Both the position numbers and the translations under genes were made by a program. This document shows, piece after piece, positions 1 through 45,108 of a stretch of 45,108 nucleotides of DNA. Below the pieces are notes generated by a model. The model was not told where the DNA came from and made no database searches. It was given only the letters and a program-made list of their open reading frames with translations. The DNA lies in the IMG/VR virus record IMGVR_UViG_3300048834_000362, positions 1-45,108 of that record. One strand, given 5' to 3'. The first letter of the stretch is position 1; the number at the start of each line of letters is the position of its first letter. Source of the stretch: a virus.

Positions 1-80
1 CCACACCCAACACTCCCGCAAAACAGCCCACCTTCTTGGTGGTCGAGGCTCACGCTCCATCCCCCCCACGGAGACCCCCC

Positions 81-833
81 TTGCATGACCCCCATGTTGT
101 TCTCGACCAAGGTTTCATCCGACTCATCCGCGTCGATGGTACAGACCTCGATGTGGTCAACGCGGCCCGCGTCTCCTTCCTCAAAGAATCCGAGTGGGAC
201 GAAATCCGCATCGAACCCGACACCATCAGCGACGGCGACACCACAGAGAAGCGACTCAAGGACTCAGACGCTCGACTGATCCAGTACCTCGCTCGCCACA
301 ACCACTGGACTCCATTCGCTCAAGTCGGCGCTCACCTCCACATCAAGATGCCTCTCTTCGTGGCCCGTCAGTGGTTCAAGCACCAAGTAGGCGTCGTCAT
401 CAACGAAGTCTCCCGTCGCTACGTCGACGAAACACCCGACATTCACATTCCCTCCTTCTGGCGTGCCCGACCCGATGGCTCCATCAAACAGGGCTCCGGC
501 GACCGCCTACAGTCTGGGGGCGATAGAGCATCCACTGCCTATTTATCCGCCACTTTAAAGGCGATTGAGACGTACGAACGGCTGCTGGAGTTGGGTGTCT
601 GTCCAGAGCAGGCCCGCATGGTCCTTCCCCAATCCATGTTCACTGAGTTTCGCACCACCGCATCCCTCGCCGCTCTCGCCCGAATCCACCACCTCCGCTC
701 CTCTACCCACGCCCAACTGGAGATTCGTGAGTACGCCTCCGCCCTCTGCGACCTCATCGACCCCCACTTCCCCGTCTCATGGAAGGCACTGACAGCCAAT
801 TATGGAACTGCCAATCCTCCCATCCCGTCCTGA
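81..833 (+). CDS. thyX: Flavin-dependent thymidylate synthase ThyX
   Basis: Makes dTMP from dUMP using FAD, NADPH and methylene-tetrahydrofolate, in the cytoplasm. The signature is a phage variant of RHRxxSxNExSxRY: RQW-FKHQ-VGVVINEVSRRY. Downstream is the usual end of the family (LPQSMFTEF, then a SLAALARIHHLR...AQLEIREYA segment that contacts flavin and dUMP). The start is uncertain: a GGAGA at 70-74 stands six bases before a TTG at 81, giving about 250 residues, normal for ThyX. The frame stays open to the window edge, with another TTG at 36, so an upstream start is possible. The 3' end overlaps the polymerase gene by 32 bases, suggesting a shared transcript. With RNR and a deaminase-like gene downstream it completes a dNTP supply set. 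Family identity is clear; only the start is in doubt. Confidence 0.95.
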   Translation: MHDPHVVLDQGFIRLIRVDGTDLDVVNAARVSFLKESEWDEIRIEPDTISDGDTTEKRLKDSDARLIQYLARHNHWTPFAQVGAHLHIKMPLFVARQWFKHQVGVVINEVSRRYVDETPDIHIPSFWRARPDGSIKQGSGDRLQSGGDRASTAYLSATLKAIETYERLLELGVCPEQARMVLPQSMFTEFRTTASLAALARIHHLRSSTHAQLEIREYASALCDLIDPHFPVSWKALTANYGTANPPIPS

Positions 834-3800
834 CTGCACCGACTGCAACCTCCACCTGCTCGGCTGCAAGAATCGGGGCCTCGCCACCATTCCCTTCCAC
901 ACCCACCCCGACCATCGGGCCCCGGTGGTCGTGGTCGTGGGAAGCCACCCATCCTTCGAGGAAGACGCAAACGCCCGACCCTTCATCGGCTCAACCGGCG
1001 AATACCTCAAGAACGTCTACCTCAACGGCTCGGGCCTCTCCTCCCTCTCCCACATCTACCTCACCAACTCCATCCGCTGCTTCCCCGTGGGCGTCCGCAA
1101 TCCCGCCTTCCGCAAGAACGAACTGACCGCCTGCCTCGCCCACCTCACCGCCGACCTCCTCTCCATCGAGAAGGCACACCCCAACTCCCCCCTATTCCTC
1201 CTCCTCACCGGCGGCACCCCCGCCCGCCAAATCCTCAACTCATCCACCACCGACGCCTTCAAACTCCAAGGCCAAGAAGTCTCCTTCGGCGGCTCCCCCT
1301 GGCGAGTCTTCTCCACCTACAACCCCGCCTACCTCGCCCCTTGGAACAAGCCAGCCGCCCTCCACGCCGTCACCGAACACCTAACCCGTCTCATCGACAC
1401 CATCGAGAACGGCTCCTCCCCCTCTCACGACCCCTCCATCTCCCGCCCTCGCTTCCCCCTCCCCTCCGACTCCTCCATCCTCTGCGTCGACATCGAAACC
1501 TACGGCGCCTGTCGCAAGACCATCTTCAACCAAGAACTGCCCGACCAAACGGTCTTCCATCCGGCCCGTTCCATCTTCACCGACTCCGTCAACCCTCGCG
1601 ATCTCATCCAAACCGTCTCCATCACCCTCTGCGAGATGCCGTCCTCCCTCTCCTCCCTCTCCCCCATCACCACCCTCGTCTTCAAACCTCGCAACCTCTC
1701 CCACCTCTCCATGCTCAAAGCGTGGCTCTCTCACGCCACCCTCCTCATCGGCCACTACCTCCAGTTCGACCTCCTCTACCTTCACTACGCCAAAATGATT
1801 TCAAGCGACCGCGAGGTCCAACTGGTCGACCTGTCTGTGGTGAACTATCTGGAGAATGAGGCGAGAGAGGAGAGGTCGTTGAAGGATCTGGGCCCGTTGT
1901 TGGGCACCCATTCGTACCACCGGACAATCAAGGACGGGAAGTTCTACTCACCCAACGACCCTGAAATCATCGAGTACAACGCCCTCGACACTGAGGCCAC
2001 CGTTCTCGCCCTCGCGAAATTGGCCGGTCGTCTCGAGTCCCGCCCAGATACCGACAAACTTTCCCCTTACTGCCTCTCCTTCTACGCCGACACCATCTGG
2101 ACTTGTGTGGACATGGCCCTCAACGGCATCGCCATGGACGCCCCCTCCATCGAACGCATTGAGTTCATGAATCTCCGCCAGATGAAGTGGGCCCGCAAAC
2201 GAGCCCGACGGATGGGCCTCCTCCTCGAAGGCAAGGGTTCCGTCCGCTCGAAAGACCGCTTCATGGCCAAACTCCTCGCGGTCGCTAAAACCCATCCGGA
2301 CTTCAATGGGGGGCAGGTGGAATTGACGGAGGCGGCGAAGAAGGTGTCCGCAAAGGACGCCAACCGCAACTACCTCTCTACCCTCCTCCCCGAAGGCCAC
2401 CGACTGGAGAAGTTGACTCACTACTTCGACCTGTACCAAAAGGCGTCGAAGTTGGTCTCCTCCTACACCTTCCCCCTCCTTCGTCACTCTCCCAAGAACG
2501 AGAAGAAACAGGCCTCCCGCCTCATCCCCATCCACGTCGACGGTGAGGTGGCCACAATCGCCTACCCCACATGGTACCCCATCCCAGGCGCCATCAAGGA
2601 CGGCGAAGGCTCCGAAGGCGGTACGTTGCAGGCCCGCATCACCTGCAAGGGTCCGGCCATCCAAACTCTCCCCTACTCCATCAAGTCGACCATCACGTCC
2701 CGGTGGTTGGGAGGCTCGATGTTCATGTTCGACCTCTCGCAGATCGAACTCCGCGTCGCCGGTCTTCTCTCCGGCGAACCCTCCCTCATCGAGAACTACC
2801 AGAGGGGCGGTGACCTCCACACCCAACGAACCATCCAGATGTTCGGCGAGGACATCGTTAAGGACCCGTACTTCAAGTCGCAGTACAGACAGGTCGGGAA
2901 GGCCCAACCTGTTGATGAACCTGTCATGACCCCAGAAGGCCCGAAGGCTATCGGTAGTTTGGAAGTGGGCGACAAGATCTACGGGTCAAACGGGATCACA
3001 TCCGTTACTGGAATTTACCCGCAAGGGGTTAAACCAATCTACAAGATCTCCTTCTACGACGGGTCGTGGACTCGCTGCTGTGGTGAACACCTCTGGAAGG
3101 TAACTGACACACAAGGCAAGGAAGAGGTGGTCTCGTTGGACACCCTCAGAACTCGCGATCTTTCGTGGCAAAAGGGTTGGCGATACGAGATTCCCGTAGG
3201 GCAGCCCTTCGAGACCTCTGAGTTGGATCTGGACATCCCGCCGTACACGTTAGGAGCCTTTTTGGGTGACGGATCTATAACTTGTGGAACACCCATCCTT
3301 GTCAACGATGAAAAGGACAACGAAATCGTTGAACGTATCGCCGAGGAATTGGATGGTTGGGGGTTAGTGATCGAGAGGAAGTTCCGTCATGCCGTCTGTT
3401 TCTCGATGGGGACACGGGGCAGAACCAAAATCAACCCTTTGAAGGGTGCTTTGGGTTCGTTGGATTGTTGGGGAAAGAACGCTCACTCTAAAAGAATCCC
3501 CTTGAGATACTTGGCTGCTAGCGTCCCCCAACGGGTAGATCTCCTTCGTGGACTCATGGATACAGACGGAACCATCACCCCACGAGGATCGGCCTCCTAC
3601 ACGACTGTCTCTAAGCAACTTGCCTTAGATGTTTGCGAACTAGTCCGTAGTCTGGGCGGAGTCGCAAAAGTCCGCAAGCGTCCAACCTCTCACACTTATC
3701 GAGGGGTGAAAAAGGAAGGCTTTGCTTGGTGTGTGACCATTAGGACTCCAATGAATTGCTTCCATTTGAAGAGGAAAGCCGATAGGTGGTCTCCCTTCAG

Positions 3801-4458
3801 AATGTTCAGAAAGATCGTGGGAATCGAACCAGCGGGTGAGTCAGAATGCGTTTGCATCTCTGTAGATGCTGGCGACCGTTTGTATGCCACCCGCGACTAC
3901 CTCCTGACCCACAACACCATCAACTTCGCCGACCTCTTCCTCTCCTCGCCCGGAACCATGCGAGACACTGTCATGGGAAAGTTGGGCATAGACCTGCCCC
4001 TCTCCTTCTTTGAGGGGGTGGCCAACTCCCGCCACAAGGTTCGTCCCCGTCTCATGGATTGGCAGGCCCAACTGTTGATGGAGGCGAAGACCAAGAACAT
4101 TCTCGAGTTGCCCTTCGTCGGGGTGAGTCGGTGGTTTCCCGGCCATGCACTGGACATCGAGAAAGTCAAGTCTACAGTCGTCAACTTCCCCGTCCAATCG
4201 ACCGCCGCCCTCACCCTCCTCAACATTCAGCACCACGTTCGCCACCTCCTTCGGGAAAGGAAACTCCGGTCCCTCCAAGTCCTCAACATCTACGACTGTG
4301 TGGGCATTGACGTGTATCCGGGGGAGGAGCAGGCAGTCAAAGACCTCTTCCATGATTGTGTGGTTGAGGTGCAGAAGAACGACTATTGGTCGAAAGTGCA
4401 GACTCACTACGGCAACGAAGTGCCGATTGAGTACGAGTTGTCGGAAAAGAAACGATGA
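802..4458 (+). CDS. Uracil-DNA glycosylase / family A DNA polymerase fusion, intein-interrupted
   Basis: Replicative DNA polymerase, 1218 residues, about 880 after intein removal. Residues 1-200 resemble family 4 UDG: four cysteines for a 4Fe-4S cluster (C12, C15, C93, C111), a GSHPSFEED loop where GEAPGxxED is usual, and TYNPAYL where the family has a catalytic His-Pro; here it is N174. A 3'-5' exonuclease follows (D230/E232, HYLQFD at 318-323, YNALD with D396). The polymerase has motif A DLSQIELR (D644), O-helix RQVGK (R696, K700) continuing after the intein as TINFADLF, with Phe at the E. coli 762 position, and a motif C reading YDC (1164-1166) rather than the common HDE or HDS. Start ATG lies inside the thyX end; the stop overlaps the next ATG. 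Two copies of the dispersed repeat (1803, 2274) are in frame. The polymerase and exonuclease calls are firm; UDG activity is uncertain. Confidence 0.93.
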   Translation: MELPILPSRPDCTDCNLHLLGCKNRGLATIPFHTHPDHRAPVVVVVGSHPSFEEDANARPFIGSTGEYLKNVYLNGSGLSSLSHIYLTNSIRCFPVGVRNPAFRKNELTACLAHLTADLLSIEKAHPNSPLFLLLTGGTPARQILNSSTTDAFKLQGQEVSFGGSPWRVFSTYNPAYLAPWNKPAALHAVTEHLTRLIDTIENGSSPSHDPSISRPRFPLPSDSSILCVDIETYGACRKTIFNQELPDQTVFHPARSIFTDSVNPRDLIQTVSITLCEMPSSLSSLSPITTLVFKPRNLSHLSMLKAWLSHATLLIGHYLQFDLLYLHYAKMISSDREVQLVDLSVVNYLENEAREERSLKDLGPLLGTHSYHRTIKDGKFYSPNDPEIIEYNALDTEATVLALAKLAGRLESRPDTDKLSPYCLSFYADTIWTCVDMALNGIAMDAPSIERIEFMNLRQMKWARKRARRMGLLLEGKGSVRSKDRFMAKLLAVAKTHPDFNGGQVELTEAAKKVSAKDANRNYLSTLLPEGHRLEKLTHYFDLYQKASKLVSSYTFPLLRHSPKNEKKQASRLIPIHVDGEVATIAYPTWYPIPGAIKDGEGSEGGTLQARITCKGPAIQTLPYSIKSTITSRWLGGSMFMFDLSQIELRVAGLLSGEPSLIENYQRGGDLHTQRTIQMFGEDIVKDPYFKSQYRQVGKAQPVDEPVMTPEGPKAIGSLEVGDKIYGSNGITSVTGIYPQGVKPIYKISFYDGSWTRCCGEHLWKVTDTQGKEEVVSLDTLRTRDLSWQKGWRYEIPVGQPFETSELDLDIPPYTLGAFLGDGSITCGTPILVNDEKDNEIVERIAEELDGWGLVIERKFRHAVCFSMGTRGRTKINPLKGALGSLDCWGKNAHSKRIPLRYLAASVPQRVDLLRGLMDTDGTITPRGSASYTTVSKQLALDVCELVRSLGGVAKVRKRPTSHTYRGVKKEGFAWCVTIRTPMNCFHLKRKADRWSPFRMFRKIVGIEPAGESECVCISVDAGDRLYATRDYLLTHNTINFADLFLSSPGTMRDTVMGKLGIDLPLSFFEGVANSRHKVRPRLMDWQAQLLMEAKTKNILELPFVGVSRWFPGHALDIEKVKSTVVNFPVQSTAALTLLNIQHHVRHLLRERKLRSLQVLNIYDCVGIDVYPGEEQAVKDLFHDCVVEVQKNDYWSKVQTHYGNEVPIEYELSEKKR
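1803..1818 (+). repeat. Dispersed repeat copy 1
   Basis: AAGCGACCGCGAGGTC, in the polymerase gene, read in frame as SDREV between the exonuclease motifs. Confidence 0.95.
2274..2286 (-). repeat. Dispersed repeat copy 2
   Basis: Reverse 13-mer AGCGACCGCGAGG, without the following T, in the polymerase gene, read as LLAVAK. Lies 456 bases from copy 1. Confidence 0.85.
2902..3915 (+). other. Class 3 (WCT-type) intein with LAGLIDADG homing endonuclease, in the DNA polymerase
   Basis: In-frame 338-residue insertion (residues 701-1038), directly after the invariant O-helix lysine K700 and before T1039. It begins with Ala, so lacks the usual Cys/Ser nucleophile, and ends T-H-N before +1 Thr. Block B is EHLW (H763, W765), block F has Cys at the usual Asp position (C1018 in CVCISV), and block G has T1036. 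That is the noncontiguous Trp-Cys-Thr triplet of class 3 inteins, in which the block F Cys starts splicing. Two dodecapeptide motifs, LGAFLGDGS and LLRGLMDTDG, indicate a LAGLIDADG endonuclease. Base and codon use is visibly more AT-rich, with many AGA/AGG and GAT/GTT codons, unlike the C-ending codons of the flanks, which suggests recent arrival. Confidence 0.93.
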
Positions 4459-4787
4459 ATACCCCCCACCTGACGTTTGCGGACAAGATCAGCCACCTTT
4501 GGTCGCAAAAGTTGTCCGTCATCGAGATAGCCGCCGCCCTCGACGCCGACCCCCTCGACATCATCAAGGTGATGAAGAGTTCCGGCCTCCTCCCACGCAC
4601 CCCCCTGCCCGAAGGAACAGAAGAATGCCTACAGATCGTGACGATGCGTCGCCTGGGAATGTCGTTCGAGGAGATTGCGGTCTCGACCCTACGCACGGTG
4701 GGAGAGATCAAGAACTTCCTCACCCGACGCCCACCCTCACCACCTTCTTCGTCTCCTTCAAGAGAGCCGCTTTTGAGCCCCCGGTGA
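4455..4787 (+). CDS. Small protein with two helix-turn-helix-like units
   Basis: A 110-residue protein whose ATG overlaps the polymerase stop (ATGA), so probably translationally coupled to it. Two stretches look like recognition-helix units: WSQKLSVIEIAAALDADPLD, followed by IIKVMKSSGLL, near residues 16-46, and MRRLGMSFEEIAVSTLRTVG near 65-84. The tail is Pro/Ser-rich and likely disordered. A role in DNA binding, for example as a regulator or a replication accessory factor, is inference from these patterns and from its place between polymerase and nuclease. I do not recognise a named family. Confidence 0.7.
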   Translation: MNTPHLTFADKISHLWSQKLSVIEIAAALDADPLDIIKVMKSSGLLPRTPLPEGTEECLQIVTMRRLGMSFEEIAVSTLRTVGEIKNFLTRRPPSPPSSSPSREPLLSPR

Positions 4788-4879
4788 ACAAGAGGCTGAC
4801 CAACCTGGAACTGGCCTCTATACTTCTGAGCGACGAATCCCAATACATCTCGTCGCTATATGCGGAAAGGAAGGTTTGA
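4784..4879 (+). CDS. Possible 31-residue protein coupled to the nuclease gene
   Basis: A GTG at 4784 overlaps the stop of the preceding gene, and the reading frame ends exactly at a TTGA junction with the next one. The peptide runs from MNKRLTNLELASILLS to a YISSLYAERKV end, a plausible amphipathic helical peptide. No clear ribosome binding site precedes the GTG, and the frame could instead be a spacer carrying the GGAAAGGAAGG of the next gene. Supported only by the tidy overlaps at both ends; function unknown. Confidence 0.35.
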   Translation: MNKRLTNLELASILLSDESQYISSLYAERKV

Positions 4880-5430
4880 AACGAGAATTCACCCTCATCA
4901 TCGACGATCGGGAGCAGGCCCCCTTCCCCCTCCCTAACAACCTCGCGGTCGCTAATTGGCATTTGAAGCCCGATCTCGCCAGTGTCAACATGGTGAGACG
5001 CCGCCTCCGCACGGGCGACTATGCCCTCGAAGGGTACGAGGGTGTCTGCCTCATCGAACGAAAGTTCGATATGAGGGAGATCAGCAAGAACCTCATGACA
5101 AAAGACCGGAAGCGGTTCCTGGGAACCCTCGACCGACTACGGGACGAATGCACCCACCCCATCCTCATGCTGGAGGGCAGTCCCATCACCGTCCAACGGG
5201 AAACGACCTACACGGACCACCCCTTCGTGGTGGTTGACTCCCTCCAGCGTGAGTGTAGAATAAGGGGTATCGAACTTATGCTGATTCCGGGCTATACCCC
5301 CGTCATGAGGCGGGCAGCCGGGGAATGGGTCGTGCGGACGCTCATCAACGCGGCGTTGGTTCACGACATCCGGGGGAAATCGAATGGGAACGACGCCGAC
5401 TGCAACGATCACCAGCATCAGGTGGACTGA
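4876..5430 (+). CDS. ERCC4-type nuclease
   Basis: A 184-residue protein with the XPF/ERCC4 nuclease signature: DDREQAP near residue 10, then TGDYALEG and IERKFD near residues 47-64, which fit the GDXnERKxxxD active site coordinating Mg2+. Such nucleases cut branched or flap DNA; in phages they accompany replication and recombination genes. The start is TTG at 4876, strongly supported by GGAAAGGAAGG just upstream, and it overlaps the stop of the preceding small frame. The C-terminus overlaps the next gene by 47 bases. One reverse copy of the dispersed repeat is read in frame as NLAVAN (about residues 22-27), just after the first catalytic segment. The family call is good; the substrate is not determinable. 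Confidence 0.85.
   Translation: MKREFTLIIDDREQAPFPLPNNLAVANWHLKPDLASVNMVRRRLRTGDYALEGYEGVCLIERKFDMREISKNLMTKDRKRFLGTLDRLRDECTHPILMLEGSPITVQRETTYTDHPFVVVDSLQRECRIRGIELMLIPGYTPVMRRAAGEWVVRTLINAALVHDIRGKSNGNDADCNDHQHQVD
4939..4957 (-). repeat. Dispersed repeat copy 3
   Basis: Reverse copy AGCGACCGCGAGGTT with AT-rich flank, in the ERCC4-type nuclease gene, read as NLAVAN. Confidence 0.95.
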
Positions 5431-5941
5431 GGCTGCCGGTAGCCAACGACTGGTCACCAGCACCACCCCCTACTACACGCTGGTCACCGACGTTGACACG
5501 ACCATTCCTTCCGACCTCGACACCCTTGATGTGGCTGAGGTTCGTTCCTCGACCGAGTTTGATGGGCAGATCGCCGTCCTCCCCACAGATATGATGGCTG
5601 GGTGGTTGTCCATCCGTCACGAATGGGAAGGTCTGGTCTCTACCCAACCCACCGTTAGGGTGTTTGGGTTCGTCAAGAACAACCTAGACGACCGTAGGAA
5701 GGGGATCACCGCCGATGTGGATGGGTGGTGGACCTCCCTCCCTCAGCGAGACACGGACAACACGCTTGACGCGGAGTTCTCGGCCATCGCGGGCACTGAT
5801 GGGACGACCAACTTCTCCGAAGACAAACTGTTCGACCTCACCGGCGTCTCCTATGTGGCCGTACTCCCCCAGACCGCCTCGTCGGGGGACTCGACCTTCG
5901 CCAACTCCAACATCACCGGTCGAATCATCACCACCATCTGA
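5384..5941 (+). CDS. Unknown protein, probably virion-associated
   Basis: A 185-residue protein rich in Thr, Asp and Ser with alternating beta-type segments (for example YYTLVTDVDTTI, TVRVFGFVKNN, VSYVAVLPQTA), like small phage decoration or fibre-associated proteins. ATG at 5384 lies inside the nuclease gene with GGGGGAAA upstream, and the stop overlaps the next start (TGATG). It has no signal peptide and no catalytic motif I can name. Placed at the head of the cassette that leads to the tail fibre, a structural role is likely but unproven. Confidence 0.6.
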   Translation: MGTTPTATITSIRWTEAAGSQRLVTSTTPYYTLVTDVDTTIPSDLDTLDVAEVRSSTEFDGQIAVLPTDMMAGWLSIRHEWEGLVSTQPTVRVFGFVKNNLDDRRKGITADVDGWWTSLPQRDTDNTLDAEFSAIAGTDGTTNFSEDKLFDLTGVSYVAVLPQTASSGDSTFANSNITGRIITTI

Positions 5942-6225
5942 TGGAACTGTTGCTCCTGCTGGCTTCGTCGGAGGCGTCTGGGGAGTGGGTCCGAGTGGGC
6001 CTGTTCGCTGCCGCTCTCTGCGTGACCTTCCTGACGGCTGCTTGGAAGTTCACGAACATGATGGAGCGGAGACTGTCAGCCATCCAAGTCGAGATCACCC
6101 AAATCAGAGGTGATCTTAACGTGGCTCGAAACACAATGGAATCACTGGAGGCTCACACCCTCGAAGACTTTCGTAGAAGAATCGAGAGGTTGGAGCAAAA
6201 GGTGGACGCACTGGGATCCCAATGA
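5941..6225 (+). CDS. Small membrane protein with coiled coil (holin or hemolysin-XhlA-like candidate)
   Basis: A 94-residue protein. An acidic N-terminus is followed by one transmembrane helix at about residues 17-38 (GLFAAALCVTFLTAAW) and then a long heptad-like helix, MMERRLSAIQVEITQIRGDL through RIERLEQKVDAL. One membrane span plus a coiled coil is the layout of XhlA-type and some class III holin-associated proteins. It is translationally coupled on both sides (TGATG upstream, ATGA downstream). A role in lysis or envelope remodelling is inferred from the topology and from three more membrane or lipoprotein genes following it. Confidence 0.65.
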   Translation: MELLLLLASSEASGEWVRVGLFAAALCVTFLTAAWKFTNMMERRLSAIQVEITQIRGDLNVARNTMESLEAHTLEDFRRRIERLEQKVDALGSQ

Positions 6226-6804
6226 ACAGTAGAGCAAAGACGGACATTGGATTCGCCGTGTTCACCGTTTCGGTGTGCTTGGTCGTGTTCCTGCTCCTAT
6301 CAGCCCTCACTGGCTGTTCAGCCACCAAGGAGATCAACGCCGCCGCCGAGTCCGTTAGGGCTGACCAGCGTGACATTCAGGAAACCGTGGTCGCCATCGA
6401 AGATCGCCGTTCGGAGGTCGGCGAGACCGACGCCTTTCGTGACGGACGGTCTTCGCCGGATCCATTCGCTGTCGGAGAACTCAGAGGCGTCCGCCAAGAA
6501 CGTACAGGCCCAACTGCCTCGAACGCAGGACAGGGTGCCTTGGTGGGCGAGTCTTTTGGGTCGACTAGCGCTGGTCGTGGGGTTGGTGGCGGTTATAATC
6601 ATCGCGTGGAGAACGGGCCTGTTCATGCTCATCAAAGCGGGCGTGACCTTCCTGATTCCCCCGTCAACGAAGTCGGCGGCTCGTCTAGTCGCCAAGGGGA
6701 GGCCGGAGACCGAAGTGGTCGCGGCCCTCAGAACGGACCCGGCCTTCAACGCGGCTTACAAGGCCGAGAAAAAAGCCCAAGTCAACAAGGAGAATCACTC
6801 ATGA
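6222..6804 (+). CDS. Lipoprotein / membrane protein with an apparent +1 frameshift
   Basis: Starting at ATG 6222 (coupled by ATGA), the frame encodes a lipoprotein-type signal: hydrophobic FTVSVCLVVFLLL, lipobox LTGC at about residue 32, then a helical KEINAAAESVRADQRD segment. Around 6430-6440 this frame turns into low-complexity Gly/Ser/Arg sequence, while the +1 frame becomes protein-like: HSLSENSEASAKNVQAQLPR, DRVPWW, a transmembrane helix (LALVVGLVAVIIIAW), and a basic tail ending at 6804, where TGA overlaps the next ATG. The two halves join naturally at TTT-C (6435-6438). This could be programmed +1 frameshifting, an assembly error, or two overlapping genes such as an outer/inner spanin pair. 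An uninterrupted reading of the first frame to 6959 is also formally open. Exact gene boundaries are uncertain. Confidence 0.5.
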
Positions 6805-6959
6805 ACGGACTTTCTCTCTTCTTCATGGACGTGTGGACATTCGCGTTCTCGCAGGTCGGCATCTTCGCTCTCGGAGTTCTGGCTGGTCACTTCCTTCTCT
6901 CGAAAGTGATGTCGGAGATCAAGAACCTCGCCGACAAGATCGACGGCAAGGTGAAGTGA
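6801..6959 (+). CDS. Small single-span membrane protein (holin-like)
   Basis: A 52-residue protein beginning MNGLSLFFMDVW, with one long hydrophobic helix at about residues 5-32 (FAFSQVGIFALGVLAGHFLL) and a short charged tail ending DKIDGKVK. The start is well supported: AAGGAG at 6787-6792 lies eight bases before ATG 6801, which also overlaps the stop of the preceding reading frame. Size and topology suit a single-span holin or a small virion membrane protein. It sits in frame with the lipoprotein start at 6222, but its own strong ribosome binding site argues for separate translation. Confidence 0.6.
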   Translation: MNGLSLFFMDVWTFAFSQVGIFALGVLAGHFLLSKVMSEIKNLADKIDGKVK

Positions 6960-7081
6960 AACTCCGGCGACCCGCTCGCTGGATCGTGTCTAACGATGGC
7001 CGCGAGTTCATCTTGCGGCTTCTTATCGTCACTGTGGGTGTTGCCGTCGCGTGGATCGCGTTTGTGGGGAGTAGCCGCTGA
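6956..7081 (+). CDS. 41-residue membrane protein
   Basis: GTG 6956 overlaps the TGA of the preceding gene (GTGA), and the stop at 7079-7081 shares its last base with the ATG of the tail fibre (TGATG). The peptide has a basic N-terminus (MKLRRPARW) and one membrane helix, FILRLLIVTVGVAVAWIAFVG. It is the fourth consecutive small membrane-targeted gene here. Function unknown; a lysis role is a guess from context. Confidence 0.5.
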   Translation: MKLRRPARWIVSNDGREFILRLLIVTVGVAVAWIAFVGSSR

Positions 7082-10000
7082 TGTCATTCGTCTCTGAATA
7101 CCCCGAGATCGCGGCCAAGTTTGAGGCGATCTGGGAAGATCCCGACCTCAACACACGGCTCGCCGACGACTCGGTTCCCGGCGACGGGGCGCAAGTCAAC
7201 AAGTGGCTCGACTCGTCCGGGAACGGCCACGACCTCGTCGCGGCGGTGTCCAACGACGGCCACTTCCTTGAGACCAACTACGTCAACGGCAAGGCCGTCC
7301 TGCGCATGGCGACGGGCGCTGTGCAACTCGCCGTGCCGTACACGTCGGCGCTCAACGGCGTTGAGAACGTCTGGTTCTTTGTGGGGCGGGTTGAGGGGTC
7401 GGCGTCTGGAGCGGTTATCCGCGCTCGCGGAGCGACCGACACAACGTCGGGGTGCTCTCTCGACTGGGCTTCATCGACGCAGATGCGACCCAACGTCTAC
7501 AACGACGCCGACACGCTTCGGGCGGTCAACACCTCGTCCGGCGAGGCGACCTCGTGGAACATCTGGCGATACGAGGCGCAGAACTCAAGCGGGGCTGTTC
7601 GTGCGTATCGCGGCGACAAGATCACAACGGAAGCGTCAACCAACATTGGCGGCTCCGGGATTGATCCGAACGAAGACGGAGCGTTTGCGCTCCCCGCGTT
7701 CAACACCTACGCGTGCCGCGCTGTCATGGTCCTCAAGCAGGACGAGCAACTCTCCGAGTTCGAGATCCGCCGGATCAACGACTACTTCGCTCGCGACATC
7801 TACGGCGAGCCGACCGCCGCCGGACCCGGCGGCGCGCTCGATTCGGCGGAGATTACCGGCCCCAACGAGATCACCTACACCTTCGACGCCCCGGCTGGCT
7901 CCTCGCCAAACGACGCGTGGGACGACACGCCGTGGCTCTACCTGAACATCGACACGATCGTCGCCAACCGCGTGACCTGCACCCGCCCCACGACGGCGGG
8001 CGGGACGACCGACGTGGTGCTCAGCGCCGTCTCGCTCGCGGGAGCCGCGATCGAGACCGGGCAACTCAAACTCCGCGTCACCTACGACGACATCTTCATG
8101 GATGGGGACGTTGTCGAGATCGGCGACGGCGCGGGCGGTGGCGGGCTTCCCGCCGAACTCGTCATCGACTCGTCGGGCAACTGGACGCAGGCGGTGGCCG
8201 CTGGCGGCTCCGTCACCGCGACGGCTGCCGCAGGCGTGTACGGCAAGCCCAGTATCGAGATCGTCGCCATCAAGACGGCGACCGACGGCGACCTGCGCAC
8301 GCGCATGGCGGCGAGCGACAACACGCTCGACATCTACATCCAGGCACAGCACTGGTCCGACATCAGCACGCTCTCGGTCAAGGTGACGGATGGTACGGTG
8401 ACGGAGACCTCGCCGCTCTCGGGCGGCGAACTCACGCGCGTCCTGCTTGACGACATGCCGCAGTGGCTTATTGACCAAACGCAAGCGGACCTCGATTGGG
8501 AACGAGATCGGATCTGTGCCGCTCTGATGCTTGATCCAGCGGACTACCCCGTCAACGCTCTGAACTACATCCCTAAGAAGCAGTGGGTCTACAAGAAGAC
8601 GATCAATCTCTCGACGCTGAACGCGGCGTTCACCAGCCGAACCAACCGCAACTACGTCGAGGTCACGGCGCTCGGCACGGGCGTGCTGGGCGACAACACC
8701 GGCGACGTGCTGCAGCGCGAGTCGAGCGTCTGGCACATCTACCCCAACGGCGACGCCGCGTGGCCGGGCCTTGCAGGTCCGTCGGCGGCGACCATCTACG
8801 TTGATCCGACGCGTCCCGACGACACCGGCGATGGCCTGACCGCAGGGGCCGCGAAGAAGACGTTTTCGGCGGCACGGGCGGCTGTCGGCTACGGCGGCAC
8901 GATCCGCGTGATCGGCGACCTGACCGTCAATTCGTTCAACACCGGGAGCGACAAGAACGCCGGGCCGTGCTTCATTGTCACTGGCAACACCAGCCGCACC
9001 GCCGATTCGATCACCTGGGATTCGATCAGCGGTCGCTCGACGTTCCTGGTTCACAAGGACATCACGGTCAAACTCAAGGGCCAGCAGGCGCTCAAGGTCG
9101 GCACCAACGGCGTGTGCGAACACATCGGCTGCATCATCGTTGACCCCGACACCGAAGGCAACTCTGACCGCGAGCCCACCGACACGGCGCAGGTCTCTCT
9201 GTTCCCCGGCGCCTACCACGCCGGTTTCGACGGAAGCGGCTACGGCGCCATCTATGTCCCCGACGGCGCGGGCACCGCGACAACGATCGGGGGCGAAGCA
9301 GAAGTCACCGCAAAGGTAAAGGCGTTCGAGCGCGACTTCAAGGATGAGGTGGTCTACCTCACCATCGGCGCCGACTCGGGCTACTACAACATCGTCGGCA
9401 TGGCCGACATCAACGGCAACGTCGATACGTCGGGCTCGTCGGCATCCACCTATCGTGCGTTCATCCTTGTGCAGGGCGTCACGGGCCACCCGACGAGCGA
9501 GGGCACCTACCCACAAAGCGCGACGCACGAGCAGTCGGTCAACACTCCGCCGTGGCGGTTCCCGAACGAAACCGGCTCCACGTTCGGGATGGTGAACTGC
9601 TACACGCGCATCATGCAGATGGGCATGATGTGCAACGGCCCGACGCGCAACACGATCCACTACCGCATCGCGGGCGACGTGATGACGCCCTCTGCGACCA
9701 ACACGACCAGTACGTCGCTGTTCGCGTTCAACCATCGCGGCCAGCACCACATGGACTGGATTCAGGGCTACGGCGCAGGATCAGATTCTAACACCATAAT
9801 CCTCCACGCCACGTCCTATGGTGGTTGGCAGCAGTTGATGCTCTACGACAACGGGCGGGGTGGGCACTACGTCGGCGCGTTCCACGCCGTCGCGAGCACT
9901 GACGGCGATGCGTCCATTCTTCTTTCCCAGGTGGGAGCTGATGGAACCGCGAACTTCGACAACTTCGTCATGTTCAACGGCGGCTTGTTCGGACAGCGAA

Positions 10001-11265
10001 TGTCTATCCGAGCGGGAGGTGTCGAGCCTGCCGGATTCCAATCGCTCAACATGCGAGTGCAGAACTACGCCGGACGAAACTTTGGAGTGGAGAGGTCTGG
10101 AAAGCATGTCATCTTTGACGGTGTGGCCGGACTGGAAACTGTCAACACCGCGTATACCGTCGGCAACGATCGCCCCGCCCTCACTGGCCTCTGCCCCGGC
10201 GACCTCGTTGAGTTCGACTTGCTCGACTCCGACTTCGTGCCCAACACCTCGGCGCCCCCCGTCACGCTGGTTGGCACGGACTTCTATCCCTACGACACGT
10301 TCGGCACCAAGCACGGCCCGGCGGGTCGCGTCACCTACGGCGGCGTGCAGATCCCGCCCGCCGAAGTCGCGTCCGCCGTCGCCACCGACGCCAACACCGT
10401 CCGTGTGACGTGGACGCCGCACCGCACCGCCACGCTCACAAGCATGGACGCGGACTACGTCACGCTCTACGACGACGCGACGCCGCTGACCATCACGAAC
10501 ATCGCGAAGGTCGGAAGCGCGGACAGCAACATCTTCGACATCACCGTGTCGGAGACGCTGACCACGGACAGCGTCATCACGATGGACGCGGAGTTCGACG
10601 CGGACGGCTCGGCCTACGCCGACGACGTGACCGACGGCGTCGGTCAGTGGGGCGGCGACGAGACGGGCATCGCCGTCACGAACGATATCACGGAAGAGCC
10701 CACCGTCTCCACGCCCACCACCCGCTGCCGCGCCTACGAACTCGGCACGCCGGTCAACGTCGATGGGCCGGGCGTCGCGTGGTACCTCGACAACGCCTCG
10801 GTGAGCGGTCGCACCGTGTCGTTCGGCGGCGCGTACGTCACGTTCGGCTATGGCGTTGAGGACGAAGCCACTTCCGCAATCCTCAACATCCCCATCACCT
10901 TGCAGGGGTCACCCTTCGCCCCAGGCGACTACCTCGTTGGCATCACACTCTACGCGGCGCAGGAGACCGACTCTCACGTCCTCGACGTGCTGCGGTTCTC
11001 GTCGTCGGAGGGCAACTCCGCCTCGGCCTCGTCTATAACTCCCCCCAACGACCCTGCGATCCCTGTTCCCTACACCTTCGCGGTCACTGTGTCGCACACA
11101 ATCCTGAACGGCGACAACCTCGTCTTCCAGATCCGCGCGTCGCGAGAAACCGGAGGCGAGGGCGGGCACCGCATCTTCCTCTACGACTTTGTGCTCCCGA
11201 CGAAGATTGGAAAGTGTGGGGGGGCTGGAATAAGATCCCGCTCCCGTCGCTACCGCCGCCGCTAA
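7081..11265 (+). CDS. Large tail fibre / tailspike protein with LamG-like and beta-helix regions
   Basis: A 1394-residue receptor-binding protein. Residues about 20-240 resemble a concanavalin/LamG-like carbohydrate-binding fold (KWLDSSGNGHDLVAA, NYVNGKAVLRM, EIRRINDYFARDIYG). Around residue 575, YVDPTRPDDTGDGLTAG, followed by AAKKTFSAARAAVGYGGTIR, is the typical entry to a right-handed beta-helix of tailspikes and polysaccharide lyases. A parallel-beta-rich body follows, then Ig-like and beta-sandwich segments to the end. I cannot see a defined catalytic triad, so depolymerase activity is only possible. Codon use is mosaic: 7081 to about 9780 is heavy in GCG/ACG/GGC, about 9780-10190 resembles the rest of the phage, and it switches again after that. 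This suggests domain swapping. The start is coupled to the upstream gene. Confidence 0.85.
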   Translation: MSFVSEYPEIAAKFEAIWEDPDLNTRLADDSVPGDGAQVNKWLDSSGNGHDLVAAVSNDGHFLETNYVNGKAVLRMATGAVQLAVPYTSALNGVENVWFFVGRVEGSASGAVIRARGATDTTSGCSLDWASSTQMRPNVYNDADTLRAVNTSSGEATSWNIWRYEAQNSSGAVRAYRGDKITTEASTNIGGSGIDPNEDGAFALPAFNTYACRAVMVLKQDEQLSEFEIRRINDYFARDIYGEPTAAGPGGALDSAEITGPNEITYTFDAPAGSSPNDAWDDTPWLYLNIDTIVANRVTCTRPTTAGGTTDVVLSAVSLAGAAIETGQLKLRVTYDDIFMDGDVVEIGDGAGGGGLPAELVIDSSGNWTQAVAAGGSVTATAAAGVYGKPSIEIVAIKTATDGDLRTRMAASDNTLDIYIQAQHWSDISTLSVKVTDGTVTETSPLSGGELTRVLLDDMPQWLIDQTQADLDWERDRICAALMLDPADYPVNALNYIPKKQWVYKKTINLSTLNAAFTSRTNRNYVEVTALGTGVLGDNTGDVLQRESSVWHIYPNGDAAWPGLAGPSAATIYVDPTRPDDTGDGLTAGAAKKTFSAARAAVGYGGTIRVIGDLTVNSFNTGSDKNAGPCFIVTGNTSRTADSITWDSISGRSTFLVHKDITVKLKGQQALKVGTNGVCEHIGCIIVDPDTEGNSDREPTDTAQVSLFPGAYHAGFDGSGYGAIYVPDGAGTATTIGGEAEVTAKVKAFERDFKDEVVYLTIGADSGYYNIVGMADINGNVDTSGSSASTYRAFILVQGVTGHPTSEGTYPQSATHEQSVNTPPWRFPNETGSTFGMVNCYTRIMQMGMMCNGPTRNTIHYRIAGDVMTPSATNTTSTSLFAFNHRGQHHMDWIQGYGAGSDSNTIILHATSYGGWQQLMLYDNGRGGHYVGAFHAVASTDGDASILLSQVGADGTANFDNFVMFNGGLFGQRMSIRAGGVEPAGFQSLNMRVQNYAGRNFGVERSGKHVIFDGVAGLETVNTAYTVGNDRPALTGLCPGDLVEFDLLDSDFVPNTSAPPVTLVGTDFYPYDTFGTKHGPAGRVTYGGVQIPPAEVASAVATDANTVRVTWTPHRTATLTSMDADYVTLYDDATPLTITNIAKVGSADSNIFDITVSETLTTDSVITMDAEFDADGSAYADDVTDGVGQWGGDETGIAVTNDITEEPTVSTPTTRCRAYELGTPVNVDGPGVAWYLDNASVSGRTVSFGGAYVTFGYGVEDEATSAILNIPITLQGSPFAPGDYLVGITLYAAQETDSHVLDVLRFSSSEGNSASASSITPPNDPAIPVPYTFAVTVSHTILNGDNLVFQIRASRETGGEGGHRIFLYDFVLPTKIGKCGGAGIRSRSRRYRRR

Positions 11266-11279
11266 CCCCAAGGAGTCCC

Positions 11280-12428
11280 ATGTTCCAATTCAGCGACCTC
11301 TCGAAGGCGGGTTTCGACCCCCGCCCCGCCGTCATTCGCTCATCCGACTGGCACACCCTCTGCGAGTGCCCCTTCCTCTACCTTCTCAAGCACCGCCTGG
11401 GCATCTCTCAGCCCCTCTCCACGGCCCCCGCCCTCGGCCTAGGCACTTGGTCCCACCGCTCCCTCGAATGCTCCCTGCGAGGCCTTGAGGGGCAGGAAAA
11501 GACCCGCTTCCTCGAAGACGCCCTTCGAGAGGACACGAAGAAGGCCAACACAGCCCTAACGCCTCACTTCGCTCAGTCCTTCAACGAGGACAACGCCCAC
11601 TGGATGGAGGTAGGCTTCATCTGCCAAGAGGAGGCCAACCGCATCCTCCCCCTCCCCCCTCACCTCTCCCTCCTCTCCTGCGAGGCCCTCGCACTCTCCA
11701 CCCTAAAAGACCTTCTCTGGGGTGACTTCTGCGAAGAGGTGGAAATCGCCGGTCGTTTCGACGCTCTCCTCTACGACGAGAACAAGAACGAGATCTACAT
11801 CCTCGACGCCAAGACCACCTCTATGTCCCCGGTGGCCCGCTTCTCCACCATCCCATGGGAGTACCAGACCCTCCTCTATCGCCTCCTCGCCCTCACCCTC
11901 CTTGAAGATGGAGTCATCCAATCCGTCTACAACCTCCCCCCCGACGCCTCCTTCGGTGGGATCATGCACTACATCTGGCAGATCCCCGGCATACGCATCC
12001 GCGAGGCCGATCGTAAAGCCGAGATGGTCGAAGGCTTCGGCTACGCCCGCGAGGTCTACCGCCAACGCTGCCGTGAGTGGTACCAAGCCACAGGCGAGTT
12101 CGCCAAGAACTCCATCCAGTTCGAACTCGAACCCCCCGTCCTCCTCCACATCACCCGCTGGGCCAAGAGCGAACCCCCCGTCGACGACCAATTCCTCACC
12201 CGCATCCTCCGTCACGCCCATTACTGCACCACCACCAACATGTCCGAGTTCTGGAAGTCCGACGACGGCATCCGCAACTTCGGTAAGGTCTCCCACTACG
12301 CCCCCTTCTACACCTCCCACCCCAGCGAGTGGCCCGACCTCATGCGCAACTTCACCATCCACTTCCGTGACCAACCCTACCCGGCAAAAACCACCCCCAC
12401 CCCCACTTTCCTCTTCACCAACAGTTGA
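11280..12428 (+). CDS. PD-(D/E)XK exonuclease (RecB/Cas4-like)
   Basis: A 382-residue nuclease of the PDDEXK_1 type. The active site is visible as GRFDALLYDENKNEIYILDA followed by KTT, giving the conserved Asp and the DxK pair, and then the QxxxY-like motif (EYQTLLYRLLA). The N-terminus has the SSDWHTLCECPFLYLLKHRL segment typical of Cas4/RecB-like phage exonucleases. It probably resects duplex ends for the RecA-like ATPase and ssDNA-binding protein encoded just downstream. ATG 11280 is preceded by AAGGAG at 11270-11275. Four Cys residues are not arranged as an obvious Fe-S site. Despite adjacency to the tail fibre it belongs functionally to the recombination block. Confidence 0.88.
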   Translation: MFQFSDLSKAGFDPRPAVIRSSDWHTLCECPFLYLLKHRLGISQPLSTAPALGLGTWSHRSLECSLRGLEGQEKTRFLEDALREDTKKANTALTPHFAQSFNEDNAHWMEVGFICQEEANRILPLPPHLSLLSCEALALSTLKDLLWGDFCEEVEIAGRFDALLYDENKNEIYILDAKTTSMSPVARFSTIPWEYQTLLYRLLALTLLEDGVIQSVYNLPPDASFGGIMHYIWQIPGIRIREADRKAEMVEGFGYAREVYRQRCREWYQATGEFAKNSIQFELEPPVLLHITRWAKSEPPVDDQFLTRILRHAHYCTTTNMSEFWKSDDGIRNFGKVSHYAPFYTSHPSEWPDLMRNFTIHFRDQPYPAKTTPTPTFLFTNS

Positions 12429-12453
12429 ACTCCTCTTGCTAAAGAGGTATGAT
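12425..12453 (+). promoter_or_regulatory. Sigma70-like promoter for the recombination/nucleotide operon
   Basis: TTGAAC (12425-12430) and TATGAT (12448-12453) are separated by exactly 17 bases, giving 4/6 and 5/6 matches to the bacterial consensus. The -35 element overlaps the stop codon of the exonuclease gene. The spacer holds a perfect inverted repeat, CCTCTT-GCTA-AAGAGG (12432-12447), which could be an operator. Predicted transcription start is near 12460, coinciding with a copy of the dispersed repeat. Confidence 0.6.
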
Positions 12454-12458
12454 CTCTC

Positions 12459-12474
12459 AAGCGACCGCGAGGTC
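12459..12474 (+). repeat. Dispersed repeat copy 4 (non-coding, at predicted transcription start)
   Basis: AAGCGACCGCGAGGTC, five bases after the -10 element of the promoter at 12425-12453. Confidence 0.95.
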
Positions 12475-12591
12475 CCCCGATTCGCCCGTAAGCGACGGGG
12501 GCCATTCCAGAGGTGAGTTGAGTCGGACACTCCCCCCGCTGCTGAAAAGTGGCGGGGGAGTTTCACACTAGTTCTTTAGATGGAGATCTGA
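12460..12591 (+). promoter_or_regulatory. Structured 5' leader of the ATPase/SSB operon
   Basis: This is the longest gene-free stretch in the rightward arm (12429-12591). After the predicted start it contains the dispersed repeat (12459-12474), a small hairpin CCCGT-AAGCG-ACGGG (12485-12499), a GC-rich hairpin (12529-12561) and the ribosome binding site TGGAG (12581-12585). It may control the operon by attenuation or RNA folding. That is inference; no known riboswitch class is recognised. Confidence 0.4.
12529..12564 (+). terminator. GC-rich hairpin, possible terminator or attenuator
   Basis: ACTCCCCC pairs with GGGGGAGT (eight base pairs, extended by a bulge and two or three more pairs), followed only by TTT. 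The short T-run makes it a weak intrinsic terminator. It lies between the promoter at 12425-12453 and the ATPase gene, so it could act as an attenuator or end readthrough from the exonuclease gene. Confidence 0.45.
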
Positions 12592-13506
12592 ATGCCAACC
12601 ACCGAAGTCCTCTCTAAGGGGTCGAGCGATCTGTTTGCCGACCTGCGGGGGAAGCCGTCCGGCGTCGATAGTCCCGACTTCTACAGACGCCGAATCACCA
12701 TTTTCGGTCACACGGGTGCGGGCAAATCCACGTTCGTCGGAACCGACCCCAACCTCCTCAAAATCGACCTCGACCGCAAAGGCGCCGCCCCTCCGGGCCA
12801 CGAAAAGTGCGGTCGCGTTCCCGACCAAGACTTCTCAGGCATCAACTGGGAATGGCTCTGCAAGGTCCGCGATCGTCTCGTCGACCTTGCCAAGAAGAAC
12901 ACCCCCGACCGACCCAAGATGGTCGTCGTCGACAGTGCGTGGGAACTCGTAGGCCATGCGATGGGCAAGGTCGCCCTCGACAAAGGCCGTGAGTTCCACG
13001 AAATCGACCCTCGCACCTCCTACAACCACGTCAATCAGCAGATCGTCGCGTGGCTTTGGTCCCTCATCAACGCGGGCTATGGCATCTGTCTACTCGCCCA
13101 CATCGACACGAAGACCATCCGCCAAGGTGACAACACCCTCCTCGTCGACTCGGTGGGTGTCCCCGATTCCTGCTGGCGGTCCCTCTCCAAGATGATGAAC
13201 ATCGTCGGCGTGCTCGAAAGCAAGGTCGTCGACGAAATGGAACCCGTCATCGACGAGAAAACCGGACAGCCCGTCCTTCTCCCTGTCGTGAAGACGCCTA
13301 AGATGAAGGCCACTGGTCGCAAGAAGACCAGCCGTCTCTTCCGCCTCAACTTCAACGACAACCCCACTCACCCATTCTCGAAGATCGTGCGTCCCGAAGG
13401 TCCGATGCAGAACATCGAGAACATCGAATTGTTTAGTGGTTTCCAAAGTCTCAAGCAAGAGTTTGAGCGTGCCCAAGAAGAACTCGCATCTATGTCGAGT
13501 GACTGA
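12592..13506 (+). CDS. RecA-like phage ATPase (AAA_24 / Sak4-like)
   Basis: A 304-residue P-loop ATPase. Walker A is GHTGAGKST at residues about 39-47 and Walker B is MVVVDSAWEL at about 104-113, followed by a RecA-fold core (YGICLLAHIDTKT). This matches phage AAA_24 nucleotide-binding proteins, which include Sak4-type single-strand annealing or strand-exchange proteins. Immediate partners support this: a DUF669-like SSB downstream and an exonuclease upstream, the usual trio of phage recombination. ATG 12592 follows TGGAG by six bases. The C-terminal 60 residues are helical and acidic, perhaps an SSB- or polymer-interaction tail. ATPase is certain; recombinase role is inferred. Confidence 0.85.
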   Translation: MPTTEVLSKGSSDLFADLRGKPSGVDSPDFYRRRITIFGHTGAGKSTFVGTDPNLLKIDLDRKGAAPPGHEKCGRVPDQDFSGINWEWLCKVRDRLVDLAKKNTPDRPKMVVVDSAWELVGHAMGKVALDKGREFHEIDPRTSYNHVNQQIVAWLWSLINAGYGICLLAHIDTKTIRQGDNTLLVDSVGVPDSCWRSLSKMMNIVGVLESKVVDEMEPVIDEKTGQPVLLPVVKTPKMKATGRKKTSRLFRLNFNDNPTHPFSKIVRPEGPMQNIENIELFSGFQSLKQEFERAQEELASMSSD

Positions 13507-13517
13507 AAGGAAAGAGT

Positions 13518-14021
13518 ATGCCTATCAATGTGTCCGAGAACATGCGTCGCGCCGCTGCTGAGCAGCCCTTCGACCAGAAGGCCACCAACGAGCGGTTCTT
13601 CCCCGTCGGTAAGCACAACGCTTACCTCGTGGAACTCAACCTCGAAGACTTCACCTTCCCCTCCAGTGGCAAGGTGGTCCCGAAACTCACCCTCAAGTAC
13701 GAGATCGCCGACGGCGTCAACGAGGGTCGTACCTTCACCACGACCACCTTCCTCGACTTCGGCCCCGAAGAGGGCCAATCCTCTGGTGTTGCGAAGGCCA
13801 AGGAGATCGCCTCCCGCGTGACCTCCGCCAACTTCAACACCATCATCGGCAGTGAGGTCGAGAACTTCGTCGACGCGGCCATCATCGTCGACCAGATGAT
13901 CGCCGAGGCCGGGGGTCGTCTCCTCCTCGAGATCAACGGCTCGGTCAACGAGAAGAAGAAGCCCGACGGCTCGTTCGCCCGTTACGAGTCCCTCTACATC
14001 AACAAGAACCTCAACGCCTAA
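13518..14021 (+). CDS. ssDNA-binding protein, DUF669-like
   Basis: A 167-residue protein with the look of phage DUF669 proteins: an extended beta core (AYLVELNLEDFTFPSSGKVV, then KLTLKYEIADGVNEGRTFTTTTFLDF) and a helical segment SSGVAKAKEIASRV, ending in basic and aromatic strands (KKKPDGSFARYESLYI). DUF669 proteins pair with Sak4/AAA_24 ATPases as single-strand-binding partners, and here the gene directly follows that ATPase. GGAAAGAGT precedes ATG 13518. A terminator follows at 14040, so this is probably the last gene of the first transcript block. Confidence 0.75.
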   Translation: MPINVSENMRRAAAEQPFDQKATNERFFPVGKHNAYLVELNLEDFTFPSSGKVVPKLTLKYEIADGVNEGRTFTTTTFLDFGPEEGQSSGVAKAKEIASRVTSANFNTIIGSEVENFVDAAIIVDQMIAEAGGRLLLEINGSVNEKKKPDGSFARYESLYINKNLNA

Positions 14022-14039
14022 CCACACCCGTCCCACGCC

Positions 14040-14077
14040 AGCCCTCTTGCCCGAAAGAGTAAGGGGGCTTTTCTTCT
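14040..14077 (+). terminator. Intrinsic terminator after the SSB gene
   Basis: AGCCC (14040-14044) pairs with GGGCT (14065-14069), and TCTT pairs with AAGA inside it, forming a bulged hairpin followed by TTTTCTTCT. It lies in the 85-base gap after the SSB gene. Readthrough is expected because the genes after it show no promoter that I can identify. Confidence 0.6.
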
Positions 14078-14106
14078 CCTCCCACCACTGACCTAAGGAC
14101 CAACTC

Positions 14107-14400
14107 ATGAATATGGACAAACTGAGTAAACTTCTACTCCACAGCGACAACTGGACCCGCGACGACTACACAGGAGACCTCAAGCACTCATCAGGCATTT
14201 CCGTTGGACGATGGGACTTTTCTAATGAGTACTTCGTTGAGATCCCCGTGGGGAAATCAGACGAACTCTTCATCATTGATGCTCCTCGCTCCGTCCGTAA
14301 GGCTGCAATCAAAAAACGAAGCCTTCTGTATACTCAAGAGCAAGTCCATAAAATCGAAGCCTCCCTCTCCGCACCTCGTACCCAAAGGAAGCACCGATGA
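14107..14400 (+). CDS. Unknown 97-residue protein
   Basis: Starts at ATG 14107 after AAGGA (14095-14099) and ends in an ATGA overlap with the next gene. The protein is mixed alpha/beta with DNWTRDDYTGDLKHSSGISV near the N-terminus and a basic C-terminus (KAAIKKRSLLYTQEQ...RKHR). Its base composition is more AT-rich than its neighbours, hinting at separate acquisition. No family recognised. Confidence 0.65.
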   Translation: MNMDKLSKLLLHSDNWTRDDYTGDLKHSSGISVGRWDFSNEYFVEIPVGKSDELFIIDAPRSVRKAAIKKRSLLYTQEQVHKIEASLSAPRTQRKHR

Positions 14401-14822
14401 ACAACTGCAACTGCAAATGCAACTTCGAGAAGTGGGCATACGACAACCTCCACCCCTCCTGCTTCAAAACCCCCTTCAAGTACGAAATCCCCCCCGTTGA
14501 CCCCCTCCGAGGCACGGGCCGCACCAACCGCATGATCTTCCGAGCCCTCGGCTCAGAGAGCAATCTCGTCACGCTCTTCTTCAAGACGCAAGCCGAAGCC
14601 GACCACCACGGCAGAAGAACATTCGACCTGTTGAAGTACACACTCAAACTGCGTGTTGAGGGCAACCACTCGAAGATTTTCGTCTACTCGCCAAGTGGAC
14701 TTATAAGCAAGACTCTCATGTTCAAGCCTCACTACAACCTCCAACGGGCGATTGCTGGAGTCCAAAACTTCACTTACTTCGTGGACCATGCCTGTGAGGA
14801 GAACCTCAATGAGCAAGTATGA
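14397..14822 (+). CDS. Unknown protein with Cys-rich N-terminus
   Basis: A 141-residue protein starting MNNCNCKCNFEKW, where alternating Cys residues could bind a metal. A GTGRTNRMIFRAL segment at about residues 40-52 recalls the GRTxRM motifs of small phage proteins but is not a full Walker A. A beta strand pair (HSKIFVYSPSGL) follows. The start overlaps the upstream stop (ATGA), and the end overlaps the next gene by 14 bases. Function unknown. Confidence 0.6.
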   Translation: MNNCNCKCNFEKWAYDNLHPSCFKTPFKYEIPPVDPLRGTGRTNRMIFRALGSESNLVTLFFKTQAEADHHGRRTFDLLKYTLKLRVEGNHSKIFVYSPSGLISKTLMFKPHYNLQRAIAGVQNFTYFVDHACEENLNEQV

Positions 14823-15288
14823 GAATGGGGAGATCGAAGTGACCGCTGGCGGAGGCAAGCACTCCCGCATCAACACGGCACCCTCCCTTCTCCCCCCAAT
14901 CGCCGTCCTCGAAATCGGTCGCATCCTCAAAGCGGGCGCCGAGAAGTACGGCGTCGACAACTGGCGCAACATCCCAGTTCGCGACCACCTCGACCATGCC
15001 CTCAAGCACATCTTCGAGAACCTCGCCAACAACGACCCAGCCGAACTCATCAACGCCTCCTGTCGCCTCCTTTTCGCCGTCGAACTCACGCAACTAAGCG
15101 ACCGCGAGGTTAGGGGTTCGGTTGAGCATCCTCGGAGGAGCGGAGAGACGGAGTACGAGTACAACATGAGGATGGGTCGACTGAGGGCGGCTCAACAACT
15201 GATCAACGACGAACAAGCACTCGCACTTGAGACGGCTCGGATGGAGAAGGAGGCTTATGAAACTGATCGACGGGATCTTTCGCAATAA
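14809..15288 (+). CDS. DUF5664-like dATP/dGTP diphosphohydrolase-type protein
   Basis: A 159-residue protein whose first 100 residues match the phage DUF5664 pattern: KYGVDNWRNIPVRDHLDHAL, then KHIFENL and AELINASCRLLFAVEL, an all-alpha arrangement related to MazG-like pyrophosphohydrolases, with His and Glu residues suitable for Mg2+ binding. Such proteins are thought to hydrolyse dNTPs or house-clean the pool. GAGGAG at 14795-14800 sets the start at 14809. The dispersed repeat (15096-15111) is translated as SDREV right at the domain end, followed by a helical, charged extension. It precedes RNR, consistent with nucleotide-pool control. No purZ-like gene is seen, so there is no evidence of a diaminopurine genome. 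Confidence 0.7.
   Translation: MSKYENGEIEVTAGGGKHSRINTAPSLLPPIAVLEIGRILKAGAEKYGVDNWRNIPVRDHLDHALKHIFENLANNDPAELINASCRLLFAVELTQLSDREVRGSVEHPRRSGETEYEYNMRMGRLRAAQQLINDEQALALETARMEKEAYETDRRDLSQ
15096..15111 (+). repeat. Dispersed repeat copy 5
   Basis: AAGCGACCGCGAGGTT, extended by AGGGGTTC on the right and T on the left to a 25-base identity with the copy at 40491. Read as SDREV in the DUF5664-like gene. Confidence 0.95.
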
Positions 15289-17884
15289 AATCGGACGCGA
15301 CATCTTCTACGCCAAGTACAGCCACGAAGGTTGTGAGACGTGGGAGAAACTGGCCCACACCCTCACGTGGGAAGTGTGCGGTGACCTCCTCCCCCGAGAC
15401 ACCGTCGAAGCGATCGAACAGATGATCGCCCAGATGAAGTTCATCCCTGGGGGTCGCTACCTCTACTATGCTGGCCGCGAAGCGAAGTTCTACAACAACT
15501 GCGCCCTCGGTCGCTGCGAGGAGGACAGCCGAGAAGACTGGTCCCGCCTCACCTACAAAACCACCTCGTGGCTCATGACCGGCATGGGCCTAGGCTTCGA
15601 CTACTCAATCTACAGACCTCGCGGTCGCTCACTCTCGCGTACGGGCGGAGTCGCCTCCGGACCCCTCCCCGCGATGGGGATGGTCAACGAGATTGGTCGA
15701 CGCGTCATGCAGGGCGGCTCCCGTCGCTCCGCCATCTACGCCTCCCTCGACCGCGAACACGACGATGTGATGGAGTTCATGGCTGAGAAGGATTGGGACA
15801 ACCGCAAGGTCGCAGGCACCGACAAGTCGTACGGCGACCTCAAGCGTGCCGACTTCTTCTTCCCCTGCCCACTCGACAACACCAACGTCTCTGTCAACTA
15901 CTCCGACAAGTGGCTCTCCCTTCCCGATCCCGCCTCCGACGAGGTGTTCCTCAAGAACTGCGAGTACGCCCTTCGCAACGGGGAGCCCGGCTTCTCGTTC
16001 AACTTCGGCGACAAGGCGAGGGAGACGCTCCGCAACGCCCCGGTCGCTGGCTCCACCCACGTCTATACCTCTGAGGGCATCCGTCAGGTGATCGACATCG
16101 TCAACATCCCGGTCACCCTCTGGACTGGCAAGCAGTGGGCCTCCGACGTGGTGTTCCGTTGCACGAAGGAGAACACCCCCACCATCTCCGTCAACATGAC
16201 TGGTGGACGCCAAATCGTCTGCGACCCCAACCACGAGTTCCTGGTCGAACGCTGGTCAGGTAAGGGCAAGTCTCGAACGCTCGACACGATCGAGAGGGTT
16301 GCCGCGAAGGATCTCCAAGAGGACGACATTCTTCACGTCTCCCTCCCCACCTACGAGTCGCCAAACACCTCCGACTACATGTACGTCCTCGGTTATGCCT
16401 ACGGAGATGGATCCTTCTCGAAGGAGGGTCGCTGTGAAATCACGTTCTGCTCGCCGGAGTCTAAGGAAATCGCTAGGGGACTAGCCGCCTTCTTCAACAC
16501 CTACGGAACAGTGAATTGGGACGACTCTCGCGGTTATGCGAGGGTGTACTTCTCGAAGGACGTGTTCGGCTACCCCCGCTCGAAGGAGACGATCGGAGAC
16601 GAGGCGTTGAATGAGTCCTTCATCGCAGGACTGTTCGACGCGGACGGCAACTACGACGCCAGCCAGAACGCGATCCGTCTTTGCTCCAAGCACGAAGGAT
16701 TCCTCCATGACATTCGACGAGCCTTGGAGTGCATGGGCATCCTCTCCAATGTCTCCAAGAACGGCTCGTCCACCTACGGAGGCTCTCAGGTCTACCAGTT
16801 GGTGATCTGCCGTGAGTACAACAACCTCTTCCGTTCACTCATCCCCACCCGTCGACTCACCCCAATCGAGCACGACGCCTATCGCAAGTCTTCCGTTCGA
16901 GTCCTCTCTGTCAGCGAGGGTGAGACGCAGGATGTGTTCTGCTGTGACGTGAAGGTTGACGAACACACGTTCATGGCCGAAGGAGTCATCATCTCCAACT
17001 GCTGCGAGGTGACCTCCGAGGACGACAGCGACATCTGCAACCTCGGATCCCTCAACCTCTCTCGCATCGAGACGCTGGAGGAGTTCACCCAATGCGTCGA
17101 ACTGGCCACCGCCTTCCTCATCTGCGGCACCCTTAAGGCCCAGTTGCCCACCCAGAAGATGTACATCGTTCGTGACAAGAACCGTCGTCTGGGCCTGGGC
17201 CTCATGGGGGTCCACGAGTGGCTCGTCACTCGCGGCTACCGCTACCAGATGAACGACGAGTTGCGTTCGTGGATGGAGGTCTACCGAGATGGCTCCCGCA
17301 AAGCCGCTGATGAATACGCCGCCCGCCTATCGATCAGCCGCCCCGTCGCGTGCCGAGCGATCGCCCCCACAGGCACCATCGGTATGCTCGCCGGAACGAC
17401 CACAGGCATCGAACCGATCTTCGCGGTCTCCTTCAAGCGCATCTACCTCAAGAACAACGTCTACCACTACCAGTATGTCGTCGAATCAGCCGCTCGAGAA
17501 ATGATGGCCACGACAGGCTGCCAACCCGACGACATCGAAACGGCTCTGTCCCTCGCCTCCGACCCCGAACGACGCATCTCATTCCAAGCGGACATGCAGG
17601 ACTACGTCGACATGGCCATCTCATCCACCATCAACATGCCAGCGTGGGGCACCCCCTTCAATAGCAGAATGCGAGTCCCGCACTTCGCGAGCATCCTCGC
17701 CAAGTACGCCCCTCGTCTCCGTGGCATGACCGTTTACCCTGACGCAGCACGCGGCGGACAACCCCTCACCCCAGTCCCCTACAAAGAGGCCCTCAAGAAT
17801 GTCGGAAAAGAATTCACCGAAACCATCATCCAGCACTCTGACATCTGTGACATCTCAGGGAAGGGAGGCCACTGCGGATCCTAA
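15257..17884 (+). CDS. nrdJ: Class II (adenosylcobalamin-dependent) ribonucleotide reductase, intein-interrupted
   Basis: Reduces ribonucleotides to deoxyribonucleotides using a thiyl radical. Of 875 residues about 555 remain after removing the intein. Visible motifs are NNCALG (C82, one of the redox Cys pair), FSFNFGDKARETLRNA, then after the intein CCEVTSEDDSDICNLGSLNL, and APTGTIGMLAGTTTGIEPIF. Joining the exteins gives the finger-loop N-x-C-x-E (N260, C582, E584) with C582 as the radical cysteine. The C-terminus ends GKGGHCGS, short compared with many relatives. AAGGAGG (15247-15253) sets the start at ATG 15257, overlapping the nucleotide-hydrolase gene. No NrdB-like subunit is present, consistent with a B12-dependent enzyme. 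A repeat copy codes RPRGRS (about residues 119-124). Confidence 0.93.
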   Translation: MKLIDGIFRNKIGRDIFYAKYSHEGCETWEKLAHTLTWEVCGDLLPRDTVEAIEQMIAQMKFIPGGRYLYYAGREAKFYNNCALGRCEEDSREDWSRLTYKTTSWLMTGMGLGFDYSIYRPRGRSLSRTGGVASGPLPAMGMVNEIGRRVMQGGSRRSAIYASLDREHDDVMEFMAEKDWDNRKVAGTDKSYGDLKRADFFFPCPLDNTNVSVNYSDKWLSLPDPASDEVFLKNCEYALRNGEPGFSFNFGDKARETLRNAPVAGSTHVYTSEGIRQVIDIVNIPVTLWTGKQWASDVVFRCTKENTPTISVNMTGGRQIVCDPNHEFLVERWSGKGKSRTLDTIERVAAKDLQEDDILHVSLPTYESPNTSDYMYVLGYAYGDGSFSKEGRCEITFCSPESKEIARGLAAFFNTYGTVNWDDSRGYARVYFSKDVFGYPRSKETIGDEALNESFIAGLFDADGNYDASQNAIRLCSKHEGFLHDIRRALECMGILSNVSKNGSSTYGGSQVYQLVICREYNNLFRSLIPTRRLTPIEHDAYRKSSVRVLSVSEGETQDVFCCDVKVDEHTFMAEGVIISNCCEVTSEDDSDICNLGSLNLSRIETLEEFTQCVELATAFLICGTLKAQLPTQKMYIVRDKNRRLGLGLMGVHEWLVTRGYRYQMNDELRSWMEVYRDGSRKAADEYAARLSISRPVACRAIAPTGTIGMLAGTTTGIEPIFAVSFKRIYLKNNVYHYQYVVESAAREMMATTGCQPDDIETALSLASDPERRISFQADMQDYVDMAISSTINMPAWGTPFNSRMRVPHFASILAKYAPRLRGMTVYPDAARGGQPLTPVPYKEALKNVGKEFTETIIQHSDICDISGKGGHCGS
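15616..15629 (-). repeat. Dispersed repeat copy 6
   Basis: Reverse AGCGACCGCGAGGT in the RNR gene, read as RPRGRS. Confidence 0.95.
16040..16999 (+). other. Intein with LAGLIDADG endonuclease and Pro at position 1, in RNR
   Basis: A 320-residue in-frame insertion (residues 262-581) between finger-loop N260-A261 and the radical Cys C582. It starts PVAGSTHVYTSEG, aligning with the usual C-x-x-G-x-T block A but with Pro instead of Cys. Block B is DPNHEFLV (H326), dodecapeptides are LGYAYGDGS and FIAGLFDADGN, block F is VFCCDVKVDEHTF, and the end is ISN before +1 Cys, lacking the penultimate His. Codon use matches the flanks, suggesting long residence. A class-3-like route through C562 or C563 is conceivable, though the Trp and Thr of the WCT set are missing. 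Confidence 0.85.
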
Positions 17885-18368
17885 CGAGATTCACATCCAA
17901 GAAATCATCCTCTCCACTTACCACGTAGCGAGTAGGTCGCCTTGCCTCACCACTCAGAACGGGGCGAGGGTGGGGATCATGGCCGGGTCCTCGTGGGGGT
18001 GGAACCACGCAGGCACCCCACACACCTATAACGACGAGGATGGGGTCGTCCACGCCGAAGTTCACGCCATCCTCCGCTGGGCCAGCGAACGAAGGGAGGT
18101 AGCCCCTAACATGTACGCTGTGTGGGCTTGCTGCTCCCATTGTGCCCAGTGCGTCGTCGAATCGGGTATTCGCACCCTCTACCGCTGTGCTGCCGCCATG
18201 CGTCGCGAGCATCCCAAATGGGCCGACACCATCATCAGGGGAGACAAGATCCTCCTTGACTCAGGCGTAAAAATCATCGAAGTCGAACCTCATCCACAAT
18301 GGGGCTACCCAACCCTCCGTTTCCGTGAACGCCTGTGGAACCCCATCGACGGTTACCTAGACTCGTGA
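17799..18368 (+). CDS. Cytidine/dCMP deaminase-like protein
   Basis: A zinc-dependent deaminase fold: VHAEVHAIL (His-Ala-Glu) and CCSHCAQCVVESGI (Cys-x-x-Cys) near residues 80-117 supply the zinc ligands and catalytic Glu. Deamination of dCMP would give dUMP for ThyX, completing the pathway from RNR. The true start is unclear: ATG 17799 lies 86 bases inside the RNR gene, after AAAGAGG, while homologous sequence seems to begin only near NEIHIQEIIL after the RNR stop. GTG 17847 or a rare start after AAGGGAGG (17861-17868) is also possible. tRNA-Arg follows six bases after the stop. Family good, substrate inferred. Confidence 0.8.
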   Translation: MSEKNSPKPSSSTLTSVTSQGREATADPNEIHIQEIILSTYHVASRSPCLTTQNGARVGIMAGSSWGWNHAGTPHTYNDEDGVVHAEVHAILRWASERREVAPNMYAVWACCSHCAQCVVESGIRTLYRCAAAMRREHPKWADTIIRGDKILLDSGVKIIEVEPHPQWGYPTLRFRERLWNPIDGYLDS

Positions 18369-18374
18369 CTTGAC

Positions 18375-18447
18375 GCTCGGGTAACTCAATGGATAGAGTA
18401 GGGGTTTTCTAAACCTCCGGTTGTGGGTTCGAGTCCCACCCCGAGCA
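18375..18447 (+). tRNA. tRNA-Arg (anticodon TCT)
   Basis: Complete cloverleaf: acceptor GCTCGGG/CCCGAGC plus discriminator A, D-arm ACTC-AATGGATA-GAGT, anticodon arm GGGGT-TTTCTAA-ACCTC, T-arm GTGGG-TTCGAGT-CCCAC. The seven-base loop places TCT at positions 34-36, decoding AGA. CCA is not encoded. It closes the rightward arm. The most AGA/AGG-rich coding stretch that I can see is the polymerase intein. Confidence 0.93.
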
Positions 18448-18489
18448 TTCCCACCCCCCGGCGTCTCGGAGATGCGGCGACCGGGGTTT

Positions 18490-18505
18490 AAGCGACCGCG
18501 AGGTT
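18490..18505 (+). repeat. Dispersed repeat copy 7 (between the converging arms)
   Basis: AAGCGACCGCGAGGTT; its end overlaps the stop codon of the leftward gene at 18504. Confidence 0.95.
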
Positions 18506-18815
18506 ATTCGTCTTCGTCGTCGTCCGGGGTGAGGGTTTTGAGGATGCTGGAGATCTCGCGGATCTCCATGTCAAGGTCGTGGGGACCGAAGGTGAGACAG
18601 TGCTCAGCGGGCCACGACTGGTCGAGGGCTAGGCAGGGCAGAACACCCTCACCTCGGTAGTGGGAGGCGAGGTGACCCACCCCGTTCTCGTCCCTCCAGA
18701 ACCGGAGGACGTAGACTTCCTCGTGCTGCTCAGTGAGGTGACAGAGGACACTCTCGACCATCTTCTCACGACTGATTCCGCCAAGCCTGGGGTCGTTCGG
18801 TTGGTTCGAAGTCAT
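18504..18815 (-). CDS. Unknown small acidic protein
   Basis: A 103-residue leftward protein, last gene of the leftward arm and facing the tRNA. It has a mixed alpha/beta core (MVESVLCHLTEQHEEVYVLR followed by FWRDENGVGHL) and a highly acidic end, TPDDDEDE. Start ATG lies 50 bases inside the phosphoesterase gene. Its stop codon TAA (18504-18506) overlaps a dispersed-repeat copy (18490-18505). No family recognised. Confidence 0.6.
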   Translation of the reverse strand: MTSNQPNDPRLGGISREKMVESVLCHLTEQHEEVYVLRFWRDENGVGHLASHYRGEGVLPCLALDQSWPAEHCLTFGPHDLDMEIREISSILKTLTPDDDEDE

Positions 18816-19614
18816 GGGCCACTGTCCCGTCTGCCGCTTGGAGGATCTCGACCTTGCACGTCCAGTCGCGTGAGGCCCTCAATCGTCTTCCAAGGCGGAC
18901 TTCCCCGTACGCGAATGCCCGACCCCACTCCTGCTTACTCTTCTTGTTCATGAAGGTAGGATTGAGCGGGCCTAGGGTGCCCGTGTTGGCGTAGAAGCGG
19001 GGGAGGTAGGGCCCGGACGTGTTCACCCTTACCTGTCGGACGGCGTGAGGTTTGTGGCTGTCCCCGCTGACGAACAAGCCATTGTCCACACCGAATTCTA
19101 GGCAGTCGTACTTGGGTCCGTTGGCCCCCTGACGATATCCATGAATCACCGTCAGTTGGCCCAACCTCAAAGCGTTGCCTGTTTGGAAGTTGTACGGAAC
19201 AAACTTGAAGTGATGAAAGTGCTTCAGTCTGGTCCGATAATCGAGGGAGTCCCTGATGTTCTTTGGGAATCTGTTAGGGGCTCTGATGCGGAAGTCGTGG
19301 TTCCCCTCCACCCGCCAATGCTCAGCGTCCGGGGCGGCATCCAGCAGCAACTCATCCCCCTCGTTGCAGGACTCAAACTCGTCCTCGAGCGTCCAGGGGT
19401 CCTCGTTGGGCCACACACTCGGCGCCGACGCCTCCAGCCAATCCCCTCCGTCAATGACGTAGTGGGGCCGATACTCCCGGATGAACGCGGCCACCTTCCT
19501 CAGCGAGGGCCAATGCACCAGCGGGTGGTGCCTGTCACTTAGGATGACATAACGAACCCACTTAGAACCCACCGAGGGGGCCGAAGACTCTCGTTTGGTT
19601 GACTGGCTGCTCAA
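18766..19614 (-). CDS. Calcineurin-like metallophosphoesterase
   Basis: A protein of about 282 residues with the metallophosphoesterase metal-binding series: LSDRHHPL (D-x-H), GGDWLE (GD), EGNHDFR (GNHD), IHGYRQG and SGDSHKPH, in that order. It would hydrolyse a phosphomono- or diester with two metals; the substrate is unknown. The start is uncertain: TTG 19614 has GGGAG about eight bases upstream and overlaps the preceding gene by 53 bases, while GTG 19572 would shorten the protein by 14 residues and overlap the upstream stop. It lies at the end of the virion gene block, so it could act late or travel with the particle. Confidence 0.82.
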   Translation of the reverse strand: MSSQSTKRESSAPSVGSKWVRYVILSDRHHPLVHWPSLRKVAAFIREYRPHYVIDGGDWLEASAPSVWPNEDPWTLEDEFESCNEGDELLLDAAPDAEHWRVEGNHDFRIRAPNRFPKNIRDSLDYRTRLKHFHHFKFVPYNFQTGNALRLGQLTVIHGYRQGANGPKYDCLEFGVDNGLFVSGDSHKPHAVRQVRVNTSGPYLPRFYANTGTLGPLNPTFMNKKSKQEWGRAFAYGEVRLGRRLRASRDWTCKVEILQAADGTVAHDFEPTERPQAWRNQS

Positions 19615-22600
19615 AGCGGTTCTCCCGTTGCAGTTGCTCCAACCTCTTCATCAACTCCTCATTCGAGGGCTGACCGGAGGTTCTTGCCGCCATCCGTTGC
19701 GTCGCCGTGTCAAACTGCGAGAACGTTTGAGCGTCAATGCCCAACTGCGGTCCCATGCCTTGTGCAACCCACTCAGTCATTCGAGCCCTCAACTCTTCGG
19801 GCATCGAATTCAACGTGCGCTCCACGCGGGGGACGGTTCTGTTGTCAAGGAAAGTCTTAAGGTTCTGCTTGTCCACACTGAGACGGAAGCCGAACTTGTC
19901 GTAGAACGCCTTCTCCAGATCACTCGCCTTCTTCAAGTCGTTGGCGGCGATCGCTCTCATGTACTCCTGCCTATAACTGGTCATCTTCTCCCGGTCCTTC
20001 TGCAACTGCTTGATGATGTCACCTTCGCTGTTGTACAGACCGAACCGGCTAAACCCCAACCCCTTCAGAAGAAGCCTCATCTTGCTCTCGTACGTAATCA
20101 ATCGTCCAGTCGAATCGTACAAAGGGACCTGCCCATCCGGGGTCATCTCATCCCACCCGGCATGAGTGGTCGCATAGAAGTTGTCAAACTTGGCCGGAGG
20201 CAGAATCCCCGCCGCCCTACTCAGTGCCAACCCGCCAGGCGCGAACAAAGGCAAACTTCTCGCGATCGCGTCCCTCTCCCCACTCATGATGCCTGACGTG
20301 AACTTCAACGGAATGTCAATCACGGGAGGCAGCACCCTATTCAGCCCCTCCGTCCCCAGCCCCGTCATCAACTCCGTCACCGTCCCCACCGCAGTCGTAT
20401 CAAACAGATCCAGGCCTGCCTGCTTCCCCGCCTCATTCAACAGAGACGAGTATAGAATCATCCTGTTCGCATCCACCGCAAAGTTGAGCATCGAGTTGGA
20501 CCCGCCGTACTTGCGGTACTCCCACGGGCTGATGGCCGTTCTTAGAGGGAACGTAAGGAACTGCCTCAAGAGGGGTTGACTAAAGGGGCTGCTCGGATTG
20601 AGGAACAGCATGGGGGTGTTCATCAGATCCGGTGTGAACTGAGACTCCTGAACCAACCGCCTCACGAACCCCTTCGTGTCCGCATTCCTCAACTGTCCAG
20701 CAGCATCAAGCGTCCCATCCAACCCATCCTCGATGGCCTTGAAGCGAGCCGCATGAGCCGACACACTCCTATTGAACCATTCAGCCATTGAGAACCCCTT
20801 GAGGAGGAACTCATTGAACCTGCTAAGCCCAGACTCATCCCTCAGAACTCTCAACGGGGCGTCCAACTGCTCAACCATCTGATCAATGTTGGGAGCAATG
20901 TCCGCATCATCCGCCATCCGAAACGCCCGCTGCGTCGCTGGACTGATCGCCCGCTGCCCCGCTCTTCCCACCCCCAGCGATGCCACTTTCGACCTCTCAG
21001 ACGCGTACGCAGCCGCATCCTTGAACGCCTCTCCATACCCCTTCAACAGGTTCTTCAGCCCCGTCACTCTAACAGTCGTGGCCCAAGGCTGCGTCAGGTT
21101 CACGAGGGCCGACGGCACATTCGCACCAAGTGTCGACGCGTAGAACCACTTGGTCACCGCATAGTCAGCAGACTTCCCCGTGAGGGGCTCGTCCGCGAAG
21201 TTCCGCATGTGGCTCACAAACGACCCAAGGCCCGCCTTGTTCATCGGCCCGCCAAGATTCGTGTCATCAAACACGCTCTTAGTCCATGCCTTCATCTGAT
21301 TCACCATCGAGGTCATGAGGCCCTGCTGCAATCTCTGCGACCCCATTGCCAAGGGCAGATACACCTCTGTCAGGGCATCCCTCGCGTACTGAGAGTACGC
21401 ATCATTCCCCTTGTCAAACAGGTGGAACGCTCGATGCACCACATCGAAGTTCGTCCAACCCCCCACGGGCTCAGGCAAATCATCAAACGTATCCAGAACA
21501 CTCCCGGCCCCGCTCGAACTGGAGGTCTTCATCAACTGCTCATAACGAACAGGATTGACCTCCTTGAGTTTGTCAAGGACGCTCTTCTGCCGCTTCATCG
21601 CGGCCCTCACACTCCCATCCACCTCGTCAACAAACATCGTCCGCAGCCGACTCGTATCATCCAGATACGAACTCATGGCCTCGAACGCGTCCATCTTGTG
21701 CAACCTCACCACATCCGCATCAACGAGGCCGGACTGCATCTTCCGCTTGACCGCCGCCCCCTGATCCCTCAGCAGCCCAAACTCCTCTCTCCGATCGTTG
21801 CGGACGAGTCCCAACCGATCGAACAGATTCAGTTCCACATCGTCCCAGAGCGACTCATGAACCTCCCGGCCCACGGCGTTCGCTCCGGCCTTGAACTGCC
21901 TCGGCACATCCCTACCACCTTCCCTCAATCTCCGCACCTCATCAAGAGACACCTCTCTGATTCCGTTCATCCCTCTGCTGTAGTAGCGGGCGGTGTTCCT
22001 GGGTGCGTAGAAGGGCTGAGCCACGAACGACTCGCGGATCAACTCCTTGAAGTTGTCCATCGACATCGCCCCGGCCCTCACATTGTCCATCGTCTCGTTG
22101 CCGAGCAACTTCCCGATCATCGCGACACCCACATTCGAGGTGTTCACATTCCGATTGCTCGCCAACGACCCGCTCGCTATCCCCCTATAAATCCTCTCCA
22201 ACTTCTTCTCATCAACAACGCCACTGGCCTTGTCCACACCAAAGACGTCGAGAAGCAACTCATCATACTTAGACCTCATAGCGACCGCGAGGTCGTAGAC
22301 TCCTCTCTTCTTCATCTCCCCTTCGAGGCGAGAGGCATCAAGGATGGCGCGAGCGGGAGCCTCGTCAAACTCCACAACCATCCGCTCCCCCGCCTTATTG
22401 AGCCGGGCGATCTTCGACGTGTGATCGACGTGCCTACCCGACAACCACGCATAGATGAGAGCGGAGTCCTCCTGACCTTGGGCCTTATTCGAGAGCCGCT
22501 TCACCTTGAACATCTCAGAGGCAACGTCATCGCCGTGCTTCTTGAGAAAGTCCAGTCTGTTCTTGTTGAGCATATCGAGGACGCGAATGGTCGTCTCGTC

Positions 22601-23047
22601 CTCGAGGATGTTGTTGCCGGTCTTCGGATTCAACTTCCCCATGAACCCGAGGTACATGTTCCCACCCTTGCGGAGGATGGGGTTGTACGCATCGGACACC
22701 CTAAAGAACTCTCCAGCCCCTCTTCTCATCTGACGAGAAAGGCCGGGCAACTTGAACGCGAACTCCGCCCCCACAGACGCCATGAAGAGGGGATCTGTCA
22801 ATAAAGCGACCGCGAGGTCTTTAAAGGGGTTCCCGTCGAGTTCCTGCCTGATGCGGGAGGCGAGCGTCGAATTCTCTTGGGCCGTTCGTCCGGTGATGGG
22901 AACGATGCCCGACCCCAACTCTCGGTCAATCAGGTTGTAGAAGAGGATCTCGGGGTAATCAAAAGCACCCACCCTCTCGTAGACGGGCGGGGGCTTGGTT
23001 GGGAAGAGATCTTCGCCACCGAGATTACTCGTCGGAAACTGGCTCAT
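19562..23047 (-). CDS. Large internal virion protein candidate (1161 residues)
   Basis: The biggest leftward gene, at the end of a string of helical virion-type proteins, the place where podoviruses encode their ejected core proteins. The sequence is mostly alpha-helical and charged, with MSQFPTSNLGGEDLFPTKPP at the N-terminus, Ala-rich and amphipathic stretches (ASTLGANVPSALVNLTQPWA), and no transglycosylase motif that I can see. I do not recognise a named domain, so ejection/core function is inference from size and position. Two repeat copies are read in frame as DLAVAL (about residue 77) and DLAVAM (about residue 252). The N-terminal five residues match those of another structural gene at 26875. 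Confidence 0.7.
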   Translation of the reverse strand: MSQFPTSNLGGEDLFPTKPPPVYERVGAFDYPEILFYNLIDRELGSGIVPITGRTAQENSTLASRIRQELDGNPFKDLAVALLTDPLFMASVGAEFAFKLPGLSRQMRRGAGEFFRVSDAYNPILRKGGNMYLGFMGKLNPKTGNNILEDETTIRVLDMLNKNRLDFLKKHGDDVASEMFKVKRLSNKAQGQEDSALIYAWLSGRHVDHTSKIARLNKAGERMVVEFDEAPARAILDASRLEGEMKKRGVYDLAVAMRSKYDELLLDVFGVDKASGVVDEKKLERIYRGIASGSLASNRNVNTSNVGVAMIGKLLGNETMDNVRAGAMSMDNFKELIRESFVAQPFYAPRNTARYYSRGMNGIREVSLDEVRRLREGGRDVPRQFKAGANAVGREVHESLWDDVELNLFDRLGLVRNDRREEFGLLRDQGAAVKRKMQSGLVDADVVRLHKMDAFEAMSSYLDDTSRLRTMFVDEVDGSVRAAMKRQKSVLDKLKEVNPVRYEQLMKTSSSSGAGSVLDTFDDLPEPVGGWTNFDVVHRAFHLFDKGNDAYSQYARDALTEVYLPLAMGSQRLQQGLMTSMVNQMKAWTKSVFDDTNLGGPMNKAGLGSFVSHMRNFADEPLTGKSADYAVTKWFYASTLGANVPSALVNLTQPWATTVRVTGLKNLLKGYGEAFKDAAAYASERSKVASLGVGRAGQRAISPATQRAFRMADDADIAPNIDQMVEQLDAPLRVLRDESGLSRFNEFLLKGFSMAEWFNRSVSAHAARFKAIEDGLDGTLDAAGQLRNADTKGFVRRLVQESQFTPDLMNTPMLFLNPSSPFSQPLLRQFLTFPLRTAISPWEYRKYGGSNSMLNFAVDANRMILYSSLLNEAGKQAGLDLFDTTAVGTVTELMTGLGTEGLNRVLPPVIDIPLKFTSGIMSGERDAIARSLPLFAPGGLALSRAAGILPPAKFDNFYATTHAGWDEMTPDGQVPLYDSTGRLITYESKMRLLLKGLGFSRFGLYNSEGDIIKQLQKDREKMTSYRQEYMRAIAANDLKKASDLEKAFYDKFGFRLSVDKQNLKTFLDNRTVPRVERTLNSMPEELRARMTEWVAQGMGPQLGIDAQTFSQFDTATQRMAARTSGQPSNEELMKRLEQLQRENRFEQPVNQTRVFGPLGGF
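22280..22294 (+). repeat. Dispersed repeat copy 8
   Basis: AGCGACCGCGAGGTC, antisense in the 1161-residue gene, read as DLAVAM. The dyad is extended to five base pairs here (CGACC/GGTCG). Confidence 0.95.
22804..22819 (+). repeat. Dispersed repeat copy 9
   Basis: AAGCGACCGCGAGGTC, antisense in the 1161-residue gene, read as DLAVAL. Second copy in this gene. Confidence 0.95.
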
Positions 23048-23456
23048 TGATCAGGTTGCCGAACACCTCCTCATACCAATTAGTCGACTCGCTCTTCACG
23101 TAGTCGACACGCATGAGGATAGGCTTCTTCCGTTGAATATCCACCCCCCACGCCCTCTCCAACTCCCCCTTCTCCTCCTCGAACCCCTCAATCGTGACAA
23201 TCCAGACTGGGGCATCGAGGGTATTCACAGCGAGAAAGACCGACTGTGCCACCAATCGGGGGTCACAGTCGGTCTCTTGCTCGTTCAACCGATGCACGAC
23301 GAGGACCAGATTATTCACCTGACCCCTCATCACTCGCTTGCTGATGCGCCCGTCAAACGACGACGCATCGTGGCCCCCTTTGCGAAGGGCGGAAACTATC
23401 GAATCCCGTGTGGGCCCTGGGTGACCAGCGACCAAGTAGTCGATGTGTGTGTCCAT
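23025..23456 (-). CDS. Unknown 143-residue protein
   Basis: Overlaps the start of the large internal protein by 23 bases. Predicted alpha/beta: THIDYLVAGHPGPTRDSIVS, NNLVLVVHRLNEQET, APVWIVTIEGFEEEK, then an acidic end NLINEPVSDE. No signal peptide, membrane segment or catalytic motif. Its place among virion genes suggests a particle or assembly role, unproven. Confidence 0.6.
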   Translation of the reverse strand: MDTHIDYLVAGHPGPTRDSIVSALRKGGHDASSFDGRISKRVMRGQVNNLVLVVHRLNEQETDCDPRLVAQSVFLAVNTLDAPVWIVTIEGFEEEKGELERAWGVDIQRKKPILMRVDYVKSESTNWYEEVFGNLINEPVSDE

Positions 23457-23463
23457 CCTCTAA

Positions 23464-23883
23464 TCACTGAACCCAGGTTCTCACAGTGAACGCGATCTCA
23501 ACAGGGCTCGTGATCGTATCACTGGTCCCGAGATCCAGCAACGCATACAGCACATCTCCGTCAGCGAGCAATACCGAATGGTCCTCCAACGCGCTCAGGT
23601 CAAACGCGACCACAGTCCCTTCGTTCGAATCAGTCACGGCGAGAGTCGCAACCACCGAACCACCAGCGGGGGTGGGGGTGGCAGCCGGAGACTTCACGAT
23701 GCTGATCGTCGCGTTATCACCGGAGGCCCAACCTCGCAGCAGGACCTCCACGTCCTCGACACGAGCGGCCTTGTTCGCCACAACAAGCGCCGTATAGACG
23801 CCATCGGTCGAACCGATCGACTTCACATCTCTCCACCACGAACGCGGCAGCATTGCCGGATCTCTCTTCGAATATTCAGCCAT
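23464..23883 (-). CDS. Probable virion decoration-type protein
   Basis: A 139-residue all-beta protein with Ser/Thr/Asp-rich strands (GVYTALVVANKAARVEDVEV, GGSVVATLAVTDSNEGTVV, SPVEIAFTVRTWVQ). The composition resembles small jelly-roll-like capsid or tail decoration proteins, and the gene sits in the virion block. No family assigned. It is separated by only seven bases from the next downstream gene. Confidence 0.6.
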   Translation of the reverse strand: MAEYSKRDPAMLPRSWWRDVKSIGSTDGVYTALVVANKAARVEDVEVLLRGWASGDNATISIVKSPAATPTPAGGSVVATLAVTDSNEGTVVAFDLSALEDHSVLLADGDVLYALLDLGTSDTITSPVEIAFTVRTWVQ

Positions 23884-23893
23884 CTCTAACTCC

Positions 23894-24880
23894 TCAGCGC
23901 ATCATCTCAAGGATTGCTTGTTCAACCACATCCCTATTGGGGCTGCCCCCAAACACTCTTGCGCCGGGAGCCAACTTCTCACCGGCATTCAACTCCGCAT
24001 ACAGATGAGGATCCATTGTAGCCAGCATCGCCTCATTTTCCATCATCGCCCGCTGCAATCTCTGTTGCCTCAACTGCATCGCCACTCCGGTAGGCCCCTC
24101 CAACTGACGCCTCGCAGACCTCTGATTTCCGCCAGAGAAGAAGTTGCCCACATCCCTGAAGATGTTGGGATTGATGGCCGACGCGATCGCCAACGCACCT
24201 CCAACCACCCCCGCCCCTTTCAGCAACCCCCTTCCCCCACCCTTCTTAACGGGGGCATCAACGGCGGCATCCGCCACATCAGCCGCAGAGGAAGCGACTC
24301 TTCCGGTGAGCAGTTTGGGTTCTCTCCCTCTCACAGGAATGGGGGAGTTGCCCGCCGCCGTAGTGCCTCGGGAGGCTCCGGCGACACGAGTGGTGCGATC
24401 GCGGACGGCCTGCTCCTGGTTGATGAGGCGGAGGGCGTCGGCCTGCTCCTTCTTCGTCATCTTCTGGAACGCGCCCGACCGTTGCTGAATCCTCTCAGCC
24501 TCAGCCGCCTGCTCAGCCCGGAATGCAGCCGTCGGCCCGGCCCTATAGGGCTTCTTCCCACTCCCGGCAGGCAACTGACGCTGCTGCCCCTGAGCGAGCA
24601 TAGCCGCCAAAGCAGCCATCGCCTTATCCTTCGACACCTTCGGCCCAGTTGACCTCGCGGTCGCTTTCCCCCTCGATCGTCCAGTCTTCGTGGCCTTCGG
24701 AGCCTTGGCGCCAAGGATGTTCTCGCCCAACGCACTCTCGAGGGATCGAAGGCTACCCTCGACGCCGCCCTCCTCCGACCGCTCCATAAGAGCGGCGGAG
24801 AGAATGCGAGCCAGTTCCTCTTGGGGGTCCCGAGGAACTCGTCTGACCTTCAGTTTTTCGACGGGGCGACGCTTGGCCAT
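23894..24880 (-). CDS. Internal virion protein candidate with hydrophobic segment
   Basis: A 328-residue, very basic N-terminal half (MAKRRPVEKLKVRRVPRD, KAPKATKTGRSRGKATARST) followed by helices rich in Gln and Ala, a single hydrophobic stretch GLLKGAGVVGGALAIASAIN near residue 230, and a short acidic C-terminus. A basic region plus one potential membrane helix suits DNA-associated ejection proteins. The repeat copy at 24651 lies in the basic region and is read as KATARS. GGAGG precedes the ATG. Function inferred. Confidence 0.6.
   Translation of the reverse strand: MAKRRPVEKLKVRRVPRDPQEELARILSAALMERSEEGGVEGSLRSLESALGENILGAKAPKATKTGRSRGKATARSTGPKVSKDKAMAALAAMLAQGQQRQLPAGSGKKPYRAGPTAAFRAEQAAEAERIQQRSGAFQKMTKKEQADALRLINQEQAVRDRTTRVAGASRGTTAAGNSPIPVRGREPKLLTGRVASSAADVADAAVDAPVKKGGGRGLLKGAGVVGGALAIASAINPNIFRDVGNFFSGGNQRSARRQLEGPTGVAMQLRQQRLQRAMMENEAMLATMDPHLYAELNAGEKLAPGARVFGGSPNRDVVEQAILEMMR
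24651..24667 (-). repeat. Dispersed repeat copy 10
   Basis: Reverse AAAGCGACCGCGAGGTC, sense-oriented in a virion gene, read as KATARS. Confidence 0.95.
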
Positions 24881-24881
24881 A

Positions 24882-25451
24882 TTAACCTCCGCTAGCCATC
24901 ATATACAGTTCAGCGAACGACGGCGTGGGACGCACGGCCTTCTGTCTAAGAGTCTCCATCTTATTTCCGATGATCTCGGACGCCTGCACATCAGCCATCG
25001 TAGGACTTCTCGCCCCCTCAAGCCCTCTATACAGACCCATCTGGCCTTTGAGTCGCTGGTTGGTGTCGAGGATGTCGTCCATATACATCTCTTGGTCGAA
25101 GACCTCTCGGAACTGACCGGCCTCCATCAGCGCCTCTTCCTCGGCACCCTCTCCCCCAAGAGCCCCCATGATGGGGACGACGTTGAGACCTGCGAGACCC
25201 GCCCACAGCGGATCCAGTCGACGTTCTCCCGCCTTCAGTTCGCCACGAGCGACACGATCCTGCATCGACTTCGTGTACCAGCGACTCTTGACGTTGGCGG
25301 CTGCCCCTCGCTTCGCGACACCCTTGATGCCTGAGCGAGCGGCGGCTCCACCGGCTTTCCCAACGGCGCCTGCGATGGCTTTCTTGGCGGCGGGTCTCCC
25401 CAGAAGGGAGAGAGCGGCCATAAGGACGGGGATTGCAAGTTGAGCGGCCAT
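24882..25451 (-). CDS. Small internal virion protein candidate, Ala/Gly-rich
   Basis: A 189-residue protein with a hydrophobic start (AQLAIPVLMAALSLLG), then a basic Ala/Gly-rich stretch (KKAIAGAVGKAGGAAARSG) and an acidic helical second half with EALMEAGQFREVFDQEMYM. Such hydrophobic, Ala-rich termini occur in ejected phage proteins that enter membranes. Its ATG shares a base with the stop of the gene upstream (TAATG). No family recognised. Confidence 0.6.
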   Translation of the reverse strand: MAAQLAIPVLMAALSLLGRPAAKKAIAGAVGKAGGAAARSGIKGVAKRGAAANVKSRWYTKSMQDRVARGELKAGERRLDPLWAGLAGLNVVPIMGALGGEGAEEEALMEAGQFREVFDQEMYMDDILDTNQRLKGQMGLYRGLEGARSPTMADVQASEIIGNKMETLRQKAVRPTPSFAELYMMASGG

Positions 25452-26875
25452 TATCCACCTCCCGCGATCTCTTCAAGCGTGCGGATGTAGTCCTCGTCGC
25501 CCTGCATCTGACCAATGAGGTTGGAACGAACGCCCTTCTTAAGAACCTCACCCTCGGCGTCCTCCAGACCGTAACCGGCCTCCTCCGCCATCCGCTGGGC
25601 TTCCTCAAGGTCGAAGCCTTGATTGCGGAGTTCGGTGAGGGCGTCAACCAACTGGTAGACCTGATCCTCCTCCAATCCGAACAACTCTCGGTTCTCAATG
25701 AAGTCCGCGATGCCGGGCTCCTGCATCAACTGGTCTCGAGAGGTTCTGCCAGTACCGGCGGTGATCCTGTCCATGGCGATGCCGAACTCTTCGGCGAACT
25801 TCCGATCCCCAATCGAACTGTCGTAGTGCTTCTTCGTGAGGGTGATCATCGTCCGAAGCCCGCGAACATCGTCAGAGTGGTCGAGCCACCACTCATCATT
25901 CGCGGTGTCTTGAGCGGCTGTGGCGAAACTCTCCATCGAGTCCATCAACGCATCAAACTGGAGGGGGGTCATGCTCTGCTGAAGACGCTTGGTGGCCGCA
26001 GCCAACTCCGCATCCTCCGCATCCCCCGGCAACCCTTCTCTGCGAACGGCGGTGGCCTTACGAGCGGCCTTGTGCCACTTCTCGAACTCGTCAGCCGAAT
26101 CCAGAGGAACCGCGTCAATGCTGACGAGACTCTTGGTCATCCTCTCAGCGCCAAACACGTCCCTCCAAGGCAGACCGATTCCAGCCTCATCCTTCGTCAC
26201 CAAGAACTTGCCCAGTGACTCAGAGATGTCGGTGGCGAGACGTTCGCGGAGTTGGACCTGCTCGTCCATCGCTCTTTGCATTCGCGTCTTGAATGCCTCG
26301 ATCTCAACGTCGCTCTTCCCTTTGAGGGCTTGATAAGCGGCAGCCGCAGCGGACGTTTGTGCGTCAGCCTGTCTCTTGGCGGTTCTAGCCGCCTCCCATT
26401 CATTGTCGTCGGTGTCGAGACCTTGCAGCAGGGCCTCCGCTCTCTTGTTGGCGGCGGCAGCCTTTGCAGCCTCAAGCCGGGCGTTGTCCTGATACCGCTT
26501 CTGGTCAATCTCCCTATCTCGTTCGAACTGCTCCTGCTGAAACAGAAGACCTCTCTCTTGGGTGGAGGCCTCCTGCGTCATCCCCTCACGCTCAAGAGTG
26601 CGGTCCTTCTCGGCCTCCGCCCCCTGGAACTCCATCCCCTGCTGAGTAAGGGCAACTTCCTGCTGCATCTGTTCGCGGGCGAGTTTGGCGTCCATTTCCG
26701 CCATCCTCATCTTCGTCTGGGCTTCCATCTCCGCCTGCATCGCCCGAACCCCACGCTCGGCGGACTGATTGCGGTTCTCGGCGATCTGCTGCACCGCGAA
26801 ACCCGTGCTCTGCGTCGACGGATCGACGAAGTTCACACCAGGACTCACACTATTGGGCTGAGGAAACTGACTCAT
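25451..26875 (-). CDS. Coiled-coil internal virion protein candidate
   Basis: A 474-residue protein. The first 50 residues are extended, beginning MSQFPQPNSV. Residues about 40-215 form an almost continuous charged coiled coil with many Gln/Glu/Arg (AQTKMRMAEMDAKLAREQMQ and onward). The rest is helical and acidic. Long helical proteins here in podoviruses line the ejection channel or inner core. It shares the exact N-terminal MSQFP with the 1161-residue protein. ATGA overlap with the upstream gene. Role inferred from context. Confidence 0.6.
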   Translation of the reverse strand: MSQFPQPNSVSPGVNFVDPSTQSTGFAVQQIAENRNQSAERGVRAMQAEMEAQTKMRMAEMDAKLAREQMQQEVALTQQGMEFQGAEAEKDRTLEREGMTQEASTQERGLLFQQEQFERDREIDQKRYQDNARLEAAKAAAANKRAEALLQGLDTDDNEWEAARTAKRQADAQTSAAAAAYQALKGKSDVEIEAFKTRMQRAMDEQVQLRERLATDISESLGKFLVTKDEAGIGLPWRDVFGAERMTKSLVSIDAVPLDSADEFEKWHKAARKATAVRREGLPGDAEDAELAAATKRLQQSMTPLQFDALMDSMESFATAAQDTANDEWWLDHSDDVRGLRTMITLTKKHYDSSIGDRKFAEEFGIAMDRITAGTGRTSRDQLMQEPGIADFIENRELFGLEEDQVYQLVDALTELRNQGFDLEEAQRMAEEAGYGLEDAEGEVLKKGVRSNLIGQMQGDEDYIRTLEEIAGGG

Positions 26876-28110
26876 CGCTGCATCCCCTCGGAGGCGGGCT
26901 CAAACTCTTCGTCCTCGCCCCCCCTATTGGCCCTCACGTAGTCCCTAGCCTCGTCGCCCTGCGATCCCCAGTTCCACTGAGGTCCGAAGGGGGCCGACTC
27001 ACTCCCACCCCCGCCCATAAAGCCGGACGGACTAAAGACACCGCCTCCGCCGCCGCTGGACTCGATAGCCATCAGTTGGGCGAGGCCGGTCACCTGACTA
27101 ACAACAGTCTCCGGATTCGACCGGATGAGATTGCTGAGGGTGACGAGGCCTCCCAACTCTAGTTCGGTCGCAGCCGCCTCAGCCGCCATCCGCATCGACG
27201 CAGCCTGAGCATACATCCCCTGCCTCATCTGCTGACTTCCGAGCCGCTGCTGGTTGAGGTTGAGACCGAGAGTCGCCCTCGCTTCGTTGTACTGGGCCCC
27301 CAGTTGAGCGGCCACGGCACTCGTCTGCTCGTTGACTCCCAACCGGATGCGTTCCTTCTGGGCCATCTTCTGAGCGGGAGTGAGGTTGGGATCACTCTCA
27401 ATCTCGAAGAGACTCTGCTCAACATTCCGTCTCATGCCGGTGATCTGAGCCATCGTCTGCTGAGCGCTGAGATTCTTGTACTCACCGAGAATCTCGTCAC
27501 TCTTCTGCTCGAAGAACGCCCTGTCCTCCTCGGCCAGTCTCGTCAGTTCGTCAGCCTGCTCGAACCCAACATTGCGGGCTCTGTCGGCAGCGGGATCAAT
27601 GCGACCGGCGAACTCTTGATTCACCAAGTCCAAACGCTGCCACTGTCGATCAGCAGCCCCCTGCATCCGCTCATAGTCGCTATCGACAGCCTGACGGAGC
27701 ATGTCCATCGTGGACATCTCACCACCCTCGCCCCCATAAGTGGAGATCTGATCCCCACCCCTACTCATGTAGTCCCTCTGCATCTGACCGAACGTGGCGT
27801 CCGGAGTGAATGCACCGGGCCTCGCGGTCGCTGGACGAGCGAGAGTGCGATTGTCCACGTACTCCCCAAACGACATGTTGGGGTTGTTGACGCGAGGCAG
27901 CCCGTTCGCGTTGTAAAGCGACCTCCCACCATCTCTAGAATTCGACGGAAGGTTGGAGGGGGGAACCACCTGCATCTGAGAGCCTTTGGCCCTCCGATTG
28001 ATGGCGCCGCCGCCCATGTTGCCACGAGCAGCCCCGCTGAGGGCGGCTAGGCCTCTGGTGAAGGATTGACCGCCCCCAGAGAACCCTCGATTGTCAGGTC
28101 CGAATGCCAT
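26872..28110 (-). CDS. Gly/Gln-rich structural protein, probably internal virion
   Basis: A 412-residue protein. The chosen start is ATG 28110 (MAFGPDNRGF), two bases after the preceding stop, with AGAGGGGG upstream. An upstream extension would read back through the nozzle gene and is unlikely. A Gly- and Asn-rich N-terminus precedes a long helical body (about residues 140-330, rich in Gln, Ala, Met and Glu), then a Gly/Ser-rich tail with GSESAPFGPQWNWGSQ. A repeat copy is read as PATARPG near residue 95. Virion role inferred. Confidence 0.6.
   Translation of the reverse strand: MAFGPDNRGFSGGGQSFTRGLAALSGAARGNMGGGAINRRAKGSQMQVVPPSNLPSNSRDGGRSLYNANGLPRVNNPNMSFGEYVDNRTLARPATARPGAFTPDATFGQMQRDYMSRGGDQISTYGGEGGEMSTMDMLRQAVDSDYERMQGAADRQWQRLDLVNQEFAGRIDPAADRARNVGFEQADELTRLAEEDRAFFEQKSDEILGEYKNLSAQQTMAQITGMRRNVEQSLFEIESDPNLTPAQKMAQKERIRLGVNEQTSAVAAQLGAQYNEARATLGLNLNQQRLGSQQMRQGMYAQAASMRMAAEAAATELELGGLVTLSNLIRSNPETVVSQVTGLAQLMAIESSGGGGGVFSPSGFMGGGGSESAPFGPQWNWGSQGDEARDYVRANRGGEDEEFEPASEGMQR
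27820..27832 (-). repeat. Dispersed repeat copy 11
   Basis: Reverse 13-mer AGCGACCGCGAGG followed by CC rather than T, read as PATARP in a virion gene. Confidence 0.85.
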
Positions 28111-28111
28111 G

Positions 28112-30487
28112 TTAAGCCCCCTCTGGATTATACGTCCTCTCAATATTACCATTGACGGTGACCGAAATCAACACGAAATCCAAGTCTGCCGCCATCACCT
28201 CCACCACCGGGAACAGGAGCGACCCTGCCACTCCAAACTCCCCAAGCGGCGCGTGGTATCTGCCGGGATTGTCCGCCACGGCCACCACAGCCGTCTCCCT
28301 GTCCTGATACGACCTCACCACCCTCTCCACCACAGGATCTTCCGACAGGCCGCTCAGAACGGACGCCTTGAACACCGCCACATTCGCGTTATCGGAGGCG
28401 TCCCCGTCAACGCTAATAAAGTGGCACCCTAGAGATTTAATTGTGCGTCTGCGGAAGTAATCCTGACCGGCCCCCCTATACGAATCGGCTCCCCCAAACT
28501 CCGACTCGAGGCCAATCTCCCAACCCACCCATCTGAATCTCACCGGGCTGATAACAACCGTGTCCCCCTCATCAATGGTGACGGGAGAGTCCACAGTGAA
28601 GGTGGTGGGTCCAGCGGAGGTCGCCGACTCGACGATGCCAGTAATCTCCCGAATCTCCCACTCGGAGTCCCCGTTCATGAAGGCGATCTTGCACCCAACG
28701 ATATCGTTAGTGTCGTAGCCCTCATCGACGACGCGGACGTTGGTGGTGGCGGTTGCCGTAAAGTCGACCGTGGTGACCACCGGGCCCGAGGGGTCCAGTA
28801 GGTCCACTCGCCCCTTCTCCCTCTTGTCATCGAAGCGGTAGACGATGCCCTTGTTGCTGAAGAACTGGGCTCTCTTCAGTTCGCTCCCCGACGAAGGAAC
28901 AACGCCATAAGAAGCGACCGCGAAGTTCGTGTCCCAGATCTCCGACACTGAGGAAGTGGAGAACCAGAAGCACACCGTCTTCTCCTCAACGGGGTTGAGG
29001 ATGAAGATGGCGTTCATCGAAGGGTCAAAGGTGACGTAGCATTCTTCGAGAGAGTCGGCCCAGTCCTCGTACACAAGGCGGTCGATGGCGTTGAGGGGCT
29101 CGACGTTACCCTGACGATCGACGCGGAGGAAACCGTTCTTGCTGAGGTAGTAGGCGGAGTTCTCAGCGGTGCCGACGGCGAACTGCCCAACAACCCCGAA
29201 CCCCTCATGCATTCCCTCAGCGATCACCTGAATGCCGCTCTTGATGACAAGGTAGATTCGGTTCTTACTGAACCCATAGAGGAAGCCACCGACCCTCGCA
29301 AACGCGAGGGGCACATCGGAACTGTCCTCCATAGGGAAGCGGTTGTCCGGGGGGAACAGTTCGGGGCTGATGGTGGTGGGCGAACTATAACGAATCTCGC
29401 CGATGGCGGTCACGTCGTCACCCACCTGATCCTGCGAGGACACTACGAGCATCCCCTGGTAGTGAGCGGCTGCCCTGCCGAAAGGGATATCCTCGAGGAA
29501 CTGAGCCGAATTGTCGTACAGAGGTTGGATGCTGAGGGGGTAGTCCTCCAACTCGAAGAAGTGGGTGTAGGTGCCTCCGTCAAGAATGAAGTCGTCCACC
29601 TTGTCGAGGTTGTAGATGCTGCTTGCAAAAGAGCCACCCGCCGTAGTCACCTCGAGGGAGCGGTAGACGCGGATCTGATCGAATCGGTTGGCCAAGTTCG
29701 TCGCGTTCGTGATCTCCAACTTGATGTAGCCGCTGGTTGCAGCCTCATCAGGCGCCGATCCCACAACAGGAAAGTCAGACGAGGTGATCTGGACAGGTTC
29801 GGCCAACGCACTGAGTCTGCCGGTGATCGAATCCCTCAGTTGGTAAGTGAACGCATACGAACCGGGAGGTAGAAGGACTCCCTCTTCGCCGGAGGGGAGG
29901 GTGTCGACGACAGTGACGGTGAGTTCGCCGACGATGCCCGAACCGTGATCGGTGTTGGGGGCCTTGCCCGGCCCAGTGTCAGCAACAACCACGCTCTCAT
30001 CGGTGGCGTCGGGGTCGACGTAGAAGAGCACGGGCTGAAACCCCTCTCGGAAGATGTACACGAGTCGCCCAACAACAGCCACATCCATCGGCTGATCGGC
30101 AACAGAGGAACCGCTGGTGATCTGCTGGATGTGCCACTCGCTCCCATCAAAGTACTCCACCACAATGTAGTCGGTGGAGCCGTTTGTGTAGCGAACGACG
30201 TAGCCGTGGTAGATGTCGGAGGAGCCGACCTGAAAACTGATGGGGAAGACGTTGTGCAGAGTGTCGATGGTGTAGCCCGTGCTATCCGACGAGAGGGGAG
30301 TCATCGCACCCAACTGGCCCTCTCGCTTGAAACCTCCGAACACACGAACGCCCCCTTGAACCCTACCATCAATGCCGACGAGTTCGGGGCAGAACCCCCT
30401 CTCCATACCGACGCGACGAGTCCGCTTCGATTGGCTGATTTCGCTGGTGCGGTAGTTCCAAGTTTGATCGACGACTCTTCCTCTCAT
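28112..30487 (-). CDS. Tail nozzle / tail tube B-like protein
   Basis: A 791-residue, beta-rich protein in the position of the podovirus tail nozzle, followed downstream by the internal virion genes. Repeated beta-sheet blade-like segments (ADQPMDVAVVGRLVYIF, FARVGGFLYGFSKNRIYLV, AENSAYYLSKNGFLRVD) resemble the propeller of T7 gp12-type nozzles or P22 gp10-type stoppers. The final third is beta-sandwich-like with Val/Thr-rich strands. An imperfect repeat (28912) is read as NFAVAS. The stop is adjacent to the next start. Structural role is likely; exact homology not proven. Confidence 0.65.
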   Translation of the reverse strand: MRGRVVDQTWNYRTSEISQSKRTRRVGMERGFCPELVGIDGRVQGGVRVFGGFKREGQLGAMTPLSSDSTGYTIDTLHNVFPISFQVGSSDIYHGYVVRYTNGSTDYIVVEYFDGSEWHIQQITSGSSVADQPMDVAVVGRLVYIFREGFQPVLFYVDPDATDESVVVADTGPGKAPNTDHGSGIVGELTVTVVDTLPSGEEGVLLPPGSYAFTYQLRDSITGRLSALAEPVQITSSDFPVVGSAPDEAATSGYIKLEITNATNLANRFDQIRVYRSLEVTTAGGSFASSIYNLDKVDDFILDGGTYTHFFELEDYPLSIQPLYDNSAQFLEDIPFGRAAAHYQGMLVVSSQDQVGDDVTAIGEIRYSSPTTISPELFPPDNRFPMEDSSDVPLAFARVGGFLYGFSKNRIYLVIKSGIQVIAEGMHEGFGVVGQFAVGTAENSAYYLSKNGFLRVDRQGNVEPLNAIDRLVYEDWADSLEECYVTFDPSMNAIFILNPVEEKTVCFWFSTSSVSEIWDTNFAVASYGVVPSSGSELKRAQFFSNKGIVYRFDDKREKGRVDLLDPSGPVVTTVDFTATATTNVRVVDEGYDTNDIVGCKIAFMNGDSEWEIREITGIVESATSAGPTTFTVDSPVTIDEGDTVVISPVRFRWVGWEIGLESEFGGADSYRGAGQDYFRRRTIKSLGCHFISVDGDASDNANVAVFKASVLSGLSEDPVVERVVRSYQDRETAVVAVADNPGRYHAPLGEFGVAGSLLFPVVEVMAADLDFVLISVTVNGNIERTYNPEGA
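28912..28927 (+). repeat. Dispersed repeat copy 12 (one mismatch)
   Basis: AAGCGACCGCGAAGTT, G to A at the second-last core position, antisense in the nozzle-like gene, read as NFAVAS. Confidence 0.7.
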
Positions 30488-31152
30488 CGCACCAACTCCT
30501 CGACTGCTTCCCGCACACCCTTCGTCTCCATAAACTCGTCGAGGGGTCCACCCTTCGAACAGTTGATGAGTCGCACCCCAAACTTCGACGCAGTGGGTGT
30601 CCCTTCTCTCAACCCCTGGATCACTCGTGCGAAGATCGTCACCTCGCGTTTGGTCTTATGGGCCTCGGAGATCTTGTCCTTCGAGAAGGGGTAGAGTTTC
30701 ATGTCGGGCATCTTGAAGTCCGACCCCACAATGAGGAGGTTCTTGAAGCCCATCCACGAGCAGACGTGGAGCCCGAACAACAACCCTCTATTGTAGGAGC
30801 GACAGATGGGTAACTTCCCATCGCAGAACCTACTACTTGCGTCTTTTGGTCCGCCTGCGTAAGGCAACCCTACGACGTTCGGGTAGGCGCGGTAGTTGCT
30901 TGCGTTTCCTTGACAGATGAACTTGGGAACCTCCTTCGACAAGAATGCTGAGTCGAAAAACTTCTGCACATCCACCCCGCACCAGTAATCCAGCGAGGTC
31001 AACTGGTACGCTCGGTTGATTCCAACGACAGGAACGCCTCTCTCTTGTCGCGCCCATTCAACTTCCTCCCTCACTCTATCAAAATCGTGACCGGGGCAGG
31101 CGACAATCGCCGTCTTGTGAGCGGGAATCTGCGGAGGTTTCACTTCAGCCAT
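30484..31152 (-). CDS. DUF115-/glycosyltransferase-like protein of unknown role
   Basis: A 222-residue alpha/beta protein. KTAIVACPGHDFDRVREEVE, GINRAYQLTSLDYWCGVDVQ, then FICQGNASNYRAYPNVVGLP and NLLIVGSDFKMPDM recall the Rossmann-like MptE/DUF115 group, which is sometimes linked to nucleotide-sugar chemistry. No catalytic residues can be fixed. ATG 31152 has GAGGA about nine bases upstream; a TTG at 31167 inside the repeat copy is less likely. It overlaps the previous gene by eight bases and the nozzle gene by four. Confidence 0.55.
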   Translation of the reverse strand: MAEVKPPQIPAHKTAIVACPGHDFDRVREEVEWARQERGVPVVGINRAYQLTSLDYWCGVDVQKFFDSAFLSKEVPKFICQGNASNYRAYPNVVGLPYAGGPKDASSRFCDGKLPICRSYNRGLLFGLHVCSWMGFKNLLIVGSDFKMPDMKLYPFSKDKISEAHKTKREVTIFARVIQGLREGTPTASKFGVRLINCSKGGPLDEFMETKGVREAVEELVR

Positions 31153-31516
31153 TCGAACGATCCTCAAGCGACCGCGAGGTTAGGGGGTCAATGCGGGTGG
31201 GGATTTGGGGCATGGGGGGGAGGGGGCGGGGCTGAGTCATGGCTTTGAGGAAGCGAACGACGAAGATGGCGGTGAGTCCGCCGAAGAGGGTGTAGAGGAG
31301 GAGGTGGGGCCAAACGTGGGAGAAGAGGACGAAGAAAGAGGCGAACCAGAAGGAGAGGCAAGTGGGGCAGTGCCAGAACTGTCGCCACCACTCCTTTTCG
31401 ATGAGGGCCGATGCTTTGGTGCGGAACCAGCGGAGGGGGCCGAAGGGCATTTCGGAGATGGCGGTGGCGAGGCCAACGGCGGAGAGGATGGAAAGGATGA
31501 AGGCGAGGAGGTTCAT
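31145..31516 (-). CDS. DUF1360-like membrane protein
   Basis: A 123-residue protein with three hydrophobic helices (LLAFILSILSAVGLATAI; FWFASFFVLFSHVWPHLLLY; LFGGLTAIFVVRFLK) and a WHCPTCLSFW motif between the first and second, as in the DUF1360 family found in bacteria and phages. The two Cys may bind metal or form a disulfide. Its C-terminal tail PLTSRSLEDRSNG is encoded by the dispersed repeat (31166-31181). The start overlaps the upstream stop (ATGA). Role unknown. Confidence 0.7.
   Translation of the reverse strand: MNLLAFILSILSAVGLATAISEMPFGPLRWFRTKASALIEKEWWRQFWHCPTCLSFWFASFFVLFSHVWPHLLLYTLFGGLTAIFVVRFLKAMTQPRPLPPMPQIPTRIDPLTSRSLEDRSNG
31166..31181 (+). repeat. Dispersed repeat copy 13
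   Basis: AAGCGACCGCGAGGTT then AGGGG, in the 3' end of the DUF1360-like gene, read as PLTSRSL. Confidence 0.95.
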
Positions 31517-33318
31517 GGGAGGTTTCCTTCGAAGTCACTGCTGATCTGGTCTTTCTCGACGCAACCACAGCCCCGCCACGAAGCGGCGCCCATACCACCC
31601 ATCATATCACAGAGGGCGTAGTTTGTCGCCGAAACACCCACAGTAATGACTCCGAGGGTGCGATTGTCGACGTCGTTGGCGGTGTAGGTGGATGTGCCCC
31701 CCACGTAGAAGTTTTCGGAGGTGGTGGGGGTGGGGATAATGCGGTCACAGACGGTTTGGGTGAAGTGACTAGTATTTACCCCGGACGTGTCGGTGGACGA
31801 GAATACGAAGGAGCAGGTGGGGCCGTTGAAGGTGTTGGCGACTGAGAAGAGGATGGAGGAGGAAGAGGGCTTGTAGCACTCGAAGTTGAAGCGGGCCACC
31901 CCTGGAAGGGCACTGTCGTAACCCATGTCGGCAACCGTGAAAGCCCACGCAGTGTTTGAGAGGGTTGACGGGGACGAGGAGAAGTTTCGGGCGACAGCAT
32001 AAACGCCCTCGACTCCTGCGGTCTGGATTGAGGTCAAACCCGTCCTCAGTTGTTCGCAGTCGTTTTGGGTGGGGGGAGTGGGACGGAGGATGGAGGGGAC
32101 GGATCCTTCCCACTGGCGCAGAAGAAGACCATTGGTGTTGTAGCGACCCACGTTCCAGAGGGCGGTGAAACTGGTGTTCGCCTCTTCCCCGAAGAACCAC
32201 TCCCCGACGGTGGGACAACAGCCAGAGGGCTCGGTGACTCCACAAAGGGGATCGTCAGGGTCGAGTTCTCCGGTGCAGCACCTACTGTCAATGACGTTGC
32301 CGTTCTCGTCGACGCAGGCGGCGTTTTCACACTCATCCGCTAGGCCCGCGGTGGGGGCGTCTGTGCCCCAAACGCACTTGAGGACGGAAGTGTCTTGTGA
32401 GTAGGAGGCGGAGATGTCCAGCGAGCGATCAACATCGAAGGGGGGCCCTGACTGGGTGGTGGTGCGTGAGGCTGTGAATTCCCACGAGTCGGGCACGGTG
32501 GTGGAAGTGAAGGTGTCTGATTCGGAGTCGCCCAGAACACCCCTCAAAGTCGTCTCTTCGAGGGAGCGAGAGAGGGTGTCGGAACCGTCGGTGGTGGAGA
32601 GGTTGATTCGATAGGCAACACCGAAGTAGGCACAGACGTTGCCGTCCTCATCCTCAAAGAGTTCGATGTTCAACTTGAACTCATCAACGTCGAACGAGCC
32701 GGAGAGACCGCTGGCCTTGAAGAAGGTCAAACTGATTCGAGAGGTGGGGCGATCGGAATAGAAGTGTTGACCGAGGTAACCCTCTAGGTCGTTCAGGTCC
32801 ATCGTGGCGGTGCGTGATCCTGAGAATCCGTCGCTATCGGAGAAAGAACCATCAATGGAGATGGAGACGGTGCCTGTGACGGTTGACTCTTCGGAGGGGG
32901 GGTTGAAGCCTTTAGCGGCGATGATTTCTCTGCAACGGACTTGGAAGTTGTCTGCGAAGTTGATGTCGATGGAGGCGGTTACGTCGATGGTTGAGGAGTT
33001 GGTGTAGGAGCCGCCGCTGAAAGTGAAGTCAGACTCGGCGTAGGTTGAGGCGGTGATGGAGGCGATGAGGGAGAAGGAGCCATCGGGATTTTGACGGAGG
33101 GGAAAGACGTGGGTGCGTTGCCACACAAGGTCGTCACCGCTTTGGAACTCGTCCTGAGGAACGGGGGCGTCGGGGCAGCCGTCGCAGCAGTCTTCACAGA
33201 TGGCTTCGGTGCATTCGTCTGAGGTTGATTCGGGAACGATGACTAAGGGCTGGGGGTCTGGGTCACCCGGCCTCTTGAACACCAGTCTTCCGTCTTTGAT
33301 GACAACTCTTCCTGCCAT
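31513..33318 (-). CDS. Cys-rich tail protein
   Basis: A 601-residue protein with a Cys cluster near the N-terminus (CTEAICEDCCDGCPD) and two more in the middle (ECENAACVDENGNVIDSRCC, GVTEPSGCCPTVGEWFF). The rest is Ser/Thr/Asp-rich beta sequence typical of tail or fibre shafts and tips. Position between adaptor/fibre genes and the nozzle suggests a peripheral tail component. The numerous Cys pairs suggest disulfide or metal stabilisation outside the cell. No enzymatic motif seen. Confidence 0.65.
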   Translation of the reverse strand: MAGRVVIKDGRLVFKRPGDPDPQPLVIVPESTSDECTEAICEDCCDGCPDAPVPQDEFQSGDDLVWQRTHVFPLRQNPDGSFSLIASITASTYAESDFTFSGGSYTNSSTIDVTASIDINFADNFQVRCREIIAAKGFNPPSEESTVTGTVSISIDGSFSDSDGFSGSRTATMDLNDLEGYLGQHFYSDRPTSRISLTFFKASGLSGSFDVDEFKLNIELFEDEDGNVCAYFGVAYRINLSTTDGSDTLSRSLEETTLRGVLGDSESDTFTSTTVPDSWEFTASRTTTQSGPPFDVDRSLDISASYSQDTSVLKCVWGTDAPTAGLADECENAACVDENGNVIDSRCCTGELDPDDPLCGVTEPSGCCPTVGEWFFGEEANTSFTALWNVGRYNTNGLLLRQWEGSVPSILRPTPPTQNDCEQLRTGLTSIQTAGVEGVYAVARNFSSSPSTLSNTAWAFTVADMGYDSALPGVARFNFECYKPSSSSILFSVANTFNGPTCSFVFSSTDTSGVNTSHFTQTVCDRIIPTPTTSENFYVGGTSTYTANDVDNRTLGVITVGVSATNYALCDMMGGMGAASWRGCGCVEKDQISSDFEGNLP

Positions 33319-33319
33319 A

Positions 33320-34402
33320 TCAAGAGCACTCGTAACGGAGGGGCACTTCGTTGCACCAAGTCAGGTAACCAAATTTGATGCCTCCGGTTCCAGGGGTGCC
33401 GCCTTTGTAGGCGGACAAGAATCCGTGAGTTGCAGGATCATACCCCAGACCCTCAATTCGGTTGTCGGGGGTGTAAGGAGTGGGGTTGGGAATCTCGAGG
33501 CCTGTATTCACGTCGACGGCGATGTAGTCGGGACGCTCCGGGTCGGCGGAGGCGGAGTCCTCAACCAACTGGACGAGGGTGATGGGATTTCGTTGATTGT
33601 CAATTTCGACGAGGCAGAGGCGGATGTCGGTGTCGCCGTCGTACTCGATAGAGGTGACTGAGAGGATTCGGCAGGGGGAGGAGACCCACGAGTTGACGAG
33701 GATGCCAGAGGCCCCACCTCCTTGTGCGGCGAATGGGACTCGTTCCACCGCATAAGATGCGGCGATTGCCTCGGAGAAGTCCACCCACGCCCACGCAGTC
33801 CCCCCCGTCATCGCATAGCCCGTGGCCCCATTAACGATTTCTTCGGCGGCGATAGCGACAGGACGAAACTGAGCGACGCCTGTGGAGGCTGGGGTGGTGA
33901 TTTCGAGGGAGGCGGTCATGAGTGGGTCGGAGGGGTCGTAGGAAGAGCCGTTGTCGAAGGAGCCAACCTCCAACGTGACGTAGGCACCTGCTTCGATGGT
34001 GACGCCCGTGGAGTTCTGGATGGTGATGAGGGAGGAGCCACCACCCGGGGCGCCTGGGGCTCCAGGGGGGCCCTCAGGACCGGCGGGTCCGGCCACCGAA
34101 GTCCCGCCCCCTCCCCCCGTCCCAAAGAGAGGGGGAATGTTGATGCCGTTGATGGAGATGAAGGGGCGGGCGGTTGGAGTTTCGAAGTTGTAGAGGAAGC
34201 GGGGTTGTCCGGGATACTCCACGTAGGCGTGATCGCGAACGTCACCGCCACTCCTGCCGTACGAGAGGCCCTCACGTGAAGAACCGGCCTGCCACCCGTC
34301 CCCGTAGGAGGAGGAGAGGAAGCGGTTGAGTTGGGGGTTGACGATGCCGCTGAGGTAGGAACCTAGGCGGGAGGCATCACCGGAGGGGGAGTTGGAGAAC
34401 AT
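33320..34402 (-). CDS. Tail fibre-like protein with collagen-like segment
   Basis: A 360-residue protein starting at ATG 34402, which shares a base with the stop of the adaptor gene (TAATG). A short Gly-X-Y stretch, GPAGPEGPPGAPGAPGGG at about residues 104-121, can form a trimeric collagen-like shaft. It is followed by beta-rich, Ala/Gly/Thr-rich sequence ending LTWCNEVPLRYECS. Trimeric fibres with collagen-like rods are common in phages. It is probably a minor fibre or fibre-attachment protein; the receptor is unknown. Confidence 0.65.
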   Translation of the reverse strand: MFSNSPSGDASRLGSYLSGIVNPQLNRFLSSSYGDGWQAGSSREGLSYGRSGGDVRDHAYVEYPGQPRFLYNFETPTARPFISINGINIPPLFGTGGGGGTSVAGPAGPEGPPGAPGAPGGGSSLITIQNSTGVTIEAGAYVTLEVGSFDNGSSYDPSDPLMTASLEITTPASTGVAQFRPVAIAAEEIVNGATGYAMTGGTAWAWVDFSEAIAASYAVERVPFAAQGGGASGILVNSWVSSPCRILSVTSIEYDGDTDIRLCLVEIDNQRNPITLVQLVEDSASADPERPDYIAVDVNTGLEIPNPTPYTPDNRIEGLGYDPATHGFLSAYKGGTPGTGGIKFGYLTWCNEVPLRYECS

Positions 34403-35304
34403 TAGCGGGTGAACCTCCACAACTGGTTCTGCATAAGGTCCCGGTTGTCACGGGTGTCCTGTTCGAACACCTTTCCTGTGCGAGCGTTGAGGAAGGAGTG
34501 AGTGTCGCGAACGGTCTTGAGGGCTGAGGCGTATTCACGACGGATGGCTTCGAGGTGGGCACCGGAGGCGTTCTTGATGGCCAGCAACTTCATTAAGGCA
34601 CAGAGGGTCCATGCGTCCTGTAGGGGCTCGAACGATTGAGGGGCGATCTCGTAGTGGACGCCCGCGGAGGGCTCGTTGAGAGAGGGATCGAAGGCGGTGC
34701 GAACAGTCACTTCACGGGTGGTCGGATCGTAGGACTCGATGACTCGCTCTTGAACAACAGCACCTCCATCGTCGAGGATGCGAAGGAAACCGCCCGCGTA
34801 CGCCTGATTTCGCTTGTCGAGTTGGCCCAGGGTGGGAGTCGCGTCGAGTATGAAGGTGTAGTCGTCAGATCCGACCTCTCCGTAACCCTCGTGAATGAAG
34901 AAATCACCGTTGGGGATGTAGAAGAGGTACCACGTTTCGGCCTCGCGGGGCAGCGGACGGAAACGGATCTCGTTGCCCTCGATGACCCAGCCGGGCCCCC
35001 ACCACGACCGTTCGTTGCGGGGCTTAAAGTCCTCGATGACGAACTTCTCATCGTTGAGACGGACGAGTTGGAGAATCCTGCGGACGTTGGGGGGGAGGAG
35101 GTAGGTTTCCTGTCCATCGACGAGGGTGACGACGTGGCGGAGGACGATCACGTCGTCGGCGGAGAGGGCGATCTGGTTGAACACGCGGCTATAGGCGGGT
35201 TGAAGGAAGTCGTTGACGAGGCGAGCGTCCGTGTACTTGGCGTTGTCGGAAGGCTCGTCCGCGTACAGTCGCATACGTCGAATGGCGGTCTGCAAGAAAC
35301 TCAT
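34402..35304 (-). CDS. Head-tail adaptor (tail tube A-like)
   Basis: A 300-residue protein with the pattern of podovirus adaptor proteins that join the portal to the nozzle: helical N-terminus (MSFLQTAIRRMRLYADE, ARLVNDFLQPAYSRVF), beta domain (YLLPPNVRRILQLVRLNDEK, WVIEGNEIRFRPLPREAE) and C-terminal helix with KNASGAHLEAIRREYASALK. Stop and start overlap neighbours on both sides. It sits after capsid and before tail genes, as expected. Confidence 0.7.
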   Translation of the reverse strand: MSFLQTAIRRMRLYADEPSDNAKYTDARLVNDFLQPAYSRVFNQIALSADDVIVLRHVVTLVDGQETYLLPPNVRRILQLVRLNDEKFVIEDFKPRNERSWWGPGWVIEGNEIRFRPLPREAETWYLFYIPNGDFFIHEGYGEVGSDDYTFILDATPTLGQLDKRNQAYAGGFLRILDDGGAVVQERVIESYDPTTREVTVRTAFDPSLNEPSAGVHYEIAPQSFEPLQDAWTLCALMKLLAIKNASGAHLEAIRREYASALKTVRDTHSFLNARTGKVFEQDTRDNRDLMQNQLWRFTR

Positions 35305-35852
35305 ACGGCAACCCTCACTTTCTTCGAGGCTTCCTTCGCGAAGTCTTTGGCCACCTGCTCATCGGCGTCATCGAGGGCACACCACACTCGTTCGTGGGGC
35401 AGGAGAGAAGCCATCTCCTGTGCCGACACCTCATCGCCCTTACGCCTGAGTCTACGCACTTCCTCGCTGATCTGATCGTCAGCCTGTTCCTGCTTCAGTC
35501 GTTCGGCTGCCTCTTGGTCTCGGAGGGCCTTCTTCGTCCGCTCGTAGGCGACATGCGAATCAACCATCCGATTGTCCCACCACTCCCACGAAGGAGTCAT
35601 GTCCTCCCCCACGCCCGGAAGCGAGTCCCACACGTGAATCTCCAGCATCCTCCCGGTTGAAGGGGAGCAGGAAGAGGAGGGACGAGAGAGCCAATTGAAG
35701 CAGACGAATCGGCCTCGCCTGCTGACGTAGATGCCTAGGTCGTACTGGGGATAGCGGGCCCTCAGAGAAGCGAGGACGGGGTGATTGGTCAGGAGAGTGT
35801 GGCGCGACGGGTCGTATCGAAGGCCACCCGCAAAGTCGTGGAAGTCGATCAT
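35301..35852 (-). CDS. Unknown protein encoded just after the capsid terminator
   Basis: A 183-residue protein: an N-terminal alpha/beta part (MIDFHDFAGGLRYDPSRHTL, RGRFVCFNWLSRPSSS) and a charged helical C-terminal half (YERTKKALRDQEAAERLKQE). Its ATG (35852) follows directly on the T-run of the terminator at 35853-35888, with no free ribosome binding site between. Its translation may therefore depend on the hairpin, or the true start may lie further in. A structural or assembly role is likely from context. Confidence 0.55.
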   Translation of the reverse strand: MIDFHDFAGGLRYDPSRHTLLTNHPVLASLRARYPQYDLGIYVSRRGRFVCFNWLSRPSSSCSPSTGRMLEIHVWDSLPGVGEDMTPSWEWWDNRMVDSHVAYERTKKALRDQEAAERLKQEQADDQISEEVRRLRRKGDEVSAQEMASLLPHERVWCALDDADEQVAKDFAKEASKKVRVAV

Positions 35853-35888
35853 AAAAAAAGCCCCCGCCCCCTTTCGAAGGCGAGGGCT
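35853..35888 (-). terminator. Strong intrinsic terminator after the major capsid gene
   Basis: On the minus strand AGCCCTCGCC pairs with GGCGGGGGCT (ten pairs including one G-U) around a ten-base loop, followed by seven T. It starts 23 bases beyond the capsid stop and would limit expression of the downstream tail genes relative to the capsid. Confidence 0.88.
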
Positions 35889-35910
35889 CCCCTTTCAGAA
35901 CCCCCGTGGA

Positions 35911-37377
35911 TTACAGAGAGTCACGGCTAACAGACAGGCCGTCAATTCGGAGAGCGGCCATCTGATCCGGCACGACGTTCATGCGGTAATCAAACGGCGC
36001 GTACGAGACGCGGGTGAGGCGGTTGTTGGAGCCCCACTTGGGCACGAAGATGCTGTTGTTGTCCGTGACGAATCTCGCCCAGAACTCAACAGGCGTGTGC
36101 CCAGGCATACCCGCCGTGTCGGTGCCCGGAGTCGCCGGGGGCGTGTATCTGGTGTAGTTCTGACCACCCAGACGCAGGCCGTGCAGTCGACCGTCCTTGA
36201 CAGCATTGTCCACGTAGATCTTGTACGTGTCGCCGTCGTGGACGTACGTGGTGGCGCCGTCGTCACCCTGACCCGCGAGGGTCATCGGCTGGCGGGCTCG
36301 CTCCTTCGTGTAGTACGACTGCTCCTGCTCAACCCACGCCCGTCGGGTCGCGGAGTTGAGGACGAGAGTGTCGATGTAGTTGCCCCAGCACTCGTGCTGG
36401 AACTTGAAGTGATCGAGCCACTTGTTCAGGCGGGTCTCAGTGAGGGGGCCCGTCTGACCAGTCTTGATGTACGAGCGGAGTTGCGGGAACAGCGAGATGT
36501 CCACGTTGTAGATGGTGCCGCTGTCCTTGATGTGGGCATTGATGCCGTCCACGCTGTACGACTGCGTCGAAACCGGCGCGCCGTTGTTCGCGTAGATCTT
36601 GTCGCCCACTTCCAGGTCGTCACCCGAAGTCGCGGTGAGGTCGCCCTTCTTGTAAACTCGAAGGGTGAAGTCGCCGCGGTCCACGTTCTTCACGTAGTAC
36701 GTGCCCTTGCTCACGCCCGCAGACGTGGTGATCTGGATGGGCATCGCCGTGTGGAACGCGTCAATCTTGGAGTCGGCGATGGTGACCTCGTACTCGGTGT
36801 AGTCCGAGGTGGAGGTGGGCTGGGTGCCGGTGCCGTTGGTGACGGAGGAGATGGTCGCGATCAGACCATACTCGTCGTCCGCAAAGAGCATACCTGCACG
36901 CTGACGAGTGAGGCCTCGGGCCGCTCTCATCATCTTCTTCGCATACTCCTCACCAACATACCCATCGTTCATCTGCTGACGCTTCTCGTCAAGCGAACGA
37001 GTGAGGACGCCTCGACCGGCCCGGAGCGGGATCTGCATCTCCACAGTGAGGAGACCAGCGACCGCGAGGTTGGGGTCGGGCGCTTCGGTGTTGGTCTGGT
37101 CGAGGAAGTAGAAGAGTTCGTTGTTGCCGATGTTATCGCCGTTGATGGTGGTGCCGCTGGCGCCGTCCATCTCGAAGTAACCGTTGTCACCCATCTCGAG
37201 GAGTTTGCGGACGTACCAGTTGCGGCTGAATCCACCGGACCCAGCGCCCTTGAACGTGCCCTCACTCGAGATCATGGTGTTGAAGAGAGGCGAAGCCTCA
37301 CACTCGAACTCCATCACCTGTCGGTTGAAGAGGAGTTCGATACGACCTTCAATCGTATCGTAAAAACTGTCTGCCAT
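35911..37377 (-). CDS. Major capsid protein
   Basis: A 488-residue protein directly after a scaffold-like gene and before the strong terminator, the classic slot for the podovirus major head protein. N-terminal MADSFYDTIEGRIELLFNRQ and helical segments such as GEEYAKKMMRAARGL, then a beta insert (residues about 200-280, YTEYEVTIADSKIDAF) and P-domain-like helix NKWLDHFKFQHECWGNYIDT fit an HK97-type shell protein. AAGGGGGTG upstream is a good ribosome binding site. A repeat copy (37057) is read as NLAVAG near residue 105. The fold assignment is inferred, the role well supported by order. Confidence 0.82.
   Translation of the reverse strand: MADSFYDTIEGRIELLFNRQVMEFECEASPLFNTMISSEGTFKGAGSGGFSRNWYVRKLLEMGDNGYFEMDGASGTTINGDNIGNNELFYFLDQTNTEAPDPNLAVAGLLTVEMQIPLRAGRGVLTRSLDEKRQQMNDGYVGEEYAKKMMRAARGLTRQRAGMLFADDEYGLIATISSVTNGTGTQPTSTSDYTEYEVTIADSKIDAFHTAMPIQITTSAGVSKGTYYVKNVDRGDFTLRVYKKGDLTATSGDDLEVGDKIYANNGAPVSTQSYSVDGINAHIKDSGTIYNVDISLFPQLRSYIKTGQTGPLTETRLNKWLDHFKFQHECWGNYIDTLVLNSATRRAWVEQEQSYYTKERARQPMTLAGQGDDGATTYVHDGDTYKIYVDNAVKDGRLHGLRLGGQNYTRYTPPATPGTDTAGMPGHTPVEFWARFVTDNNSIFVPKWGSNNRLTRVSYAPFDYRMNVVPDQMAALRIDGLSVSRDSL
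37057..37071 (+). repeat. Dispersed repeat copy 14
   Basis: AGCGACCGCGAGGTT, antisense in the major capsid gene, read as NLAVAG. Confidence 0.95.
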
Positions 37378-37399
37378 CTGTCACCCCCTTGGGAGAACC

Positions 37400-38287
37400 T
37401 CAGATCTTTCCTTTGCTCTGAGATTCGTACTTATCCAACTGGACGAAGTATTTTGTCATGGCGAGTTCGTAGTCCCCGCCCCTCTGGAAATCGGAACGCT
37501 TCGGCTTCTTGGGCTCCTTCACCTGCTCATAAGGTTCAGTTGCCCCGCCGGTGGCCCGTCCGAGATTGACATTCCCTCGGGTAGCGCCTCTGGTCCTCTC
37601 GAGGACCTTCACTGCCTTCTCAGTCTCGCGGTGGGTAATACGGTCAAGCAGCCTGTGCGAGTACTTCTTACCGCCGCGAATCTCTTCTCTGAGACTGGCA
37701 ATTACACGCTTCTGGATCTGCTCCTTAAGCGTGCCCTTGTGATACTCGACGGCTTCTTCGTCGAGATCTTGGAGAATTCTAGGCAGGATTTCGGACTCGT
37801 CAAGCGAGTCCGTAACGGCGTCGTCGATTTCCGTGTTCATCTCGGCGACCCGCTGCCGCTTTTGCTTCTCCGACTGATCCTTCTCGAACTTGGACAGATC
37901 CTCCTTCGTGAGGGGCTCTGCCTCCTTCTCGTCGTGCCAATCGTTCACGTCGCCGTAGGCCTGCTTCACAACCTCCTCGACCTGCTCCTGCCCGAGGCCC
38001 AGCCCACCCAAGAAGGAGCGGTAAGCATCCACGTCGCCGTCCGCCTGGAACTTTTGGAAGGCCTGCCTGACCTGACGGAAGGTCTTCGCGTCATTCTCAA
38101 ACTCAGCGGCCTGCTGGAGACGAGCCTGAGCCCCCTTCCCCAGCGAATAGTTCTTCTTCAGGTCGTCCAGCGTGACCGTCTCGGTCTTCCCATTCACCTT
38201 CACCTCGAAGGTAGGCTCTCCACCCTGCTCGGTGGGCTCTTTGACAACCAGAGAATCAATGACTTCCTTGTTCACATTATCCGCCAT
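37400..38287 (-). CDS. Capsid scaffolding protein
   Basis: A 295-residue, highly charged and nearly all-helical protein (KNYSLGKGAQARLQQAAEFE, LTKEDLSKFEKDQSEKQKRQ, EEIRGGKKYSHRLLDRITHR), between portal and capsid, as for scaffolds. The basic C-terminal end, PKKPKRSDFQRGGDYELAMT, resembles the helix-turn-helix-like capsid-binding tail of scaffolds. It overlaps the portal end by 11 bases. Not expected in mature particles. Confidence 0.8.
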   Translation of the reverse strand: MADNVNKEVIDSLVVKEPTEQGGEPTFEVKVNGKTETVTLDDLKKNYSLGKGAQARLQQAAEFENDAKTFRQVRQAFQKFQADGDVDAYRSFLGGLGLGQEQVEEVVKQAYGDVNDWHDEKEAEPLTKEDLSKFEKDQSEKQKRQRVAEMNTEIDDAVTDSLDESEILPRILQDLDEEAVEYHKGTLKEQIQKRVIASLREEIRGGKKYSHRLLDRITHRETEKAVKVLERTRGATRGNVNLGRATGGATEPYEQVKEPKKPKRSDFQRGGDYELAMTKYFVQLDKYESQSKGKI

Positions 38288-40295
38288 AACTCATTCCTTC
38301 GGGGGTCGACGGCGGCTGGCCCATGACCATCGCCAAGTCGTCGGGGTTGGGTAGGCCGGGGGGCAACTTGCCTCCGCTGGCCATCTTCAAATCATTCACG
38401 TAGTTGTTGAACTCGGTCTGAACAGCCGCACTAGCGTATACGAACTCAGGTCCGGCCATAAACGTGTTCATGACCCTGATCTGGATGTCGGGCATGTAGT
38501 TCTGCACGTTGTCCTTGATACGGCCCGGAGTCTCACCGTCACCAAACATGACGAGGAGGTTGAACACGGCCTTCCTGTACGCCGCTTCCTCCATGCCCGT
38601 ATACATCGCCAGATCCAACCCATTCTTCAAACAGAACAGGATGAGTCCGATGAGGTCGGGATTCAGATTGAACATCTCAATCGCCTCTCTCTTGAGAGAC
38701 AACTTGTAGGTGGGCTCGTCCATGATGATCTTGAAGTCGAGCCCTCTAGGATCGGGAGTCACGTTGTTGCGGGCCATGAATTCGCCCGTTTCAGGATCAA
38801 ACACCAGACCCACCATATCCTCGGACATCTTCACCAGTTTCATTCCCATCCCCTGATCAGCCATCTCCTCCGATGTCTTCATCGTGACATAGCGGTGAGC
38901 GTTGCCGAACAGCCGCTCGATGGCGTTGTAGGCGCTGGTGAATCGAATCTTGCTCTGCTGATCAATGAACTGGAGGCCCGAGGCTGAGTCCACTCTACCC
39001 GGCGCCTCTCCGTACGCCATGGGAGACAGGGGCACGATGTCAATCATCATCCGGTTGGCGAACTCTGCCACCTTGCCGGGGAAGTCTCCGCTGTTGTGGG
39101 GCTGAATGAGGAAGGGCTTGAACGTGTCCAGCGACGGATCAATCTCCGCCTGGAGCAACTTCATCCCCTTCCCGATGTTGTGCAGCCCATTCCGATAATC
39201 GACCGTGTCACGGGGCATCACCAACACCGACGACTGCTCAATCTCCCTCACGTTCTCAAACAGACGGCTAAGGAGGAGTTCGGCTTCGCGGTTGGCATGC
39301 AGGAGGAGGTGGCCGGGCCCCTGCCCATACCACGTATTGTCGTCGAGGAACCTCTCCATGGAGATCGGACAGGGGTACAGGCCTGGATTCTCCTCCGTCC
39401 CATACGACATGTCCTTCGCGATCCAACCCCCACACTTCACAATGTACCGAGCGACATTCCTGCCGGGCCCATACAGCCACACCTCTTCGAGGAGGGCCTT
39501 GATCTCCGAACCCTTCGGAATCTCATTCCCGATCCGCCTCTTCTTGCTGTTCGAGTACGTCCACCCGCCCGTACCCGAGGAGTTGTCAAAGTCACGCCAC
39601 CCATCCCGGTCGATGGGCTCATCGCCGAAGTTGACTTCGGCCAACTCCATCTTCTCGATGTTAGCGGCCACCTTACGAGCATCCAACTTCGCCTTCAGGA
39701 ACGACAGCGAGACCCACCGCCTCCGAACGATACCCGACTCCCTAGCCCTATCATGCCCGATGTGGGGATAGGGGAGAAGTTCGTGGGGGTGGACAGACTC
39801 ATGCTCAGCCGTCAGGAACCCCGCCCCGCTATCCATCACATCCGAAGAGATGGCAGCGCACCCCATCTGCATGAGGTTGGTGAGGACGTGATCGAAGACT
39901 CGGTCGAGGTTGGCCTTGTCAGTCACGGAATCAGCGACCGCCTGAGCAAACGCCCTCCGTCTGACCGCCTCAATACCGGCACCTCTCTTCTCAACGAGGG
40001 GCCACACATTCACCCCCTGAAACTGACCCTTGAGGTCGTTCAGGTAGGCGGTGAGTTTCTGGTGCCGGAAGTTGAAGTTGCCATCCGCATCAACGGTGGA
40101 AATCTTGATGCGTCCGGTCTTCCAGTCCAGGACCTTGAAGTCCCGCTTGCCGATGATGTAGAGGTGAATGAGCCAGTGGAGCACTCGATCCCACGAATAG
40201 AAGTCGAGTTCCCGGTCGATGTGCCAATCGAGGGCTGTAACCAACTCCTCTGCTTTTGTCGGCAGAACGCTATAGTTCAACCCTTGATTAGCCAT
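38277..40295 (-). CDS. Portal (head-tail connector) protein
   Basis: A 672-residue podovirus-type portal, forming the dodecameric ring for DNA entry and tail docking. It lies between terminase and scaffold genes. Visible features are MQMGCAAISSDV, GNEIPKGSEIKALLEEVWLY, NTWYGQGPGHLLLHANREAE and MMIDIVPLSPMAYGEAPGRV, SASGLQFIDQQSKIRFTSAY, an order and composition seen in large portals with stem and crown helices. It ends with a Gly/Pro-rich tail (GGKLPPGLPNPDDLAMVMGQ). Good call from context plus sequence style. Confidence 0.85.
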   Translation of the reverse strand: MANQGLNYSVLPTKAEELVTALDWHIDRELDFYSWDRVLHWLIHLYIIGKRDFKVLDWKTGRIKISTVDADGNFNFRHQKLTAYLNDLKGQFQGVNVWPLVEKRGAGIEAVRRRAFAQAVADSVTDKANLDRVFDHVLTNLMQMGCAAISSDVMDSGAGFLTAEHESVHPHELLPYPHIGHDRARESGIVRRRWVSLSFLKAKLDARKVAANIEKMELAEVNFGDEPIDRDGWRDFDNSSGTGGWTYSNSKKRRIGNEIPKGSEIKALLEEVWLYGPGRNVARYIVKCGGWIAKDMSYGTEENPGLYPCPISMERFLDDNTWYGQGPGHLLLHANREAELLLSRLFENVREIEQSSVLVMPRDTVDYRNGLHNIGKGMKLLQAEIDPSLDTFKPFLIQPHNSGDFPGKVAEFANRMMIDIVPLSPMAYGEAPGRVDSASGLQFIDQQSKIRFTSAYNAIERLFGNAHRYVTMKTSEEMADQGMGMKLVKMSEDMVGLVFDPETGEFMARNNVTPDPRGLDFKIIMDEPTYKLSLKREAIEMFNLNPDLIGLILFCLKNGLDLAMYTGMEEAAYRKAVFNLLVMFGDGETPGRIKDNVQNYMPDIQIRVMNTFMAGPEFVYASAAVQTEFNNYVNDLKMASGGKLPPGLPNPDDLAMVMGQPPSTPEGMSYGG

Positions 40296-40298
40296 CTA

Positions 40299-40649
40299 TC
40301 ACTCCCCACCAGCAGCACTGTCCTCCATGAGGTCGTTGACTTCGCCGGACATCACCTTCTTCAGTTCCTTCATCCTCTCCCTCTCCTCGTCCGTCGCCGC
40401 TCGTCTCCCGAGGTGCCTCACGGCGGGAGGCGGTTCATTCGAAGGACCCAACCTCCGATCCAGATCCATTTCCACACCCTCATGAGAATTAAGCGACCGC
40501 GAGGTTAGGGGTTCCGCTGTTAGGGGGTGGATGGGGCGGGGGGTGGGTTTGGGGGTTGGGGATTGGATGGTGCGGATGAGTTCGAGCAGTTGATCGAACG
40601 AGAGGGTGATGTTAGAACCGCGAACGCGGGTTGAGGGGGTCTTTGCCAT
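40299..40649 (-). CDS. Small protein between terminase and portal, containing a repeat-coded segment
   Basis: A 116-residue protein starting at ATG 40649 after AAGGAG at seven bases, inside the end of the terminase gene (38-base overlap). N-terminal half: SNITLSFDQLLELIRTIQSP then Pro-rich. The repeat at 40491-40506 is read PLTSRSL in the middle, identical to the tail of the DUF1360-like protein. The C-terminal 56 residues, from an internal ATG at 40469 with its own GAGGG, form charged helices (TDEERERMKELKKVMSGEVN), so a shorter second product is possible. Function unknown; perhaps assembly-related. Confidence 0.6.
   Translation of the reverse strand: MAKTPSTRVRGSNITLSFDQLLELIRTIQSPTPKPTPRPIHPLTAEPLTSRSLNSHEGVEMDLDRRLGPSNEPPPAVRHLGRRAATDEERERMKELKKVMSGEVNDLMEDSAAGGE
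40491..40506 (+). repeat. Dispersed repeat copy 15
   Basis: AAGCGACCGCGAGGTT then AGGGGTTC, in the small gene before the portal, read as PLTSRSL. Confidence 0.95.

Positions 40650-45108: not shown

Follow-up and report, generated by a model that had tools for sequence, protein, structure and literature searches.

A phage ribonucleotide reductase intein with proline at position 1 and a candidate class 3-like start from an internal cysteine

The ribonucleotide reductase (RNR) gene of the phage analysed here carries an intein that begins with proline, and comparison with its relatives suggests that it is a working, mobile intein that would splice without an N-terminal nucleophile, the first step being taken by the cysteine at position 4 of block F (F:4), as in class 3 inteins; we put the probability of this reading at about 0.7. 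That the intein is functional appears almost certain, because 31 other distinct phage inserts have the same odd design.

The host gene and the insertion site

The window, by which we mean the whole stretch of DNA analysed, is an IMG/VR virus record of 45,108 bases. Its open reading frames and their translation show an intein-bearing RNR of the AdoCbl type (NrdJ) with the following parts and surroundings:

15257 to 17884, plus strand: RNR open reading frame, intein included, with its ATG at 15257 and the stop codon ending at 17884
15257 to 16039, plus strand: N-extein, the N-terminal part of a class II (NrdJ-type) RNR, last residues LRNA
16034 to 16039, plus strand: N260-A261, the extein residues before the intein
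17000 to 17002, plus strand: +1 Cys (C582), proposed second splicing nucleophile and, once ligated, the RNR radical cysteine
17000 to 17884, plus strand: C-extein, the remainder of the RNR, its further Cys positions (those of the C-terminal CGS among them) in common with three aligned intein-less phage RNRs
18375 to 18447: tRNA-Arg(TCT), downstream of the dCMP deaminase-like gene

The N-extein matches Pfam Ribonuc_red_lgC and NCBIfam NrdJ_Z, and the spliced extein sequence is 60% identical to the RNR of CRP-3. Cysteines 82, 262, 274 and 553 (spliced numbering) are intact and common to all three intein-less relatives; the one at position 262 is the radical cysteine, as is established for RNRs. 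The earlier note had placed an intein on this residue, and the translation agrees with it, every residue that it named standing at the number it gave.

The intein-less relatives CRP-3, Tunturi_3 and pSt2308 read uninterrupted LRNACTEV (LRNACTEVTS), and the intein-bearing loci read LRNA, an insert running from Pro to Asn, and then C(T/C/G)E, that is CTEVTS or near variants after the Asn. The empty site therefore puts the insertion exactly between Ala and the radical Cys, and residue 1 is truly Pro. An intein start at V2 or further in was considered and rejected, since the boundary is set by the empty site and the residues close to it include no conserved nucleophile.

Two further observations concern the gene and its neighbourhood. 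The residue that follows the radical cysteine (17003 to 17005 in the window) is Thr in all three aligned intein-less relatives, and among 29 intein-bearing RNRs it is Cys instead of Thr in six and Gly in one. Positions 14752 to 18447 form a nucleotide-metabolism cluster around the RNR, in the order dATP/dGTP diphosphohydrolase-like protein, RNR, dCMP deaminase-like protein and the tRNA gene.

Anatomy of the intein

The insert has the following parts, all on the plus strand:

16040 to 16999, plus strand: intein of 320 aa, Pro1 to Asn320, HINT splicing domain with LAGLIDADG homing endonuclease
16040 to 16042, plus strand: intein residue 1, Pro (Pro262 of the ORF), codon CCG, no nucleophile
16223 to 16240, plus strand: block B, D62-P-N-H65-E-F67, with Asp and not Thr at B:7, His at B:10, and Phe and not Trp at B:12
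16388 to 16417, plus strand: endonuclease block C, LGYAYGDGSF, assigned by sequence to the LAGLIDADG domain
16619 to 16648, plus strand: endonuclease block E, FIAGLFDADG, assigned by sequence (PF14528)
16940 to 16942, plus strand: Cys301, block F:4 (ORF C562), proposed initiating nucleophile
16943 to 16945, plus strand: Cys302, block F:5 (ORF C563), by comparison not essential
16994 to 16999, plus strand: block G, Ser319-Asn320 (ORF S580-N581), with penultimate Ser and not His

The intein opens with PVAGSTHV and closes with VIISN directly ahead of the Cys at 17000. Block B reads CDPNHEF, F67 of the intein being F328 of the ORF (16238 to 16240), block F reads DVFCCDVKVDEHTF, and G:5 is Ile318 and not Thr; the first-position proline, the penultimate serine, the phenylalanine F328 and the missing block G threonine had all been read correctly before. 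Pfam gives a weak match to Intein_splicing and a match to LAGLIDADG_3 (PF14528) at E 1e-14, and the motifs GYAYGDGSF and GLFDADG, with both catalytic acids present, mark a LAGLIDADG homing endonuclease. PDB sequence searches returned matches chiefly to the endonuclease part. AlphaFold predicts the HINT fold with confidence both for the window intein (pLDDT 87.7), whose best PDB matches are full-length inteins, and for the endonuclease-free relative L003 (pLDDT 88.8), which comes about as near to class 1 as to class 3 DnaB inteins. The empty site LRNACTEV, the predicted fold (pLDDT 88-89) and the intact RNR exteins together identify the insert as an intein.

A family of inteins with proline at position 1

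Relatives were collected by scanning viral contigs with the intein and then with growing alignments, every locus being read, and the phage contigs yielded 32 distinct inteins at the same RNR site, the window intein included. Pairwise identity among those aligned is mostly 35-63%, and across this range Pro1, Cys F:4, the terminal Asn and Cys+1 are invariant (32/32), the last being the Cys that intein-less RNRs also have in NAC(T)E. A survey for Pro1 had been proposed in the earlier note, and Pro1 is present in every member of this family. The codons vary freely: Pro1 is CCA in 12, CCT in 11 and CCG in 9, all CCN with mixed third bases, and Cys F:4 is TGT in 16 and TGC in 16. Invariant residues with free synonymous codons across 32 inteins are not what decay or sequencing error could produce, and the idea that position 1 is a misread Cys was discarded. 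Residue 1 is under selection for Pro, though it cannot be a nucleophile.

Around these fixed points, the 29 tabulated inteins have Phe at B:12 throughout, Asp (24), Glu (4) or Ser (1) at B:7, Ile, Val or Leu at G:5, and Ser (27) or Ala (2) as the penultimate residue G:6; His B:10 is invariant in the table that compares the group with same-site class 1 inteins. Position F:5, that of Cys302, is Cys in 18, Ala in 10 and Thr in one; Cys302 being replaceable, F:4 is the only conserved internal cysteine of block F, and C563 was dropped as a candidate nucleophile because relatives have Ala or Thr there.

Nine of the 32 are mini-inteins that lack the endonuclease (130-167 aa in the seven measured) and keep all the splicing residues, although selection has no endonuclease to act on in them. 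The closest relative of the window intein is 96% identical with the same key residues, and dN/dS between the two (0.020/0.306, about 0.07) indicates that the window intein is under purifying selection.

Two scans of genome contigs found no family member in cellular genomes, and among the sequenced phages of INPHARED the same-site RNR matches that were read are Cys1 inteins, with no Pro1 member. In an RNR scan with patterns including uninterrupted NACTEVT, the best 80 genes align with the intein-less query over its full length, a search that is blind to transitional Cys1 inteins in the same NrdJ clade. The open-access literature found does not describe the Pro1 RNR-site family, and members may sit unremarked among the 1701 published class 3 inteins.

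Comparison with known splicing classes

Class 1 splicing calls for Cys, Ser or Thr at position 1; with Pro there in 32 of 32, class 1 chemistry is impossible, as the earlier note had maintained from a single case. The family also departs from class 2 in sequence, its host being an RNR, its residue 1 Pro, its B:7 Asp, Glu or Ser, and its F:4 Cys. Known class 2 inteins are KlbA orthologs only, archaeal, with Ala1 and Ser G:6, and require Thr B:7 and Asp F:4 (PMC4031507); they resemble the Pro1 family in lacking Cys1 and in having Ser G:6 and Cys+1.

By the broad class 3 sequence definition, no Cys at position 1 together with a Cys at F:4 (C2:4) (PMC7891396), the Pro1 inteins belong to class 3. 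The strict class 3 triplet, Trp B:12, Cys F:4 and Thr G:5 (WCT), is absent, all tabulated members having Phe B:12, Cys F:4 and Ile, Val or Leu G:5, and deviations from W and T are rare among 1701 class 3 inteins (6.1% and 4.6%; PMC7891396). WCT inteins such as those of Bethlehem DnaB, M. smegmatis DnaBi1, mycobacteriophage TerL and the phage's own PolA are like the Pro1 family in having no nucleophile at position 1 (Pro in some), Cys F:4, His B:10 and a terminal Asn, and DnaBi1 also in reading DxxH instead of TxxH in block B (PMC6195587). Unlike them, the Pro1 family lacks Trp B:12 and Thr G:5, has penultimate Ser or Ala and not His, has Cys+1 where Ser or Thr is usual, and lies on a different branch of the trees.

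The PolA intein of the same phage and its host gene have these positions:

802 to 4458, plus strand: UDG-PolA fusion ORF, a family A DNA polymerase preceded by a fused uracil-DNA-glycosylase-like (UDG-like) domain
2908 to 3915, plus strand: PolA intein, WCT class 3 with LAGLIDADG endonuclease, inside ORF 802 to 4458

Its signature is Pro1, HLW, a block F Cys, LTHN and Thr+1. Pro1 also accompanies the WCT residues in the TerL inteins of the mycobacteriophages Petp2012 and Phrappuccino, and functional Pro1 inteins had already been described according to the phiCbK report, whose authors cite the Bethlehem DnaB paper (PMC3556154). The suggestion that Pro1 marks a new kind of start does not survive these class 3 examples, the PolA intein included; Pro1 alone is not new, and the novelty is the combination of no Cys1 with neither the W nor the T of the triplet.

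Two further systems bear comparison, and the first shows that loss of W or T can be tolerated. The split class 3 intein of AceL NrdHF, in an RNR-related gene, uses the class 3 mechanism although B:12 is Met (an MCT triplet) and both C-terminal His are missing, and its T144A variant still splices, about tenfold more slowly (PMC7891396); it differs from the Pro1 family in having Ala1, in keeping Thr G:5, in being split, and in its protein and site (PMC7891396). The TerL inteins of phiCbK-like Caulobacter phages share Pro1, Phe B:12, Cys F:4 and a hydrophobic G:5 with the Pro1 family and differ from it by Ser+1, His or Lys at G:6, a site in the TerL P-loop and a distant sequence (PMC3556154). In our material, three such Caulobacter phage TerL loci (L058, positions 1660-2682; L059; L069) have Pro1, Phe B:12, Cys F:4 and Val G:5; they are a second Cys1-less group without the WCT triplet, placed near class 3 in trees.

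Origin of the Pro1 family

Outside the family, the closest matches in sequence are Cys1 inteins that occupy this RNR site in phages of Staphylococcus, Corynebacterium, Vibrio (ICP1), Acinetobacter, Rheinheimera and others. These class 1 inteins share the site before the radical Cys and are closest in sequence over both the splicing domain and the endonuclease; they differ in having Cys1 and Thr B:7 (each in all 14 read), mostly a Gly-Gln or Gly-Asn end, and Thr G:5 in 12 of the 14. Position B:7 thus tracks residue 1, Thr going with Cys1 (14/14) and Asp or Glu, rarely Ser, with Pro1. Cys F:4 is present in 13 of the 14, the exception being P1201 with Asp. With the full-length window intein as query, endonuclease included, Cys1 RNR inteins match at E down to about 1e-18 to 5e-19; the Caulobacter TerL inteins match no better than E 3-9, and a single comparison with the PolA intein of this phage gives E 0.049. 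In a separate observation, an RNR-like gene of Microcoleus phage My-WqHQDG (L184) carries a Cys1 mini-intein whose block F has a CC pair (VYCCNV) like that of the window intein, possibly an intermediate type.

The splicing-domain trees recover the Pro1 family as a clade (97-100) and the WCT inteins as a separate one (100/99), and all four trees join the Pro1 family to the Cys1 RNR-site inteins as its sister group, with support of 99/98, 100/98, 99/96 and 100/96, the last from a tree with the class-defining columns removed whose bootstrap is not fully settled. A tree of full-length sequences sets each of three groups apart and, having only three, has no say on which two are nearest. Cys1 was therefore probably lost, as far as these alignments indicate, independently of WCT class 3 and from same-site inteins nearly all of which already had Cys F:4.

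The family might instead belong to the WCT class 3 lineage by descent, after a transfer to the RNR site and the loss of W and T; recombination or long branches would then account for its likeness to the class 1 inteins of that site. Forcing the Pro1 family together with WCT class 3 costs 15-22 log units, which is not significant (p-AU 0.14-0.21), so that this union is not rejected and an independent origin is favoured. Pro1 and the absence of Thr B:7 are also common to the two groups, the same phage has a Pro1 WCT intein in PolA, and the Caulobacter TerL inteins combine Pro1 with F-C-V. Such a history nevertheless seems doubtful to us, as every splicing-domain tree places the family with the Cys1 inteins of its own site, even without the class-defining columns, and the full-length search favours those inteins over the TerL and PolA ones. 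The fuller proposal, that Cys1-less block F splicing arose a second time, within the class 1 RNR-site lineage, from an ancestral Cys F:4 and with an active site that lacks W and T and has the B:7 acid beside His B:10, we regard as evenly balanced.

A possible route of splicing

In established class 3 splicing, attack of Cys F:4 on the upstream junction leads to transfer of the N-extein to the +1 residue, cyclisation of Asn and an acyl shift (PMC5222942), and by analogy these steps fit the Pro1 intein. C301 (F:4), helped by His B:10, would attack the Ala(-1)-Pro1 bond and hold the N-extein as a thioester; the N-extein would be transferred to Cys+1; cyclisation of Asn320 would free the intein, block F His309 possibly substituting for the missing penultimate His; and an S-to-N acyl shift would ligate the exteins. 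The B:7 acid may offset the missing Thr G:5. Since the +1 Cys becomes the radical cysteine by ligation, the RNR would be inactive before splicing. Class 3 inteins have their initiating cysteine at F:4, and against a class 3-like reading stands the absence of W, T and the penultimate His alike. The earlier proposal that C562 and C563 may act as in class 3 remains the best explanation for C562, invariant in 32 of 32, and fails for C563, where 11 of the 29 tabulated inteins carry Ala or Thr.

The presence of Cys F:4 in 13 of the 14 same-site class 1 inteins means that it may owe some of its conservation to inheritance or to another role, and since in those relatives Cys1 is the expected first nucleophile, the same fact lends something to a class 2-like route, in which Cys+1 would attack the Ala-Pro1 bond directly as in KlbA and Cys F:4 would only assist, in place of the class 2 Asp. 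Cys+1 is invariant, and class 2 inteins too lack Cys1 and all have Ser G:6 (PMC4031507), the residue found in 27 of 29 here. This route is nonetheless unlikely, more so than a WCT ancestry, given that every class 2 intein on record is a KlbA intein with Ala1 that depends on Thr B:7 and Asp F:4 (PMC4031507), whereas the Pro1 family has an acidic B:7 and always Cys F:4, and that Asp F:4, tolerated in a same-site class 1 intein (P1201), occurs in none of the 32. The other outcome raised by the earlier note, a degenerate intein that does not splice and leaves the RNR blocked, would agree with Pro1, the lost penultimate His and the absent WCT triplet and is highly improbable in the face of 32 conserved relatives, nine of them endonuclease-free mini-inteins, a dN/dS of about 0.07 indicating purifying selection, and intact RNR residues.

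Implications

A structural study argued that class 3 cannot derive directly from class 1, in part from the failure of a WCT graft on a class 1 intein (PMC7664689). A second origin at the RNR site, if true, would be at odds with a single rise of class 3-type inteins that could not have started directly from class 1. The Pro1 clade beside the Cys1 clade at one insertion site provides a natural test of this origin, Cys F:4 being common to both and the exchanges being limited to Cys1, Thr B:7 and Thr G:5. The family also supplies nine compact mini-inteins with the unusual junction Ala/Pro...Ser-Asn/Cys, and a setting in which splicing itself makes the radical cysteine of an enzyme. Splicing without Cys1, by way of an internal cysteine, may have evolved more than once.
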